Assembly: GCF_028279465.1 (NCBI RefSeq)
Contig: NZ_JANQNS010000008.1
Coordinates: 62,001 to 126,000, forward strand
From: Parasphingopyxis sp.
Lineage (GTDB): Bacteria; Pseudomonadota; Alphaproteobacteria; Sphingomonadales; Sphingomonadaceae
Length of the DNA stretch: 64,000 bases
Reading direction: 5' to 3'
The number at the start of each line of letters is the position of its first letter. Within the stretch, counting starts at the first letter, position 1. Below, piece after piece: positions 1 through 64,000 of this stretch. A program made the translations under genes and the position numbers. Below the pieces are notes generated by a model. That model did no database searches and had not been told where the DNA came from. It saw nothing but the letters and a program-made list of their open reading frames with translations.

Positions 1-1952
1 AATTTGAGCGCAAAGCTCGCATTCGGGCCAAGCGAGGCGGCCGTGGCGGTAATCGTCGTCCCGCTGATCGATGCGCCGAACGGATCGGTTTCGTCGGCGC
101 CCGCTGCGTCATCGTCTTCCGCGGTTGTTGCCGCCGCGCAATTGGCGCCGCTCGTCATGCTACCGGCGGTATAGGTCATATTGGCGGGCAGGGCGTCGGT
201 TGCGGTGATGGACGTTGCCGTGGCCGAGCCCGGATTGGAGACGAGGATGCAATATTCGATGACCGCGCCCGGAATCCGGTAGGGGTCGGTTTCGTCATTG
301 ACCGGATCGCTGATTACCGAGCTAATTTTCGTAACGCTGAGCGTTGTTTCGGGGTTGCAGAAGACGAAATCGTGGATCGAGGCGGCCTGGCCGTCCGGAT
401 CGGCCGGTGCCGTGGTGTGGTTGCCATAGACGATCGTCACCGTGTCGACCGGCGAGAGGAAGGTGACGACGACATTGCCATCGGCCGATGTGCCGCCCGA
501 GCCGGCATCGCCGATCGCGACGTTGCCGGTCACATAGTTGGCGACGCCGTTGGTGAGCACGGGTATGACCGGCGTGCCGTTGAAACTGCCGGTGACGGTC
601 AGTTTGTCGGCAAAGTCGTTGGCCGCGAAATCGATGTCGAAGACATAGAATTGCAGGCCGGGCACAGCGGTCGGCAGGGTCACAACGGTGGTCGCGGCCT
701 GATCCCGGTTCGTATATTCGAGGAACTGGTACAGCGCCTGTTCGGTCGTGCCGAAGCCGCCCGTATTGTCGGTTGTATCGTCGGGCGAGGAATTGACGAA
801 GGTGCCGTCCGTGCTGATCGCGAAATTGATCGTGCCGATATTGGTCACCGCATAGCTGGTGTTGAGCGCACCGGCCGTCCAGGCGCGGGTGTTCCAGTCG
901 AAGACGGTCTGGTTGATCGCCGGGCAAATGGTGGTGAGGCTGGGCGGCGTACCGGCCGTGCGCGTGCCGGACACGGTGAAGGTCGATGTGTCGTAATCGT
1001 CCTCGCCGTTCGCGCCGTTATTGGGTGTCGAATCTAGATCAATCGCTGACGAGGCCGTGACCTCCGCGCTGGCGGTTACGATCGCGCCGGAGGTGGCGTT
1101 CACCGTCGCGGTGATCGTTAGGGTGCGGGTTTGGCCAGGCGCGATGGAGGCGACCGTCCAGACGCCGGAGCCGCTGATATAGGTGCCATCGCCGCCATGC
1201 CCGGTATAGGTGACGCCGAGCGGCAGGCTGGCGTCCACGGTCACGCCGGTTGCGGTTTGGGTCGAGCTGCCGGAGTTCGTCAGCGTAATCGTATAGGTGA
1301 TGCTGGTGCCATTCGCCGGGCTCGTATTGCTGACCGAGTGGGACAGGGAGAGGTCGGCATAATTGGCCGGCGCATCGGTCAGATAGAGATCGGCGCGCTG
1401 AAAACTGCCATCGTCCTGCGAAGGGAAGATATCGCAGATCTCAAGCCGCCATGTGCCGGCGGAATTCTCGCCATCGAACGCCGAGAGCGCGGCATTGGGT
1501 ATGAAATCGTGCTGATAAAATGGCCCGGTTGTGGAATGGGTGACAGTATTACCGTCCGTATTGACCGTTTGCGTGCCCTCATCGTTGAGGCGGACGTTAA
1601 AATTATCGCCCGATACGTTGTTGGCATCGCCATCAACGAGTTGGACTCGTGTGCCGGCCGGCGACTGCAAGGTCAGCCGGATATCGCCGCGCCATGTATG
1701 CGTCGCGAAAAGGCCGAGATCGACATCCGAGATCGCAAAGGAATCGCTGACGGAAAAATTGCGGACGAGCGACGCAGCGCAGGTGGTGCCCGAATTGATG
1801 CCGCCCGTAGTCGTGTTCGAATAGGTGGTTGTGGTCTGCGCGATCAGCGGCGCGGCGCCGAAAGCAGTCAGGCACAGGGCAAGGCACGCGCCAACGGCAC
1901 GCCGCAGCCAAACGGCCGGACCAATTACCGGCAATTGCCCATCCCCACTCAT
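1..1952 (-). CDS. Secreted P-domain / DUF11-repeat surface protein, C-terminus beyond window edge
   Basis: The frame opens at an ATG at 1952 and stays open to base 1, so at least 650 residues are present and the rest lies outside the window. Residues about 15-39 form a signal peptide (hydrophobic core, ending PLIAQ). Residues about 70-192 read as a proprotein-convertase P-domain (HTWRGDIRLTLQSP and later GENSAGTWRLEICD), a beta-sandwich normally attached to secreted proteases. A DUF11 repeat follows at about 199-285 (ITYTITLTNSG) and another starts near residue 536 (IEYCILVSNPG). No protease domain is visible in the part present. By family knowledge this is an extracellular or cell-surface protein; an adhesive or structural role is inference. 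There is no clear Shine-Dalgarno before the ATG, so the exact start is less certain than the frame. Confidence 0.85.
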   Translation of the reverse strand, partial: MSGDGQLPVIGPAVWLRRAVGACLALCLTAFGAAPLIAQTTTTYSNTTTGGINSGTTCAASLVRNFSVSDSFAISDVDLGLFATHTWRGDIRLTLQSPAGTRVQLVDGDANNVSGDNFNVRLNDEGTQTVNTDGNTVTHSTTGPFYQHDFIPNAALSAFDGENSAGTWRLEICDIFPSQDDGSFQRADLYLTDAPANYADLSLSHSVSNTSPANGTSITYTITLTNSGSSTQTATGVTVDASLPLGVTYTGHGGDGTYISGSGVWTVASIAPGQTRTLTITATVNATSGAIVTASAEVTASSAIDLDSTPNNGANGEDDYDTSTFTVSGTRTAGTPPSLTTICPAINQTVFDWNTRAWTAGALNTSYAVTNIGTINFAISTDGTFVNSSPDDTTDNTGGFGTTEQALYQFLEYTNRDQAATTVVTLPTAVPGLQFYVFDIDFAANDFADKLTVTGSFNGTPVIPVLTNGVANYVTGNVAIGDAGSGGTSADGNVVVTFLSPVDTVTIVYGNHTTAPADPDGQAASIHDFVFCNPETTLSVTKISSVISDPVNDETDPYRIPGAVIEYCILVSNPGSATATSITATDALPANMTYTAGSMTSGANCAAATTAEDDDAAGADETDPFGASISGTTITATAASLGPNASFALK

Positions 1953-2063
1953 AGAGAAAGGATTAACCAAACACGCTGAAGATTTCGTAAAGGCCGAAGC
2001 TATGCGGCGCACTTCGCTAACACGCTGTATTTGAGGGCTAAAACCTGCTTTCGCTGCGTCCGG

Positions 2064-2816
2064 CTAGTCCGTCCAATCGCCGCGCCCTGCCATCCAGAGG
2101 CTGATCGCCGCGATTGCGGCCGTGTCTGCCCGCAATATGCGCGGGCCGAGCGATATCGGTACAGCATTCGGAAGAGCCGTGATCGCCTGGTCTTCGGCCT
2201 CGGTAAATCCGCCTTCGGGTCCAATGAGGATTGCCGCCGGGCCGTCCTGCGTGGCCAGAGCTGTACGGAACGATCCGCCGCCGCGCTCTGCGGCATAGAA
2301 CAGCGTCCGATCCACCGGCCAGTCCGCAAGGAGCGCGTTCAGCGATGTCATCTCGGCCAGTTCGGGCACGGCCGTGCGTTCGCATTGCTCTGCTGCTTCG
2401 ATCATATGCGCCTTCAACCTGTCGGGTTTGAGCGTGCGGACAATCGTGCGCTCCGTGCGCACCGGCACGAGCCGCGCGACGCCCAGCTCGCACGCCTTTT
2501 CGGCTAGCCAGTCGATCCGGCCCTTCTTGATCGGCGCGAAACAAAGCCAGAGATCGGGGACCTGTTCGCGTTCCCGGAGTTTGCCCTCGACACGCAGCAC
2601 CGCGTCGCGCTTGCCGATATGGGCGAGTTCGGCCAGCCACTCGCCGGTCCGATCGTCGAACAGCTTGACCTGCGCGCCCGCCTTCAGCCGCAGCACGCGC
2701 ACCAGATAATTGGCCTGGGCCGCATCGATGACGATCTCGCCATCCGCCTCTAACGGCGCATCGATGAACAGGCGCGGCAGACTGTCGGGTGGCCAGGCGG
2801 GCGTTGCGGGCATCAA
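2064..2816 (-). CDS. rsmE: 16S rRNA m3U1498 methyltransferase RsmE
   Basis: This 250-residue protein has the RsmE architecture: an N-terminal PUA-like RNA-binding part (residues ~10-75) followed by a SPOUT-class methyltransferase domain. The knot motifs that bind S-adenosylmethionine are visible as ILIGPEGGFTEAE and LGPRILRADTAAIAA in the last 60 residues. By family knowledge it methylates N3 of U1498 in 16S rRNA of the assembled 30S subunit. Length fits the family. Two adjacent ATGs open the frame; the second (2813) is an equally possible start. The gene diverges from ubiA with a 64-bp spacer that must hold both promoters. Confidence 0.93.
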   Translation of the reverse strand: MMPATPAWPPDSLPRLFIDAPLEADGEIVIDAAQANYLVRVLRLKAGAQVKLFDDRTGEWLAELAHIGKRDAVLRVEGKLREREQVPDLWLCFAPIKKGRIDWLAEKACELGVARLVPVRTERTIVRTLKPDRLKAHMIEAAEQCERTAVPELAEMTSLNALLADWPVDRTLFYAAERGGGSFRTALATQDGPAAILIGPEGGFTEAEDQAITALPNAVPISLGPRILRADTAAIAAISLWMAGRGDWTD

Positions 2817-2880
2817 TTGTTCCTATGCCGGTATCGTCGAGCTTGTCCAAGCCCGTATTGAGCGGATAGGGCGGTGCGCG

Positions 2881-3792
2881 ATGGAAGCGCAATCCTCCGT
2901 ACCCGATACCGAACGCCACTGGCTGATCGCCGCACTGCCGCCGGCCGCGCGTCCCTTCGGGTTGCTCGCGCGGTTCGACCGGCCGATCGGCTGGTGGTTG
3001 CTCTTCTGGCCCTGCGCCTGGGGCGTGGCGCTAGCGGGCGGTGCGACCGAGCGCTGGGACCTGCTGCTGTGGTTTCTGCTCGGCGCGATCGCGATGCGCG
3101 GGGCGGGTTGCGTCTATAACGATATCGTCGACCGCGATCTCGACCGGAAGGTGGAACGGACCCGCTCCCGGCCCCTGGCCAGCGGCCGCACGTCTCTCAG
3201 CGCAGCATGGATCTGGCTGGTCGCGCTGTGCCTGATCGGCCTCATCGTGTTGCTGCAGCTGCGATGGGAGGCGCAGCTTGTGGCGCTCGGCAGCCTGGCC
3301 CTTGTCGCCGCTTATCCGTTCATGAAACGCATCACCTGGTGGCCGCAGGCCTGGCTTGGTCTTGTGTTCAGCTGGGGCATACCGGTCGGCTGGGTCGCGA
3401 TTACGGGCGAGGTGGCACCCGCCATGTTCTGGCTCTATGCCGGGTCGGTATTTTGGGTCATCGGTTATGATACGATCTACGCCTTGCAGGATATCGAGGA
3501 TGATGCGCTGGCCGGCGTGAAGAGCACGGCGAGACGGTTTGGCGCGCATGCGCGGTCCGGGATCGCGTGTTTCTATCTGCTGGCCCTTGTCTGCTGGTGT
3601 GTGGCGCTCTGGCAGGTCCGTCCGCAATGGCTGGCGCTCGCGGCTTTGGCGCCGGCTGCGCTGCATCTGATCTGGCAGGTCGCGACGTTGCGGGCAGAAG
3701 ACGGCAGCGATGCGCTCACAAAGTTCCGTTCAAACCGGGAGACCGGCCTGCTTGTCGCGCTCGCCTGTTTCGTCGTCGGGGCCACGGCCTAG
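2881..3792 (+). CDS. ubiA: 4-hydroxybenzoate polyprenyltransferase UbiA
   Basis: A 303-residue polytopic membrane protein that attaches the polyprenyl tail to 4-hydroxybenzoate in ubiquinone synthesis at the inner membrane. The first aspartate-rich motif is N80-D81-x2-D84-x3-D88 (VYNDIVDRDLDRK), followed by the conserved RSRPLASGR, and the second motif is DIEDDALAGVKSTARRFG. Seven to nine hydrophobic segments are recognisable. The ATG at 2881 is chosen because the frame upstream of it runs back over the 5' end of rsmE on the other strand and carries no family sequence; the ribosome binding site in front of it is weak. Confidence 0.93.
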   Translation: MEAQSSVPDTERHWLIAALPPAARPFGLLARFDRPIGWWLLFWPCAWGVALAGGATERWDLLLWFLLGAIAMRGAGCVYNDIVDRDLDRKVERTRSRPLASGRTSLSAAWIWLVALCLIGLIVLLQLRWEAQLVALGSLALVAAYPFMKRITWWPQAWLGLVFSWGIPVGWVAITGEVAPAMFWLYAGSVFWVIGYDTIYALQDIEDDALAGVKSTARRFGAHARSGIACFYLLALVCWCVALWQVRPQWLALAALAPAALHLIWQVATLRAEDGSDALTKFRSNRETGLLVALACFVVGATA

Positions 3793-3827
3793 GTGACAAG
3801 CTTGCATCACCTCCCTAAATCGCCGCC

Positions 3828-5174
3828 ATGCTCACCGTCACCGAAGCGCAGCAGCGCGCCGCCGATCTCGTAACCGCCGCCAAGAAAGCCGGAGCCGATG
3901 CCGCCGATGTCCTCTATTCGGGCGGCATTTCAACCGAAGTGCAGGTGCGCCTTGGCGAGCTCGAAGATGTCCAGCGATCCGAGGGCCAGGAGATCGGCCT
4001 GCGCTTTTTTATCGGCCAGCGGTCGGCCAGCGTCTCCTCGTCCGACTTGTCCGATGCCGTGCTGGCGACGCTCGTGGAACGCGCGGCAGCAATGGCGCGC
4101 GAGGCGCCGGAAGATGCCTATGCGGGGTTGGCGCCGGAAGATCGGCTGTTCGGCGGCGATCTGCCCGAACTCGATATCGACGATGGCGGCGATGCCGAGC
4201 CCGAAGCGCTTCGCGAGAGCGCGCTCGAAGCGGAGGATGCGGCGCGGGCTGTCGATGGCGTCACGAACAGCGAGGGCGGCGGCGCGTCCGCGAGCCGCTC
4301 GATCATGGCGCTGGCGACAAGCCATGGATTTTGTGGCGGCTATCAGGCGTCGAGCTATGGCGTTTCGGCGAGCGTGATCGCCGGCGAGGGCGGCGGGATG
4401 CAGCGCGACTATGCCTATCGCACCGCGCGCTATCTTTCCGATCTCGACAGCGCGGCCAGCATCGGTACGCGCGCTGGCGAGCGGACGGTCGCGCGGCTGA
4501 ACCCGGCGAAGATCGACAGTGGCGCGATGCCGGTCGTTTTCGATCCGCGCGTATCGGGCGGCCTTCTCGGCCATCTTATCGGCGCGATCACCGGCTCGGC
4601 GATTACTCGCGGGACAAGTTTTTTGCGCGACTGTCTCGAAGAGCAGGTCTTCGCCGATGGCGTGACGGTGCGTGACGATCCGTTGCGCAAGCGCGGACTG
4701 CGGTCCCGGCCTTTCGATGGCGAAGGTCTGCCGGTGACCGATCGCGCGATCATCGAAGACGGCGTGCTCATAGGCTGGCTGCTCGATAGCGCGTCGGCGC
4801 GGCAGCTTGGGTTGGAGCCCACCGGCCATGCCAAGCGCGGGATCGGCGGCCCGCCGAGTGCCGGCGCCACGAATCTGCATTTGGAGCCGGGCGAGCAAAC
4901 GCGTGACGACCTGATCGCCGATATCGAGAAAGGCGTGCTCGTCAATGAGCTGATCGGCATGGGCGTCAATCCGGTGACGGGCGATTACAGCCGTGGCGCC
5001 TCCGGGTTTCTGATCGAGAATGGCAAGATCGGCGCACCGGTGGCGGAGATTACGATCGCGGGTAATCTCAAGAACATGTATCGCGCGCTGACGCCGGCGA
5101 GCGATCTCGAATTCATCCGCGGTGTCAACACGCCGACCGTCCGTGTGGAGGGTATGACGGTGGCGGGTGCCTGA
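3828..5174 (+). CDS. pmbA: PmbA/TldE-type component of the TldD/TldE metalloprotease
   Basis: The 448-residue protein matches PmbA (TldE), the partner of TldD in a heterodimeric protease that degrades unfolded peptides and matures modified peptides such as microcins. Visible family segments are GISTEVQVRLGELEDVQRSE near the N-terminus, the FDPRVSGGLLGHLIGAITG segment in the middle, and the C-terminal TGDYSRGASGFLIENG and IAGNLKNMYR motifs. By family knowledge the zinc ligands are in TldD, not PmbA, and no HExxxH is seen here. TldD is not in this window. The 3' end overlaps the next gene by 8 bp, indicating translational coupling. Confidence 0.92.
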   Translation: MLTVTEAQQRAADLVTAAKKAGADAADVLYSGGISTEVQVRLGELEDVQRSEGQEIGLRFFIGQRSASVSSSDLSDAVLATLVERAAAMAREAPEDAYAGLAPEDRLFGGDLPELDIDDGGDAEPEALRESALEAEDAARAVDGVTNSEGGGASASRSIMALATSHGFCGGYQASSYGVSASVIAGEGGGMQRDYAYRTARYLSDLDSAASIGTRAGERTVARLNPAKIDSGAMPVVFDPRVSGGLLGHLIGAITGSAITRGTSFLRDCLEEQVFADGVTVRDDPLRKRGLRSRPFDGEGLPVTDRAIIEDGVLIGWLLDSASARQLGLEPTGHAKRGIGGPPSAGATNLHLEPGEQTRDDLIADIEKGVLVNELIGMGVNPVTGDYSRGASGFLIENGKIGAPVAEITIAGNLKNMYRALTPASDLEFIRGVNTPTVRVEGMTVAGA

Positions 5175-5943
5175 CGTAACGCCCGAAGCGATTGCCGCCA
5201 TTGCAGCCGAGGCGGCGCATCTCGCGTCCGAACGCTGGCGCGGCGAACTCGAAATATGGGATAAATCGCCCGATCATCCGGTGTCCGATGTCGATCTGCT
5301 CGTCGATGGCTTTCTGCGTGAAAAGCTGACCGCGCTCGATCCCGACGCCGGTTATCTTTCGGAGGAAACGACCGACACCGCCGCCCGGCTCGGCAAGTCC
5401 CGGGTCTGGGTCGTCGATCCGATCGACGGCACGCGCGATTTTATCCGGGAACGCCCGGGCTGGTGTGTGTCCGTCGCTCTGGTGGAGGATGGTCAGCCGA
5501 TTGTCGGTGCGCTCGAGGCGCCGGCGCGCGAAGAGCGCTGGCTGGCGAGCGCGGGACAGGGCGCGACGCGCAACGGACAGACGTTGCGGGTGAGCGGTCG
5601 TACTGAGCTCCCGGGCGCGCGCGTGCCGTTCGCGAACCTGCCGAAGGATTCCGATCTTGTCGCCGTCGCCCAGCCCAATTCCATTGCGCTCAGAATTGCG
5701 ATGGTCGCGGCGGGCGAAGCCGATCTCGTGGCCACACTGCGCTGGGGCCATGAATGGGATGTCGGCGCGGCCGCTCTAATCGCGCGCGAGGCGGGTGCCA
5801 CCGTTACCGATGCATTCGGGGAACCGCTAACCTTTAACACCCATGCCGCGGAGGCCTTTGGCGTTCTCATTTCGACGCCTGCAATCCACGCAGCGGCCGT
5901 GGAGCGATTGCGCGAACGGGCCGAACAATTATCGGTGCGCTAA
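5167..5943 (+). CDS. Inositol monophosphatase family protein (CysQ/histidinol-phosphatase-like)
   Basis: This 258-residue protein belongs to the Mg-dependent, Li-sensitive phosphatase family. The metal-binding motifs are visible as LSEEtTD (residues ~60-65), WVVDPIDGTRDFI (~79-91) and, near the C-terminus, WDVGAAALIAREAGA. Family members dephosphorylate inositol monophosphate, 3'-phosphoadenosine 5'-phosphate (CysQ) or histidinol phosphate; sequence alone does not decide which. Translation starts at a GTG inside the last codons of pmbA (8-bp overlap), so expression is probably coupled to it. No other sulfate-assimilation or histidine gene is adjacent to help assign the substrate. Confidence 0.87.
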   Translation: MPDVTPEAIAAIAAEAAHLASERWRGELEIWDKSPDHPVSDVDLLVDGFLREKLTALDPDAGYLSEETTDTAARLGKSRVWVVDPIDGTRDFIRERPGWCVSVALVEDGQPIVGALEAPAREERWLASAGQGATRNGQTLRVSGRTELPGARVPFANLPKDSDLVAVAQPNSIALRIAMVAAGEADLVATLRWGHEWDVGAAALIAREAGATVTDAFGEPLTFNTHAAEAFGVLISTPAIHAAAVERLRERAEQLSVR

Positions 5944-5983
5944 AGCCCGAGCCGCGTTATTGCATATGGCTTCAAAGGCGCAG

Positions 5984-6985
5984 CTACTGCGATCGACCTA
6001 TCCAGTCAGTCAACTTCCCTGCGACGGCGTTGAACGCGCCGGCACCGCTGCCATTGCTCGCCGCCGGCGGAATGCCCTCATCTGAAGCGGTCCGGATTCC
6101 GAGATCCAGCGGGATGCGGCCGAGGAAATCGAAGCCGAGTTCTTCCGCTGCCGCTTCGGCGCCGCCCGTCCCGAACGGGTTCGAAATCGCGCCACAGGCC
6201 GGGCATTCATAGCCGGCCATATTCTCGACAAGCCCGATAATCGGCACATCGGCTTCCTCGAACAGATGGATGGCCCGCTTGGCGTCGATCAGGGCAAGGT
6301 CTTGTGGTGTCGAAACGATGATCGCGCCCGCCGGCTTGTATTTCTGCACCATAGTGAGCTGCACGTCGCCGGTGCCGGGTGGCAGGTCGATAATCAGCGT
6401 TTCGGTATCGCCCCATTCGGCATCGATAAGCTGGCCCAACGCCTTGCCGGCCATCGGTCCGCGCCAGGCGATCGCCTGGCCGGGCTTCACGAGTTGCCCC
6501 ATGCTGAGCATCCCGATTCCGAAATCGGTCGGCACCGGCACGAGCTTCTTATGCTCGGTGGCGGTCGGCTTGCGATCTTCGACGCTCAGCAGGCGCGGCT
6601 GGGACGGTCCGTATATGTCCGCATCGATCAGCCCGATCCTAAGGCCCCGGCGCGCCAGCGCGATGGCGAGATTGGCGGACAGCGTCGATTTGCCGACACC
6701 GCCCTTGCCCGAGCCAACGGCGATGATCCGCCGCGTCGTGCGTTTGCTGGTCATGGCGACGCGCACTTTTTCGACGCCTGCTATCGCGCCGAGCGCGCGG
6801 TTGATGTCTGCCTCGATCAGCGCGCGTTTGTCGGCGTTGATATCAGTCACGTCGAGGATGACGCTCGCGATACCATCGGTGAAGCGTGGTGCGGGTGCGC
6901 GGCCGGAATCGATAAGGCCCTTGCCCGAGACTGGATCGGCGATGGCGTTCAGGGCGGCGGAGAGCTGATCGGCGATGTCTGTCAT
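5984..6985 (-). CDS. mrp: Mrp/ApbC family Fe-S cluster carrier ATPase
   Basis: The 333-residue protein has an N-terminal MIP18/DUF59 domain (residues ~1-85) and a P-loop ATPase domain with the deviant Walker A GSGKGGVGKS that defines the ParA/MinD/Mrp class. A CPAC pair (in YECPACGA) supplies the cysteines by which family dimers hold a 4Fe-4S cluster. By family knowledge it delivers Fe-S clusters to apo-proteins in the cytoplasm. The start at 6985 (MTDIADQ) is chosen because the open frame further upstream is antisense to the low-complexity 5' end of hflK. It diverges from hflK across about 70 bp. Confidence 0.94.
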   Translation of the reverse strand: MTDIADQLSAALNAIADPVSGKGLIDSGRAPAPRFTDGIASVILDVTDINADKRALIEADINRALGAIAGVEKVRVAMTSKRTTRRIIAVGSGKGGVGKSTLSANLAIALARRGLRIGLIDADIYGPSQPRLLSVEDRKPTATEHKKLVPVPTDFGIGMLSMGQLVKPGQAIAWRGPMAGKALGQLIDAEWGDTETLIIDLPPGTGDVQLTMVQKYKPAGAIIVSTPQDLALIDAKRAIHLFEEADVPIIGLVENMAGYECPACGAISNPFGTGGAEAAAEELGFDFLGRIPLDLGIRTASDEGIPPAASNGSGAGAFNAVAGKLTDWIGRSQ

Positions 6986-7055
6986 ATCGATCAAATAGGA
7001 AGCCCAACACCAAATGACACTGTTTTTCCCGGAAAGGGTTCCTATAAAGAGGCTC

Positions 7056-8204
7056 ATGAGCGTTTTTACAGGTCTGGGCGCCAGAATTGGCTCCATTTTC
7101 AATAGCGAGGGCCGTGGTCCTTGGGGTGGCCGCGGCGGCGGCGGATCGGGCAGCAATGGCTCGGGCGGTAACGGTTCGGGGGGCGGGGGCGATGACGGCC
7201 CCAAAAACCCATGGTCCCAACCGCCGCGCAAACGCCCGTCCGGCGGCCAGGGCGGTCCGACCGCGCTCGACGAGCTTCTGAAACGCGGCCGCACGCAATG
7301 GGGCGGCGGCGGTGGCCGTGGCCCGGACCTGCCGACATTTGGCGGCCGGCCGATCTGGTTCTGGGCGATTATCCTGCTCGTGGCGCTCTGGATTTTCTTC
7401 ACCTCCTTCCATCTGGTCGGTCCGCAGGAACGCGGCGTGCTGACGCGCTTCGGCAATTATGTCGGTACTTATCAGCCGGGGCCAAACTTCTCCTTCCCTG
7501 CGCCGATCGACCGAGTGCAGATCATCGATGTCGACAATATCCGCACGATCGATATCGGCGGAACCGGCGCCGACGCGGAGAATCGCGTGCTGACCGGCGA
7601 CCAGAATATCGTCGATCTCGCCTATCAGATTCGCTGGAACATCAAGGAACCGCAAAATTATCTGTTCCAGATCGTCAATCCCGAGGAGACGATCCGCGAG
7701 GTCGCCGAAAGCGCGATGCGTGCTGTGATCGCGCGCGTGACGCTGGACGACGCCATCGGCGCGGGTCGCGGCGAAATCGAACAACGCGTGCAGGCTCTGA
7801 TGCAGGAACTGCTCGATGGCTATGGCGCGGGTGTGCTCGTGCAGGGCGTCGCGATCGAAGAAGCCGATCCGCCGTCCGCGGTGGAAGAGAGCTTCCGCCG
7901 TGTGTCCGCCGCGCAGCAGACGGCCCAAACCTATCTCAATAACGCACGCGCCTATGCGCAGCAGCTGACCGCCCGGGCCCAGGGTGAGTCGGCCGCCTTT
8001 ACGCGGGTCTATGAGGAATACCGCCTCGCCCCCGAAGTGACGCGCCGCCGCATGTATTATGAAACGATGGAGCGCATCCTCGGCAGCGTGAACATCACGA
8101 TTGTCGAAGCGGACGGCGTAACGCCCTACTTGCCGCTGCCCGAAGTGCAGCGCCGGGTACGCCAGCAGGCGACGCCCGCGCCCGAGGCAGGAGAAACGCA
8201 ATGA
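7056..8204 (+). CDS. hflK: FtsH protease modulator HflK
   Basis: This 382-residue membrane protein forms the HflKC complex that surrounds FtsH and gates its access to membrane substrates. The first ~70 residues are a glycine/proline-rich cytoplasmic tail, followed by one transmembrane segment (WFWAIILLVALWIFFTSF) and a periplasmic SPFH/band-7 domain (QERGVLTRFGNYVGTYQPG). The start at 7056 is preferred over an in-frame ATG at 7014 because AAGAGG lies at ideal distance upstream. The stop overlaps hflC by 4 bp (ATGA). Length and the Gly-rich head are normal for alphaproteobacterial HflK. Confidence 0.95.
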   Translation: MSVFTGLGARIGSIFNSEGRGPWGGRGGGGSGSNGSGGNGSGGGGDDGPKNPWSQPPRKRPSGGQGGPTALDELLKRGRTQWGGGGGRGPDLPTFGGRPIWFWAIILLVALWIFFTSFHLVGPQERGVLTRFGNYVGTYQPGPNFSFPAPIDRVQIIDVDNIRTIDIGGTGADAENRVLTGDQNIVDLAYQIRWNIKEPQNYLFQIVNPEETIREVAESAMRAVIARVTLDDAIGAGRGEIEQRVQALMQELLDGYGAGVLVQGVAIEEADPPSAVEESFRRVSAAQQTAQTYLNNARAYAQQLTARAQGESAAFTRVYEEYRLAPEVTRRRMYYETMERILGSVNITIVEADGVTPYLPLPEVQRRVRQQATPAPEAGETQ

Positions 8205-9073
8205 GCATCGCAACCCGCGTCGCGCGTAACCCTATCGCCTATGCCATTCTCGGCGTCGTGCTGATCGTTCTGGTCCTGAGTTCTTTCTCGATCGTTCCGG
8301 AAACGCGTCAGGCCGTGATCGTGCGCTTCGGCGAACCCGACCGGATCGTGAACCGCTATCAGCCCGGCGAAACATTCGGGTCGGGTAGCGCAGGGCTGAT
8401 GGCGCATATTCCGTTTGTGGATCAGGTCGTGTGGATCGACCGGCGCATCCAGAGCGTCGAGATGGAGCGCCAGCAGGTGCTCTCGACCGATCAGCTCCGC
8501 CTGCAGGTGGACGCCTTTGCCCGCTATCGGATCGTCGATCCGTTGCAGATGTACATTTCGGCGCGGACCGAGGAGCGGGTGAGCGAAGCGCTACGCCCGA
8601 TCCTCGCTTCCTCGCTCAGAAACGAGCTTGGCCGCCGGCCCTTCGCGGCGCTGCTGAGCCCGGAACGCGGCCAGGTTATGGACAATATCCAGGACAGTCT
8701 GAACCTTGCCGCGCGCCAATATGGCGCGGAAATCGTCGATGTGCGGATCAAGCGCGCCGACCTGCCCGAGGGCCAGCCGCTGGAATCCGCCTATCGGCGG
8801 ATGCGCTCCGCGCGTGAACAGGAAGCGCTGACGATCGAGGCGCAGGGCGCGAAGCAGGCGCAGATCATCCGTGCGGAAGCCGATGCCGAAGCGGCGCGGA
8901 CCTATGCGGAAGCCTTCGGCGCGGACCCCGATTTTTATGATTTCTACCGCGCGATGGAATCCTACCGCGCGACATTCGGGATCGATCGGCCGGCGGGACC
9001 AGACGATGGCGAGGCGGCGATCGTCATGTCGCCGGACAACGAATATCTGCGTCAATTCCGTGGACTGCGCTGA
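8201..9073 (+). CDS. hflC: FtsH protease modulator HflC
   Basis: A 290-residue partner of HflK. It has one N-terminal membrane segment (residues ~12-32, AILGVVLIVLVLSSFSIV), a periplasmic SPFH/band-7 domain starting ETRQAVIVRFGEPDR, and the C-terminal helical region with ADAEAARTYAEAFG typical of HflC. By family knowledge HflK and HflC assemble into a large cage around FtsH hexamers and limit degradation of SecY and other membrane substrates. The 4-bp overlap with hflK implies coupled translation at equal stoichiometry. Confidence 0.95.
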   Translation: MSIATRVARNPIAYAILGVVLIVLVLSSFSIVPETRQAVIVRFGEPDRIVNRYQPGETFGSGSAGLMAHIPFVDQVVWIDRRIQSVEMERQQVLSTDQLRLQVDAFARYRIVDPLQMYISARTEERVSEALRPILASSLRNELGRRPFAALLSPERGQVMDNIQDSLNLAARQYGAEIVDVRIKRADLPEGQPLESAYRRMRSAREQEALTIEAQGAKQAQIIRAEADAEAARTYAEAFGADPDFYDFYRAMESYRATFGIDRPAGPDDGEAAIVMSPDNEYLRQFRGLR

Positions 9074-9182
9074 CGGTTCGACCAACGACAGCGCAATACC
9101 CTATGTTCAATATGTGTTAAGGCGCTATTCCGCAGCTCACAGACAGGTGTCGTAAAAGATTTAGCGGAGAGATTGGAGAATT

Positions 9183-10742
9183 ATGACCGTGCGTTACGCT
9201 TATGCGATAACAGGAATTCTTCTGGCCAGCGGAACGGCAGCGACACTGGCGCTGCAACAGCCGGTCGGCGCCCAGGTTGCGCAGAATGCGCCGACAACCA
9301 TGCCGCAGGTCAGCGCGCCCGGCAGTTTTGCCGACCTAACGGAGAGGCTCGCACCGGCCGTCGTCAACATTTCCACGACTCAGACGATCGAGATACAGCG
9401 GCGCAACCCGTTTTCCGGCAGCCCGTTCGACGATTTCTTCCGGCAGTTTGGCCGCCGCGGCGATAACGGACCGATCACGCGTGAAGCGACCTCGCTCGGC
9501 TCGGGTTTCATCATTTCGGCGGACGGCTTCGTCGTGACGAACAATCACGTGATTTCTTCGCGCAGCCGCAATGGGCGGCCGGGCGGCGATCCGGTGGACA
9601 CCATCACGGTGATACTGTCCGACCGTACCGAATATGAGGCGCGGGTTGTGGGCCGGGATCCCTCGTCCGACCTCGCCGTGCTGAAGATCGATGGCGATAA
9701 CCTGCCCTTTGTCGAGTTCGGCGATTCCGACGATCTGCGCGTCGGCGACTGGGTGATCGCGATCGGCAACCCGTTCGGCCTCGGCGGAACGGTCACGGCG
9801 GGCATCGTTTCGGCGCTGCAGCGCACGATCGGGCAGGGCGGCGCCTATGACCGCTATATTCAGACCGACGCGTCCATCAACCAGGGCAATTCCGGCGGCC
9901 CGATGTTCGATATTCAGGGCAATGTCGTCGGTATCAACAGCGCGATCTTCTCGCCGACCGGTGGCAATGTCGGCATCGGTTTTGCAATTCCGGCATCCGA
10001 AGCGCGGCCGATCGTCGAAACGCTGATGCGCGGTGAGCGCGTGCAGCGCGGCTATCTCGGCGTCAGCATTCAGCCGATGACCGACGCGATTGCCGATTCG
10101 CTCGGCCTGCCAGCCAATCGCGGTGAGATCGTCGCGCGAGTTGAACCGGGTGAAGCGGCCGAAGCGGCCGGTATCCGCCAGGGCGATGTCATCGTCAGCG
10201 TCAATAACCGCGATGTGACGCCGGACGATACGCTGTCCTACATTGTCGCGAACCTGCCCGTCGGGTCGCGCGTGCCTATCGTGCTGATCCGCGATGGCGA
10301 GCGCATCCGCGTCACGGCAACGATGGGCGAACGCCCGACCGACGAGGAGCTTCTCCGCCGCGCCCAGCAGGGCCAAGAGGACGAAGACACGCTCGAAGAA
10401 CCGACTAAGGAAGAACCGGGCAGCGATGAATCCGAGGCGACGATGGAGGCTATAGGTATCGGCTTCCAGACGCTGACGCCGCAGATTGCCCGCCAGATCG
10501 GCGTGCCGAGCGGCGTGCGCGGTCTGGTCGTCAACCAGGTCGATCCGTCGAGCGATGCGGCCCAGCAGAATATCCGCCGCGGCGATGTGATCCTGTCGAT
10601 CAACCGCACCGCGACGCTGCAGCCGTCCGATGCTGTGCGGGTCATCCGCGAAGCTCAGCGCGCCGGGCGGCCTTCGGTGCTGCTGCTGCGCCAGCGCGGC
10701 AATACGCCGCCGGCCTTTATCGGCGTCGATTTCCTCGACTAG
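9183..10742 (+). CDS. Periplasmic Do/DegP-type serine protease with two PDZ domains
   Basis: The 519-residue protein has a signal peptide (cleavage near GAQ, residue ~31), a trypsin-like domain and two PDZ domains. The catalytic triad is His122 (NNHV), Asp163 (SSDLAVLKI) and Ser237 (NQGNSGGP). PDZ1 spans ~265-345 and PDZ2 ~430-515; between them is a strongly acidic linker (about 366-405, rich in Glu and Asp). Family members degrade or refold misfolded envelope proteins. A clear GGAG precedes the ATG, and a hairpin terminator follows the stop. It sits directly after hflKC, so two envelope quality-control systems are neighbours. Whether it is DegP- or DegQ-like cannot be settled from sequence alone. 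Confidence 0.95.
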   Translation: MTVRYAYAITGILLASGTAATLALQQPVGAQVAQNAPTTMPQVSAPGSFADLTERLAPAVVNISTTQTIEIQRRNPFSGSPFDDFFRQFGRRGDNGPITREATSLGSGFIISADGFVVTNNHVISSRSRNGRPGGDPVDTITVILSDRTEYEARVVGRDPSSDLAVLKIDGDNLPFVEFGDSDDLRVGDWVIAIGNPFGLGGTVTAGIVSALQRTIGQGGAYDRYIQTDASINQGNSGGPMFDIQGNVVGINSAIFSPTGGNVGIGFAIPASEARPIVETLMRGERVQRGYLGVSIQPMTDAIADSLGLPANRGEIVARVEPGEAAEAAGIRQGDVIVSVNNRDVTPDDTLSYIVANLPVGSRVPIVLIRDGERIRVTATMGERPTDEELLRRAQQGQEDEDTLEEPTKEEPGSDESEATMEAIGIGFQTLTPQIARQIGVPSGVRGLVVNQVDPSSDAAQQNIRRGDVILSINRTATLQPSDAVRVIREAQRAGRPSVLLLRQRGNTPPAFIGVDFLD

Positions 10743-10749
10743 AATAGAA

Positions 10750-10777
10750 GGCCCCGTTGCCTTTATGCGGCGGGGCC
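10750..10777 (+). terminator. Hairpin terminator after the DegP-type gene
   Basis: An 11-bp stem (GGCCCCGTTGC with GCGGCGGGGCC, two G-U pairs) closes a 6-nt loop eight bases after the stop codon. The following GTTCTCC is only weakly U-rich, so termination efficiency is uncertain. Confidence 0.6.
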
Positions 10778-10842
10778 GTTCTCCTGGCTTGCATCGGCGA
10801 TGCCGCCCGGTATCGTTTTCCCGACTATGAGGGGACGTATCT

Positions 10843-12435
10843 ATGGCTGACTCGGCAGGGGTTTTTCTCGGGCTCGGTGGCGGCGAAAAACAATATCTCA
10901 ATCTGGCGCGCGCCAACCGGCACGGCCTGATCGCCGGCGCGACCGGCACCGGCAAGACGGTCACGGTGCAGGGCTTGTGCGAGAGCTTTTCGAATGCGGG
11001 CGTGCCCGTGTTCGTGGCTGACGTAAAGGGCGATCTGTCAGGCGTCGCGATGCCGGGCAGCGAGAGTTTCAAGCATCATGACAAATTGGTCGAACGCGCC
11101 GAGACGATCGGTCTCGAAGACTATGGCTACGCCGACAGCCCGACGATCTTCTGGGATTTGTACGGCCAGAAGGGCCATCCGATCCGTACGACGATCAGCG
11201 AGATGGGGCCGCTGCTCCTCGGCCGTTTGATGGACCTGACCGACGCACAGCAAGGCGTGCTGGAGATCGCGTTCCGCTATGCAGACGATGAGGGAATGCT
11301 GCTGCTCGATCTCGAAGACCTGCAGGCGATGATGGTCGCGACGTCGGAAAATGCGAAAGACTTGTCCGCGCGCTACGGCAATGTCGCGCGGCAGAGCGTC
11401 GGTGCGATCCAGCGCAAACTCCTGCAGTTCGACAATCAGGGCGCGGCCGAGTTTTTCGGTGAGCCCGCGCTCGATATCGACGATTTCTTCCGTACCGATG
11501 ATCAGGGGCGCGGCTTCGTCAATATGCTGATGGCTGATAAGCTGATGGAGAATCCCAAGCTCTACGCCACCTTCCTGCTCTGGCTGATGAGCGAATTGTT
11601 CGAATCGCTTCCCGAGGTTGGCGATCCGGATAAACCGAAACTCGTCTTCTTTTTCGACGAAGCGCATCTGCTGTTCGACGACGCGCCCGACGCCTTGCAG
11701 GACAAGATCGAACAGGTGGTGCGCCTGATCCGCTCAAAAGGGATTGGCGTTTTCTTCATCACGCAGAATCCGATCGATATTCCGGAGAAAGTGGCCGGGC
11801 AGCTCGGCAATCGCATCCAGCATGCGCTGCGCGCCTTCACGCCGCGCGACAAACGGGCGATCAAGGCGGCGGCCGAGACCTTCCGGATCAATCCCGATCT
11901 CGATGTCGAAACGGCGATCACCGAGCTCAAGGTCGGTGAGGCGTTGGTTTCGACGCTGATGGAGGATGGTGCACCGTCTCCGGTCGAGCGCACGCTGATC
12001 CGGCCGCCTTATTCGCGCATGGGACCGATTTCGACCGGCGAGCGCGCGGCGATTATCGCGGCGTCTCCGATCGGCGATGTCTATGCCGAGCGCGTCGACC
12101 GCGAGTCCGCTGCCGAGTTGCTGGAACAAAAGGCGCAGGACGCAACGGAAACCGCGCAGGAGGCCGAGGAGCGGGGCGAAGAGGCCGTCCGCAAGCGCTC
12201 GCGCAAGTCAAAGGGACTGGTCGAACGCATGCGCGATGCGGCGGTGCGTTCCGGCATGTCGTCCGCGGGCCGCAAGCTCGGCCGCACGCTGACCGGCCGG
12301 TCGAGCCGCGCCAATCCGACGCAAACCGCGGCTTCGGCGGCGGGCGGGGTGCTCAGTCGCGAGATTGCAGACAAGCTGGGCGTACCCGGCGCGTCGGGCT
12401 TTATACGCGGCGTATTGGGTGGATTGCTGCGCTAG
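10843..12435 (+). CDS. HerA-like DUF853 ATPase (YjgR family)
   Basis: This 530-residue protein matches the DUF853 family, whose E. coli member is YjgR. The Walker A motif GATGTGKT is at about residues 32-39 and the Walker B motif LVFFFDEAH at about 266-274, followed by a sensor-like FFITQNP. These features place it with HerA/FtsK-type DNA-translocating ATPases, but the cellular role of DUF853 is not established. The C-terminal ~100 residues are charged (EEAVRKRSRKSKG) and then glycine/alanine-rich. A good GAGGGGA site precedes the ATG. The gene ends convergently with the thioesterase gene, the two stop codons sharing a CTAG overlap of 4 bp. Confidence 0.9.
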   Translation: MADSAGVFLGLGGGEKQYLNLARANRHGLIAGATGTGKTVTVQGLCESFSNAGVPVFVADVKGDLSGVAMPGSESFKHHDKLVERAETIGLEDYGYADSPTIFWDLYGQKGHPIRTTISEMGPLLLGRLMDLTDAQQGVLEIAFRYADDEGMLLLDLEDLQAMMVATSENAKDLSARYGNVARQSVGAIQRKLLQFDNQGAAEFFGEPALDIDDFFRTDDQGRGFVNMLMADKLMENPKLYATFLLWLMSELFESLPEVGDPDKPKLVFFFDEAHLLFDDAPDALQDKIEQVVRLIRSKGIGVFFITQNPIDIPEKVAGQLGNRIQHALRAFTPRDKRAIKAAAETFRINPDLDVETAITELKVGEALVSTLMEDGAPSPVERTLIRPPYSRMGPISTGERAAIIAASPIGDVYAERVDRESAAELLEQKAQDATETAQEAEERGEEAVRKRSRKSKGLVERMRDAAVRSGMSSAGRKLGRTLTGRSSRANPTQTAASAAGGVLSREIADKLGVPGASGFIRGVLGGLLR

Positions 12436-12848
12436 CGCTCGGCTTTTTCAGGCAGGAACAGCGCGGCGATGTCGCGCGCGATATATTTGGGCCGCTGGGT
12501 ATCGGCATCGATGCAGCACCAGCGCGATTTCACTTCGGCCAGCACCTCCTCGCCACGCTTGATCACCGTGTCGTAGAAGGCGCTTGCACCCTGCACCTTT
12601 TCGACCACCACCGATGCGATGACCGTATCGTCCAGAAAGGCGGGCTTGCGATAGGTGATCTCATGCTTGAGCGCGACCCAGAGATGGGCGGCTACGGCCT
12701 GGGGCGGGGCGATCTTCTGCCAATGGGCGAGCACGGCTTCCTGCACCCATTTGAGATAATTGGCGTTGTTTACATGACCCATGAAATCGATATCGTCCGA
12801 TTCGACGGCGATCGGATGGTCGTGGCGGGGCAGGGTGGTGTCGGTCAC
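12432..12848 (-). CDS. Hotdog-fold acyl-CoA thioesterase (4HBT/YbgC-like)
   Basis: A 138-residue single hotdog domain. The segment DIDFMGHVNNANYLKW carries the catalytic aspartate and the helix that binds CoA in the 4-hydroxybenzoyl-CoA thioesterase/YbgC family. Members hydrolyse acyl-CoA thioesters in the cytoplasm; the acyl chain preference is not readable from sequence. Translation appears to start at a GTG at 12848. It is the last gene of a minus-strand set with queF and the GST gene, 89 bp after the latter. Confidence 0.87.
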   Translation of the reverse strand: MTDTTLPRHDHPIAVESDDIDFMGHVNNANYLKWVQEAVLAHWQKIAPPQAVAAHLWVALKHEITYRKPAFLDDTVIASVVVEKVQGASAFYDTVIKRGEEVLAEVKSRWCCIDADTQRPKYIARDIAALFLPEKAER

Positions 12849-12937
12849 GGTTTCGCTACTCTGTTACGCTGGCAGGCCATTTATAGTTTACATTCATGTC
12901 AGTAAAGCGACAATGAACGAAATACGGTGAAGCGTCT

Positions 12938-14023
12938 TTAATCCTGGCTGAGTATGTGATTCTCGAAACGAACGCGCGCGCGCAGGATGAAATTGCGAAA
13001 CAGCTCGCCGTCGCCATGATCGAGAACGTCCCGCGCTCTCTCGCGGACTGCACCCTTCAGGCTGCGATAATGGTCGAGCGGACGTTGGAGCATCCAGAGC
13101 GAAAAGGTCGTGGCCGCGCGCTCGCCCTTGACCCCTGCAATCGTGAAAGGCGCCATGCCGACTGCGCGGGGAATGTCGGCGCCGGGGTTGGCCTTCGCCC
13201 AATCGGCATAAAGATGCGCCAGAGCGCCTAGATACGGGAACTGCTCTTCGAGCATCCGGATCACGACGGGTAGAAGCGTTTCCGGAATTTCGTCGTCGGG
13301 CAGAAATTCGCCGGATCGTGGATTTTCGACCTCGACCATGCGCTCGACCCAGCGCGCGACGTTGGGCGCGAGCCTTTTCATCAACTCACCTGATTTCGGG
13401 TCGCGATAGAGATGTGCATAGAGCGGGCCGATCAGCCCATAATCTCCGATCGAAGGACGCGTGCCGAGCAGATAGTCATGGACGGCGAAATGTGCGTCCA
13501 ATTCTCCAAGCAGCGCCTCGTAGCTTGCTTCGATGCCGGGAATGGTTTCGGGCGTAATGCCGAGCATCGGCACGAACCCTTTGAACCGGGCTCCATTTTC
13601 CCTGCCCTTATCATATTGTTCCTGCGGCGAGCCTTCGGGCAGGGCGATCTTGCCGAATTCGCCATAGACCCACTCTTCGTTGTAATTCCAACGATAGTGC
13701 ATCGCCGGGATCACCAGCCATTCGTCTCCATAAAGTTCGAACAGCAGGGCGATGAGCTTCTGGACCGGCGTTTCGGGATAGACGCTCGGGCCATCCGTTA
13801 TCGCTTCGAAATGATCGATGATGACGGTCGTATCCTGGAGGATCGTGCCGTCGTCCTTCTGGACTACGGGCATCACCGGCCGCCCGACATGGGGGATCAC
13901 GATCGAACGCTGAATGTCCGGCGTGCAAAGCTCTTCGCGGTAATCGACGCCTTTCCAATCGAGATAGGCGCGCGCCTTCCCCGAATAGAGCGAAACTGGT
14001 GCGCCGTAGAGAATATGCGTCAT
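12938..14023 (-). CDS. Glutathione S-transferase family protein
   Basis: The 361-residue protein begins with a thioredoxin-like GST N-terminal domain (ILYGAPVSLYSGKARAYLDW, then GRPVMPVVQKDDGTILQDTT, containing the cis-Pro and the Gln-Asp glutathione-contact motif). A long, mostly helical C-terminal part follows, about twice the size of a classical GST C-domain. The substrate is unknown. The start at 14023 is chosen because it lies 2 bp after the queF stop and is where GST similarity begins; the longer open frame runs antiparallel through queF. The queF-GST spacing indicates cotranscription. Confidence 0.85.
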   Translation of the reverse strand: MTHILYGAPVSLYSGKARAYLDWKGVDYREELCTPDIQRSIVIPHVGRPVMPVVQKDDGTILQDTTVIIDHFEAITDGPSVYPETPVQKLIALLFELYGDEWLVIPAMHYRWNYNEEWVYGEFGKIALPEGSPQEQYDKGRENGARFKGFVPMLGITPETIPGIEASYEALLGELDAHFAVHDYLLGTRPSIGDYGLIGPLYAHLYRDPKSGELMKRLAPNVARWVERMVEVENPRSGEFLPDDEIPETLLPVVIRMLEEQFPYLGALAHLYADWAKANPGADIPRAVGMAPFTIAGVKGERAATTFSLWMLQRPLDHYRSLKGAVRERARDVLDHGDGELFRNFILRARVRFENHILSQD

Positions 14024-14025
14024 GC

Positions 14026-14472
14026 TCAGCCGCGTCCGCGATAGGGGGCGACGCCCTGGTCGGGTAGCCATAGCCCTTCGGGCGGCGGGCTCGATTGCCA
14101 GAATACGTCGATCGGAATCCCACCGCGCGGATACCAATAGCCGCCGATCCGCAGCCATTGCGGCCGCATCTCTTCGAACAGGCGCTTGCCGATGCCGACC
14201 GTGCAATCTTCGTGGAATGTCTGATGGTTACGGAAGCTTCCGAGAAACAGTTTTAGAGATTTGCTCTCAACTATCGTCTCGCCTGGCGTATAATCGATGA
14301 CGAGATGCGCGAAATCGGGCTGGCTCGTAACCGGGCACAGCGAGGTGAATTCAGGCGCGGCGAAGCGCACGAGATAAAGCTCTCCGGCGCGCGGGTTGGG
14401 GACATAGTCGAGCACCGCTTCTTCCGGCGAAGCGGGCAGCGCGGATGTCTTGCCGAGATGGGTAGGTTCCAT
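14026..14472 (-). CDS. queF: NADPH-dependent 7-cyano-7-deazaguanine reductase QueF
   Basis: This 148-residue enzyme reduces preQ0 to preQ1, the last free-base step before queuosine is inserted into tRNA. It is the short, unimodular QueF type. The catalytic cysteine is C46 ([10 protein letters not shown]) with the conserved Asp53 (QPDFAHL), and the family signature [15 protein letters not shown] starts at Glu69. Length and motifs are complete. No other queuosine gene is in the window. It is the first gene of the minus-strand set that continues with the GST and the thioesterase, and it diverges from the Pro-rich protein gene. Confidence 0.96.
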
Positions 14473-14595
14473 GACCGCCCATCTAGGCTATCTGCCGCTT
14501 CATGTCATTCCTGCTGCACGGTTCATCGGCGATTAACGCGTATCGGCTTTGATCCGGGTCGATATCGAGCGGGGAACAGGATAGGGACGCAACCC

Positions 14596-15855
14596 GTGAA
14601 ACGGCTATTGGCATATTGGCTCGGCCTGGCGATCGGCGCGATGACGCCAGTGGCGGCGGCGATGGCGCAGGAAGCGGAGGACACGGGCGCTGTCGCGCGT
14701 CAGGCCCCGGTCTTCGATCTGCAGCCCGGCGAGCAGCGGCCGCAGCCGCAACCCGAGGTGCAAGGTCCGCGCGCGCCAGGTATGCCTGCGCCGCGATTGC
14801 TGGGCCAGGAGGATGACACACCTCCACCGGTTGTGACGCGCCCTGCGCCAGTGCCGACCCAAAACGATCCCGCACCCGCAACGGCGCAGTCCGATCCGCA
14901 GCCAGCCGCCGAGCGGCCTGCCACCCAACCACCTGCGAGGGGACAGACGACGGCAGCCTCGCCAGGTCTTGAGCCTCAAGCTACGCCCGAAACGCAGCCC
15001 TCTGCAATCGCCGAAAGCGCTCCGCTCGCGCCGGTCGAGCCAGCCGATGCCACACCCATGCCCGCGTCGACGCCGCAAGGCGAAGAGGGCATGCCATGGT
15101 GGATATGGCTTGCCGGGATATTCGGGCTGGCCGCTCTCGCCGCACTTTTCCTGTTGCGACGCAAGGTACGCGAACGGGCAGTTGAAGAACAGCCCCTGCG
15201 TGAACCCGTTTTGGCGAAAGAACCCGAGCCCGAACCGGAAGCGGTTCCTGCGCGTGCGCCCACGCCCGTTGCCAAGGGGCCGCCCACCGCTCTGCCGCCT
15301 GCTGGACTGGCGCCCGCTGCACCGACGCCCGCCGCACAGCCCCCGGTCGCTTCGGCGCAAGAAGATCGTCCCTCGCGGATCGAGATCGATTTCGTGCCTC
15401 TGACCGCGCGACTTTCCAGTCTGGGCCTTACGCTCGCCTATCGTTTGGTGCTCACAAATGTGAGCGATGAGACGCTCAGCGATATCGCTGTCAGGCTCGG
15501 CATTCGCTCCGCCGACAATGCGGCCATGGCGACGGAACCGGATGCCGGGGAGGCCTGTGTCAACCTCGAGACGCTCGCGCCCGGTGAAGAGTGTATCCAT
15601 AGCGCGCAGATCCGGCTCGATCCGAAGACATACAAACCCGTTCAGTCGGACGGCAAGGCGATGCTCGTGCCAATCGTCGACATGATGCCGCGCTATCGCG
15701 ACGCGGATGGCGTGGTGCATGAGATGCACGCGACGATGCTGGTCGGGCGGGAGCTCGAACCGCCCCGGCCGAAAATGCAGCCCTTCTGGCTCGAACGCGG
15801 GTTCGGCCAGTTTCGCGGGATTGGCTGCCGGATGCTCAACGTCCGCACGACATGA
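14596..15855 (+). CDS. Signal-peptide, proline-rich, single-TM protein of unknown function
   Basis: I do not recognise a characterised family. From a GTG at 14596 (with AGGGA upstream) the 419-residue product has a signal peptide (KRLLAYWLGLAIGAMTPVAAAMAQ region), a Pro/Ala/Gln-rich stretch of ~140 residues, a transmembrane helix (PWWIWLAGIFGLAALAALFL, about residues 170-190), a second Pro/Ala-rich linker, and a folded C-terminal domain of ~150 residues (IEIDFVPLTARLSSLGLTLA to the end). The layout predicts a periplasmic proline-rich segment, one membrane anchor and a cytoplasmic C-domain. The C-domain alternation of hydrophobic strands (LAYRLVLTNVSDETLSDIAV) suggests a beta-sandwich; that is inference. 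Confidence 0.75.
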   Translation: MKRLLAYWLGLAIGAMTPVAAAMAQEAEDTGAVARQAPVFDLQPGEQRPQPQPEVQGPRAPGMPAPRLLGQEDDTPPPVVTRPAPVPTQNDPAPATAQSDPQPAAERPATQPPARGQTTAASPGLEPQATPETQPSAIAESAPLAPVEPADATPMPASTPQGEEGMPWWIWLAGIFGLAALAALFLLRRKVRERAVEEQPLREPVLAKEPEPEPEAVPARAPTPVAKGPPTALPPAGLAPAAPTPAAQPPVASAQEDRPSRIEIDFVPLTARLSSLGLTLAYRLVLTNVSDETLSDIAVRLGIRSADNAAMATEPDAGEACVNLETLAPGEECIHSAQIRLDPKTYKPVQSDGKAMLVPIVDMMPRYRDADGVVHEMHATMLVGRELEPPRPKMQPFWLERGFGQFRGIGCRMLNVRTT

Positions 15856-15903
15856 TCATTCGGACGGGTTGATGCGTGGGCCCATCCGCGCGACCCGCTG
15901 ACC

Positions 15904-17439
15904 ATGGCGAGTTCCAAGCCCATCCTGATACCGCTCCTCGGCGACCAGTTGAGCCGCGATCTCTCGTCGCTGGATGATGTAGACGCCGGGAACACCGTGC
16001 TGCTGCTGATGGAGGTCGATGACGAGACCAGCTATGTGCGGCATCACAAGGCGAAGATCGCGTTCATCCTCGCCGCGATGCGGCACCATGCCGCCGATAT
16101 GCGGGATCGCGGCTGGACGGTCGACTATGTGAAGCTCGACGATGCCGACAATAGCGGCAGCTTTTCCGGGGAAATTGCGCGCGCCATCGAACGCCACGAT
16201 CCCGCCGCCATCCGCGTGACCGAACCCGGCGAATGGCGGGTCCGTACGATGTTGGACGAGTGGGAAGAGAAGTTTGGCATTCCGGTCGAGATTTGTCCCG
16301 ACACCCGCTTTCTTTGCGATCATGCCGAATTCGAAGCCTGGGCCGAGGGCCGCAAACAGCTGCGCATGGAATATTTCTATCGCGAGATGCGGCGCAAGAC
16401 GGGCCTGTTGATGGATGGCGACAAACCCGAAGGCGGCAAGTGGAATTACGATCAGGACAATCGCAAGCCAGCGGACCAGGACCTGTTCATGCCAAAGCCG
16501 ATCGCCTTTCGGCGGGACGAGACGACGCGGGAGGTATTCGATCTCGTCGCCGAGCGGTTCGCCGATCATCCGGGCAGTCTCGATCACTTCCAGTTCGCCG
16601 TGACACGCGAAGAAGCGTTGCGCGCGCGCCGCCGCTTCCTCGACGAATGCCTGTCGCGTTTCGGCGACTATCAGGACGCGATGCTGACAGGGGAGCCGTT
16701 TCTCTATCACTCGCTGCTTTCGCCGTACCTGAACATCGGCTTGCTCGATCCGCTCGATCTGTGCCGCGAAGCGGAGAAAAAATATCAGGATGGCGACGCG
16801 CCGCTCAACGCGGTCGAGGGATTCATCCGCCAGATCATCGGCTGGCGCGAATATGTGCGCGGCATCTATTGGCGCGAGGGGGCGGACTATGTGGAGAACA
16901 ACTTCTTCGATGCCGATCGCGATCTGCCCGATTTCTACTATTCGGGCGATACGGATATGCATTGCCTGTCCCAGGCGATCGGTCAGACACTCGACCACGC
17001 CTATGCGCACCACATCCAACGCCTGATGATCACCGGCACCTTCGCCCTTCTGGCGGGCGTCAATCCACACCAGCTCCATATCTGGTATCTGGAAGTCTAT
17101 GCCGACGCCTATGAATGGGTGGAAGTGCCGAACACTGTCGGCATGAGCCAATTCGCCGATGGCGGGCTGCTGGCGTCCAAACCCTATGCGGCGTCGGGCA
17201 ATTATATCAACAAGATGTCTGACTATTGTAGCCATTGCCGTTATGACGTGAAGGCGAAGACGGGCGACAATGCCTGCCCGTTCAATGCGCTCTACTGGGA
17301 TTTCCTTGCACGAAACGAGGACAAGCTCGGCGACAATCGCCGTCTCGCCATGCCGTATCGGACATGGGAGAAGAAGGAGAAGGGCGAGAAGGTCGCGCTC
17401 CGTAATAGTGCCCGGGCTTTTCTGGAGTCTCTCGACTAG
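15904..17439 (+). CDS. Fe-S bacterial cryptochrome/(6-4) photolyase (PhrB/FeS-BCP family)
   Basis: This 511-residue protein belongs to the FeS-BCP class, represented by Agrobacterium PhrB, which repairs (6-4) photoproducts and carries FAD plus a 4Fe-4S cluster. The N-terminal antenna domain is at about 1-130. The four cluster cysteines are C354 (MHCLSQ), C442 and C445 (YCSHC) and C458 (NACPF); their mutual spacing of 88, 3 and 13 is the same as in PhrB. The FAD-binding helical domain includes EGFIRQIIGWREYVRGIYW. Repair of (6-4) lesions is a family inference; a signalling role is the alternative. Confidence 0.93.
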   Translation: MASSKPILIPLLGDQLSRDLSSLDDVDAGNTVLLLMEVDDETSYVRHHKAKIAFILAAMRHHAADMRDRGWTVDYVKLDDADNSGSFSGEIARAIERHDPAAIRVTEPGEWRVRTMLDEWEEKFGIPVEICPDTRFLCDHAEFEAWAEGRKQLRMEYFYREMRRKTGLLMDGDKPEGGKWNYDQDNRKPADQDLFMPKPIAFRRDETTREVFDLVAERFADHPGSLDHFQFAVTREEALRARRRFLDECLSRFGDYQDAMLTGEPFLYHSLLSPYLNIGLLDPLDLCREAEKKYQDGDAPLNAVEGFIRQIIGWREYVRGIYWREGADYVENNFFDADRDLPDFYYSGDTDMHCLSQAIGQTLDHAYAHHIQRLMITGTFALLAGVNPHQLHIWYLEVYADAYEWVEVPNTVGMSQFADGGLLASKPYAASGNYINKMSDYCSHCRYDVKAKTGDNACPFNALYWDFLARNEDKLGDNRRLAMPYRTWEKKEKGEKVALRNSARAFLESLD

Positions 17440-17509
17440 GCATTGCCCGCAGCTAAGGCCAAAGCTAAGAAATTCGGGACTCGACACTCAAGGCAGGAAA
17501 TCATCGCCC

Positions 17510-18355
17510 ATGGACATGCTCGTTTCGACCGAATGGTTGGCCGGAGAACTCGGCGCCAGCGATCTGCACATCATCGATGCGACCCAGTTCCTCCCGGATT
17601 CCGGACGCGATGCGAAAGCCGAACACGGCTTTGAACATATTCCCGGCGCCGTGTTCATGGATCTAGACGAGATCCGCGATACGTCCAGTCCGCTGCCCGG
17701 TATGTTGCCCTCGGCGGAGAAGTTTGCGAGCCGGATGCAGTCGCTCGGTGTCGGCGATGGCAGCCGGATCGTCATCTACGACAATTCGCCGCTGCACAGC
17801 GCTGCACGCGCCTGGTGGATGACGAAGGACGTGTTCGGCGCGCACAATGTCGCTATACTCGACGGCGGTCTCGCCAAATGGAAGGCGGAAGGCAATGCCG
17901 TGGACCAGGGCAAGCAGCAGGTCCGCCATCGCCATTTCACGCCCTTTCATGATGATAGCGGGGTTCGCGATCTGGCGGCGATGAAAGCGCTGACCGGCTC
18001 CGACGAGACCGAAATCGTCGATGCACGGCCCGAAGCGCGGTTCAAGGGCGAAGGCCCGGAGCCCCGCCCCGATATCGCGCCCGGCCATATTCCCGGTTCG
18101 AAGAATGTGCCGCACTCCAATCTCTTCAACGAGGACGGGACCTGGAAACGCGGCGACGATCTGAAAGCGGCGTTCGAAGCGGCCGGCGTCGATCTCGAAA
18201 AACCCATGGTGACAACCTGCGGCGGCGGTACGACGGCGGCCGTGCTGCTGTTCGGCGCGAAGCTGCTCGGCAAGACCGATGTCGCGCTCTATGACGGCAG
18301 CTGGGCCGAATGGGGCAGCCAGTCCGATACCGAAAAAGCGACCGGAGCCGCGTGA
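17510..18355 (+). CDS. sseA: 3-mercaptopyruvate sulfurtransferase (tandem rhodanese)
   Basis: A 281-residue protein of two rhodanese domains, the first (residues ~5-125) inactive and the second (~155-275) carrying the catalytic Cys237 in the loop CGGGTTA. The CG-x-G-x-T-A type loop is that of mercaptopyruvate sulfurtransferases rather than thiosulfate sulfurtransferases (CRxGxT). It would transfer sulfane sulfur from 3-mercaptopyruvate, derived from cysteine, to thiols or cyanide. The ATG at 17510 is preceded by AGGCAGGA. Its stop overlaps the GTG start of the cystathionine beta-lyase gene by 4 bp, coupling two cysteine-metabolism enzymes. Confidence 0.92.
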   Translation: MDMLVSTEWLAGELGASDLHIIDATQFLPDSGRDAKAEHGFEHIPGAVFMDLDEIRDTSSPLPGMLPSAEKFASRMQSLGVGDGSRIVIYDNSPLHSAARAWWMTKDVFGAHNVAILDGGLAKWKAEGNAVDQGKQQVRHRHFTPFHDDSGVRDLAAMKALTGSDETEIVDARPEARFKGEGPEPRPDIAPGHIPGSKNVPHSNLFNEDGTWKRGDDLKAAFEAAGVDLEKPMVTTCGGGTTAAVLLFGAKLLGKTDVALYDGSWAEWGSQSDTEKATGAA

Positions 18356-19554
18356 GCGGCGGCTCATCGGATAACAAGCCACCGACCCGCCTCGTAACCG
18401 GCGGTCGGCGCAAGGAATGGACGGGCGCGGTTGTGAACCCGCCGGTCTGGCGCGCGAGCACGCATCTCTACGATACCGTCGCCGATCTGCGCGCGCGCAA
18501 GAGTTCCAATGAAGACGGGCAATTCTTTTACGGCCGGCGCGGCTCGCCGACCCAATGGGCGCTCGCCGAAGCGCTGACCGAGATGGAGCCCGGGGCCTGC
18601 GGCACTATGCTCTTCCCGTCGGGCGTGGCCGCCATCGCTTGCGCGCTGCTTGCCGTTTTGCGGCCCGGCGATGTCCTGCTGATGGCCGATAGCAGTTACG
18701 ACCCGACACGCAGCTATGCCGAGGCGTTCCTGAAGAAATGGGGCGTGGAGACGCGCTACTACGACCCACTTGTCGGTGCCGGGATCTCCGATCTGATCTG
18801 CGAGAAAACGCGCGCGATCATGATGGAAAGCCCAGGCAGCCTGACCTTCGAAGTGCAGGATGTCCCGGCGATCTGCGCCGTGGCGAAGGAACGCGGGATT
18901 ACGACGCTGCTCGATAATACCTGGGCGGCCGCGCATTTCTTCCGGGCCATCGAACAGGGCGTCGATATCGCGATCCTCGCCGGCACCAAATATATTGTCG
19001 GCCATAGCGACGTGATGCTCGGTTCGGTGACGACGCATGAGAAATATTGGGCGCGGGTGCGGCGGACGGCGCAGCAGCTTGGTCAAGTCGTTTCGCCCGA
19101 CGATGCCTATCTCGCGCTCCGCGGTCTCAGAACGCTCGACGTGCGTATGCGGCAGCATGAGGCGGGTGGCTTGAAAGTCGCGCGCTGGCTGGCCGAGCAG
19201 CCGCAGGTCGCGCGCATTCTGCATCCGGCGCTCCCCGATTGCCCGGGCCATGAAGTCTGGCAGCGCGATTTTTCCGGCGCGGCCGGCCTGTTCTCGTTTG
19301 TGATGGATGGCGGCGGCGAAGAGGCCGTCGCGGCCTTTGTCGACAATCTCGCATTGTTCGGGATCGGCTATAGCTGGGGCGGATATGAAAGTCTGGCGCT
19401 GCCGGTCGATCCGACGCCGGATCGCACGGCGACTCGCTGGCAGGCCGAAGGCCCAGTCATCCGACTCAATATCGGCTTGGAAGACCCCGACGATCTGATC
19501 GCCGATCTTGCGAAGGGGCTGGAAAGATACGAGAAGGCGGCATGCAGGAGATAA
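18352..19554 (+). CDS. metC: Cystathionine beta-lyase (Cys/Met-metabolism PLP enzyme)
   Basis: The 400-residue protein is a Cys/Met-metabolism PLP-dependent enzyme. The Schiff-base lysine is K213 in AGTKYIVGHSD, preceded by TLLDNTWAAA; YGRRGSPTQWALAEALTEME near the N-terminus and the C-terminal SWGGYESLALP are typical of the cystathionine beta-lyase group. It cleaves cystathionine to homocysteine, pyruvate and ammonia and can release H2S from cysteine. The GTG at 18352 (GGAG at 6 nt) is preferred over an in-frame ATG at 18310 because it gives the usual 4-bp overlap with sseA. Confidence 0.92.
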   Translation: MSGGSSDNKPPTRLVTGGRRKEWTGAVVNPPVWRASTHLYDTVADLRARKSSNEDGQFFYGRRGSPTQWALAEALTEMEPGACGTMLFPSGVAAIACALLAVLRPGDVLLMADSSYDPTRSYAEAFLKKWGVETRYYDPLVGAGISDLICEKTRAIMMESPGSLTFEVQDVPAICAVAKERGITTLLDNTWAAAHFFRAIEQGVDIAILAGTKYIVGHSDVMLGSVTTHEKYWARVRRTAQQLGQVVSPDDAYLALRGLRTLDVRMRQHEAGGLKVARWLAEQPQVARILHPALPDCPGHEVWQRDFSGAAGLFSFVMDGGGEEAVAAFVDNLALFGIGYSWGGYESLALPVDPTPDRTATRWQAEGPVIRLNIGLEDPDDLIADLAKGLERYEKAACRR

Positions 19555-20879
19555 TCGCACTGCTGACGCGCGCGGGTATCCCGCTCCCGGCGGACCTTAA
19601 CTGGCTCGCCGCGATCCTCGGGTTCGCGATAGTTGGCATCGGCATGGCGCTGGGCTGGGTTATCAGCCGGCTCTCGGGCAAGCATCTCAAGGGCTTTTGG
19701 GAGCGGGTCGTCGGCGAGCGGGCGGAAGGCTTGGCCAACCGCATGGTCAAGATCATCTATCATGCGTCGGTTTCGATCGTCCTCGCCATCGCCTTCTTCT
19801 CGTTCGATTGGTGGACCTATACCGATCTGATCATCGGCGCGGGTTGGGGTATCTGCGCGGCCTATCTCGTCTGGCACATCATCCGTGCGAGCGGCTTTGC
19901 ACGCTGGATAGCCGTGGCGGCGGGCGTATTTACCTTTGCGCTCATCCTTTCGAACGCCGTGGGCGGTCTGGAGCGCGTAACGCTGGTTCTTGACCGGATT
20001 GGCGTCGATGTCGGCGATACGCGCATCTCGCTGCTGACCTTGCTGACCATCGCCGTTACCGGCCTGGTGCTGTTCGCGATCGTGCGGATCGTGCGCCGGG
20101 TGATCAGTCACTCGATCCAGCGGTCGTCCGCCCTTGATCCCGCGCAAAAGCTGCTTGCCGACAAGATCGCGATGATCGTCATCATCGTCGTCGCCTTCTT
20201 CGTCGGTATCGATATTCTCGGTATCGACCTGACCGCACTCGCCTTTTTTGGCGGTGCGTTCGGTCTCGCCATCGGCTTCGGCATGCAGAAGACGATCGGC
20301 AATCTCATTGCCGGGATCATTCTGTTGATGGACCGTTCGATCAAACCGGGCGACGTGATCGCCGTCGGCGACAGTTTCGGCTGGGTCAACAAGATCGGCA
20401 TCCGCGCCGTTTCGATCATTACGCGCGACGGCAAGGAGCATCTGATCCCGAACGAAATCCTGATGACCGAAGAGGTTGAGAACTGGTCCTATTCGAGCCT
20501 TGAGGTTCGCGTGAATATCCCGATCGGTGTATCCTATGACGCCGATCTCGACCTTGCCCGGAAGCTGATGCTGGAAACGGCGGACGAGAGCGACCGGGTG
20601 CTTAACAGCCCGAAGGCGCGTTGCTGGATCGTCGAGTTCGGCGATTCCTCGGTCAATTTCGAGCTCAGGATCTGGATCAAGGATCCCGAAGGCGGTGTCG
20701 GCAATGTCCGCGGCGATATTTATGCGCGCATCTGGAACAAGTTTCAGGAAAACGGCATCGAGATTCCGTTCCCGCAACGCGATCTGCACATCAAGGAATG
20801 GCCGAAAAGTGGAGCGGAGGCGTTGCCCCCCGACGGCGTCGCGATCAAGACCGCGACCCCGCCGCCAATGGACGATTAA
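19542..20879 (+). CDS. MscS-family mechanosensitive ion channel
   Basis: This 445-residue inner-membrane protein has about six transmembrane segments, the last being the pore-lining helix (FFGGAFGLAIGFGMQKTIGN), followed by the MscS beta domain (DRSIKPGDVIAVGDSFGWV) and the alpha/beta C-domain. The extra N-terminal helices make it larger than E. coli MscS (286 residues) but typical of medium-size homologues. It would open under membrane tension to release solutes in hypo-osmotic shock. Its start lies 13 bp inside the end of the cystathionine beta-lyase gene, so it is part of the same transcript. Confidence 0.93.
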   Translation: MQEIIALLTRAGIPLPADLNWLAAILGFAIVGIGMALGWVISRLSGKHLKGFWERVVGERAEGLANRMVKIIYHASVSIVLAIAFFSFDWWTYTDLIIGAGWGICAAYLVWHIIRASGFARWIAVAAGVFTFALILSNAVGGLERVTLVLDRIGVDVGDTRISLLTLLTIAVTGLVLFAIVRIVRRVISHSIQRSSALDPAQKLLADKIAMIVIIVVAFFVGIDILGIDLTALAFFGGAFGLAIGFGMQKTIGNLIAGIILLMDRSIKPGDVIAVGDSFGWVNKIGIRAVSIITRDGKEHLIPNEILMTEEVENWSYSSLEVRVNIPIGVSYDADLDLARKLMLETADESDRVLNSPKARCWIVEFGDSSVNFELRIWIKDPEGGVGNVRGDIYARIWNKFQENGIEIPFPQRDLHIKEWPKSGAEALPPDGVAIKTATPPPMDD

Positions 20880-21217
20880 AGACCGACGATACGGGCGAGC
20901 TGCGCCAGTTCGTGCCGTAGATGATCGGCAAGACGGCCGGCCGCAGCGGCGCGATCTTCGCCTTCGCCGAGCAGGGCTTGCGCACCGCCTGTCGCGGCGC
21001 GCGCCGCATCGGCTGTCACTGCATCGAATCGCTTTTTCGCGATTCCGGGTGCGCGGATATAGGCGTGGCGCAAACTGCTCTCGCTCGGAATATCCGCCTT
21101 TTCGCCTTCGCTGCGCGCCATCCGTCTGGCGATTTCGAGAATTGCGTAGAGTTGCGGAATCCGCTCGAGTTCCGGGGATTCCGGTATCCGTTCAGCGATG
21201 CGATCCTGCGCGGTCAT
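20876..21217 (-). CDS. Small conserved-looking protein of unknown function
   Basis: I do not recognise the family. The 113-residue product is predicted cytoplasmic, soluble and mostly helical, with a high Ala/Arg/Glu content and no cysteine, signal peptide or membrane segment. The support for a real gene is a strong ribosome binding site (GGAGAAAAGG shortly before the ATG at 21217), a codon pattern with GC-rich third positions, and a 4-bp convergent overlap with the MscS gene stop, a common arrangement here. Confidence 0.65.
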   Translation of the reverse strand: MTAQDRIAERIPESPELERIPQLYAILEIARRMARSEGEKADIPSESSLRHAYIRAPGIAKKRFDAVTADAARAATGGAQALLGEGEDRAAAAGRLADHLRHELAQLARIVGL

Positions 21218-21474
21218 GCGGCCTTTTCTCCGTGATCGGGGCGGTTGTCGCGCAAAGCTGCTAATAATCGCCTAAGCATTCTGCGCCGCACCAAATTGTT
21301 GCAGTGCAGCAACATACCGTTTCGAATTTCCGGTAATCTGAGTAATATCGTTGTGTGCGGATGCGAATTTGTGCATGATCACAATCATACGCTTTATCGA
21401 TCCGCCGTATCAGGACAGAGATTGAGGAGTGCGCAGGGACGAATGTAGATGCATTCGACTATAAAGGACATATT

Positions 21475-22182
21475 ATGCGCAACTCCATTCTCGGCCTCGC
21501 TCTTCTAGCGTCGACGGCGATAGCGGCACCCGCTCACGCGAACGATCTGGGCGGCGGCTTCAGCGTCTCGGGCAATGCCGCGCTGGTGACCGATTACCGG
21601 TTCCGCGGCGTGTCCTTCTCCGACGAAGATATCGCGATCCAGGGCGGCATCGATCTTGAACATGACAGCGGCTTCTATGTCGGCACATGGGCGTCTTCGA
21701 TCGAGGACAGTCCCGTTTTCGGTCATACGGAACTCGATATCTATGCGGGCTGGTCCGGCGAAATCACGTCCGGCCTGACGCTCGATGTCGGCGTGCTGGC
21801 CTATCTCTATCCGAACGGGAATGTCGGCGATGCCGATTATGTCGAGCCCTATGCTTCGCTGGCCTATGCGATCGGCCCGGCCGAGATCACCACCGGCGTG
21901 GCATGGGCGCCGAGCCAGAATTCGATCGGTAATGACGACAATCTCTACATCTATACCGATGCGAGCGTTGGCATTCCGGGAACGCCGTTCACGGTTAGCG
22001 GCCATCTCGGCTATACGAATGGCAGCCTCTCGATCGACAATGACAATGATTATGTCGACTGGTCGCTCGGTATCGAAGCGGCGTTCGGGATTTTGTCCAT
22101 CGGCGTTGCCTATGTCGATACGGCTGTGAACACTCCGCTGACCGACGGCACGGTCGTCGGAACGCTCGGCGTGGCTTTCTAG
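21475..22182 (+). CDS. TIGR02001-family outer-membrane protein
   Basis: The 235-residue protein has a clear signal peptide (residues 1-22, ending APAHA) followed by a beta-barrel-like sequence of alternating polar and hydrophobic residues ending in a C-terminal phenylalanine, as expected for BAM substrates. The segment GNAALVTDYRFRGVSFS directly after the signal peptide is the hallmark of the TIGR02001/Gcw family, which is frequent in Sphingomonadales and other Proteobacteria and whose cargo is unknown. The start has AAAGGA upstream. The 257-bp upstream region is unusually AT-rich for this window and holds a TGTTGC/GCAACA inverted repeat at about 21298-21314. Confidence 0.88.
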   Translation: MRNSILGLALLASTAIAAPAHANDLGGGFSVSGNAALVTDYRFRGVSFSDEDIAIQGGIDLEHDSGFYVGTWASSIEDSPVFGHTELDIYAGWSGEITSGLTLDVGVLAYLYPNGNVGDADYVEPYASLAYAIGPAEITTGVAWAPSQNSIGNDDNLYIYTDASVGIPGTPFTVSGHLGYTNGSLSIDNDNDYVDWSLGIEAAFGILSIGVAYVDTAVNTPLTDGTVVGTLGVAF

Positions 22183-23726
22183 GACGCGGCGACCAGCTTT
22201 TGCGTAATCGGATGAGCCGGCGCGGTAATGATTTGCTCCGTCGGCCCTTCCTCTATGATTTGGCCTGCATCCATCACGGCGATCCGATGACAGAGCCGTT
22301 TTGCCACGGCGAGATCGTGGGTGATGAAGAGAAGCGCCAAGTCGCGCTCATGCTGAAGCTTCTCAAGCAGATCGAGCACCCGGCCGGCCACCAGCACATC
22401 GAGCGCCGATGTGGCCTCGTCCAGCAACAGCATTTCAGGCTCGACGGCGAGTGCTCGGGCAATCGCGACGCGCTGGGCCTGGCCGCCCGATAGTTCGCGC
22501 GGGAAGCGATCGGCGAAATCCGCGGGCAGATCGACCTCCTGCAACAACTGTTTCACCGCGCCCGCCCGCCCCCATTCGGCAAGGTCAGGCCGCAGATGCT
22601 TGAGCGGCTCGGCGATGATATCGGATACGCGCCATTGCGGATCGAGACTGGCGACCGGGTCCTGAAAGACGGGCTGGATCAGCCGCCGATGATGTGTGGT
22701 CATGCGTTTGCGCTCGGGTAGCGGCTCGCTCCGCCACCGGACGGTGCCGGTATCCAGTGGTCCCAGTCGTGCGATGGCGCGCGCCAGGGTCGATTTGCCC
22801 GAGCCCGAACCGCCGACCAACGCCAATGCTTCGCCTTCCGCAAGAGCCAGCGAGGCGCCCGACACAGCCTGCAACCGGTCGCGCCGCCATCCGGGTCGCC
22901 TGAAGGACACGCTCACATTTTCGGCATGCAGCAACGGTGCGCCGGTCTCGGGCAAAGCGGGTGCCGAGTCTGCGAGTTTCGGTGTGGCGGCGACCAGCGC
23001 GCGGCCATAATCGCTGCGCGGGGCAGCCAGAATATCGGCGGCCGGCCCGCTCTCCTCGACCCGCCCATCGCGCAGCATCACCACGCTATCCGCATGGCTG
23101 GCGACGGCGGCGAGATCATGACTGACCAGCAGCAAGGCCATGTCATGCTCGCGCCGCAGCTCGTCCAGCAAGGCCATGATCTCCGCGCGCAGGCTGGCGT
23201 CGAGCGCGCTTGTCGGTTCGTCCGCGATTAGCAGTTTCGGACGGTGCGCGATGGCCATGGCGATGAGCGCGCGTTGCCGCTGCCCGCCCGATAGCCGGTG
23301 GGGAAACTGATCGAGCCGATCCTCTGGCGCATCAAGGGCGACACGGTCCAACGCGGCGACCATATCGGCACGCGACGGCGTTGGCGCGCCCGATCGTGTC
23401 CAGCTTTCAGTCAGTTGTGCGCCGATTGTGAGATGCGGCGTCAAGGCGGTCAGCGGGTGCTGGAAGACGAATCCGACATCCCGGCCGCGGATTGCGCGCA
23501 GCGTCGCTGCGTCCGCGCCGACAAGCTCGACGCCGTCAAGCTGGGTCGAACCGCTCGGCACGGCAGGCGACAGGCCGAATGGCGCTAGGCAGGTCTGACT
23601 CTTGCCCGATCCCGATGCGCCGACCAGTGCGACGCACTGCCCCGCTTCGACCGCGAAGCTGACAGTGTCGACGATCACTGTGTCGCCGATCCGCGCGCTC
23701 AACTCTTCAACGACATAGAGGCTCAT
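22179..23726 (-). CDS. Peptide/oligopeptide ABC importer, fused double ATPase (YejF/DppDF-like)
   Basis: A 515-residue protein made of two ABC ATPase domains in tandem. Domain 1 has Walker A GASGSGKS, signature LSGGQRQR and Walker B LLIADEPTSALD. Domain 2 has Walker A GGSGSGKST, signature LSGGQAQR and Walker B LLLDEATSALD. This fused form is typical of the YejABEF/oligopeptide group. It would energise import through the two permeases encoded immediately upstream (4-bp overlap with the first). No substrate-binding protein gene is adjacent, so the substrate (peptide, opine or nickel) is not defined. Confidence 0.93.
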   Translation of the reverse strand: MSLYVVEELSARIGDTVIVDTVSFAVEAGQCVALVGASGSGKSQTCLAPFGLSPAVPSGSTQLDGVELVGADAATLRAIRGRDVGFVFQHPLTALTPHLTIGAQLTESWTRSGAPTPSRADMVAALDRVALDAPEDRLDQFPHRLSGGQRQRALIAMAIAHRPKLLIADEPTSALDASLRAEIMALLDELRREHDMALLLVSHDLAAVASHADSVVMLRDGRVEESGPAADILAAPRSDYGRALVAATPKLADSAPALPETGAPLLHAENVSVSFRRPGWRRDRLQAVSGASLALAEGEALALVGGSGSGKSTLARAIARLGPLDTGTVRWRSEPLPERKRMTTHHRRLIQPVFQDPVASLDPQWRVSDIIAEPLKHLRPDLAEWGRAGAVKQLLQEVDLPADFADRFPRELSGGQAQRVAIARALAVEPEMLLLDEATSALDVLVAGRVLDLLEKLQHERDLALLFITHDLAVAKRLCHRIAVMDAGQIIEEGPTEQIITAPAHPITQKLVAAS

Positions 23727-24514
23727 TGCGAGAGCCTGTCGCGCAGCCGCTCGCCCGCGATGGTGAGGCAGACGATGATCAGCACGAGCACGCCGCCGGG
23801 AATCAGCAGCGCATGCGGCTGGATATCCATATCGTCCGCGCCTTCCTTGACGAGTATGCCGAGCGAGGTCAGCGGCTCCTGCACGCCCAAACCCAGAAAC
23901 GAGAGAAAGCTCTCCACCATGACGACCTGCGGGACTGTGAGCAGCAGATAGGCGAGCGCCACGCCCGCGACATTAGGCAGGATATGGCCTGTCAGGATAC
24001 GGTTGGCGGGTGCGCCGGCCGCTTCGGCTGCGGTTACGAACGGCCGCTCCTTGAGTGCAATCACCTGTCCGCGCACAACGCGTGCCATCGTCAGCCATTC
24101 GACGGCGCCGATGCCGATGAAGACCAGCACGATGTTGCGCCCGAACACGACCATCAGCAGGATGACGACGAACATGAAGGGCAGGGCGTACAAGCCATCC
24201 ACGATCCGCATCATGATCTCGTCCGTGCGCCCACCGATCCAGCCGGCAATCGCGCCCCAGGCCGTGCCGATAACGAGTGCGACGAGTGCAGCCGCCAACG
24301 CCACGGCCAGCGTGACGCGTGTGCCGACCAGTGTGCGAGCGAGCAGATCGCGCCCGACCGAGTCGGTGCCGAATAGATGCCCGGTCGAAAAGAGCGGCGC
24401 GCGCACCGCGTCCCAGTCGATCGCGCTATGCGTCCAGGGGAGGAACGGCGGCACGAACAACGCGGCAAGGGCGATTATGGCGACAATGCCGAGCGAGATG
24501 CGCGACGCCGTCAT
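23723..24514 (-). CDS. Peptide-type ABC transporter permease (DppC/YejE-like)
   Basis: This 263-residue inner-membrane permease has about six transmembrane helices and the binding-protein-dependent permease EAA-like loop, readable as FVTAAEAAGAPANRILTGHI, with which the ATPase docks. It starts with a short N-terminal helix and periplasmic segment containing HLFGTDSVGRDLLARTLVG, a signature of DppC/OppC-type subunits. It overlaps both neighbours (permease upstream and ATPase downstream) by 4 bp, so the three proteins are translated together. Confidence 0.93.
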   Translation of the reverse strand: MTASRISLGIVAIIALAALFVPPFLPWTHSAIDWDAVRAPLFSTGHLFGTDSVGRDLLARTLVGTRVTLAVALAAALVALVIGTAWGAIAGWIGGRTDEIMMRIVDGLYALPFMFVVILLMVVFGRNIVLVFIGIGAVEWLTMARVVRGQVIALKERPFVTAAEAAGAPANRILTGHILPNVAGVALAYLLLTVPQVVMVESFLSFLGLGVQEPLTSLGILVKEGADDMDIQPHALLIPGGVLVLIIVCLTIAGERLRDRLSQ

Positions 24515-25434
24515 TCCGCGCGCATCCTTGGGTCGAGCCAGCCGTAAATCAGGTCGGCGACCAGATTGAACAGGATAATCAGGCCGGCATAGAGTGTCAC
24601 CACGCCGAGCACGAGGGGGTAATCCCGGTTAAGCGCGCCCTGCACGAAATAGCGGCCGAGGCCGGGCAGGGCGAACACGGTTTCGATGATGACCGCGCCA
24701 GTGAGCAGGCCGGCCGCCGCCGGTCCAAGATAGCTGGCGACGGGGACGAGCGCCGGCCGCAGCGCGTGGCGCGCGATCACCTGCCGCTCGGCAAGGCCCC
24801 GCGCGCGGGCCGTGCGCACATGATCTTCGTTCAGCGCCTTGGCGAGCCCCGCGCGCGTCAGCTTGGCGATGGCGCCGGCAAAGGGCAGGGACAGCGCTAC
24901 CACGGGCAGCACGAGATGCGACGGACTGCCCGGCTCCCAGCCCGAGACCGGCAGCCAGCCAAGGCCCAGCGCGAAAATCAACACGAAGAGCGGCCCGGTG
25001 ACGAAGACAGGCAGGGCGGTCAGCAATGTCGCCAGCCCCATGATCGCCTCGTCCTGCCAGCGCCCGGCGCGTACCGCCGCCCCAAGCCCGCCGCCCATGC
25101 CGAGGGCGCAGGCCAGCAGCAGCGCGAGCCCGCCGATGGTGAGCGATACGGGCAAGCCCTGCGCGATCAACTCGCTCACCGTGAAGTCGCGATAGACGAG
25201 GCTCGGCCCGAAATCACCGCGGATCAGCCGGCCGACATAGAGCGCGATCTGTTCGCCGAGCGGCAGGTCCAGCCCATAGGCCGCATCGAGCGCGGCGCGG
25301 GTGTCGTCGTCGAGCGCGCGTTCGCCATCGAACGGCCCGCCGGGCGCCAGCCGCATGAGCACGAAGGAGAGAATGACGACGCCGAGCAGCGTCGGTATCG
25401 CGGTCAGCAGGCGGCGGAAGAGGAGGGCGCCCAC
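24511..25434 (-). CDS. Peptide-type ABC transporter permease (DppB/YejB-like)
   Basis: The 307-residue protein is the first permease of the importer. It has the DppB-type N-terminus (RRLLTAIPTLLGVVILSFVL, then the periplasmic RLAPGGPFDG), about six membrane helices and the ATPase-docking loop HVRTARARGLAERQVIARHA. It precedes the DppC-like gene with a 4-bp overlap. It follows the DUF3035 lipoprotein gene after 26 bp, so the importer may be expressed from the same minus-strand transcript as lspA and ileS. Confidence 0.93.
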   Translation of the reverse strand: MGALLFRRLLTAIPTLLGVVILSFVLMRLAPGGPFDGERALDDDTRAALDAAYGLDLPLGEQIALYVGRLIRGDFGPSLVYRDFTVSELIAQGLPVSLTIGGLALLLACALGMGGGLGAAVRAGRWQDEAIMGLATLLTALPVFVTGPLFVLIFALGLGWLPVSGWEPGSPSHLVLPVVALSLPFAGAIAKLTRAGLAKALNEDHVRTARARGLAERQVIARHALRPALVPVASYLGPAAAGLLTGAVIIETVFALPGLGRYFVQGALNRDYPLVLGVVTLYAGLIILFNLVADLIYGWLDPRMRAE

Positions 25435-25460
25435 CGCGTGTTCGCCCCGCCGCTATCGCC

Positions 25461-25874
25461 CTATTGCGGCGTGGAAACCGTCGCTTCGGGCGCGTCGCCT
25501 TCGGGCGCGTTCAGGATATCGCGCGTCGTCGAACCGTAATCGACCGCCTGGGTGTCCGGATCGCCGACCGTACTGCGGATACCGGCAGCGGCCGATTCCG
25601 GGTCCGCCTGATTGACGAGCGCCGCTTCGGCCGCGCTGCGCGGCGCGGGTCCGCCGAACATGGCCTGTAGCGCCTGGGTACTCGAATCGGCGCCGCGGGC
25701 GGCTGGTTCACCGGGGCGCGGCGGGGTCAGGTTGAAATCGGGCGGGATTACGAGCGGCGCGGAGCGCGATACGAGAAACTCGTCCGGCCGGTCCCGGCTG
25801 CCGCCAAAAATGCTGCAGGCCGAAAGGGTTGCGCCCATCACCACGAGGCTCGTCGCCACCATCATTTTACGCAT
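25461..25874 (-). CDS. DUF3035 lipoprotein
   Basis: A 137-residue predicted lipoprotein with lipobox LSAC and lipidated Cys20. The core segment PDEFLVSRSAPLVIPPDFNL is the DUF3035 signature; the rest is low in predicted structure and rich in Pro, Ala and Asp. The function of DUF3035 is unknown. Its start codon overlaps the lspA stop by one base (TAATG), so the gene for the signal peptidase that would process this very lipoprotein is translated immediately before it. Confidence 0.88.
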   Translation of the reverse strand: MRKMMVATSLVVMGATLSACSIFGGSRDRPDEFLVSRSAPLVIPPDFNLTPPRPGEPAARGADSSTQALQAMFGGPAPRSAAEAALVNQADPESAAAGIRSTVGDPDTQAVDYGSTTRDILNAPEGDAPEATVSTPQ

Positions 25875-26389
25875 TACTCTGTCTCCGCCGGTTCAGGCTT
25901 GTCGCGTAGCAGAAAAGCCCGCAACACCAAAATCACAACCCCGATGGTAATCGACGCATCCGCGACATTGAAGACCAAAAAGGGCTGAAAGTCCCCAAAA
26001 TGCAGATCGATGAAGTCCGCGACATAGCCGAAGCGGATGCGATCCACGATATTGCCGAGCGCGCCGCCCAGCACCATGCCGAGCGCAAACACGTCGCCGG
26101 CGCGCTTTTCCCGCCAGATCCAGATCGCGACGCCGAGCGAGATCGCGCCGGTCAGCGCAACGAGCATCCAGCGCTGCGTATCGGAGGATGCGGCCAGCAT
26201 GCCAAGCGATACGCCGCGATTTTCGACCCAGGTGAAATTGAGGATCGTCAGCAGCTCGATCTGCCCGCGCTGGGGGAGCTGGAGCAGCGTGATGATCCAG
26301 TATTTCGAAACCTGATCGACGACAAATATGATTGCGGCGAGCAGATAGCCGAGCATGGTGCTGCGGCGTAAGCCCTTGGTTTCGCTCAT
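25874..26389 (-). CDS. lspA: Lipoprotein signal peptidase II
   Basis: This 171-residue aspartyl protease of the inner membrane removes signal peptides from prolipoproteins. It has four transmembrane helices and the conserved motifs VENRGVSLG, GGALGNIVDR (catalytic Asp116) and FNVADA (catalytic Asp144). Length is normal. It lies 127 bp after ileS on the same strand, the ileS-lspA pairing found in many bacteria, and is followed without gap by a lipoprotein gene. Confidence 0.96.
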   Translation of the reverse strand: MSETKGLRRSTMLGYLLAAIIFVVDQVSKYWIITLLQLPQRGQIELLTILNFTWVENRGVSLGMLAASSDTQRWMLVALTGAISLGVAIWIWREKRAGDVFALGMVLGGALGNIVDRIRFGYVADFIDLHFGDFQPFLVFNVADASITIGVVILVLRAFLLRDKPEPAETE

Positions 26390-26400
26390 ACCGTAGCCGC

Positions 26401-26487
26401 CTGGTTGACACTGGTTGACACAGGCCGGGGGTTACATGCGCTATTCACTTAAATCTCCGCACGGCGCTCCAAAAGCCACAAAAGCCA
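26401..26487. repeat. Two short tandem duplications in the ileS-lspA spacer
   Basis: The 10-mer CTGGTTGACA occurs twice in tandem at 26401-26420, directly upstream of the lspA start. The 9-mer CAAAAGCCA occurs twice in tandem at 26470-26487. Both lie in the 127-bp spacer between ileS and lspA. They look like slippage duplications; no function is implied by sequence. Confidence 0.7.
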
Positions 26488-26516
26488 CAGGGTATACGTC
26501 CGAATTCCGCACCGGT

Positions 26517-29477
26517 TCAGCCATTCACCATGGAATCGCATCGGCCGCACAATGCGCCGTCTTCGGCTACATCGGGCAGCAGGCGCCAGCAGCGGCCGCA
26601 TTTGTGATGGCTGGTCTTAATCACTTTCACGGTGTCGCTTTCATACTTCGTATCCGCCACGATGCAGATTTCGCTCATATCTTCGGCGGAAATCCCGTCT
26701 ACCGCCGGCATGGCCACTTCCGCTTCGAGGCTGGACCGGATTACCTTGTCGCGCCGCAGCGGTTCGATCGCCTCGGTCACCTGTTCCCGGGCTTCGCGGA
26801 TGGCGGTCCATTTTTCGCCGAGCGCCGCATCTGCCCATGCCGCCTCGATCTCCGGCCATTCCTCCAGATGGATTGACCCGGCATCCGGATAGCGCGTCTG
26901 CCACACTTCCTCCGCCGTGAAGCAGAGGACCGGCGAGGCGTAACGTACCAGCGCGTGGAACAGGATATCGAGCACCGTCCGATAGGCCTGCCGCTTCGCC
27001 GTTCCCGCTGGCAGGCTTTCTCCAACATCGCAATAGAGACAATCCTTGCGGATATCGAAGAAGAAGGCGGAGAGGTCTTCGTTGGCGAAATCGGTCAGCG
27101 CGCGGGCATAGCGGTTGAAAGCATAGTCATTGACCGCGTCCTTCAGCGTCCCATCGAGCTCGGTCAGCAGGTGGAGCACATAGCGTTCGAGTTCGGGCAT
27201 ATCGGCGAGGGCCGTCCTCTCGCTCTCGTCGAAATCCGATAGCGCGCCGAGCATATAGCGAAAACTGTTCCGCAGCTTGCGGTACATGTCGGTGACGCCC
27301 TTGAGGATTTCCGGGCCGATCCGGTGGTCCTCGGTGAAATCGACAGTCGAGGCCCAGAGGCGCAGGATATCGGCGCCGTTCACGTCGATAATCTTCTGCG
27401 GATCGAGCGTATTGCCGAGGCTCTTCGACATTTTCTTGCCCTTGGCGTCGAGCGTCATGCCGTGGGTGAGCACCTCTTTATACGGCGCGCGGCCGCGCGT
27501 GCCGCAGCTCTCGAGCAGGCTCGACTGGAACCAGCCGCGATGCTGGTCGGAACCTTCGAGATAGAGATCGGCTGGGGAATCGAGGTCCGGCCAGTTGTCG
27601 CTCTCGAGCACGAACGCATGGGTCGAGCCGCTGTCGAACCAGACGTCCAAGATGTCCGTGACGACCTCATAATCGTCGAGATCGTAGCGATTGCCGAGCA
27701 GCGCCTGATGATCGGCGGCGAACCAGGCATCGGCCCCGCCGTCGCGCACGGCTTCGACGATACGCGCATTCACCTCGGGATCGTTTAGATAATTGCCGTT
27801 TTTGTCTACGTAGAGTGTGATCGGCACGCCCCAGGCGCGCTGGCGCGACAGCACCCAGTCCGGCCGCCCTTCGACCATGGAGCGCAGGCGTTTATGGCCG
27901 CGTTCGGGGATGAAGCGGGTCTTGTCGATTTCGGACAGCGCGATCTCGCGCAAGGTCGGGCCGATGCCCTTGGCGTGGCCGCGCACCATGTTCCCCTCCC
28001 GCTTGCGGGAGGGGTTAGGGGTGGGTTCTTCTTCCTCGATTTCTATCACGTCATCGATGGAGATGGCCTCGCCCACCCCCTGACCCCCTCCCGCAGGCGG
28101 GAGGGGGGAGTCCATCCGCACGAACCATTGCGGGGTGCAGCGATAGATGACCTTGGCCTTGGACCGCCAGCTATGCGGATAGCTGTGCTCGAAATCGTCG
28201 GAGGCGGAGAGTAGCGCCCCGGCTTCGCGCAAATCCGCGCAGATCGGGCCCTCGGCGGAGTTGAACCGCTTGTTGATGACATTGCCCGCGCGCTCGTCGC
28301 CGCGCGGCAGCCAGAGCCAGTCCTCGCGATAGACGCCATCATCCTCGACCGCGAAGACCGGATCGATGCCATGATCCTTGCACGCGAAGAAATCCTCCTC
28401 GCCATGATCGGGCGCCATATGGACAAGGCCCGTGCCGGCCTCGGTCGTCACATGATCGGCCGCGATAAAGGGGCGTGGCGCAGCGAAGAAACCGCCGAGA
28501 TGATGCATCGGATGGCGGGCGATGGTGCCTGCAAGTTCGGAGCCACTAATACTCCATCTTTCTCCTAGGCTCTCAAACTGAGTTGGGCATACGTCCGCCG
28601 GGAAGCGTTGCAAGAACTCGTCGACCAACGCTTTTGCAATCAAGAAACATTGGTCAACCTCGGTCGCAGTATCACGAGGGTCGGCGACATATACCACTAC
28701 GTATTCAATATCTTCACCGTATGCGATCGCCTGGTTGACCGGGATCGTCCAGGGCGTCGTCGTCCAGATGACGGCATGCGCACCGACCAGTTCCTCGATC
28801 GGGCTTTCGGTGATCTTGAACGTCACATCGATCTGCGTGCTCGTAATATCGGCATATTCGACCTCGGCCTCGGCGAGCGCGGTCTTCTCGACCGGGCTCC
28901 ACATGACCGGCTTCGCGCCGCGATAGAGCTGGCCGCTTTCGGCGAATTTCAGGAACTCCTCGACGATCACGGCCTCGGCGTCGAAATCCATGGTCAGATA
29001 GGGCTTGTCCCATTCGCCGAGCACGCCGAGCCGCTTGAACTCTTCGCGCTGCACATTGACCCAATGGTCGGCATAATCGCGGCATTCCTTGCGGAACTCT
29101 TCGGTCGGCACGTCGTCTTTGGAGCGCTTTTTCTTGCGATACTGCTCCTCGATCTTCCATTCGATCGGCAGGCCATGACAATCCCAGCCCGGCACATAGG
29201 GCGCGTCCTTGCCGAGCAGCGACTGGCTCCGCACGACGAGATCCTTCAAGATCTTGTTCAGCGAATGGCCGATATGGATGTTGCCGTTCGCATAGGGCGG
29301 GCCGTCATGCAGGATGAATTTCTCGCGGCCCTTCCGCGCCTCGCGCAGCTTGCCGTACAGGTCCTGCTCTTCCCAGCGCGCAAGGATGCCGGGCTCTTTC
29401 TGCGCGAGCCCCGCCTTCATCGGGAAGTCGGTCTTCGGCAGGAAAACCGTGTCTTTATAATCGGGCTGTTCGGACAT
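26517..29477 (-). CDS. ileS: Isoleucyl-tRNA synthetase with an in-frame repeat insertion
   Basis: The 986-residue class I synthetase has the HIGH motif at residues 68-71, the CP1 editing-domain Thr-rich peptide (WTTTPWTIPVNQ), the GTGLVHMAPDHGEEDF editing segment, the KMSKS loop (KKMSKSLGN) and a C-terminal zinc finger (CGRCWRLL...CGRCD). The start at 29477 (MSEQPDYKDT) is where similarity begins; the open frame further upstream encodes only repeat DNA. Two oddities are visible. Residues about 457-495 are encoded by a REP-like repeat pair and have no counterpart in the family. Residues about 248-310 use codons unlike the rest of the gene (AGA, CTA, GTA, AGT, ATT). Confidence 0.95.
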   Translation of the reverse strand: MSEQPDYKDTVFLPKTDFPMKAGLAQKEPGILARWEEQDLYGKLREARKGREKFILHDGPPYANGNIHIGHSLNKILKDLVVRSQSLLGKDAPYVPGWDCHGLPIEWKIEEQYRKKKRSKDDVPTEEFRKECRDYADHWVNVQREEFKRLGVLGEWDKPYLTMDFDAEAVIVEEFLKFAESGQLYRGAKPVMWSPVEKTALAEAEVEYADITSTQIDVTFKITESPIEELVGAHAVIWTTTPWTIPVNQAIAYGEDIEYVVVYVADPRDTATEVDQCFLIAKALVDEFLQRFPADVCPTQFESLGERWSISGSELAGTIARHPMHHLGGFFAAPRPFIAADHVTTEAGTGLVHMAPDHGEEDFFACKDHGIDPVFAVEDDGVYREDWLWLPRGDERAGNVINKRFNSAEGPICADLREAGALLSASDDFEHSYPHSWRSKAKVIYRCTPQWFVRMDSPLPPAGGGQGVGEAISIDDVIEIEEEEPTPNPSRKREGNMVRGHAKGIGPTLREIALSEIDKTRFIPERGHKRLRSMVEGRPDWVLSRQRAWGVPITLYVDKNGNYLNDPEVNARIVEAVRDGGADAWFAADHQALLGNRYDLDDYEVVTDILDVWFDSGSTHAFVLESDNWPDLDSPADLYLEGSDQHRGWFQSSLLESCGTRGRAPYKEVLTHGMTLDAKGKKMSKSLGNTLDPQKIIDVNGADILRLWASTVDFTEDHRIGPEILKGVTDMYRKLRNSFRYMLGALSDFDESERTALADMPELERYVLHLLTELDGTLKDAVNDYAFNRYARALTDFANEDLSAFFFDIRKDCLYCDVGESLPAGTAKRQAYRTVLDILFHALVRYASPVLCFTAEEVWQTRYPDAGSIHLEEWPEIEAAWADAALGEKWTAIREAREQVTEAIEPLRRDKVIRSSLEAEVAMPAVDGISAEDMSEICIVADTKYESDTVKVIKTSHHKCGRCWRLLPDVAEDGALCGRCDSMVNG
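27993..28107. repeat. Pair of inverted REP-like palindromes inside ileS
   Basis: Two GC-rich hairpins face each other: CCCCTCCCGC / GCGGGAGGGG at 27993-28014 (10-bp perfect stem) and CCCCCTCCCGC / GCGGGAGGGGG at 28084-28107 (11-bp perfect stem). Each is flanked on the inner side by a matching TTAGGGGTGGG-type tail in opposite orientation, giving a BIME-like unit of 115 bp. On the ileS coding strand it is translated without a stop. Confidence 0.9.
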
Positions 29478-29521
29478 TTGGGGCGATGTAAGGGGCAAGG
29501 GCCGGGGCGTCCATATATTTT

Positions 29522-29689
29522 CCTCTCCCCTTTTGGGAGAGGGATGTGGAGACTTGCTGAGCAAAGCGAAGCTAGTCGGAGCTGGGTGAGGGGTTCTAAC
29601 CTATCGGATAGGGACGAACCCCTCGTCCAACTCCGCCTAAACTCCTGCGTCGTTAAGGCTCCATATCCTTCTCCCACAAGGGGAGAAGG
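29522..29689. repeat. Complex palindromic element between ribF and ileS
   Basis: Three nested or adjacent hairpins fill the spacer: CCTCTCCC / GGGAGAGG (29522-29542), a central palindrome GAGGGGTTC / GAACCCCTC (29588-29624) with an inner CCTATC / GATAGG, and CCTTCTCCC / GGGAGAAGG (29667-29689). The arms beside the central palindrome remain complementary with a few mismatches (GGAGCTGGG against CCAACTCC). The whole resembles a small non-autonomous palindromic element of ~168 bp; the last hairpin abuts the ribF stop codon and could terminate ribF transcripts. Confidence 0.75.
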
Positions 29690-30625
29690 TCACAGCACGT
29701 GCCGCGTCAGCCGCCGCTCCGCCTCTGCGCAATCCTCGGCCATTTGCGCCTTGAGCGCGCCGAGCGTGTCGAACTTCGCCTCGTCGCGGATGAAGCTGAC
29801 GAGCTCGACGGCGATGGTCTCGCCGTAGAGATCGCCGTCGAAATCGAAGAAATGGGGTTCGAGCAGCTCGACGGGCGGATCGAAGCTCGGGCGGATGCCG
29901 AGATTGGCCGCGCCGTTCAGCATGCGCCCGTCCGGCAGGCGGCCCCGCACCGCGTAGATCCCGTATTTGGGCCGGATATAGCTGCCGAGCCGGATGTTGG
30001 CGGTCGGATAGCCGAGCTCGCGGCCCTGTTTTGCGCCATGCTCGACCGCGCCTTCGATGGTGAACGGCCGCGTCAGAAGATGGGTCGCCGTCTCGCAATC
30101 GCCGGCCTTGAGCGCCTCACGAATGCGGCTCGAAGAAATGACTGCCTCGCCTTCGTTCACCGGCGCAGCGATTTCGGTGAAAAAGCCGCGCGCTTTCGCG
30201 AATTCGGCGAGCATCACGACATCGCCCTTCCGCCCCTTGCCGAATACGAAATCGTTGCCGGTGACGACGCCGGCGACACCGAACCGATCGAGCAATATGT
30301 CCGCGATAAAGCTCTCCGCCGCGGTTCCGGCCAGCTCGTCGCCGAACTCGAACACCATCATCGCGTCCGCGCCGGCCTCGCGGAACAGCTCTTCGCGCTG
30401 GTCGAGCGTCGTCAGGCGGAAGGGCGGGGCGTCGGGCTGAAAATGACGCACCGGATGGGGATCGAAGGTGGCGATGATCACCGGCCGTTTGTCGTCATGT
30501 GCATGATGGACGGCGCGGGCGGCCACGGCCTGATGCCCCCGGTGAAAGCCGTCGAAATTGCCGAGCGCGATAACGCCGCCCCTCAAGTCGTCGGGCACCG
30601 TATCGCGGTGGAAAAGCCGCTGCAT
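29690..30625 (-). CDS. ribF: Bifunctional riboflavin kinase / FAD synthetase
   Basis: The 311-residue enzyme makes FMN from riboflavin and then FAD. The N-terminal nucleotidyltransferase domain shows ALGNFDGFHRGHQ and, later, VVTGNDFVFGKGRKGD and ISSSRIREAL. The C-terminal riboflavin kinase domain shows GRELGYPTANI and NLGIRPSF. Both domains are complete and length is normal. It lies 57 bp after the dipeptidase gene on the same strand and precedes ileS, a ribF-ileS-lspA order common in Proteobacteria. Confidence 0.96.
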   Translation of the reverse strand: MQRLFHRDTVPDDLRGGVIALGNFDGFHRGHQAVAARAVHHAHDDKRPVIIATFDPHPVRHFQPDAPPFRLTTLDQREELFREAGADAMMVFEFGDELAGTAAESFIADILLDRFGVAGVVTGNDFVFGKGRKGDVVMLAEFAKARGFFTEIAAPVNEGEAVISSSRIREALKAGDCETATHLLTRPFTIEGAVEHGAKQGRELGYPTANIRLGSYIRPKYGIYAVRGRLPDGRMLNGAANLGIRPSFDPPVELLEPHFFDFDGDLYGETIAVELVSFIRDEAKFDTLGALKAQMAEDCAEAERRLTRHVL

Positions 30626-30682
30626 GGAGCAAGCCTATAGGGTGGTGGGGCAGGGGCGGCAATGCGCCGTTGGCGGGCCAGA

Positions 30683-31852
30683 TCAGCCTTCGGGCAGTCC
30701 GTCGCGAAGCAGCCGGATAACGTTGCCGCCCATGATCTGCGCGATCTCGCCCTCGCTCAGCCCTTCGTCCATCAGGAGCTGCGTGATGACGGCGAGTTCG
30801 CTCGTGTCGAAACCCACCGTGACGGCCCCATCATAGTCCGACCCCAGCCCGACATGCCGGATGCCGACGAGATCGCGCACGTGAAGGATGGACGCGACGA
30901 TATCGGCCGGTTCGACCGAGCAGATCGCGCCGTCCCAATAGCCGATCCCGATCACACCGTCTGTCGCGGCGACGCCCCGTATCTGATCGTCGGTGAGATT
31001 GCGGTTGACGTCGCACACGGCTTGCACGCCGCCATGGCTGGAGACGACCGGGCGCGTCGCCATGGCGAGGATATCGTCGACCATGGCCGGGCTCGCATGG
31101 GCGATATCGACGATCATGCCGCCCTGCTCCATCCGGCGGACGATATCGCGGCCGAATTCGGTCAGCCCGCCCTTTTCGAGCCCGTGCATCGATCCACCCA
31201 TCTCATTGTCGAAGAAGTGGGTGGGGCTCGCCATCCGGTATCCGGCGTCGAACAGCCGGTCGAAATTGGCGACCTCGCCCTCAAGATTATGTAGCCCCTC
31301 GATCGAAAGCAGCGCGCCGGTCACCTGCTCACCGCGCTGGCGGTCGGCGAGCAGCGCATCGATATCAGCGCGTGTGCGGACGATGCGCAGCGCGCCCTCG
31401 CTATCCGCCTCGGTGCGGACGAGGCGGTCGGCATGGTAGAGCGAGCGTTCGAGCAGCGAGAACCAGGTGCGGATCGGCTGGAGTTGACCGATGGCGAGCC
31501 AGATAATCGTGTCGCTGTCGGCGGGGTTGGAATCGTAATTCTGGCCGGCTGGCGATTTGGTGACCGAGGCAAAGACCTGCAGCGCGACATTGCCTTCCTC
31601 GAGCCGGGGCAGGTCGACATGACCGCGGCCGGACCGGTTCAGCAGGTTGCGGTCCCAAAGCAGGGTGTCGCTGTGAAGGTCCGCTACAATGAGTCGCTCG
31701 TGCAGTGCCTCCGCTTCTTCTGAAATCGCCGGCAGTTCGACATCGGCCCGCTGATTCATATCGCGCTCGACCCACATCGGCCCGAGCGTAAAGAAGAGCG
31801 CAAGCGCGGCGCCGATAATCAGGATCGCGCCGAAAAGGATTTTGCGGATCAT
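30683..31852 (-). CDS. Membrane-anchored M19 (renal dipeptidase family) dipeptidase
   Basis: This 389-residue protein has an N-terminal hydrophobic segment (residues ~5-27) that is probably a signal anchor, placing the enzyme in the periplasm or on the outer face of the inner membrane. The zinc-peptidase core shows DLHSD, DIAHAS, VVSSHGG and GLGSDYDG, the metal-ligand motifs of the M19 family. Members hydrolyse dipeptides, including D-amino-acid-containing and beta-lactam-like substrates. The 5' end overlaps folA by 4 bp. Confidence 0.92.
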   Translation of the reverse strand: MIRKILFGAILIIGAALALFFTLGPMWVERDMNQRADVELPAISEEAEALHERLIVADLHSDTLLWDRNLLNRSGRGHVDLPRLEEGNVALQVFASVTKSPAGQNYDSNPADSDTIIWLAIGQLQPIRTWFSLLERSLYHADRLVRTEADSEGALRIVRTRADIDALLADRQRGEQVTGALLSIEGLHNLEGEVANFDRLFDAGYRMASPTHFFDNEMGGSMHGLEKGGLTEFGRDIVRRMEQGGMIVDIAHASPAMVDDILAMATRPVVSSHGGVQAVCDVNRNLTDDQIRGVAATDGVIGIGYWDGAICSVEPADIVASILHVRDLVGIRHVGLGSDYDGAVTVGFDTSELAVITQLLMDEGLSEGEIAQIMGGNVIRLLRDGLPEG

Positions 31853-32337
31853 GGTCTGCGCTCCAGCGTCACGAAGCTGTAAGCGGGCGTATCGCCATCG
31901 GCCGGATGGTCCGCGCGCGCCGTTTCCATCCAGATCGCCGGATCGAATGGGGCCATCCGGGTATCGCCGTCAGCTTCGACATGCACTTCGGTCAGCTCGA
32001 TTCGATCGGCTTTGTCGAGGAAGAGCGCGTAAATCTGCGCGCCACCGATGATGGCGATCTCTTCGCTATCGTCGCCGGCAAGCCGCAGGGCCTCGTCTTT
32101 CGAATGTGCAATTTCGGCACCTTCCGGCGACCAGTTCTTCGATCGCGTAAGCACGATGTGGCGCCGGCCGGGCAGGGGCGCGGGAAAGCTCTCGAATGTC
32201 CGGCGACCCATAATCATGGGGCGGCCCATTGTATTCTTCTTGAAGCGCTTGAGGTCGGCCGGAATATGCCAGGGCAGCCGCCCGTCCCGCCCGATCACGC
32301 CATTATCGGCGCGCGCGAGACGAAAGACGATTGTCAC
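31849..32337 (-). CDS. folA: Dihydrofolate reductase
   Basis: The 162-residue protein reduces dihydrofolate to tetrahydrofolate with NADPH. It shows the family N-terminus ([20 protein letters not shown]), the active-site Asp28 in [12 protein letters not shown], the NADPH-binding MGRRTFES and the GGAQIY motif. It overlaps thyA upstream and the dipeptidase downstream by 4 bp each. The thyA-folA pair makes functional sense because thymidylate synthase generates the dihydrofolate that FolA recycles. Confidence 0.95.
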
Positions 32338-33128
32338 ACCGCCACCGGCGCGGGGATATGTGGGGCGGCCTCGTAACCGACGATCTCGAAATCCTCATAT
32401 TCATATCCATCGATGCTGCCCGGATCGCGCAGGATATTCAGCGTCGGCAGCGGGCCTGGTGTGCGGCCAAGCTGTTCGTTCACCTGCTCGAGATGGTTGG
32501 AATAGAGATGGCAATCGCCACCGGTCCAGATGAAGTCGCCCGGCTCCAGCCCGCATTGTTGGGCGAGCATATGGGTGAGCAGCGCATAGCTCGCGATGTT
32601 GAACGGCACGCCGAGAAACACGTCGCAGCTGCGCTGATAGAGTTGGAGCGAGAGCCGGCCGTCGGCGACATGCGTCTGGAACAGGCAATGGCAGGGCGGC
32701 AGCGCCATGTTCGGCACATCGGCGGGGTTCCAGGCCGAAACGATCTGGCGGCGTGAGGCGGGATTGTTCCGAATCTGATCGACAAGCCCGGCGATCTGAT
32801 CGATATGGACGCCGCCCGGCCCGACCCAGTTGCGCCATTGCTTCCCGTAAACCGGCCCGAGATCACCATTCTCGTCCGCCCATTCGTCCCAGATGCTCAC
32901 CTTGCGATCCTGCAGCCAGCGCACATTGGTATCGCCGCGCAAAAACCATAACAATTCTATAATGATAGAGCGGATATGGAGCTTTTTCGTAGTGAGCAGC
33001 GGGAAACCGTCCGACAGATCGAACCGCATCTGGTGGCCGAACACCGAGAGCGTACCGACGCCGGTCCGGTCGTCTTGGCGCACGCCATCGTCGAGAATCC
33101 GCTGCATGAGATCATGATATTGCTGCAT
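32334..33128 (-). CDS. thyA: Thymidylate synthase
   Basis: A 264-residue enzyme, the exact length of E. coli ThyA, that methylates dUMP to dTMP with methylene-tetrahydrofolate. The catalytic cysteine is Cys146 in ALPPCHCLF. Other conserved segments are [38 protein letters not shown] and [12 protein letters not shown]. It is the first gene of the long minus-strand run that continues through folA, the dipeptidase gene, ribF, ileS and lspA. Confidence 0.97.
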
Positions 33129-33330
33129 CGCCTGCGCCTTATGGCCGAGCGCGCGATATGCGCCAAGCGATAGAATTCGGTCCGATGTGGAATCTTCACG
33201 GTCTAATTACTGCTATCCCCAAATTATATTGATCCGATCTGGACCGGACTGCGTTTTCATCCAATTTCGAGACTGTATGGATTTAAACGAAGAGTTAGGG
33301 ACTCGAACAACGAGAAAAGGGGGGTAACGG

Positions 33331-33720
33331 ATGCTCATCCAGGGGTCGCCGATGGTCGGCGGGTTCAGCAACGAGGACTTTTTTGCGCCCCTGGTGCTCG
33401 GCAGCGAGATCGAACATGCCGTCGTCGCGCATCTCGATGCCGATGGCCGGCTCGTGGCGATCAGCAGCGCTGAGGGCAATCGCGATTGCATCATTTTGCC
33501 CTTCCGCCAGATCGTCGCCGACGCCCTCTCGCATGAAGGGCATGCGGTGCTGGTCGCGCACAACCATCCGAGCGGCGATCCGACACCGAGTCAGGCCGAT
33601 ATCGAAACGACCCGCAAACTGGCCGACCTCCTCCGCCCATTGAGCATTCGTGTCTACGATCATTTGATCCTGACCAGCGCCGGCGATTCGACGAGTTTCC
33701 GGAAGCTGGGCTGGCTCTAG
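33331..33720 (+). CDS. Minimal RadC-like JAB-domain protein
   Basis: The 129-residue protein consists only of the C-terminal MPN/JAB metalloprotease-like domain of RadC. The metal-binding motif is HNHPSGDPTPSQAD (H-x-H ... D), with a conserved glutamate upstream. The helix-hairpin-helix DNA-binding domain of full RadC (about 220 residues) is absent. Despite its name, RadC has no proven repair role, and JAB proteins near mobile DNA are common. AGGGGGG before the ATG supports the start. It stands alone, convergent with the DUF11 gene and in a less GC-rich stretch. Confidence 0.85.
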   Translation: MLIQGSPMVGGFSNEDFFAPLVLGSEIEHAVVAHLDADGRLVAISSAEGNRDCIILPFRQIVADALSHEGHAVLVAHNHPSGDPTPSQADIETTRKLADLLRPLSIRVYDHLILTSAGDSTSFRKLGWL

Positions 33721-33898
33721 AACAGATGCGATGAATGATATGCCAGTATTCGGCGTACGGCAGCCGATTGCTCTTATGCAACCAATGGGTTTCTTTGTAC
33801 CCGAAGCGGAACGGCGCAAAAAGCCGACTTAGTGTCGCTCGACCAGACTGGCAGCACATCGCAGCTCGTCGGGTTTGCGTGATGCTGGGTCAACGTTC

Positions 33899-35470
33899 CT
33901 ACTCGATACGTCCGCGCAGAAAAACCCGAAACCAGGAAACCGGCGCACCGGCAGCAAAAGCCCCTTTGGGATTGATGCAAATATAGGTCACATTATTGTC
34001 GTACCCCGCAGCGGGAGTGTAGTTACAATCGGTGAACATGTCGGGTGGGGTTGGCTGATCCGAATATGCTACGTCCGTCGCATAATTGAGCGTCAGTCCA
34101 CTTCCGCCATCCTCGAAAACGACGGGGTCGGTGGACGTGAAAACCTCAGGCCCGCCGGTATCCAGATCGCCGTTGAAGAAGGTCAGTTCCTCCGGAAAAG
34201 CATCGACGATGAAAACTGTATCGTTGTCGACAGCGCCAGGGCCCGAATTCTCGACCAGGATGGAGTAGATGACATCCTCGCCGGGTATCGCAAAACCCGA
34301 GCCACCGGCCGTCGGCATGAAGATGCTCGACGATTTGAGCACCGAGATCGATGGCGCTGGCGTAACTGTGATCTGGACGGTTGCGGTGCGGCAAACCGCC
34401 GGGTCCGACACCAGGCATATGGTATAGTCAAAACTGTAAGTGCCCGGCGCGCTTCCGGCATTCAGGCTGATATCGCCGGTCGGGATATCGAAATTCAACT
34501 GCGTCGGCACTGTCGAACCCGGAGCGACCGAGATCGTCACGTCGCTTGACGTCACCGGATCTCCATTCCAGCGGTCATTGGCGAGAATGTTCAGGATCGT
34601 GATGCCCACGGTCCCGCTGCCGACGGATGCCGTGTCGTCGACCGCGATCAGGACGCTGATGTTATCGCAGGACGGTGCGCCGTTTTCGGCGAGCACGCCC
34701 GTTACGACATCGGCGGCGAGCTTGAAAACATTGGCGATAAATTTGTCCTGGTCGGTCACTATCGCACTACCGGTTGAGACATTTGGATTGTTCGTGGTGA
34801 ACATGTCGATGTCACCGGTTAGTAGATAGGTCGGCGCCGAGGTGCTGTTGGTAATGGCTAATGGAAATGCATTGGCATCCGAGTACCGGGCCAGGACGGA
34901 TCCCGTGGTGAAATAGCTTGAGGCCCCGCCGGCGGTGGTCAGGTCGAGCAGAAGATTCTCCGATCCGCCATCGCAGGTCAGCGGGTTGATGGGGATCGCG
35001 CTGGTATAGCCGCCACCGATATTCGAATAGTTCGTTACGGTAACGCCCAGGCCGTTACAGACGGCGTCAAAGAAGGAGTTGTCGCATCCTCCGATAACGA
35101 AACCGCCATTGTTCACGAATGTCTGAAGCACCGTATAAGCCGGGCCGGAATCATATCCCGAAAACCAGATATTGCAGTTGTTGGCTGCGAGGTTCGCGGC
35201 CGTTGGGGTGCCGACGATCACGAAGGTGAAGGTACTCTCCGAAAAGGTACCGCCGGGTCCGAAATTCGCGATGTTCGAAAGCTTCTGGCGCATCGCCAGT
35301 GTGCGATTTTGATTCAACCCGCCCCAATTCGTGTTGCCGCAAACGACCAAATTATCGCCCGGTGAAGCGGATTGCGCCGATGCGGGAGCAGCATAAAAAA
35401 CAGCCGCTAGAAACGGGGTGCATAGCAGGACTGCTGCTTGTTTGGCGCTGAGAAAAATGCGGTCGATCAT
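33899..35470 (-). CDS. Secreted DUF11-domain protein
   Basis: The 523-residue protein has a signal peptide (residues 1-33, ending APASAQ). Residues ~35-260 are an unassigned region with paired cysteines that includes VVCGNTNWGG and a GGCDNSFF segment; it may be a Rossmann-like or beta domain. Residues ~275-370 resemble a cadherin-like/Ig-type repeat (VAVDDTASVGSGTVGITILN), and ~375-500 is a DUF11 unit (VIYSILVENSGPGAVDN). The codon composition is slightly lower in GC than its neighbours. It is the second DUF11 protein in the window. A surface or extracellular role is inferred. Confidence 0.85.
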   Translation of the reverse strand: MIDRIFLSAKQAAVLLCTPFLAAVFYAAPASAQSASPGDNLVVCGNTNWGGLNQNRTLAMRQKLSNIANFGPGGTFSESTFTFVIVGTPTAANLAANNCNIWFSGYDSGPAYTVLQTFVNNGGFVIGGCDNSFFDAVCNGLGVTVTNYSNIGGGYTSAIPINPLTCDGGSENLLLDLTTAGGASSYFTTGSVLARYSDANAFPLAITNSTSAPTYLLTGDIDMFTTNNPNVSTGSAIVTDQDKFIANVFKLAADVVTGVLAENGAPSCDNISVLIAVDDTASVGSGTVGITILNILANDRWNGDPVTSSDVTISVAPGSTVPTQLNFDIPTGDISLNAGSAPGTYSFDYTICLVSDPAVCRTATVQITVTPAPSISVLKSSSIFMPTAGGSGFAIPGEDVIYSILVENSGPGAVDNDTVFIVDAFPEELTFFNGDLDTGGPEVFTSTDPVVFEDGGSGLTLNYATDVAYSDQPTPPDMFTDCNYTPAAGYDNNVTYICINPKGAFAAGAPVSWFRVFLRGRIE

Positions 35471-35688
35471 GTACAGGCAATGCCCCGCCGGATCGGTTCA
35501 TTAGCAAAGCAGATTTGTTGAAAGTCATGGCCGCCTGCCAAACCGATTTACGGCGTAAGGCGGGGTTACAGGGCGAGGCAAGGCGGTTTTTCGGGTAGGT
35601 CAGCAGATGTCGAGTGGGATCGAACGGGTAGTTCGATGTGCCGTAAAGACGGCCTTTTGGCCCAAACTCCAGTCCTAGCGAGAGAGCC

Positions 35689-36384
35689 TCAATCCTGTCC
35701 GCAGGGTTCGATCTCTTCGGGCTCCGGCCTCTCGCCGACGCGTTCGAACATCGCGAAATAGCCGCCCATATCGGGCATCGGGCGATAAACGACGCGGCGA
35801 TAGCCGACGGCTTCGAATTCGCATTCGAGCAAGTCCGGCGGCGTACCATGGCGATTGGTCGGGCGGTCGGCATCGACGACGATCACCCGGCCGCCTTCGC
35901 GCAGTGCGGGCCGCATGTTCCAGAGGAATTCGTACGGGCTTTCGATCTCGTGATACATATGGACCATGAAAATCCGGTCGAAACTGTCGGGCGGCAGTTT
36001 GGGATCGGCGAACTCGCCGAGCCGCACGCTGACATTGTCGAGCTGTTCGCGCGTGACGCGCTCGGCCAGCCGGTCGCGGGTTTCGGGGATCACGTCCTGG
36101 GCGAGCACCCGGCCGCGATCGCCGACGCGCGGCGCGAGGCGCACCGTATAATAGCCATTGCCGGCGCCGATATCGGCGACGGTCATGCCCTCTTCGATAT
36201 CGGCCATGTCCATCACCGTCTCGGCCTCGTTGACCCGGTCGCGCGATGCCTCGTCAGAGAACTGGCTCGAGACGATATCGGAAACCGGCCGGTCGGCGGG
36301 CGGGAAGACGGATTTGTCCTCGCGCGCGATGATGTCGCAGGCGCCAACGGCCAATAGCAAAAGGCATGCGGCAAGGCGCATCAA
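35689..36384 (-). CDS. Class I SAM-dependent methyltransferase with a lipoprotein-like N-terminus
   Basis: This 231-residue protein has a Rossmann methyltransferase domain with motif I VADIGAGNGYYTVRLA and motif II-like DRIFMVHMYHEIE. Unexpectedly it begins with a hydrophobic segment and lipobox (LLAVGAC, Cys16), which would send it to the periplasm where S-adenosylmethionine is not known to be available. The substrate is unknown. Its start codon overlaps the prfB stop by 4 bp. E. coli RF2 is methylated by PrmC, and the context tempts one to link this gene to RF2, but it lacks the NPPY motif of PrmC. Confidence 0.82.
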   Translation of the reverse strand: MMRLAACLLLLAVGACDIIAREDKSVFPPADRPVSDIVSSQFSDEASRDRVNEAETVMDMADIEEGMTVADIGAGNGYYTVRLAPRVGDRGRVLAQDVIPETRDRLAERVTREQLDNVSVRLGEFADPKLPPDSFDRIFMVHMYHEIESPYEFLWNMRPALREGGRVIVVDADRPTNRHGTPPDLLECEFEAVGYRRVVYRPMPDMGGYFAMFERVGERPEPEEIEPCGQD

Positions 36385-37508
36385 TCTATATCCTCGACCT
36401 CGACTTGTTCCCCTGTCACGCGCTGGGATAGCGCCGCGGCCATGAACTTGTCGAGTTCCCCGTCGAGCACATCGGAGGGCGAAGAGGAGGTGACGCCGGT
36501 GCGCAAGTCCTTAACCATCTGATACGGCTGGAGGACATAAGACCGGATCTGGTTGCCCCAGCCGATATCCGTCTTACTCGCTTCGACGGCATTGGCCTCT
36601 TCCTCGCGCCGCCGCAGCTCGGCCTCGTAGAGCCGCGCCTTGAGCATGCTCATCGCTTCGGCCCGATTCTTGTGTTGGGATCGTTGCGATTGCGAGGCGA
36701 CGACAATGCCGGTGGGTTCGTGCGTGATGCGCACCGCGCTGTCGGTCGTGTTCACATGCTGGCCGCCCGCGCCCGAGGCGCGATAGGTATCGACCCGCAG
36801 GTCGCTCTCGGCGATCTCGATTTCGATATCCTCGTCGATCACCGGATAGACCCAGACGCTGGAAAAGCTCGTATGGCGGCGCGCGGAGCTGTCATAGGGT
36901 GAGATACGGACGAGCCGATGGACGCCGCTTTCGGTCTTGGCATAGCCATAGGCATTCTCGCCCTTGAATAGCAGTGTTACCGATTTGACGCCGGCCTGTT
37001 CACCGGCCTGATAGTCGACAATCTCGACCTTGAAGCCGCGCCGTTCGGCCCAGCGTTGGTACATGCGCTGCAGCATCTCGGCCCAATCTTGGCTCTCCGT
37101 GCCCCCGGCACCGGCGTGTATCTCGAGATAGGTGTCGTTGCCGTCCGCTTCGCCGGCGAGCAGCGCTTCGGTCTTGTCATGCTCGGCGCGTTCGGCGAGC
37201 GCGGCCAGCGCCGCGACGGCATCATCGACCAGACCGTCATCGCCCTCGGCCTCGGCCAGCTCGATCATCTCGGCGGCATCGTCGCGTTCCTGGCTGATCT
37301 TCCGCACGGCCGTCATCGCCGCGTCGAGCCGCCCGCGCTCACGCATGATTTCGCGCGCCGCTTTGGGATCATCCCAGAGCGACGCGTCCTCGACCTTGGC
37401 GTTCAACTCGTTGAGCCGCGCTTTCGCGACGTCCCAGTCGAGAAAGCGGCGTAACAGGCCGACCGCCTGATTGATCTGATCGATATGGGCTTGCGCTTCG
37501 GCGCGCAT
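36381..37508 (-). CDS. prfB: Peptide chain release factor 2
   Basis: The 375-residue RF2 terminates translation at UGA and UAA. It shows the GGQ motif (ASGAGGQHVNTTDSAVR) and, in the codon-recognition position, SPYDSSARRHTSF, that is SPY in place of the E. coli SPF tripeptide, a variant usual in Alphaproteobacteria. The frame is uninterrupted (LLRRFLDWDVAKARL), so the programmed +1 frameshift that regulates prfB in many bacteria is not needed here. It follows the DUF3137 gene after 61 bp. Confidence 0.95.
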   Translation of the reverse strand: MRAEAQAHIDQINQAVGLLRRFLDWDVAKARLNELNAKVEDASLWDDPKAAREIMRERGRLDAAMTAVRKISQERDDAAEMIELAEAEGDDGLVDDAVAALAALAERAEHDKTEALLAGEADGNDTYLEIHAGAGGTESQDWAEMLQRMYQRWAERRGFKVEIVDYQAGEQAGVKSVTLLFKGENAYGYAKTESGVHRLVRISPYDSSARRHTSFSSVWVYPVIDEDIEIEIAESDLRVDTYRASGAGGQHVNTTDSAVRITHEPTGIVVASQSQRSQHKNRAEAMSMLKARLYEAELRRREEEANAVEASKTDIGWGNQIRSYVLQPYQMVKDLRTGVTSSSPSDVLDGELDKFMAAALSQRVTGEQVEVEDID

Positions 37509-37569
37509 CGAGTCTCTCTTTCGGTAAAGGTTCCGGGCTGCCGCGAGTTAGCCGCGTCGGCTGTGCGCT

Positions 37570-38550
37570 TCAAGCGCTGCCGGATGCCTTCTCGGCAAGG
37601 ATGTGTAGAAAACGGGAAATCCGGGCGATGTCTTCGCGCACCGTGTCCACGCGCGCGCGATCATTGCCCGGACGCAGTATCACGCTTTCGAACAGTTTCT
37701 TGGCCGAGACGGTGACGACCACATATTTTCCCGTGACAGCGAATGAGAGCGGGTTGAGCCGGAAGATACGGCCAATGAAACCGGGGCGGAAATGGTCGAC
37801 CAGCGCAGCTATTTCCCGCCGCATATCGGCATCGAAGAAATCGCGGACCGCCTCGGCGCTGTCGCCCATGGCGCGGTATCTGCGATCGAACTGTTCGTCG
37901 CCGGTTTCGAATTCTTGCAGGGGATCCTCCTCCCGCGATTTGCGTATGCGGCGCGTCATATGCGTACGCCGCGACAGCAGCTTGATCGCATGGCCGCCGT
38001 CCGTCTTCAGGTCGATGGCGGCCAGCGCACCCCTGAAATATGTGGTACTGTATTCGCCGTTGCTCGAGCGGGTTTGGGTATCGGTGATCCGGATGACATG
38101 CTCGGCATCGTAGCGTTCCCAACGATCCTCGAACAACGCGATATCGCCCTTGTCGAACAGGCCGGCAGCGGCCGCCTCTCCGAATTCCGGCGGCCGGATG
38201 GCCTCAGGCTCGTAGGTGAAACCGATATCCTGAGCGATTGCGCCGTTGATCTCCCGTTTCAGCCGGTTGACCGCTATCTTGGCGCTTCGCGTGCTCCGGA
38301 GATAGGTCAGCAACGCCAGCACGAACACGGCCATGGATATGGCGAATGTTATCGTGCCGTCCGCGGCATCTATCCCGACAATCGCAAGGTATAGCGCCGG
38401 GGCGGCCAGGGTGATCACTATTGCCGCGATTATGACGGCCGTGAACACCAGCCCGCGCCGGGTCCGTTCGGCGCGCGTTTCTTCGAGCTTCCGATAGGCG
38501 AATTCGCTCGCCGTGTTGATGGCCCCATCGGTCATTCGCGAGTCTCCCAC
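37570..38550 (-). CDS. DUF3137 membrane protein
   Basis: A 326-residue protein with two adjacent transmembrane helices near the N-terminus (about residues 34-57 and 66-84) and a soluble domain of ~230 residues with several beta-rich stretches (YSTTYFRGALAAIDL). This layout matches DUF3137, a family of unknown function. An in-frame ATG at 38535 (MTDGAINT) is an alternative start. It sits between mrcA and prfB on the same strand, 113 bp after mrcA. Confidence 0.82.
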   Translation of the reverse strand: MGDSRMTDGAINTASEFAYRKLEETRAERTRRGLVFTAVIIAAIVITLAAPALYLAIVGIDAADGTITFAISMAVFVLALLTYLRSTRSAKIAVNRLKREINGAIAQDIGFTYEPEAIRPPEFGEAAAAGLFDKGDIALFEDRWERYDAEHVIRITDTQTRSSNGEYSTTYFRGALAAIDLKTDGGHAIKLLSRRTHMTRRIRKSREEDPLQEFETGDEQFDRRYRAMGDSAEAVRDFFDADMRREIAALVDHFRPGFIGRIFRLNPLSFAVTGKYVVVTVSAKKLFESVILRPGNDRARVDTVREDIARISRFLHILAEKASGSA

Positions 38551-38663
38551 TTGCGCGACCGACGCTTATTGTAACGTGGCGCACCGCAATGGGGCAATCG
38601 GCCGAAATTCCGGCGCTATTGTTAAGGACTCGGCCCGCGATATCGTCCGTAAAGATGCGCGGC

Positions 38664-41213
38664 TTAGTAGATGCCGCCTTCGGATTGCAGGAATTCGCTG
38701 TCGTTGCGCGGTGCGTCGATTTCGACCGTATTCTGCTCGGCCTCATTCAGGACAGGACGCGCAGGGCGGCGCGCGAGGACGTCGCGGCGGATCGTTCGCG
38801 TCGGCTCGCTATCGGGTCGGAACGCCTCCCAGATGATCGCGCTGTGCGAGTCCTGGCTCGGCCAGCCGCCGAAGACGCGGCGGCCGCTGCGCCGGTCGAT
38901 CCTGACCATGCGAATGCCACGCGGCGCGCGGAACGGGATAACGGCCTGGTCTTCCAGGGTTTCCGCCATGAACTGGCGGAAGATCGGCGCGGCGAGCGTG
39001 CCGCCCGCGCCAAAGCCGAGACTGCGATTCTGCCGGTCATAGCCCATGTAAACACCCGCCACGAGGTTGGCCGTGCCGCCGACGAACCAGACATTGGTCG
39101 GGCCCGTCGTCGTGCCCGTCTTGCCGAAGATCGGATGGCCGAGATCGCGCAGGATCGTCGCCGTGCCGCGCTGGATCACGCCTTCCAGGATATGCACCAT
39201 CTGGAAGGCCGTCATCGGGTCAATGATCTGGCGGCCGGGTACGGGCGGGCGCGGCATGCGTCCGCCATCCCAATCATCGGCATTGCAGCCCTCGCAGGCG
39301 CGCCAATTGGCCGGATAGATCACTTCGCCGCGCCGGTCCTGCACATAATCGATCAGCGACGGGCCAACATCGCGCCCGTGATTGGCGAGCATGCCATAGG
39401 CGTTGACGATGCGGAGCACCGAAGTGTCGCCCGAGCCGAGCGATGTCGAGAGGAATGGCTCATGCTCGCCGATACCGGCATTGCTGATCAGTTCGACGAC
39501 ATTTTCCATGCCGGTTTCGGACGCCGTGCGCACAGTCATCAGGTTGCGCGACTGTTCGAGGCCCCAGCGCAGCGTCTGCGGGCCGGCAACGCCGCCGCCC
39601 GAGTTACGGAAGCACTTCCGGCCCAGAGTTGCGCCCTGATAGACGCAGAAGGGTCCGTCGACGATGATCGAGGCTGGGGTCATCCCGTTCTCGAGCGCCG
39701 CGGCGTAGACGAACGGCTTGATGCTCGATCCCGGTTGCCGCTCAGCCTGGGTTGCCCGGTTGAAATCTTCGAGCCCGGAACTGAATCCGCCCTGCATCGC
39801 ATAGACGCGTCCGGTCTGGACGTCTTCGACGACCATGCCGCCAGATATATCCGGGACTTTGACGAAGGCGTAGCCGCTGCCCGAGGGGCGGACCGTGATG
39901 ATGTCGCCGGGCTGCATCGTCGAGAAAGCCGTGCCGCCGCCGCGCCGCGCAACCGATGCCGAACCGCGCGAGAGCGAGGCGGTTTCGCCATCGGCGAAGC
40001 CGATCTGCGCGGCGCTCGCATCTTTCGAAATGACGACAGCGACGCGCCAGTCTTCATAATCCACCGAAAGGTTCGCGCTGGCGAGCCGCGATCGCCACTC
40101 CCCATCATCCATCGGGATCGTGGCGACAGGACCCGCCCAGGGCCGGCCGCGGTCGAAGCGCAACAGGCCGGCGCGCAATGCGTTCTCGGCGCTGGCCTGC
40201 ATATCGGGATCGTAGGAGGTGCGGACCCAGAGGCCGCCGGAATAGACGCCATAGGGGCCGTCTTCGGCATCATCGCCGAAGCTGTCGACGAGAATGCGCC
40301 GGACCTCTTCCATATAATAGCCGTCGACATTGTCGGTTACCGACTGGGTCGACCGCGTCGTTCCGAGTGGCTCGGCGCGGGCGGCCGTATATTCGGCCTC
40401 GCTGATCCAGTCATTGTCGCGCATCAGCTCGAGCACGACATTGCGGCGGCCGATCGCGGCATCCGGGTTCGTAATCGGATTGTAGCGCGACGGCGCCTGC
40501 GGAAGGCCGGCGAGGAAAGCGGCTTCATGCAGTTCCAGGTCGGCGACATCCTTATCGAAATAGGCGCGGGACGCGGCCTGTACGCCATAGGCGTTCCGCC
40601 CGAGGAAAATCTGGTTCAGATAGAGTTCGAGGATCCGCTGTTTGGTCAGCGCGCCCTCGATCCGGGTGGCGAGGATAGCCTCACGAATCTTGCGCGTGAT
40701 CGAATATTCGTCCGTCAGCAGCAGGTTCTTCGCGACCTGCTGGGTGATCGTCGAGCCGCCGCGCGCGCGCTCTTCGGCGCCAGTAACCTCGATCCGGACA
40801 AAGTCGATGGCGGCCGCCGCAAGGCCCGGATAATCGAGCCCGTTATGGCTAAAGAAATCCGCGTCCTCTGCGGCAAGGAAAGCGCGGATCAGCTGCGGCG
40901 GATATTCCTCGAAAGCGAGCTCCACCCTGCGCTCCCGCGCGAAACTCTGCACCGGTTCGCCATTCACGTCGCGTACGAAGGTCGGCAGCGCGGGCTCGTA
41001 ATCGAGCAGCGTATCGGTCGAGGGCAGATCGCGCATGAAGGTGAACCAGAAGGCGATCAGGCCCAGTATAGCTATACCGAGCAGATAGAGCGGCCAGCGA
41101 TAACGGCGCTTGCTCAACACGCGTCTCAACCCGGCGAAAAAACCCTTGGTTTCGCGCCGGAGCTTCACGTCCATGCTGGTTTCGCCAGTATCGTTCTGGG
41201 CAATATCCGTCAT
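38664..41213 (-). CDS. mrcA: Class A penicillin-binding protein 1A
   Basis: The 849-residue bifunctional peptidoglycan synthase has one N-terminal transmembrane segment (residues ~43-60), a glycosyltransferase domain (catalytic region AAEDADFFSHNGLD and RGGSTITQQVAKN) and a transpeptidase domain with the nucleophile Ser496 in SSIK, the QSRN motif and KTGTT. An OB-like insertion between the domains is the PBP1A type. It polymerises and cross-links glycan strands in the periplasm. It lies 81 bp after the amidase gene, so synthesis and cleavage enzymes of the wall are cotranscribed. Confidence 0.96.
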   Translation of the reverse strand: MTDIAQNDTGETSMDVKLRRETKGFFAGLRRVLSKRRYRWPLYLLGIAILGLIAFWFTFMRDLPSTDTLLDYEPALPTFVRDVNGEPVQSFARERRVELAFEEYPPQLIRAFLAAEDADFFSHNGLDYPGLAAAAIDFVRIEVTGAEERARGGSTITQQVAKNLLLTDEYSITRKIREAILATRIEGALTKQRILELYLNQIFLGRNAYGVQAASRAYFDKDVADLELHEAAFLAGLPQAPSRYNPITNPDAAIGRRNVVLELMRDNDWISEAEYTAARAEPLGTTRSTQSVTDNVDGYYMEEVRRILVDSFGDDAEDGPYGVYSGGLWVRTSYDPDMQASAENALRAGLLRFDRGRPWAGPVATIPMDDGEWRSRLASANLSVDYEDWRVAVVISKDASAAQIGFADGETASLSRGSASVARRGGGTAFSTMQPGDIITVRPSGSGYAFVKVPDISGGMVVEDVQTGRVYAMQGGFSSGLEDFNRATQAERQPGSSIKPFVYAAALENGMTPASIIVDGPFCVYQGATLGRKCFRNSGGGVAGPQTLRWGLEQSRNLMTVRTASETGMENVVELISNAGIGEHEPFLSTSLGSGDTSVLRIVNAYGMLANHGRDVGPSLIDYVQDRRGEVIYPANWRACEGCNADDWDGGRMPRPPVPGRQIIDPMTAFQMVHILEGVIQRGTATILRDLGHPIFGKTGTTTGPTNVWFVGGTANLVAGVYMGYDRQNRSLGFGAGGTLAAPIFRQFMAETLEDQAVIPFRAPRGIRMVRIDRRSGRRVFGGWPSQDSHSAIIWEAFRPDSEPTRTIRRDVLARRPARPVLNEAEQNTVEIDAPRNDSEFLQSEGGIY

Positions 41214-41294
41214 CGCCCGACGGTTTACCAGTTTTGACTATCGATGCCAGCCGGTTTTTATGTTGCGCCCGGCAATCCGCCGCAAATTCTGACC

Positions 41295-42551
41295 CTAGTC
41301 GGTGCTGGTCGTACGCCGGGCGAAATGTGTCTCGATCGCCTCGGCGAGACCGCGTGCGATAGCGCGCTGTCCTTCGCGCGAGAAAAGCCGCCGGGCATCC
41401 TGCGCGTTGGTCAGATATCCCGATTCGAAAAGAACAGACGGCATATCCGGCGCCTTGAGCACCGCGAAACCGGCAAAACGATGATAATCGTTGCGAAACG
41501 GCATATGGTCTCCGCCCTCGCGCCGTAGCAACGAGGCAAAACGCGCCGAAATGTTCATCGTCTCGCGCTGGGTCAGGTCGATCAGGATCGAGCGCACATC
41601 GTCATCCTCGCCGCCGAGATTGACGCCGTTGATAATGTCGGCCGCGTTTTCGCGTCGTGCAAGGCGCGCCGTTTCCGCGTCCGATGCCACTTCGGAGAGC
41701 GTGTAGATGGTAGCGCCGCTCGCGTTCGTGTTCGGGGCGCTGTCGGCATGGATGGAGATGAACAGCTCGCCGCCGAGGCGCCGCGCGATCTCGTAGCGCT
41801 CACGCAGGACCAGGAAACGGTCATCGTCGCGGGTCAGCGCCACCCGCACACGGCCTGATGCGAGCAACGCGTCGCGGGTCGCGAGTGCGATCGCCAGCAC
41901 CACGTCCTTTTCATAGACATTGCCAAAGGGCGAAATCGCGCCCGGGTCGTGGCCGCCATGACCGGCATCGATCACGACGAGCGGCCGGCCGCGCGGACCC
42001 TGAATTTCCGGCAATTCCATCTGATTGGCAGGCGTCGCGCGTGGCAAGCGTACCGTTAGCTCGCCCCGGCCGCGCGGCGGGCGGGCGCGAAAGGCTGCTG
42101 GCGGCAGGAAGCTGGCGCGCCCGGCATCGGCCGCGCTGGCGAACTGGACCCGGCTCGCGGGCCGGATATCGAGCGTAAATTCTCGGCCATTGTCCGAGAA
42201 ACGCCCATTCTGGAAGACCGCGGGGCGCGCGAGATCGAGCACGAGGCGCGCTGTCTGCGGGTTATACTGGCCCTGCCGGATCGCACGGATCGGGCCGGCC
42301 TGGCCCGTGGCGCTGCCGGCGCGCGCACCGGCAATATCGATCGCGATGCGATAGGGATTGTCGAGCACAAAGGCGGACGCGTTTTCGACCGTATCGTCGA
42401 ATTGCACGGTGATCCGCTCCGGCGTGACGTTCACCGCCTGAATGGCGGTCGCCAGGGCCGGCTGCCAACCGAAGATCGCGAAAATGGCGAGCAGCAGGGA
42501 CATGGTCCCATATTGCCGCGCTACCCCCCCTTTGGTCCAGCGCAAACACAT
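41295..42551 (-). CDS. AMIN-domain N-acetylmuramoyl-L-alanine amidase (AmiC-like)
   Basis: This 418-residue periplasmic hydrolase has a signal peptide, an AMIN targeting domain (residues ~38-140) and an amidase_3 catalytic domain (~190-410). Zinc-site segments are VVIDAGHGGHDPGAIS, FISIHADSAPN and, near the end, VLFESGYLTN with the catalytic glutamate. It cleaves the peptide stem from muramic acid during cell separation. The ATG at 42551 is preferred to one at 42503 because it supplies a positively charged n-region before the hydrophobic core of the signal peptide. Confidence 0.94.
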   Translation of the reverse strand: MCLRWTKGGVARQYGTMSLLLAIFAIFGWQPALATAIQAVNVTPERITVQFDDTVENASAFVLDNPYRIAIDIAGARAGSATGQAGPIRAIRQGQYNPQTARLVLDLARPAVFQNGRFSDNGREFTLDIRPASRVQFASAADAGRASFLPPAAFRARPPRGRGELTVRLPRATPANQMELPEIQGPRGRPLVVIDAGHGGHDPGAISPFGNVYEKDVVLAIALATRDALLASGRVRVALTRDDDRFLVLRERYEIARRLGGELFISIHADSAPNTNASGATIYTLSEVASDAETARLARRENAADIINGVNLGGEDDDVRSILIDLTQRETMNISARFASLLRREGGDHMPFRNDYHRFAGFAVLKAPDMPSVLFESGYLTNAQDARRLFSREGQRAIARGLAEAIETHFARRTTSTD

Positions 42552-43043
42552 GATTAAGGTTACCCTTGTTCTTTTTCGTTCGGGCTGTGGGCTAAGGCGT
42601 GCGCTTCAAAACGAGGTGAAATAGTCCGGTTAACAGCGGGTTCACCATGTTTGTCCGGGCTTTATCCGCCATGTCAGCCATGCTTTTTCTTGCCGTTGCG
42701 AGGCCGCGCTGCTAGCGATTTCAGGTGCAGGGGTTGATTGTGCCGGTTGGCATGGCAACTTTACTGCCACAGATGGTCGGCGCAATTTCGCCCGACCCGC
42801 CAGGTTGAAGCTGCATGAGGCATATACTTCCCGAATATGAGGCGATGCGCGGTTCGCGCCGTTCCGTGTTCGTGGACAGTCGTCCCGCCCCTGAGGCCGG
42901 ACATGCCGATTCAGCAGACGCAATTTATTCCAATTCACCGCGAATGGGCGCGACGCCATGCGCGATCGCCAATCGCCCATTCCCATCAGTTTTCATGTCC
43001 GCACCGCCCGCATGGACGGATCGGCATGATCGGAGACACATAA
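42552..43043. other. 492-bp divergent spacer: probable long rne leader
   Basis: No convincing gene was found in this stretch; the short open frames in it lack ribosome binding sites and family sequence. It must hold the promoter of the amidase gene and that of rne. Its rne-proximal part carries a strong hairpin (listed separately). A long 5' leader is expected for rne because RNase E regulates its own mRNA through that leader in bacteria studied so far; assignment here is inference. Confidence 0.5.
42942..42982 (+). promoter_or_regulatory. Hairpin in the rne 5' leader
   Basis: Perfect 9-bp inverted repeat GAATGGGCG (42942-42950) / CGCCCATTC (42974-42982) with a 23-nt loop, ending 61 bases before the rne ATG. 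It could be an RNase E recognition element for autoregulation. There is no T-run, so a terminator is unlikely. Confidence 0.45.
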
Positions 43044-45443
43044 ATGGCAACGCGTATGTTGATCGATGCGCGCCACCGGGAAGAAACCCGTGTGGCCGTC
43101 GTCCAAAACAACCGGATCGAGGAATTTGATTTCGAATCCGAAGAGCATAAGCAGCTCAAGGGAAATATCTATCTCGCCAAGGTAACCCGGGTCGAACCCT
43201 CGCTGCAGGCGGCCTTTGTCGATTATGGCGGCAATCGCCACGGCTTCCTCGCCTTCAGCGAAATCCATCCCGATTATTATCAGATCCCCAAAGAAGACCG
43301 GGACAAGCTGCTCGCCGAAGAAGTCGAGCAGGCGAAGGAAGAGGCCAAGCTTCGCGAGGACGAAGACGAAGAGCAGGCCGAGCAGGAGGCCGCCGATGAC
43401 GACGAGGAGGGCGATGAGCCCGAAGTCGAGGAAACGGGCGACGCCGATGCCGATGAAGAGCATCATGACGAACCCTCTGTAAAGAATATCCGCAAGCGCC
43501 GGATGGACCTGCGCCGCCGCTACAAGATTCAGGATGTGATCAAGCGCCGGCAGGTGCTGCTCGTCCAGGTCGTCAAGGAAGAGCGCGGCAATAAAGGCGC
43601 GGCGCTGACCACTTATCTGTCGCTCGCCGGGCGCTATTGCGTATTGATGCCGAATACGTCGCATGGCGGCGGGATCAGCCGGAAAATTTCGAACGCGTCT
43701 GACCGCAAGCGGCTGAAATCGGTGATTTCCGAGCTCAACCTGCCGGACACGATGGGCTGTATCGTGCGCACCGCCGGCATGACGCGCACCAAGACCGAAA
43801 TCAAACGCGATTTCACCTATCTGGCGCGCCTGTGGGACGAAATTCGGGACGCCACGCTCAAGGCGACGGCGCCGGAGAAGATCTACACCGATAGCGATCT
43901 TATCAAGCGCGCGATCCGCGATATCTATAATCGCGATATCAGCGAGGTGATCGTCGAGGGCGAGGAGGGCTACAAGGCCGCCAAATCCTTCATGAAACTG
44001 CTGATGCCGAGCCATGCGCGCCGCGTGCAGCAATATGCGGACGCGACGCCGCTATTCCAGCGCTATCAGGTCGAAGATCAGCTCAGCGCAATGTATCAGC
44101 CGCTCGTCCAGCTCAAATCCGGCGGCTATCTGGTCATCAACCCGACCGAAGCTTTGGTGTCTATCGACATCAACTCGGGGCGCTCGACGCGCGAGCATAA
44201 TATCGAGCAAACGGCGCTCAAGACCAATATCGAGGCGGCGCGCGAGATTGCGCGCCAGTTGCGCCTGCGCGACATGGCGGGCCTCGTCGTGATCGATTTC
44301 ATCGACATGGATCATCGCTCGAACAACCGGAAGGTGGAAGGCGCGCTCAAGGACGCGCTCAAGAACGATCGCGCGCGCATCCAGGTCGGCCGGATTTCGT
44401 CTTTCGGCCTCCTTGAAATGAGCCGGCAGCGGCTGCGCACGGGCGTACTCGAAGCCTCGACCATTCCCTGCCCGCATTGCGATGGCACAGGCCTGATGCG
44501 CACGCCCTCGTCCGCGGGCCTGTCCGCGCTCCGCATGCTCGAAGAGGAGGCGGCGAAGGGCAAGGGGTCGAAACTGTCATTGACCTGTTCGCGCGACGCG
44601 GCGGTCTATGTGCTGAACTCCAAGCGCAAGGATTTGGGCGAGATCGAAGAGCTGTACGGCGTTTCGATCGAAGTCATGCCCGAGCGCACGCTCGAAGGCG
44701 CAGCGATGGAAGTCTCCGCGTCCGGCCCGGCCCCGACCAAAAAGGTCGAGATCGTGCCGCTCGAACTCGATGACGATGATGAGGATATCGTCGACGAGAT
44801 CGAGGAAGAGCAGGAGGAGGAAAAGCCGAAATCCCGCCGTCGTCGTGGACGGCGCGGCGGCCGCGGTCGGCGCAGCAAGGCCAAGACCGAGGATACGGCC
44901 GGTAAGGCAGACGAGAAGACCGAAGACGCGACGCAGTCCGCTGATGACGGCGAAGAGGACGCGCCGCCGAAGAAATCGCGCCGGGGCCGCCGCGGCGGCC
45001 GCCGCCGAAAAAGCGCCGAGGATACGGCTCAGCCGGAAGCCGAAGAATCGGCCGAAAAGGGCGAGGCAAAGGCCGATGAAGCCGCTAGCGAGTCTGCAGA
45101 CGCCAAGGCGGACAAACCCAAGCGCAGTCGGAGCCGCAAAAAGGCGGATTCCGAAACCGAGCAGGCGGACAGCAAAACCGATGCGTCGGCAAGCGAAGAC
45201 ACGGCGGAGGAAAAGCCGAAGCGCAGCCGCTCGCGCAAAAAGGCCGAGCCGGCCAAGGCCAATGGCGAGGCACCGGCTGATGATGCCGCGGAATCGCAAT
45301 CGGCGGGTTCCGGCGGTTCGCGGACACAGGCCAATGGCAGCGAAGCGCCGGCGGAAGAGGCTGTGCCGGACGCTGCCGCGCAAAGCGAAGGCGAGGACAA
45401 GCCCGCGCGGCGCGGCTGGTGGCAGCGGACATTCGGCGAATAG
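43044..45443 (+). CDS. rne: Ribonuclease E
   Basis: The 799-residue endoribonuclease has an S1 domain interrupted by a highly acidic insertion (residues ~92-147) as in other Alphaproteobacteria. The catalytic metal ligands are Asp375 (VSIDINSG) and Asp418 (VVIDFIDMD), and the zinc-link cysteines are C476 and C479 (IPCPHCDG). Their spacing (43 and 58 residues) equals that of E. coli RNase E. The C-terminal ~250 residues are a low-complexity scaffold alternating acidic runs with arginine-rich patches (RRRRGRRGGRGRRSK) that bind RNA and degradosome partners. GGAG precedes the ATG. Confidence 0.96.
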   Translation: MATRMLIDARHREETRVAVVQNNRIEEFDFESEEHKQLKGNIYLAKVTRVEPSLQAAFVDYGGNRHGFLAFSEIHPDYYQIPKEDRDKLLAEEVEQAKEEAKLREDEDEEQAEQEAADDDEEGDEPEVEETGDADADEEHHDEPSVKNIRKRRMDLRRRYKIQDVIKRRQVLLVQVVKEERGNKGAALTTYLSLAGRYCVLMPNTSHGGGISRKISNASDRKRLKSVISELNLPDTMGCIVRTAGMTRTKTEIKRDFTYLARLWDEIRDATLKATAPEKIYTDSDLIKRAIRDIYNRDISEVIVEGEEGYKAAKSFMKLLMPSHARRVQQYADATPLFQRYQVEDQLSAMYQPLVQLKSGGYLVINPTEALVSIDINSGRSTREHNIEQTALKTNIEAAREIARQLRLRDMAGLVVIDFIDMDHRSNNRKVEGALKDALKNDRARIQVGRISSFGLLEMSRQRLRTGVLEASTIPCPHCDGTGLMRTPSSAGLSALRMLEEEAAKGKGSKLSLTCSRDAAVYVLNSKRKDLGEIEELYGVSIEVMPERTLEGAAMEVSASGPAPTKKVEIVPLELDDDDEDIVDEIEEEQEEEKPKSRRRRGRRGGRGRRSKAKTEDTAGKADEKTEDATQSADDGEEDAPPKKSRRGRRGGRRRKSAEDTAQPEAEESAEKGEAKADEAASESADAKADKPKRSRSRKKADSETEQADSKTDASASEDTAEEKPKRSRSRKKAEPAKANGEAPADDAAESQSAGSGGSRTQANGSEAPAEEAVPDAAAQSEGEDKPARRGWWQRTFGE

Positions 45444-45510
45444 GCGTAAGATGACATCCGGCCCTTCATTTTCATGCCGGGTTCATATGCCGAACCTGAC
45501 AAGGGCCATA

Positions 45511-46935
45511 ATGCGTTCCCCTGCGTTCATTCCCGCCGTTTCGGCGCGTATCGTGTCGCGTTTCGCGCTCGTGCTGCTTTTGAGCCTGCTCATGGCGGTG
45601 CGCCCGGTTTCGGCACAGTCAATCCTGCGCGACGCGGAAACGGAAACGCTGCTCAACGACATGGCGGCACCGCTGGTCGAAGCGGCCGGGCTCGAGCCCA
45701 ATGGGTTCGAGATCGTTCTCGTCTCCGATCGCAGCATCAACGCCTTCGTGGCGGGCGGACAACGCGTCTTCATCCATTCGGGCCTAATCATGGCGGCGGA
45801 CAACGCCAATGAGGTGCAGGGCGTCATCGCGCATGAGATCGGCCATGTGACCGGCGGCCATGTGATCGCGATTCAGGATGCGATGGGCGATGCGGGCGGC
45901 ATCAGCATCCTCTCGCTCATTCTTGGCGCGGCCGCGATCGCGGCGGGCGCGGGCGAGGCGGGTCTTGCGATGCTATCGGCCGGTTCGCGCGCGGCGATCG
46001 GCAATTTTCTCGCCTTCAGCCGGACGCAGGAATCGGCCGCGGATCTGGCCGGCGCGCAATATCTTTCCGACGCCGGGATCAGCGGCCGCGGCAGCCTCGC
46101 CTTTTTCCGTCGACTGCAAAATCTCGAATATCGGCTGAATATCCCGCAGGATAACAGCTACGAACGCACACACCCGCTGACCGGCGAACGGCTGGCGATC
46201 CTCGAAGAACTCTATCAGAATGACCCGGCCTGGAATGCGGAAACCGACCCCGAACTCGAAGCCCGGTTTCAGCGGGCCCGCGCCAAACTCATCGGCTTCG
46301 TGCAGCAGCCCGAACAGACGCTGATCAATTATCCTGAGAGCGATATGTCGGTGCCCGCGCGCTATGCCCGGGCTTATGCCTATCACAAACAGGCTTTTCC
46401 GGATCGCGCACTTGCCGAGGTGGACTCGTTGCTAGCGGGCGCGCCGGGCGATCCCTATTTCCTCGAACTGCGCGGCCAGATTCTGCTCGAATCCGGCCGG
46501 CCGGAGGATGCGCTGGAGGATTTGCGGATGGCGCTTGCCAATTCGCGCAATCACCCACTGATCGCCTCGATGTTCGGTCACGCGCTGATCGCGACCGAAG
46601 ATGAACAGCATCTGGCCGAAGCGCGCCGCGTGCTGCGTACGGCGGTAGCCCGGGACAATCGCAATCCGTTCGCCTGGCGGCGTCTCGGCTATATCTATTC
46701 GCAGCAAGGCGATCTCGCCCGCGCCTATCTGGCGACGGCCGAATATGCGACCCTAGCCGGATCGCCGCAGGAAGCGCTGGTCAATGCGCGCCAAGCCATG
46801 CAAGGAATACCGCAAGGTACGCCCGATTGGTTGCGCGCCCAGGATATCGCACTGATTGCCGAGAATTTTATCGAAGAGCATGGTGATCGGCGCCGTCGCC
46901 GGGCGCAAGCAGATCAGGCAGATCAGGCAGAGTAG
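45511..46935 (+). CDS. Periplasmic M48 metalloprotease with TPR-like C-terminus (BepA-like)
   Basis: From the ATG at 45511 (AAGGG at good distance) the 474-residue product has a signal peptide ending PVSAQ. The zinc protease domain contains HExxH at residues 108-112 (IAHEIGHVTGGH) and the third-ligand region ESAADLAGAQYL. The C-terminal half (~260-460) is a series of helix pairs such as ARYARAYAYHKQAFPDRALA that look like TPR repeats. This layout matches BepA/YfgC, which helps outer-membrane protein assembly. ATGs at 45451 and 45487 are in frame but less well placed. Confidence 0.92.
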   Translation: MRSPAFIPAVSARIVSRFALVLLLSLLMAVRPVSAQSILRDAETETLLNDMAAPLVEAAGLEPNGFEIVLVSDRSINAFVAGGQRVFIHSGLIMAADNANEVQGVIAHEIGHVTGGHVIAIQDAMGDAGGISILSLILGAAAIAAGAGEAGLAMLSAGSRAAIGNFLAFSRTQESAADLAGAQYLSDAGISGRGSLAFFRRLQNLEYRLNIPQDNSYERTHPLTGERLAILEELYQNDPAWNAETDPELEARFQRARAKLIGFVQQPEQTLINYPESDMSVPARYARAYAYHKQAFPDRALAEVDSLLAGAPGDPYFLELRGQILLESGRPEDALEDLRMALANSRNHPLIASMFGHALIATEDEQHLAEARRVLRTAVARDNRNPFAWRRLGYIYSQQGDLARAYLATAEYATLAGSPQEALVNARQAMQGIPQGTPDWLRAQDIALIAENFIEEHGDRRRRRAQADQADQAE

Positions 46936-46956
46936 AAACGGATACGGGATACGAAC

Positions 46957-47718
46957 ATGAACCGCTGGATCATGGCTGGCGCTATTGCACTGATCGCGGC
47001 TGTCGCTGCGTTCTTCATCCTGCGACCGGACGGCTCGGCCGCGGCTGACGGCCGGACCGAGGTCGATCTGCCCGCCGGGCTTGAACGCGAAGAACTCGAA
47101 ACCGTCATCCGCGAATATATTCTGGCCAATCCGGAGATTATTCCCGAGGCGATGGAGCGGCTGCAAGAACGCCGCATGGTGCAGATGATCTCCACGGTGC
47201 GCGACGAACTCGAAACGCCATTCGAGGGTGCTTGGATCGGCGCGGCGGATGCCGATGTCACCGTCGTCGAGTTTTTCGATTATGCCTGCGGCTTCTGCCG
47301 TACGAGCCTGCCTGATATCGAGCGGCTCATCGCCGAGGACCCGAATGTGCGCGTCGTGTTCCGAGAACTGCCGATCCTGAGCGAAGAAAGCGTGGACGCA
47401 GCGCGGGTCAGCCTGTCGGCGGCGAAGCAACGCGAATATTTCGAATTTCATCAGGCGATGTATGCTGCGGGCCGCCCGGGTGCGGCATCGATTGCCGAGG
47501 CGCAGCGCAGCGCCGGTCTCGATGCGGCGCAAGTCCGCCGCGATCTCGATGACGCGGCGATCGAGGCGGAGCTGCGCCGGAACCGCGACCTCGCCGTGCA
47601 GCTCGAGGTGAACGGCACCCCGGCCTTTGTGGTTGGCGATCGGATTTTGGCTGGTGCAGTCGGTTACGACCGGCTTCGCGAAGCGGTGGCCGAAGCGCGG
47701 GCGGCGTCAGGCGACTAA
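46957..47718 (+). CDS. DsbA-family thiol-disulfide protein
   Basis: This 253-residue protein has an N-terminal signal or anchor (residues ~4-22), a helical N-terminal region with the sequence VIREYILANPEIIPEAMERL, and a thioredoxin-fold domain with the active site C111-G-F-C114 and the cis-proline loop NGTPAFVVGD. The helical extension resembles that of ScsC/Com1-type proteins, which can form oligomers and act as isomerases; which activity applies here is open. It follows the M48 protease gene by 21 bp, so both act in the periplasm and are probably coexpressed. Confidence 0.9.
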   Translation: MNRWIMAGAIALIAAVAAFFILRPDGSAAADGRTEVDLPAGLEREELETVIREYILANPEIIPEAMERLQERRMVQMISTVRDELETPFEGAWIGAADADVTVVEFFDYACGFCRTSLPDIERLIAEDPNVRVVFRELPILSEESVDAARVSLSAAKQREYFEFHQAMYAAGRPGAASIAEAQRSAGLDAAQVRRDLDDAAIEAELRRNRDLAVQLEVNGTPAFVVGDRILAGAVGYDRLREAVAEARAASGD

Positions 47719-48536
47719 GCTTTTGCCAGATCGGCAAGCGGGATCATATCCGCTTCCGCCATAGTATCTGGCATGAAGATGATCGAGCGCGACGGCGGCA
47801 GGAACCAGAGCACCGCCCGGGCGAAGTTGTCGGCATGCGCGTCGCTGCCAAATGCGTCTCGCGACACATTGACGACGAGCGAGCGCGAGGGCTGCATCTC
47901 GGCAGACATCATTACCGAGACGCGTGGCTGTTCGATCTTCCAAATCTCCTTGAGATGACGGTCCAGCGCGCGTGCTGCCTCGGGCGAGAGATAGTCGGCC
48001 GACGGCGTCCCCTGCATGACTTTCGATCCGGCCTTGAGCCTCACATTGCCGGCATCCGGGGCGCCGCGCGTTTCCGCGATATCGACGGGATCGCCGCGCC
48101 AATCACGATAGCGCAGGATGCTCTCGATCATGCCCATCGGGATCACGTAAATCGGCTCTTCGGCCCGTGCGTCCGCGAACAGGACAGCGCCCGACCCCGC
48201 ATCGAGACAGGGCTGGGTCAGACCGGCGAGATTATGGGCGACGAATTCGTCTGCCGAGGGCATGTCGAACCGCAAATAGGCGAAGCCGTCCAGCCCCACG
48301 AATGGTGTCGAGGACGGAATTTCGATCGCGGCGGTCCAGAGAGCGGTGAAGAAATCATACTGCCAACTTGTGTCGCGCTGTTCGGCGGGCACAGCGGCCA
48401 GCTGTTCGAGCCGTCGCGTCATGTCGGGATCGGGCAGCGGCTCGCCATTGATATCAATGGCGAGAGTCGGCACGTCAGGTTGCGCGGGCGCCGGCGGGGT
48501 CCCGTCTTTGCCAAAGAGTTTACCGAACAGGCCCAT
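47715..48536 (-). CDS. Protein of unknown function, weakly SseB-like
   Basis: I do not recognise the family with confidence. The 273-residue product starts with MGLFGKLFGKDG and lacks a signal peptide or membrane helix, so it is probably cytoplasmic. The C-terminal 80 residues (LSPEAARALDRHLKEIWKIE then VSVMMSAEMQPSRSLVVNVS) loosely resemble the C-terminal domain of SseB, the enhanced-serine-sensitivity protein, but the match is by eye only. It is convergent with the DsbA-like gene (4-bp overlap) and lies 16 bp downstream of rlmE on the same strand. Confidence 0.75.
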   Translation of the reverse strand: MGLFGKLFGKDGTPPAPAQPDVPTLAIDINGEPLPDPDMTRRLEQLAAVPAEQRDTSWQYDFFTALWTAAIEIPSSTPFVGLDGFAYLRFDMPSADEFVAHNLAGLTQPCLDAGSGAVLFADARAEEPIYVIPMGMIESILRYRDWRGDPVDIAETRGAPDAGNVRLKAGSKVMQGTPSADYLSPEAARALDRHLKEIWKIEQPRVSVMMSAEMQPSRSLVVNVSRDAFGSDAHADNFARAVLWFLPPSRSIIFMPDTMAEADMIPLADLAKA

Positions 48537-48552
48537 TCTCGCCTCCTCAGGC

Positions 48553-49203
48553 TCAATCCTTGGGGTCTTGGCCCTTAAACCCTTTCGCGATCACATACCA
48601 TTCCGATGAGCCTTTGCGGCTGGCCGGCGGCTTGGCGTGTTTGACGCTGGCGAAATTGCGCTTGAGCTCGGCAACGAGTGTATTGTCCGCGCCGCCCGCC
48701 AGCACTTTGGCGACGAATACGCCGCCGGGGCGCAGCACTTCGGTCGCGAACAGGGCGGCGGCCTCGACCAGCGCCATTGTGCGCAGATGATCGGTCTGTT
48801 TGTGGCCGACAGTGTTTGCGGCCATGTCGGACATTACGAGGTCTGCTTCGCCGCTCAGCGCTTCGGTCAACGTCTCCGGCGCGTCATCGTCGAGAAAATC
48901 CATTTCGAAGATCGTCACCCCTTCGATCGGATCGGTGCGGAGCAGATCGATTCCGACGATTTTGGCGTTCGGCGCTCGCTGTCGCGCGACCTGCGACCAG
49001 CCGCCCGGCGCAATGCCGAGATCGACGATCCGCCGCGCGCCCTTGAGCAGTCCGAACCGCTCGTCGAGTTCGATGAGTTTGTAGGCAGAGCGCGCGCGAT
49101 ACCCGTCTTTCTGGGCCTTTTTGACATAGGGGTCGTTGATCTGCCGCTCGATCCAGCGGCGCGAGGATTCGGACCGTCCGCGCGCCTTGCGGACCCGTTT
49201 CAT
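48553..49203 (-). CDS. rlmE: 23S rRNA 2'-O-ribose U2552 methyltransferase RlmE (RrmJ)
   Basis: A 216-residue Rossmann-fold methyltransferase of the FtsJ family. The SAM-binding motif is IVDLGIAPGGWSQVA; the catalytic K-D-K-E set is represented by SAYKLIELDE, VMSDMAAN and FVAKVL. By family knowledge it methylates U2552 in the A loop of 23S rRNA. The ATG at 49203 overlaps the ppx stop by 4 bp; the open frame beyond it runs antiparallel inside ppx and is not used. Confidence 0.94.
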   Translation of the reverse strand: MKRVRKARGRSESSRRWIERQINDPYVKKAQKDGYRARSAYKLIELDERFGLLKGARRIVDLGIAPGGWSQVARQRAPNAKIVGIDLLRTDPIEGVTIFEMDFLDDDAPETLTEALSGEADLVMSDMAANTVGHKQTDHLRTMALVEAAALFATEVLRPGGVFVAKVLAGGADNTLVAELKRNFASVKHAKPPASRKGSSEWYVIAKGFKGQDPKD

Positions 49204-50273
49204 CGGTCGGCCGCCATCATCGAGCGCAAGATGCCCTCGCGAATGCCGCGATCGGCGATGCCGATCCGTTCGGCGGGCCAGATATCGAGTATCGCCTCGA
49301 GAATGGCGCAGCCGGCGACGACGAGATCGGCGCGCTCGGCTCCGATGCACGGGATTTCCGCACGCTCGGGCACGGATTTATGCGCAAGATCGGTGCTCAC
49401 CGCCCGCAGCGCTTCGGAGGGCAGAACCAGGCCGTCGATCTTGCTGCGGTCATAGCTTGGCAGTTTGAGATGGACGCTGGCCAGCGTCGTTACCGTGCCG
49501 CTCGTGCCGAGCAGGCGCGGCTGATAGCCGATCGTGGGCAGGGTAGAGGCGAAATCGGCAAAGCTCTTGGCGACGCGGTTGCGCATGCGCTGATAGGTGT
49601 CGAGCCGGTCTTCCAGCGTCGTCAGGTCGTTGAATTCCTTTTCCGCCAGGCTCACCACGCCCCAAGGCGCGCTGTACCAGGAGAGGATTTGCGGCTCGCC
49701 CTCGCGCTCGCCGAGGCCGTTGGGCTCGATCAATACGAGCTCGGTCGAGCCGCCGCCGATATCGAAGATCAGCGCCGGGCCGTCGCCGGGTTCGAGCAGG
49801 ATGTGACAGCCCAGTACTGCGAGCCGCGCTTCCTCGCGCGGGCTGATGATATCGAGCGCGATGCCGGTTTCTTCGCGGACCCGGCGGACAAAATAGCGGC
49901 CATTGGCAGCCCTTCTGCAGGCTTCGGTCGCGACCGAGCGCGCCAGGCTGACATGACGGCGGCGTAGCTTGTCGGCGCAGATCGAGAGCGCCGATATCGA
50001 GCGGTCTATGGCGGCATCGCTGAGCCGGCCTGTCTTGGAGAGGCCTTCGCCGAGCCGCACGATGCGCGAAAAGGCATCGATCACGGTAAAGCCGTCCTCG
50101 GCCGGCCGCGCGATCAGCAGTCGGCAATTGTTGGTGCCGAGATCGAGCGCGCCATAGCTGCGGCGGCTGCGATAGGCCTGTCCGTTGCGATGATGGGATT
50201 TGTGCTGACGGTTGGGCGCAGCGCGCGGCGACGCGCCGGGTTCTGGTCTGGGGCTGGCGAATTTGTCGTCCAC
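49200..50273 (-). CDS. Exopolyphosphatase / pppGpp phosphohydrolase family protein
   Basis: The 357-residue protein belongs to the Ppx/GppA family within the actin-like ATPase fold. It shows YGALDLGTNNCRLLIA, the phosphate loop IFDIGGGSTELVLIE and LLGTSGTVTTLASVHL. It hydrolyses inorganic polyphosphate or pppGpp. It is shorter than E. coli Ppx (513 residues), lacking the C-terminal HD-like domain, a form common in Alphaproteobacteria. The first ~40 residues are basic and low complexity. It forms a pair with rlmE (4-bp overlap). Confidence 0.92.
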   Translation of the reverse strand: MDDKFASPRPEPGASPRAAPNRQHKSHHRNGQAYRSRRSYGALDLGTNNCRLLIARPAEDGFTVIDAFSRIVRLGEGLSKTGRLSDAAIDRSISALSICADKLRRRHVSLARSVATEACRRAANGRYFVRRVREETGIALDIISPREEARLAVLGCHILLEPGDGPALIFDIGGGSTELVLIEPNGLGEREGEPQILSWYSAPWGVVSLAEKEFNDLTTLEDRLDTYQRMRNRVAKSFADFASTLPTIGYQPRLLGTSGTVTTLASVHLKLPSYDRSKIDGLVLPSEALRAVSTDLAHKSVPERAEIPCIGAERADLVVAGCAILEAILDIWPAERIGIADRGIREGILRSMMAADR

Positions 50274-50376
50274 GCCGGTTACTTCTTCTAACGCTTATGT
50301 TTTCCGAAACGGCTTGTGCCGTCGGTACTTGCGATCAGACTAGCCCAAAGCCCGGCAAAAGAGCAAGTTGGGCACA

Positions 50377-50405
50377 TTGACAGCATTTGCCGTGCTGCCT
50401 ATGTC
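50377..50405 (+). promoter_or_regulatory. Sigma-70-type promoter of the tRNA-Gln gene
   Basis: A perfect -35 box TTGACA (50377-50382) and a -10 box TATGTC (50400-50405) are separated by 17 bp. Transcription would begin about seven bases before the mature tRNA 5' end. Confidence 0.75.
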
Positions 50406-50418
50406 GCCGCCTCCCGGT

Positions 50419-50492
50419 TGCCCCGTCGTCTAATGGTAAGACTACGGACTCTGACTCCGTCAATCGTGGTTCGAATCCACGCGGGGCATCCA
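50419..50492 (+). tRNA. tRNA-Gln (anticodon CUG)
   Basis: A 74-nt cloverleaf is complete: acceptor stem TGCCCCG/CGGGGCA, D-arm GTC...GAC, anticodon stem ACGGA/TCCGT with loop CTCTGAC (anticodon CTG, reading CAG), T-arm GTGG TTCGAAT CCAC, discriminator base T and an encoded CCA. A consensus promoter lies directly upstream. Confidence 0.95.
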
Positions 50493-50544
50493 GCTTCTCC
50501 GAAAAACGCAGCCCGACCCTTCACCCAAACGTCGTCTGCCTTAT

Positions 50545-50576
50545 TTAGCATTGATGCTAATTAGCCTCTATGCTAA
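50545..50576. promoter_or_regulatory. Tandem palindromic operator of the SdpR-like repressor
   Basis: Two abutting 16-bp palindromes, TTAGCATTGATGCTAA (50545-50560, perfect apart from the centre) and TTAGCCTCTATGCTAA (50561-50576, imperfect), end nine bases before the repressor start codon. ArsR-family proteins bind such 12-2-12-like inverted repeats, so this is the likely autoregulatory site. Confidence 0.75.
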
Positions 50577-50585
50577 GCAATCTGC

Positions 50586-50882
50586 ATGCAGGATTGTTTC
50601 AAAGCCTTGTCGCATCCGATCCGTCGCGCGGTGCTTGCGCAATTGCGCAAGGGCGATGCGACGGCGGGAATGTTAGCCGAGCAGTTCGACGTCTCGGCGC
50701 CGACTATGTCACGCCATTTTCAGGTGTTGAAGGATGCAGGCCTGATCCTCGCGGAACGGCGCGGGACGGAGATTGTCTACAGCTTCAATGCGAGCGTAGC
50801 CGAGGAGATGGTCGGTGTCGTGGCGGCCCTGCTGGCGGGCAGGAATGCAGACGCGGTGACGGGTCGGGAGCGCGCACGATGA
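50586..50882 (+). CDS. ArsR-family repressor (SdpR-like)
   Basis: The 98-residue winged-helix protein starts MQDCFKALSHPIRRAVL and has the recognition helix region SAPTMSRHFQVLKDAGLI, close to the SdpR subgroup of ArsR repressors rather than to metal sensors, as no CxC metal-binding pair is present (the only cysteine is near the N-terminus). There is no Shine-Dalgarno, since the tandem operator occupies that position, so the mRNA may be leaderless or poorly translated. It overlaps the SdpI-like gene by 4 bp (ATGA). It probably represses its own operon. Confidence 0.9.
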   Translation: MQDCFKALSHPIRRAVLAQLRKGDATAGMLAEQFDVSAPTMSRHFQVLKDAGLILAERRGTEIVYSFNASVAEEMVGVVAALLAGRNADAVTGRERAR

Positions 50883-51538
50883 TCTCGCCCTGGGTCAAAC
50901 GCGTTACGATATTAGCGCTGGCGACGATGGCGCTCGCCTCGCTTGCCACTTGGCTGGTCCTGCCCGCCGATACGCGCATTCCGATGCAGTATGACGCGAC
51001 CGGAGCGGTCAATCGCTATGGCAGCCTGGTGGAAGGCTTGATCCTTTTCCCGGCCATTGCGGCGGGGCTGTTCGTGCTGTTCCTGTTCCTCGCGCGTAAC
51101 GAACCCCGGCGGGAGAATTTGCAGCGCAGCCGCCCGATGCTCGACTGGTCGATCGCGGGCACGATGGCGCTGCTCATGGTGCTGCATCTGGCGACGCTCG
51201 GCATCGCGGCCGGATGGGCGATTTCGATTACCGATCTGGTGAGCGGCGCGACTGGCATCTTCTTCGTCATATTGGGCAATTTCCTGCCCAAGACGCGGCC
51301 CAATTTCCTCGTCGGTGTGCGCACGCCATGGACACTCTCAAGCGATCATAGCTGGCTGCGCACCCATATCCTCGCCGGTCGCGGCTTTATCGGGCTCGGG
51401 CTGCTGATCATCGGCGCGACACTTTTCACGCCGGCCATCGCGATCTATCTAATCGTGGGTGGGAGCCTCATGCTCGTGGCCATTCTGACCATGGCAAGCT
51501 GGCTCTACTGGCGCAACGATCCACACCGCCACGCCTGA
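50879..51538 (+). CDS. SdpI/YhfL-like membrane protein
   Basis: A 219-residue polytopic protein with about six transmembrane helices. The first segment is followed by the DUF1648 motif IPMQYDATGAVNRYGS; the second half contains the SdpI signature NFLPKTRPNFLVGVRTPWT and SWLRTHILAGRGFIG. In Bacillus subtilis SdpI gives immunity to the SdpC toxin and captures the SdpR repressor at the membrane. Here no SdpABC toxin gene is present, so the pair is an orphan regulator/sensor module by analogy. Confidence 0.9.
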   Translation: MISPWVKRVTILALATMALASLATWLVLPADTRIPMQYDATGAVNRYGSLVEGLILFPAIAAGLFVLFLFLARNEPRRENLQRSRPMLDWSIAGTMALLMVLHLATLGIAAGWAISITDLVSGATGIFFVILGNFLPKTRPNFLVGVRTPWTLSSDHSWLRTHILAGRGFIGLGLLIIGATLFTPAIAIYLIVGGSLMLVAILTMASWLYWRNDPHRHA

Positions 51539-51617
51539 GTCTTTTCTCCGTCACCCTGTAACGTCATCGCCATCGCGCGCGAATGAGCCTATGGATGGCT
51601 TTGAAAAGGGGTAGAAA

Positions 51618-52490
51618 ATGGCGAGAGACGATACTGAGCCGCAACCCGGCGAACTGGTAAAACGGCACAGGATTTCCACTCGGCTCTGGCACTGGACCAA
51701 CGCCATTGCGATCATCGTGCTGCTGATGAGCGGGCTCTCCATTTTTAACGCCCATCCGCGGCTATACTGGGGCAGCTATGGCGCGAATTTCGACGAGGCC
51801 TGGCTCGAAATCTACAGCGAGGACGATCGCGGTTATCTTGAGATCGGCGACTGGCGCTGGGACACAACCGGCGTGCTCGGCCGCTGGACGGAACCCGACG
51901 GCGATATCTCGACCCGGGCCTTCCCGCACTGGTCGACCATTCCCGGCTATTACAGCCTTGCGACCGGGCGGCTCTGGCACTTCTTCTTCGGCTGGATTTT
52001 CGTGCTGGCAGGGCTCGCCTACTGGTTCTGGAGTTTCGGCAACCGCCATGTGCAGCGCGATCTCGCGCCCAAGCGAAAAGAGTTATCGCTTCGCCATATC
52101 TGGCACGATATCAAGGACCATGCCCGGTTGCGCTTCCCGACCGGGGCCGAGGCGCTGAACTACAATATCCTGCAGAAGCTCAGCTATCTGATCGTGCTGT
52201 TCGTGCTGCTGCCGCTGATCGTGCTGACGGGCCTGACCATGTCGCCGACGATGAACGCAGCCTGGCCCTGGCTGCTCGATATTTTCGGCGGCCGGCAATC
52301 GGCGCGCTCGATCCACTTTATTGTCGCCTTCCTGATCACCGGTTTCATCGCCGTCCACCTGATCATGGTGGTGCTCGCCGGACCGTATAACGAAATCCGC
52401 TCGATGATTACGGGCCGCTTCCGCCTGCCCAAAGAGAAGGCGCCGAAAGCTGCGCCCGCCACCGATACACCCGCCGAGGAGTCCGCATAA
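51618..52490 (+). CDS. Membrane cytochrome b (b561/thiosulfate-reductase type)
   Basis: The 290-residue protein has four transmembrane helices and the haem-ligand histidines expected of a cytochrome b561-like di-haem protein: TRLWHWTNAIAI in helix 1, GRLWHFFFGWIF in helix 2, and SIHFIVAFLITGFIAVHLIM in helix 4. Between helices 1 and 2 is an unusual ~60-residue extracytoplasmic loop rich in Trp, Tyr and acidic residues. It would pass electrons between the quinone pool and a periplasmic partner. The partner is most likely the molybdopterin protein encoded next, whose start overlaps its stop (TAATG). Confidence 0.9.
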   Translation: MARDDTEPQPGELVKRHRISTRLWHWTNAIAIIVLLMSGLSIFNAHPRLYWGSYGANFDEAWLEIYSEDDRGYLEIGDWRWDTTGVLGRWTEPDGDISTRAFPHWSTIPGYYSLATGRLWHFFFGWIFVLAGLAYWFWSFGNRHVQRDLAPKRKELSLRHIWHDIKDHARLRFPTGAEALNYNILQKLSYLIVLFVLLPLIVLTGLTMSPTMNAAWPWLLDIFGGRQSARSIHFIVAFLITGFIAVHLIMVVLAGPYNEIRSMITGRFRLPKEKAPKAAPATDTPAEESA

Positions 52491-53260
52491 TGGCTATCAT
52501 GACGAACCGCCGAAAACTTCTCGCCGGGCTGGGCAGTTCTGTGCTGCTCGCGGGCTGCGACAGCTGGAGCCGCAATGAGCGCGTCAGAGAGATTCTCGCC
52601 TCGGCCGAAGGGCTGACAATGCGCGCCCAGCGGCTGATCACGGACCGTGAGGCGCTGGCGCGAGAATTCACGCTGGCCGAGATCTCGCCGCGCTTCCGCG
52701 CCAATGGCAGCCGCACCGCCGAAACGGCGCAGGGCAGGGACTATCAGGAGATGCTCGCCAACAATTTCGCCGATTTCCGGCTGCAGGTCGATGGGCTCGT
52801 CCAGCGCCCGCTCTCGCTGTCGCTGGCGGACCTCAGATCCATGCCGAGCCGGACGCAGATCACGCGGCACGATTGCGTCGAAGGCTGGAGCGCGATCGGC
52901 CAATGGAAGGGGACGCCGCTCTCGCGCATCCTCGATCTCGCCGGCCTGCGCGATAACGCCAACTATATCGTTTTCCATTGCGCGGACACCTATGGCGCGC
53001 AGAACCGGCCTTACTATGAGAGCATCGACCTGATCGACGCCTTCCACCCGCAGACGATCCTCGCCTATGACATGAATGGCGACGTGCTGCCCGAAGCGCA
53101 TGGCGCACCCCTGCGCGCCCGGATCGAGCGGCAGCTCGGCTATAAGCATGCGAAATTCGTGATGCGGCTCGAGGCGGTCGAGAGCTTCGACAATATTTAC
53201 GGCGGCAAGGGCGGCTATTGGGAAGATGTCGGCGACTATGCCTGGTATGCGGGGATTTGA
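52490..53260 (+). CDS. Sulfite-oxidase-fold molybdopterin oxidoreductase, lipoprotein/Tat-like
   Basis: This 256-residue protein carries an N-terminus (NRRKLLAGLGSSVLLAGC) with both a twin-arginine and a lipobox, lipidated Cys23 by prediction. Residues ~93-250 are an oxidoreductase molybdopterin-binding domain of the sulfite oxidase superfamily; the cysteine that ligates molybdenum is C129 in TRHDCVEGWS. It would be folded and cofactor-loaded in the cytoplasm, then exported by Tat. The substrate is unknown. The upstream cytochrome b gene is its probable electron partner. Confidence 0.9.
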   Translation: MAIMTNRRKLLAGLGSSVLLAGCDSWSRNERVREILASAEGLTMRAQRLITDREALAREFTLAEISPRFRANGSRTAETAQGRDYQEMLANNFADFRLQVDGLVQRPLSLSLADLRSMPSRTQITRHDCVEGWSAIGQWKGTPLSRILDLAGLRDNANYIVFHCADTYGAQNRPYYESIDLIDAFHPQTILAYDMNGDVLPEAHGAPLRARIERQLGYKHAKFVMRLEAVESFDNIYGGKGGYWEDVGDYAWYAGI

Positions 53261-53280
53261 TGGACGCAGAATTGGCCGAT

Positions 53281-53377
53281 GTCGTCATTGCGAGCATAGC
53301 GAAGCAATCCAGAGCCTCAAGCGTACCGTCTGCAGCTCTGGATTGCTTCGTCGCCTTCGGCTCCTCGCAATGACGAC
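53281..53377. repeat. REP-type palindrome between two convergent genes
   Basis: Outer arms GTCGTCATTGCGAG (53281-53294) and CTCGCAATGACGAC (53364-53377) are a perfect 14-bp inverted repeat; inner arms CGAAGCAATCCAGAG (53300-53314) and CTCTGGATTGCTTCG (53336-53350) are a perfect 15-bp inverted repeat. The motif is a familiar dispersed palindrome of Alphaproteobacteria. It could act as a terminator for both flanking genes. Confidence 0.92.
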
Positions 53378-53383
53378 AAACGG

Positions 53384-54109
53384 TTAGGATTCCTCCCGCA
53401 TATCCTCATCGCCTTGATATTTGAGCTTGAGGAACGTTTTCTGCGTCGCCAGCGCGTCGAGTTCGCCGCTCGCGAGCTGGCGGGTCATGCGGCTGATTTC
53501 GTCATTGACGATGTCGAGGCCTTCGACGAGCTGCTTTTCGGGCGTGCGGCCGCCATGGCTTTCCTCGCGGCGGAGATGATCGGGTACGCGTTTATAGCCT
53601 TCGACGAGTTCGGGTAGCTCGACGCCGACCAGGCGGCGCACCTCGACGGCCGCCGGTTCGCGGGGATCGAGATTGGCGAGCTGCGGGCGCAATTCCTCAA
53701 GTCGCACGGCAATCTGGTCGAGCTTGCGGTTGGCGGGCGCGGGCAGGGCGAGCCGCTGTTTGGCCAGCCAGTTTTCGGTGTTGGAGGGCAAGGCGGGCAG
53801 CTCGCTCTCCATCAGCTTTTCCTGCGTCACGGCCGATTCGCGGCTGCCCGCGATCAGCACTGTCAGCATCACGAAGAAGGTCACGAGCACCGTCAGCATC
53901 ATCCAGGCGAAGCCGAAGCTGCCGATGAAGAGTCCCGCCGCCGTCATGCCGAGGATAGCGACCAGCGAAATCAGCACGCCGCGGCGTAACCGCCGGACGA
54001 ACGCCTGCTGGCGGCGCTGGCGCTGGCGGCGCGCCAGTTCGCGCGCCTGCGGCGATACGCGGCGGAGCAGTTCGTCGGCCTGGGCGAGGATACGATCGCT
54101 GGTGGTCAC
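53384..54109 (-). CDS. XpaC-family (5-bromo-4-chloroindolyl phosphate hydrolysis) protein
   Basis: The 241-residue protein has two adjacent transmembrane helices (about residues 45-65 and 70-90, FAWMMLTVLVTFFVMLTVLI) after a basic N-terminal tail, and a helical C-terminal domain of ~140 residues with KLDQIAVRLEELRPQL. This is the XpaC-like layout, named after a Bacillus phenotype and not shown to be a phosphatase. It lies 8 bp after telA on the same strand, and XpaC and TelA genes are regularly paired, which implies a common but undefined function. Confidence 0.84.
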   Translation of the reverse strand: MTTSDRILAQADELLRRVSPQARELARRQRQRRQQAFVRRLRRGVLISLVAILGMTAAGLFIGSFGFAWMMLTVLVTFFVMLTVLIAGSRESAVTQEKLMESELPALPSNTENWLAKQRLALPAPANRKLDQIAVRLEELRPQLANLDPREPAAVEVRRLVGVELPELVEGYKRVPDHLRREESHGGRTPEKQLVEGLDIVNDEISRMTRQLASGELDALATQKTFLKLKYQGDEDMREES

Positions 54110-54117
54110 TTAGGTTC

Positions 54118-55329
54118 TTATCCCTCAAGCGCTTCGAACGGGGTGGCCTGGCTCTTCGATGCGCCTTCGGCCCGGGCGATATAGCCTTTCGACTTTTCGA
54201 CCTCGTCGGACAGGACGGTGACCGTCTGCTTCATCGAGCCCAATGCTTCCAGCTTGAACCGGTCGATCTCGTCCATCGTATCGTAGATATTCTGGAAGGC
54301 GCGTTGCAGCGTTTCGAGCGGGATAGTCGAGGAGGCGGCCTGCTGATGGACGTCTGCCGTCGTCGTGCGCAGCATCTCGCCGGTCGAATCGATCATGTTC
54401 GCGGTCGTCTCGTTGAGCGCGGTGATCTGACCGAGCACCAGCTTCTGGTTGGTCATCGCCTGGGCGACGGTCACCGCCGTGCGCAGCGCGCCGACGGTCG
54501 TCGTCGAAGCGCGGTCGACGCCCTTGATCAGCTCGACATTGTTTTTCTTCACGAGATCGAGCGCGAGATAGCCCTGTACCGATACCGCCATCTGCGTGAG
54601 CAGATCCTGCGTCCGCTGGCGAATATAGAAGAGCGCGGTTTCCTTGATCGCCTTGGATTTTTCCGGATCGGTCACTTCGAGCTCGACAGCCTTTTCCTCA
54701 AGCTTCGCATCGAGCGCCTTGGCGACATAGATCATCTGCTCGAGCCGGCCCATCGCGTCCCACAGCTTCTGCCGTTCGACCGAGATTGCCGCATTGTCCT
54801 TGATCAGCTCGTCCTTGCCCGAGGCGAGGCGCTTCAGGATCGCGGCGATATGGCTCTGAGCGCTTTTGTAGGAATCGAAATAGTTGCGCAGCTTGCTGCC
54901 CCAGGGAATGATCCCGAAAATCTTGCGCCTCGAAGTCAGGTCGCCGCGCGAACCCGGATCGAGATCCTCGACCGTGCGGCGCAGCTCGGACAGGTCCGTG
55001 CCGATCGCGCTATTCTCGTCCATCGAACGGACGGGCCGGTCGAGAAACCGGTTGGACTGGCCGGCCGCATCCGCGATTTCCTTGCGGCCCATATTGGTGA
55101 TCTGGTCGACCTTCTCGCCAAATTCGGGGCTGTTCGCGTCCAGTTCGACCAGCTCGCCGACAAAGCCGTTCACCTTCTCGTCGAGTTTCGCCTGTTTTTC
55201 GGGCTCGACGGGCACGAGGCCGGCGGCCTTTTCCGCCGTCACCGCGGGCACCGGATCGGGCGCGTCGAGCGTCAGGCCGGTATCGACCTTGGTGGCTGTT
55301 GTGGTTTCATTTGCCGGTGTCGTGGCCAT
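54118..55329 (-). CDS. TelA/KlaA-family toxic-anion-resistance protein
   Basis: This 403-residue soluble, mostly helical protein matches TelA, a family named for plasmid tellurite resistance and widespread in chromosomes. Visible segments are the ALGSM region at the end, ALDLVKKNNVELIKGVDRAS, and TTVGALRTAVTVAQAMTNQK. Long helices suggest coiled coils that oligomerise at the membrane. The start at 55329 (MATTPANETT) has AGGAGAAGGA upstream; sequence beyond it is low complexity and intergenic. It is transcribed with the XpaC-like gene. Confidence 0.88.
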   Translation of the reverse strand: MATTPANETTTATKVDTGLTLDAPDPVPAVTAEKAAGLVPVEPEKQAKLDEKVNGFVGELVELDANSPEFGEKVDQITNMGRKEIADAAGQSNRFLDRPVRSMDENSAIGTDLSELRRTVEDLDPGSRGDLTSRRKIFGIIPWGSKLRNYFDSYKSAQSHIAAILKRLASGKDELIKDNAAISVERQKLWDAMGRLEQMIYVAKALDAKLEEKAVELEVTDPEKSKAIKETALFYIRQRTQDLLTQMAVSVQGYLALDLVKKNNVELIKGVDRASTTTVGALRTAVTVAQAMTNQKLVLGQITALNETTANMIDSTGEMLRTTTADVHQQAASSTIPLETLQRAFQNIYDTMDEIDRFKLEALGSMKQTVTVLSDEVEKSKGYIARAEGASKSQATPFEALEG

Positions 55330-55483
55330 GACTGTTTTCCTTCTCCTCGAACTCATCCCTAAATGCCGTCCGAGTGTGACTTTTTCAAGGTGCGTATTAT
55401 TCATATAATACAGTTGCGATGATATGTCACCTAGCCGTTGATAATTCGTGGCTTTTGGCCGGATTTGGCGGCATGAGGGACGG

Positions 55484-56413
55484 ATGGACCTCGACAGGAT
55501 TCTGCAAATCGTCGGCGAGGCCGTCGAGCCGCATCGCGGCAGCGGCACAGTAGCCGATTATATTCCGGCGCTCGCATCGGTCGATCCTAACAAGTTCGGC
55601 ATGGCGATCGCCACGCGGGACGGTGCATGCCACAGGATCGGCGACGCGGACGAATGTTTCTCGATCCAGAGCATATCGAAAGTATTCACCTTCTCGCTCG
55701 CGCTCCAGAAAGTCGGGGATGCGCTCTGGCGGCGTGTGGGGCGGGAGCCGTCCGGTACGGCTTTCAACTCGATCGTCCAGCTCGAACATGAGCACGGCAT
55801 TCCGCGCAATCCGCTGATCAACGCCGGCGCCATCGTCGTCACCGATCATCTGATCGAAAATGGCGATGCCGACGCGACTATCGAGACGCTGCTGCGCGTC
55901 CTGCGCGACCATGCGGAAGATCAAAGCATCGATATCGATCATGCGGTCGCCAAGTCGGAAAGCGAGACCGGCGCGCGTAACCGCAGCCTCGCCCATTTCA
56001 TGGCGAGCTTCGGCAATCTCGATAACGAAGTCGAAGTGGTTCTCTCCGCCTATTTCCGGCATTGCGCGCTGGCGCTCTCCTGCGCGCAGCTCTCCCGCGC
56101 CGCGCTGTTCCTTGCCTTCGATGGCAAGGACCCGGTGACTGGCGAGCGCATCCTGACGGCCCAACGGTGCCGTCGGATCAATGCCGTCATGATGAGTTGT
56201 GGTCACTACGACAACTCGGGCGATTTCGCCTTCCGCATCGGCTTGCCCGGCAAGAGCGGCGTGGGCGGCGGTGTACTCGCCATCACGCCGGGGGAGGGGG
56301 CGGTGGCCGTCTGGTCGCCGGGCCTCAATGATGCGGGAACTTCGACGGTGGGCGCCATTGCGCTCGAGGCGCTGGTCGCCGAGACGGGCTGGTCGGTTTT
56401 CGGCCGCTATTGA
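55484..56413 (+). CDS. glsA: Glutaminase (beta-lactamase-like glutaminase family)
   Basis: The 309-residue enzyme converts glutamine to glutamate and ammonia. The catalytic serine-lysine pair is Ser63-x-x-Lys66 (FSIQSISKVF), and further conserved segments are REPSGTAFNSI, NPLINAGAI, NRSLAHFMASFGN and PGKSGVGGGVLA. Length equals the usual ~310. GAGGGA precedes the ATG at 55484. It is a single-gene unit with 84 bp to cydA. Confidence 0.94.
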   Translation: MDLDRILQIVGEAVEPHRGSGTVADYIPALASVDPNKFGMAIATRDGACHRIGDADECFSIQSISKVFTFSLALQKVGDALWRRVGREPSGTAFNSIVQLEHEHGIPRNPLINAGAIVVTDHLIENGDADATIETLLRVLRDHAEDQSIDIDHAVAKSESETGARNRSLAHFMASFGNLDNEVEVVLSAYFRHCALALSCAQLSRAALFLAFDGKDPVTGERILTAQRCRRINAVMMSCGHYDNSGDFAFRIGLPGKSGVGGGVLAITPGEGAVAVWSPGLNDAGTSTVGAIALEALVAETGWSVFGRY

Positions 56414-56497
56414 CGGTTGCGCAGGATGCAATCGAACCGCCTGATTTTGCATAATTACCGGGCTGTAATCTCCCGCAGCGCGCGCTAGGTAGAGCGC

Positions 56498-57934
56498 ATG
56501 GCCGATGCCGAACTCGCCCTGCTACTGGCGCGCATCCAGTTCGCTTTCACGGTCAGTTTCCATTTCATCTTCCCCGCCTTTTCGATCGGCCTCGCGAGCT
56601 TTCTCGCGGTGCTCGAAGGGCTGTGGCTGAAGACCAAGAACGACGTCTATCTGCGCCTCTTCAAATATTGGCTCAAGATTTTCGCGATCACATTCGCGAT
56701 GGGTGTCGTCTCCGGGATCGTCATGTCCTATCAGTTCGGTACCAACTGGTCGGTCTTTTCCGACCGTGCCGGGCCGATCATCGGGCCACTGATGGCCTAC
56801 GAAGTCCTCACCGCCTTCTTCCTCGAGGCCGGTTTCCTTGGCGTCATGCTGTTCGGCATGGACAAGGTCGGCAAGAAGCTGCACTTCGCCGCGACGCTGA
56901 TGGTCGCGATTGGAACGGTGATCTCGGCCTTCTGGATTCTGTCGGTCAATAGCTGGATGCAGACGCCGGTCGGCTATACGACCAACGAAGTCGGCCAGTA
57001 CGTGCTTGATGCGAGCTGGTGGGACGTCGTCTTTACCCCGAGCTTCCCTTACCGCCTCGTCCACACGGTCATCGCCGCCTACCTCACGACCGCGCTCGTA
57101 GTGGGCGGCGTGGCGGCCTGGCACATGCTCAAAGGCCGCGATTTGCCGGCGGTGAAAAAGATGTTCTCGATGGCGATGTGGATGGCCGCGCTCGTCGCGC
57201 CGGTCCAGATTTTTGCCGGCGACCTCCATGGCCTAAACACGCTCGAACATCAGCCGATGAAGGTCGCTGCGATGGAGGGACATTTTCACAGTTACGAGCG
57301 CGCCGCGCCACTGATCCTGTTCGGTATTCCGGACAGCGAGGCGGAGGAGATGCACTATCAGATCGCGATCCCCGGTCTCGCATCGCTGATCCTCAAGCAT
57401 GATATCGACGCACCGCTGGACGGCCTCGATACCGTTGCACGCGAGGACCGGCCACCCGTTGGCATCGTCTTCTGGTCGTTCCGGATCATGGTGGGGCTCG
57501 GTTTCCTGATGTTCGCGCTTGGGCTGTGGAGCCTGTGGGCGCGCTGGCGCAAGACTCTGTACGAGAGCCGCTGGCTGCACCGTTTCGCGCTCGTCATGGC
57601 GCCGAGCGGCTTTGTCGCCGTGATCGCCGGCTGGATCACGACCGAAGTCGGCCGTCAGCCCTGGGTTATTCATGAGGTGATGCGCACCTCGGAGGCCGTG
57701 TCCGACATTGGTGTCCCTGCGGTCGCCGGATCGCTTATCGCCTTCGTCGTCGTCTATTTCTTCGTGTTCGGCGCCGGGACGCTGTATCTGCTCAAACTCA
57801 TGTCCAAGGCACCGGCATCCGGCGAAGACAGGCGCGTGACGGCGCCCATTCGCTCGGCCGGAATCACGCCTGCTTCGGGCATCGGCAAGGATGACCCCCG
57901 CTCGCTTCCGGAAAACCAGGAGCGCGGCGAATGA
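56498..57934 (+). CDS. cydA: Cytochrome bd-type quinol oxidase subunit I (short-loop form)
   Basis: A 478-residue inner-membrane subunit with about nine helices. Haem ligand positions are recognisable: FTVSFHFIFPAF (helix 1), RLVHTVIAAYL (helix 5) and the quinol-oxidising region GWITTEVGRQPW. It is shorter than the E. coli CydA (522 residues) by lacking most of the extended Q-loop, as in the cyanide-insensitive oxidase (CIO) group. It oxidises quinol and reduces O2 with high affinity. It overlaps cydB by 4 bp. Confidence 0.94.
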   Translation: MADAELALLLARIQFAFTVSFHFIFPAFSIGLASFLAVLEGLWLKTKNDVYLRLFKYWLKIFAITFAMGVVSGIVMSYQFGTNWSVFSDRAGPIIGPLMAYEVLTAFFLEAGFLGVMLFGMDKVGKKLHFAATLMVAIGTVISAFWILSVNSWMQTPVGYTTNEVGQYVLDASWWDVVFTPSFPYRLVHTVIAAYLTTALVVGGVAAWHMLKGRDLPAVKKMFSMAMWMAALVAPVQIFAGDLHGLNTLEHQPMKVAAMEGHFHSYERAAPLILFGIPDSEAEEMHYQIAIPGLASLILKHDIDAPLDGLDTVAREDRPPVGIVFWSFRIMVGLGFLMFALGLWSLWARWRKTLYESRWLHRFALVMAPSGFVAVIAGWITTEVGRQPWVIHEVMRTSEAVSDIGVPAVAGSLIAFVVVYFFVFGAGTLYLLKLMSKAPASGEDRRVTAPIRSAGITPASGIGKDDPRSLPENQERGE

Positions 57935-58935
57935 GCGATCCTACCCTCACCATCATATGGGCCGGCATCATCGCCTTCGCGATCGGTGCCTATGTCGTGA
58001 TGGACGGGTTCGATCTCGGCATTGGCATTCTCTTCAAGGCCTTTCCCGTGGGTCAGCAGCGGGACATGGCGATGAACACCATAGCGCCGGTCTGGGACGG
58101 CAACGAGACCTGGCTGGTCTTGGGAGGCGGCGGGCTGATGGCGGCCTTTCCACTGGCTTATGCGGTGATCCTGCCAGCGCTCTACGCGCCGCTGACCGCG
58201 ATGCTGCTCGCGCTCGTGTTTCGCGGCGTCGCCTTCGAATTCCGCTGGCGCGATCCCGGTCATCGCCGCTTCTGGGATTTCAGCTTCTCGGCCGGTTCGG
58301 TCGTTGCAACCTTCGCGCAGGGGGTCACGCTGGGCGCGCTGCTACAGGGCATCGTTGTTGAGGACCGGGCCTATGCGGGCGGCTGGTGGGACTGGTTGAC
58401 GCCGTTCAGCCTGCTGTGCGGCGCCGCGCTGGTCGTCGGCTATGCGATGCTCGGCGCCTGCTGGCTGGTGATGAAGAGCACGGGCAGGTTGCACAACAAG
58501 GCGCGCGGCATCGCGTTACGGCTGACACCAGTGCTGCTCGCCGCGATCTTCTCTGTGAGCCTCGCGACGCCGTTCGTCGATCCGCAATATTATGACCGCT
58601 GGTTCCAGATGCCCGGCATGCTGGTCACGATCCCGATGCCGTTGCTGGTCGCTTTCTTCACCTTCATGCTGTGGCGCGATCTGGAGAGCAACTACGAGAC
58701 GCGGCCTTTCTTCTGGGCGCTCGGGCTTTTCCTGCTCAGCATGATCGGTCTCGCCATCTCGATCTGGCCCTATGTGCTGCCCGGCAGCGTCACTATTTTC
58801 GACGCCGCCGCCCCGCGAGAAAGCCAGATCTTCATGCTGATCGGGGCGGCGATCCTTGTGCCGATCATCCTCGCCTATACGGCCTGGGCCTATTGGGTGT
58901 TCCGCGGCAAGGTCGACGAGGCCGGTTATCACTGA
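57931..58935 (+). CDS. cydB: Cytochrome bd-type quinol oxidase subunit II
   Basis: The 334-residue polytopic partner of CydA. The family motif GNETWLVLGGGGLMAAFPLAYA is complete in the N-terminal third (residues ~55-75), followed by FRGVAFEFRWRD. About eight transmembrane helices are visible. Together with CydA it forms the haem b/haem d oxidase that does not pump protons but scavenges oxygen. A small DUF2474 gene overlaps its 3' end. Confidence 0.94.
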   Translation: MSDPTLTIIWAGIIAFAIGAYVVMDGFDLGIGILFKAFPVGQQRDMAMNTIAPVWDGNETWLVLGGGGLMAAFPLAYAVILPALYAPLTAMLLALVFRGVAFEFRWRDPGHRRFWDFSFSAGSVVATFAQGVTLGALLQGIVVEDRAYAGGWWDWLTPFSLLCGAALVVGYAMLGACWLVMKSTGRLHNKARGIALRLTPVLLAAIFSVSLATPFVDPQYYDRWFQMPGMLVTIPMPLLVAFFTFMLWRDLESNYETRPFFWALGLFLLSMIGLAISIWPYVLPGSVTIFDAAAPRESQIFMLIGAAILVPIILAYTAWAYWVFRGKVDEAGYH

Positions 58936-59056
58936 GGCGGACGATACTCCCGAGCGCCCGCTCTGGCAGAAGCTCGCCTGGTTCGTCGGGCTATGGCTGG
59001 CCGGTGTCGGAACGGTTGCGGCGGTCGCCTATGTGCTGCGCCTCTGGATCGCTTAG
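58856..59056 (+). CDS. DUF2474 (CydX-like) small subunit, start codon uncertain
   Basis: A short frame downstream of cydB encodes the C-terminal sequence LWQKLAWFVGLWLAGVGTVA followed by a second hydrophobic stretch, the single-helix layout of DUF2474, a family found after CIO-type cydB and thought to be a CydX-like accessory subunit. It ends TAG at 59054-59056. The coordinate given is a TTG at 58856, the only canonical or near-canonical start in the frame, deep inside cydB. There is no ATG or GTG in frame nearer the family sequence; an ATC at 58928 next to the cydB stop is a rare-start alternative, giving ~42 residues. Confidence 0.7.
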   Translation: MCRSSSPIRPGPIGCSAARSTRPVITEADDTPERPLWQKLAWFVGLWLAGVGTVAAVAYVLRLWIA

Positions 59057-59240
59057 TTTGTCAGACTCGACCTAACGGTCGAGCGCCGCACTAGCCCGCA
59101 CCCCCTCCCGACCTCCCACTTGATGGTACCTTGTTGGGAGGTCGGGAGGGGGTGCGGGCTGGTGCGGCGACATTGCGAAAGCAATGTTCTGAAAAATAAA
59201 TCCCGGTGCCGCGCTCGACCGTTAGGTCGAGTCTGACAAA
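59057..59240. repeat. 184-bp element with 30-bp perfect terminal inverted repeats
   Basis: The first 30 bases (59057-59086) are the exact reverse complement of the last 30 (59211-59240), and each arm itself contains the hairpin CTCGACC-N4-GGTCGAG. Inside lies a second perfect inverted repeat of 26 bp (59093-59118 / 59135-59160) and a small hairpin ACATTGC/GCAATGT (59170-59187). The element begins at the base after the DUF2474 stop and ends six bases before the stop of the convergent symporter gene. No coding sequence is inside. Confidence 0.92.
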
Positions 59241-59245
59241 AAACT

Positions 59246-60214
59246 CTACTCCCGCACGCTACCCATCCGCGCGGCCATGATCGCCGAAACCGTCATCATC
59301 GGCACATAGTAGACGAGCAGCGGCACGATGATCAGCCCGGCCTCCGCACCCGGGAACAGGATACGCGCCATCGGCGTGCCCGAAATGATGCTCTTCTGCA
59401 TCGCCGCGAAGAGCAGGGCTGCGCCGTCGCCATAGTCGAACCGGAACAGTTGCGCGATCAGCATTGCCGTACCGATGACCAGCACCAGTAAGGCCAGCAT
59501 CGCGGCGAGCAGCCAGAGGAACCGATCCAGGCCAAGTCCGGCGAGCAGCCCGCCGCCGACGGCTGCCGACAGGGCGACATAGATGGCGAGCAAAATCGTC
59601 AGACGATCGAGCGACCGCCCGACTCCCGGATGCGCTTCGATCCACGCGCCTGCGAGCGGGCGGCAAAGATGGCCGATGGCGAAGGGCAGGGCGAGGATCA
59701 GCACGACCTTGCCGATGCCGGACAGGTCGATCGGCGCACCGGCGGTGGAGAGCAAGGCGGCAAACATCAGCGGGGTGAGCACCACGCCGAGCATCGAGGA
59801 GAGCGCGGCGGCGATCACCGAAGCCGCGACATTGCCCTTGGCCATGGACACCATCGCGATCGACGAGGCGACCGTCGTCGGCAGCGCGCAGAGGAACAGG
59901 ATGCCCGGCACGAAGGCCGGCTCGATCAGCGGCGCTGCGACGGTTGTCAGTGCCAGTCCGAGCAGAGGGAAGATGAGGAAGGTGAAACCGACGATAACGA
60001 GATGCAGCCGCAGCCTTGTGAAACCGCCGATTACGGCAGACCGGCTGAGCCGCGCACCGTGCACGAAAAACAGAGTCACGATGCAGATCGTCGAGACCGC
60101 GCCCAGCCAATCGAGCGCTGTCCCGCGCGCGGGCAATACGGCCGCAACGCCGACCATCGCCAGCAGGATGACGATGAACCGGTCGGGTATCAGGAGCGAT
60201 ACGAGGCGCTGCAT
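59246..60214 (-). CDS. Bile acid:sodium symporter family protein (SBF-like)
   Basis: The 322-residue protein has about ten transmembrane helices. Segments such as FLCALPTTVASSIAMVSMAK followed by GNVAASVIAAALSSMLG match the SBF-like branch of the bile acid:sodium symporter family, with the crossed-helix motif in the middle of the protein. Bacterial members transport organic anions; the substrate is unknown. It follows the universal stress gene by 73 bp on the same strand and is convergent with the cyd operon across the inverted repeat element. Confidence 0.9.
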   Translation of the reverse strand: MQRLVSLLIPDRFIVILLAMVGVAAVLPARGTALDWLGAVSTICIVTLFFVHGARLSRSAVIGGFTRLRLHLVIVGFTFLIFPLLGLALTTVAAPLIEPAFVPGILFLCALPTTVASSIAMVSMAKGNVAASVIAAALSSMLGVVLTPLMFAALLSTAGAPIDLSGIGKVVLILALPFAIGHLCRPLAGAWIEAHPGVGRSLDRLTILLAIYVALSAAVGGGLLAGLGLDRFLWLLAAMLALLVLVIGTAMLIAQLFRFDYGDGAALLFAAMQKSIISGTPMARILFPGAEAGLIIVPLLVYYVPMMTVSAIMAARMGSVRE

Positions 60215-60287
60215 CGCGCCGCCATACCGCTTTACGGCCCAAAGGCGAATCCCGGTGCGGGTTCGGAGTCGTTGCGGTTAGTTTTGG

Positions 60288-61208
60288 TCAGGCAAGCGCC
60301 GACAAGCGCGTACCACCCGTGTCCTTGACCTTTTTGCGCGCCTTCGCACCGCGGATCATCAACACGTCGCCGGGCAGGGTTTCGAGCAAAGCTTCGGCTA
60401 CACTGCCGATCATCGCCGCCCGGATGCCGCCCCGGCCATGTGTGCCGACGACGGTCAGGCTGTTCTTGAGGCTGTTGGCATGGCGGCACACCGCTTCGCA
60501 GGTCGTGCCGTCCAGCAATTTGAGCGTGATGCGCTCGTTGTTTTCGGGATCGAGCTCGATCTTTTTGATGAACGACTGGGCATATTCATTCTGCTCCGCG
60601 CGGACTTCGGCCAGCGCGTCTTCGGCCTTGATAAAGCCTTCGAACGGCACGTGAAACGCATTGGCGAGGTCGATCGGCAGCGCCGGAAACAGGTCGAGCG
60701 CCGTTTCGAGCGCATTTTGCGATGGTTTCGAGAAATCCGTCGTCACCAGCAATTGCTGATATGGCGTGCGCGGCTTCGCCTTGACGATGAGCACCGGTAT
60801 GTTGGTCTTGCGGATCAGCTTGTCGACTTCATGACCGAGCACGAAGTCGCCGAACGTGTTGAACCGCGCGACGCCGGTGACGATCAGGTCGGCGTCATGC
60901 TCGGCGGCCTTCGCCTCTACGGTTTCCGCGACCCTGCCTTCGGCGATATCGATCTCGAAACGGATGCCGGTATCTTCGATATCCTGCCGTATCCGCTCTT
61001 CGGCGGCCGCGATATTCTCCGGGGTATCGGACTGTGCTTCGAGCACGTGCAGCAGGACCAGCTTCGCATCCCATTGCTGGGCCAGCTGGATAGCGCGATC
61101 GAGCGGGCGATCGCAGCGGGCTGTCAGGTCCGTGGCGAACAGGATCGTGCGCACGCTAGACGTGTGTGGGGCGGATTCGGGGGAAGCTGCGGTCATGGGC
61201 TGCTCCAT
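60288..61208 (-). CDS. Tandem-domain universal stress protein
   Basis: This 306-residue cytoplasmic protein has two UspA domains. Domain 1 (~20-145) contains TILFATDLTARC and the ATP-binding-like VTGVARFNTFGDFVLG. Domain 2 (~150-290) contains LLVTTDFSKPSQ and VVGTHGRGGIRAAMIGSVAE, whose G-x2-G-x9-G-S pattern is the nucleotide-binding signature. Tandem Usps respond to oxygen limitation, starvation or growth arrest. An in-frame ATG at 61196 is an alternative start. Its position next to the cyd genes fits a low-oxygen response. Confidence 0.92.
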   Translation of the reverse strand: MEQPMTAASPESAPHTSSVRTILFATDLTARCDRPLDRAIQLAQQWDAKLVLLHVLEAQSDTPENIAAAEERIRQDIEDTGIRFEIDIAEGRVAETVEAKAAEHDADLIVTGVARFNTFGDFVLGHEVDKLIRKTNIPVLIVKAKPRTPYQQLLVTTDFSKPSQNALETALDLFPALPIDLANAFHVPFEGFIKAEDALAEVRAEQNEYAQSFIKKIELDPENNERITLKLLDGTTCEAVCRHANSLKNSLTVVGTHGRGGIRAAMIGSVAEALLETLPGDVLMIRGAKARKKVKDTGGTRLSALA

Positions 61209-61391
61209 TCATGTGATTATCAACAATCCAACCAATATAGGATGATAGACGGCGATAACACCAATTATAAGAATTGAGCGATTCTCATAGCGTTACGCTA
61301 TCGAACTGGCATGCATCCGCCTTGTTGCGACGCACAAAGACCTGTATAGCGCGCGGCAATTCCAACGCTCCTGACAATCGAGAGAGTTTCT

Positions 61392-63209
61392 ATGGGCCTT
61401 CGCAATGTGGCCATCATCGCCCATGTCGATCATGGCAAGACGACGCTCGTCGACGAGTTGTTTCGCCAGTCCGGTACGTTCCGCGAGAATGAACGCGTCG
61501 AGGAGCGGGCGATGGATTCGAACGAGCTCGAAAAGGAGCGCGGGATAACGATCCTCGCCAAATGCACGAGCGTCGACTGGAACGATCATCACATCAATAT
61601 CGTGGATACGCCGGGCCATGCCGATTTCGGTGCCGAGGTCGAGCGGATACTCTCGATGGTCGATGGGGTGATCCTGCTCGTCGATGCCGCCGAAGGGCCG
61701 ATGCCACAGACGAAATTCGTCACCGGCAAGGCGCTGGCGCTCGGCCTCAAGCCGATCGTCGTCGTCAACAAGATCGACCGGCCCGATGCGCGGCCCGCCG
61801 AGGTGCTCGATGAATGTTTCGAACTGTTCCTCGCGCTCGACGCCAATGACGAGCAGCTCGATTTTCCAACCCTCTATGCGAGCGGGCGCTCGGGCTATGC
61901 GGGCCGCGAGGATAGTGTCCGCGACGGCGACCTGACGCCGCTGTTCGAGACGATCGTCGAGCATGTGCCGGAACCGGACGCCGATCCGGACGGCGAGTTC
62001 AAGATGCTGGCGACCCTGCTCGACCGCGACAATTTCATGGGCCGCGTGCTCACTGGGCGGATCGAAAGCGGGCGGCTTGAGATGAACATGCCTATCAAGG
62101 CGATCGACGCAGAAGGCAATGTGGTGGAGAGCGGGCGTGCGACGAAAATCCTCGCTTTCCAGGGCCTTGAACGCGTTCCTGTAGAATCGGCGAAAGCCGG
62201 CGATATCGTCGCGATTGCGGGGCTTACCGATGCGACCGTGGCGAACACGATCTGCGCGCCCGAGGTCGAGACGCCGGTCGACGCCCAGCCAATCGATCCG
62301 CCGACGCTGGCCATGACCTTCGCCGTCAATGACAGCCCGTTCGCCGGCAAGGATGGCGACAAGGTGCAATCGCGCGTCATCCGCGAGCGGCTGGAGCGCG
62401 AGGCGGAGGGCAATGTTGCGATCCGGATCAGCGAGAGCGCCGAAAAGGATGCCTTCGAGGTGGCCGGACGCGGCGAGCTGCAGCTCGGCGTACTGATCGA
62501 AACGATGCGGCGCGAGGGGTTCGAGCTGTCGATCAGCCGCCCACGCGTACTCTTCCGCGACGGCGAGAGTGGGCGCGAAGAACCCTATGAGACGGTCGTC
62601 GTCGATGTGGACGACGAATTTTCCGGCACGGTCGTCGAGAAGATGGCGCTGCGCAAAGCTGAGATGACCGACATGTCGCCCTCGGGCGGCGGCAAGACGC
62701 GGATCACCTTCTCCGCGCCCTCGCGCGGCCTGATCGGCTATCATGGCGAATTCCTGTCCGACACGCGCGGCACCGGGATCATAAACCGGGTTTACGAGAA
62801 ATACGGGTCGTACAAGGGTCCGATCGAGGGCCGGGCCAACGGCGTGTTGATCTCGATGGAGCAGGGCGCGGCCGTTGCCTATGCGCTGAACTCGCTCGAG
62901 GAGCGCGGCGTGCTGTTCATCTCGCCCGGCGATGCGCTCTATCAGGGGATGGTGATCGGCGAGAATGCGAAGCCGCAGGATCTCGAGGTCAATCCGATCA
63001 AGACGAAGCAGCTCACCAACATCCGCTCATCGGGCAAGGATGACGCGATCCGCCTGACCCCGCCGCGCCGGATGACGCTGGAACAGGCCATCGCCTATAT
63101 CCAGGATGACGAACTGGTCGAGGTCACGCCGAAAGCCATCCGTATCCGCAAACGCCATCTCGATCCGCATGAGCGGAAAAAGGAAGCGCGGAAAGCGGAG
63201 GCGGCTTAG
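61392..63209 (+). CDS. typA: Translational GTPase TypA/BipA
   Basis: The 605-residue GTPase shows G1 [15 protein letters not shown]2 RGITILAK, G3 [14 protein letters not shown] and G4 NKIDRP, then domains II, III, V and the BipA-specific C-terminal domain ([20 protein letters not shown]). It binds 70S ribosomes under stress and supports ribosome assembly at low temperature. Length is normal. The stop lies 6 bp from the end of the convergent dehydrogenase-like gene. The 183-bp region upstream is shared with the divergent stress protein gene. Confidence 0.96.
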
Positions 63210-63215
63210 CTTTCG

Positions 63216-64000
63216 TCAGGCAGGTTCGGCGACGAAAATTTCGCCGTCGAAATCGACGATATAGATGCTGCCATCGCCCGTCGGAACGAGGGCGACCATC
63301 CGGTCTATCGTCCCGACATCGGGCGCGAAATCCTCGTTGCGGCGTTCATATTCGCTTGAGGGGACGATCATCGATCCGTTCAGCCTGCCGACCGGGATCG
63401 ACCAGATATTGCTGCTGAGGAAATCGGCGAAGACATATTTGCCGAAAAGATCGACGATGGGCCCGTCATAGACGATCCCGCCGATCACCGAGCGGCCCGC
63501 GCGCGGGCCTTCGCCATTGTCATATTCGGTCACCGGGTCGGTCAGTCCGCCAGGATCGTCGCCGCGAAAGGGGATGCTGCCCTCGCGGAACGGCCAGCCG
63601 AAATTCGTGCCTGCGCCATCCAGCCGTGAAAGCCGATTGACCTCTTCGAACGTCTTCTGGCCGACATCGCCCATGAACAGGGTATCGCCCGAGAATGAGG
63701 CTCGGAAGGGATTGCGCAGGCCAAGCGCGTAAATTTCCGGCGCGCCGCCGCCATTGGCGAACGGATTGTCGGGTGGAATCACGCGAAAATTGCTCGGGAC
63801 CGACGCGCCGGCATAGGGATCGCGCAAAATGCCGAAGCGCAGAATCTTGCCGAGCAGCGAATCCGGGTCTTGCGCATTGTCGTTCGGTCCGCCGATCGCC
63901 CCGCCATCCCCGGTGGCGACGAACAGCAGATCGTCTGGATCGAAACCGATCCAGCCGCCATAATGGTTGCTGGCGACCGGATGCGGAATGGTCAGGAGCG
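63216..64000 (-). CDS. PQQ-dependent glucose/sorbosone dehydrogenase-like protein, N-terminus beyond window edge
   Basis: The frame is open from 63216 to the right edge, giving at least 261 residues of the C-terminal part. Recognisable family segments are HYGGWIGFDPDDLLFVATGD, the DNAQDPDSLLGKILR loop, EIYALGLRNPFRASF, GDVGQKTFEEVNRL and NFGWPFREG. These belong to the beta-propeller glucose/sorbosone dehydrogenase family (PQQ enzymes or eukaryotic HHIP-like). In bacteria such proteins are usually secreted; the signal peptide would lie outside the window. A TTG at about 63827 is not a real start because the family sequence continues past it. Confidence 0.9.
   Translation of the reverse strand, partial: LLTIPHPVASNHYGGWIGFDPDDLLFVATGDGGAIGGPNDNAQDPDSLLGKILRFGILRDPYAGASVPSNFRVIPPDNPFANGGGAPEIYALGLRNPFRASFSGDTLFMGDVGQKTFEEVNRLSRLDGAGTNFGWPFREGSIPFRGDDPGGLTDPVTEYDNGEGPRAGRSVIGGIVYDGPIVDLFGKYVFADFLSSNIWSIPVGRLNGSMIVPSSEYERRNEDFAPDVGTIDRMVALVPTGDGSIYIVDFDGEIFVAEPA

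Follow-up and report, generated by a model that had tools for sequence, protein, structure and literature searches.

A facing repeat pair read in frame in ileS of Parasphingopyxis at a recurrent insertion site, and its probable kinship with repeat-bounded DUF559 nuclease genes

The isoleucyl-tRNA synthetase gene of a Parasphingopyxis genome carries, in frame, two facing palindromic repeats, and this insert is one case of a larger pattern for which the Rickettsia palindromic elements (RPEs) and intragenic REP sequences are precedents. The place that it occupies in ileS is a hotspot for insertion by several repeat families. The same genome contains a candidate for a gene-bearing parent, a DUF559 gene whose terminal inverted repeats are shared with the ileS insert, most closely with its 3' arm. 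We think it probable that the insert is a gene-less derivative of such a DUF559-nuclease element, non-autonomous in the manner of a REPIN or a MITE, and that it is tolerated in a permissive loop of the enzyme.

The window, the whole stretch of 64,000 nucleotides analysed here, is part of contig C13; the genome, 3.3 Mb in size, is G000 in a set of ten genomes of the genus (G000-G009). Its ileS gene (26517..29477, minus strand, as are all features below) encodes 986 amino acids and is identified by its open reading frame, by a match to TIGR00392 (790.9 bits, the cut-off being 621.4), by the Pfam domain tRNA-synt_1 and by relatives in the PDB, 8c9e and 1ffy. Residues 457-507 (27957..28109) make up a stretch of 51 residues where four genus relatives, which lack the pair, hold 7 (G002, G003, G005 and G009), so that the change is placed at about 27957-28109; this is slightly wider than the interval 27993..28107 proposed in the first-pass annotation. 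The 5' arm begins with a perfect hairpin with an 11-bp stem, CCCCCTCCCGCCTGCGGGAGGGGG in the coding sense (28084..28107), read in SPLPPAGGG, and continues into the inward-pointing tail TCAGGGGGTGGG (28072..28083). A spacer of 46 nt between the arms (28026..28071) is read approximately as EAISIDDVIEIEEEE, and its first part is common to G008. The 3' arm consists of an inward-pointing tail, TTAGGGGTGGG on the plus strand (28015..28025), and a second perfect hairpin, CCCCTCCCGCAAGCGGGAGGGG in the coding sense with a 10-bp stem (27993..28014), read in NPSRKREG. The two hairpins are both GC-rich, their tails face each other and they stand in frame after QWFVRMD, being translated within SPLPPAGGGQGVGEAISIDDVIEIEEEEPTPNPSRKREG. 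The original description, in which ileS contains two facing REP-like repeats and translates them in its own frame, is thus borne out. On the Staphylococcus aureus enzyme (1ffy) the break made by the insert corresponds to the interval from residue 416 to residue 420 of the chain.

Palindromes are prone to assembly error, and this is the one consideration in favour of an assembly or frame artefact. However, such in-frame inserts recur in many genomes, including the single-contig genome G001 where the repeat is of another type, and the ileS reading frame is open throughout the insert; the chance of an artefact is next to nil. Another view would give the pair a function in ileS. The hairpin in the mRNA might delay translation at the passage between the editing domain and the catalytic one, or the DNA might be a site to which a nucleoid protein binds. 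The predicted structure is indeed very stable, the 136-nt stretch folding at -80.4 kcal/mol (shuffles -54.8 +/- 3.7, z -6.96, 0/200 as good), and recurrence at one position would fit as well. However, the site is empty in half of the readable genus relatives, many lineages have inserts without facing arms or no insert at all, and families and lengths vary, which makes a functional pair very unlikely.

Within the genus, ileS of G004 is cut by a contig end and eight relatives are readable at the site. Four of these eight (G002, G003, G005 and G009) have an empty site, carrying the seven residues E[AK]LESG[KS]. The PLPxAGGG/PTPNPSRxREG pair is found in G000 and G008; G001 and G007 hold another repeat type, EPVEALS ... 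PSxSSG, and G006 has a longer, mixed repeat insert. The first-pass annotation had stated that the inserted residues lack a family counterpart; this stands for the residues themselves, save for the nearly identical pair of G008, and fails for the position, which is a recurrent insertion site. On a nucleotide tree, in which L039 sits on a long branch, and on a quick protein tree, G000 and G001 fall among the empty relatives, with G008 placed outside that group; the two trees conflict over G003 and G007. The idea of one old insertion, inherited throughout the genus, was set aside, since G000 and G001 fall among empty relatives on both trees. Loss, re-gain or local recombination is needed to explain the occupancy, and the data do not decide among these. 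Just downstream of the site G000 is nearer to G008 (0.83) than to G005 (0.66), and local recombination may therefore have been involved.

Beyond the genus, the site was read in the best 80 of 587 ileS loci from named genomes and in 117 stretches obtained by sampling 119 genomes of the family, Sphingomonadaceae. In the family sample, of which 98 of the 117 stretches were parsed, 11 had at least two perfect hairpins and 5 had one; 55 had at least 20 residues and no perfect hairpin, and 27 were shorter and hairpin-less. A test for facing arms, which also detects imperfect ones, was applied to distinct inserts of at least 25 amino acids, a positive being p <= 0.01 against shuffles. Of 202 loci 154 were parsed, giving 153 distinct inserts, of which 100 reached that length. 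Facing inverted arms, of various families, were present in 38 of these 100 inserts, as against 0/198 flanking ileS segments of equal length. The notion that such repeats rarely enter essential genes, part of the first-pass annotation, therefore fails at this site. Among the positives are Novosphingobium (L041), Sphingomonas (L046, L048) and Sphingobium (L056), together with a Boseaceae bacterium (L112) and Tianweitania (L106); Devosia has a single hairpin at the site. The repeat types found there, under names of our own, are CCCCTCCCGC, CCCTCTCCC, CCCCTCCCC, CCTCCCCC, VRAEPVEA-type, MPAKAGIS-type and others. On the quick protein tree named above, which comprises 89 ileS genes, a minimum of 14 state changes is needed to account for presence of a pair and a minimum of 21 for family identity. 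These counts do not distinguish gain from loss and depend on labels set by hand, the single-hairpin loci L054 and L095 being scored as pair-less.

What is retained at this position does not seem to be the encoded peptide. The 45 hairpins scored for phase use all three codon phases (11/17/17), and one family, CCCCTCCCGC, gives PLPxAGGG here and PSRLREG in other genera; both the phases and the differing frames of one family argue against a selected peptide. A functional loop specific to IleS was set aside, as sequences, families, lengths and codon phases vary and near relatives are without the loop. A precise DNA target site was also set aside, the distance of the first hairpin from the QWF motif varying among lineages when judged by eye. 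Recurrence at the site probably reflects tolerance rather than choice of target, and the loop is putatively surface-exposed, disordered and functionally neutral. One could go further and suppose that a filter of this kind is the entire explanation: the most length-tolerant loop of IleS would gather any inserted DNA, be it REPs, products of slippage or other material, and DUF559 would be irrelevant. In keeping with this, facing arms were not detected at p <= 0.01 against shuffles in 62 of the 100 long inserts, several families have no shown DUF559 link (the VRAEPVEA- and MPAKAGIS-type families at the site among them), and repeat pairs are also found at ileS reference positions 316, 342-345 and 855, each in more than one lineage. 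However, such a filter explains retention and not source, and it leaves unexplained why the repeats on the two sides of a DUF559 gene match each other and why they resemble the 3' arm in ileS (see below). We regard it as a possible explanation, though a rather unlikely one.

Our preferred reading, in which the insert derives from a DUF559 element and lacks its gene, draws on the other copies of the repeat. The core hairpin pattern, with at most one mismatch, gave 13 strand-wise matches in the G000 genome and none with the reversed control; these amount to six hairpins at three places, each counted once per strand, and a further match with one mismatch. Facing REPs with a short spacer thus occur in several genomic copies, with three exact places for the ileS arm type and further related copies. 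In carA of G000 the same pair stands in frame between the small-chain and GATase domains. At this position carA is short in G003, G004, G005 and G009 and different in G001 and G002 (G006, G007 and G008 were unparsed and left out of the comparison). The third exact place, with the CTCCCGC core, is the boundary of a DUF559 gene on contig C15. In G004 the same pair is found in frame in a gene that, by reading of its sequence, resembles rnr (RNase R). The first-pass annotation had called for further genomic copies of the hairpin pair, and those in carA and around a DUF559 gene answer to this; of the two outcomes that it had named beforehand as refuting, near relatives with the residues and no palindromes, or a genome without other copies, neither was found. 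As for the CCCTCTCCC family, all 21 of its hairpins in G000 seem to lie outside genes when judged by eye from the ORFs, two of them in a DUF559 unit on contig C12, and entry into genes therefore appears uncommon for this family.

G000 has four DUF559 genes, and all of them are accompanied by facing hairpins on both sides. Within the family, 103 of the 119 genomes sampled contain the domain. Flanks were examined at 31 of 34 loci (L170, L171 and L182 were excluded as cut by contig ends), a non-random set in which four loci come from G000 and the others are the best-scoring ones. Hairpins with a stem of at least 8 are concentrated next to the gene, 62 lying within 100 bp of the domain edge and 0-7 in each later 100-bp bin out to 1.5 kb. 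Hairpins within 200 bp on both sides mark 28/31 DUF559 loci as against 29/3100 pseudo-genes placed in the same loci. With 13 further loci, hand-picked one per genome, the family set rises to 44, of which 34 have hairpins within 200 bp on both sides, 9 on one side and 1 on neither. In the 34 loci left and right arms match each other, scoring 28.3 within a locus as against 14.5 across loci (permutation maximum 19.1, 0/10000). Outside the family, in a class sample of 28 new loci from which five weak partial matches (L364-L368) were left out, 11 of the 23 scored have hairpins on both sides, 8 on one and 4 on neither; one of the 11, L362, rests partly on a hairpin of another kind. The likely parent element, in the form of DUF559 genes bounded by the same repeats, had gone unmentioned in the first-pass annotation.

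The ends of the C15 DUF559 gene resemble those of the ileS insert, above all at its 3' arm. Hairpin and tail of the ileS 3' arm agree with them at 33/36 and 32/36 bases, and the 3' arm of the carA pair at 35/36; the 5' arm of ileS, which has one extra G, fits less well (28/36 and 27/36, ungapped). Residues of nuclease type are conserved in the DUF559 proteins: E8 in 43/43 rows, D37 in 42/43, E48 in 43/43 and D50 in 42/43, these rows coming from 42 of the 44 loci plus the query, which duplicates one locus. The sole sequence match of DUF559 in the PDB is 3hrl, an endonuclease-like protein. A role as a defence gene was set aside: of two DUF559 proteins, one had a single weak PADLOC match, to PDC-S69 (E 2e-4), while the second had no match. 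DUF559 is a likely nuclease, and it may move the repeats.

REPs and REPINs are mobilised by the RAYT transposase (TnpA-REP), and the present repeats might in principle have been dispersed as REPINs are, by a RAYT whose gene has since been lost. Facing REP-like pairs are the form expected of a REPIN, and loss of a RAYT gene is possible. However, PF01797 (RAYT, Y1_Tnp) had 0 matches in the window's genome, which is 99.99% complete and to which this result applies; the two ileS arms, each of 36 bases, contain neither GTAG nor CGTC in either orientation; and the same ends bound DUF559 genes. With PF01797 unmatched in G000 a RAYT-borne REPIN was set aside, and we hold dispersal by a lost RAYT to be quite unlikely.

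A DUF559 element as the source of the repeats would be expected to move, and one DUF559 unit, that on contig C12, has both filled and empty places, as a mobile unit would. In G000 this unit occupies the gap between serA and hisZ (genes named by reading of the sequence), and 441 nt separate the serA stop from hisZ; in seven of nine relatives the gap measures 32-46 nt and holds no DUF559 unit, and in the other two no hisZ-like motif was found downstream of serA. The old serA-hisZ spacer has been replaced in G000 and not cleanly split. Inspection by eye revealed no target-site duplication and no exact junction at serA-hisZ, carA or ileS, in comparisons with relatives too distant for a firm reading. 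The numbers of repeats tell less. CCCTCTCCC hairpins are in excess in DUF559-bearing genomes (63 of 103, versus 3 of 16 without the gene; p = 3e-4 raw), and the association with DUF559 presence is non-significant (p = 0.16) after two hairpins are subtracted for each DUF559 gene; a simple link between presence of DUF559 and repeat number was therefore set aside. Repeat number and DUF559 number are correlated (Spearman 0.64), the coefficient being 0.29 among carriers after the same subtraction.

One can envision how the ileS insert arose. Two facing REP-type ends, the same as those of the DUF559 element and without its gene, would have entered ileS just after QWFVRMD. DUF559 might cut near the target, with a repeat-bearing copy serving as the template for repair; alternatively, a cut-and-paste step might act on the hairpin ends. 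The ileS site would then operate as a filter, passing inserts whose length and frame allow the enzyme still to work, and the protein would merely gain a loop of about 44 residues. The present insert would have survived because its total length keeps the frame and its GC-rich arms can be read without stops. Across many lineages this site has seen other repeat families arrive, disappear or give way to different ones. On a wider scale, it is as likely as not that DUF559 genes drive a class of REPs in Alphaproteobacteria that has so far gone unrecognised, in which a repeat-framed Vsr-like PD-(D/E)XK nuclease gene spreads as a unit and its gene-less ends seed repeats between and within genes, those that enter ileS in frame time after time included.

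REP sequences are common in bacteria, and for those outside RAYT systems a compact nuclease gene framed by matching repeats and common in one family offers a testable answer to what moves them. A single site of an essential enzyme, invaded again and again, also provides a natural series on the gain of loops from mobile DNA, and the ileS inserts show where IleS tolerates insertions.

Several known systems invite comparison. Short facing palindromes, many intergenic copies and a non-autonomous form are features shared with REPINs; in contrast to REPIN/RAYT systems, PF01797 is unmatched here, the bounded gene is DUF559 and the ileS arms are without GTAG/CGTC. A protein of the same family as the DUF559 genes, Caulobacter VsrA, is described in the accessible portion of its report as a likely mismatch-repair nuclease linked to DNA damage, with mRNA raised in DNA-damaging conditions; that portion does not treat repeats around vsrA or mobility of the gene (PMC12907096). 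Among the papers listed from the open literature, titles and the first parts of abstracts likewise contain no tie between DUF559 or Vsr-like genes and flanking repeats or REP ends. REPs with GTAG/CGTC tags are known inside ORFs, tRNA synthetases included: the available text on them names E. litoralis and S. alaskensis for the synthetase cases, where the enzyme is not specified further, and gives a same-site case in recB of Xanthomonas (PMC3733652). The tags are a property of those repeats, whereas recurrence of many families at a single place in ileS and a link to DUF559 are not described in that text (PMC3733652).

There is also a resemblance to the Rickettsia palindromic elements. RPE-4, RPE-6 and RPE-7 are palindromic repeats in frame in housekeeping genes, ileS included; as far as the accessible text extends, ileS is listed among the genes with RPE-7 (Table 1), hotspots are discussed, and orthologues are reported to hold different RPE types near the same place (PMC3767692). 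Like an RPE of the protein-coding type, the ileS insert is a palindromic repeat that a conserved ORF carries in frame. In contrast to the Rickettsia elements, the arms here are GC-rich and the hosts are Sphingomonadaceae-like bacteria and a few others (the Boseaceae bacterium, Tianweitania and Devosia). Furthermore, the present case differs in that empty sites and unrelated families occur within one genus and in that a nuclease gene is bounded by the same ends.

The inward-pointing tail of the 5' arm hairpin of the ileS pair (window 28072-28083, minus strand) reads TCAG, where other genomic copies have TTAG. Since TAG would be a stop in the reading frame that ileS uses across this tail, selection to keep the frame open may lie behind the change from TTAG to TCAG. 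Immediately upstream of ileS, at window 29522-29689, lies a second pair of facing hairpins with longer arms; it precedes the next gene, ribF-like by our reading, and such long-arm hairpins also occur elsewhere in the genome (loci L331, L332 and L339). The window also holds nested inverted repeats at 59057-59240, with arms of 35 nt that are 97% complementary.

In-frame repeat pairs, either of the RHSREGGNP/DSRLRG type or of another, are also found at ileS reference positions 316, 342-345 and 855 (loci L054, L058, L060, L062, L121, L122 and L140), and the ileS of L060, from a Sphingobium MAG, is loaded with repeats at several positions. At the insertion hotspot that follows QWFVRMD, the inserts of L045, L055, L187 and other loci have in common a non-palindromic stretch, approximately KTRAEKRWEGEGGAxDPADE. 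This stretch is possibly an old repeat gone native; it is similar to repeat coding, as exemplified by AQRWEGEGD in L048.
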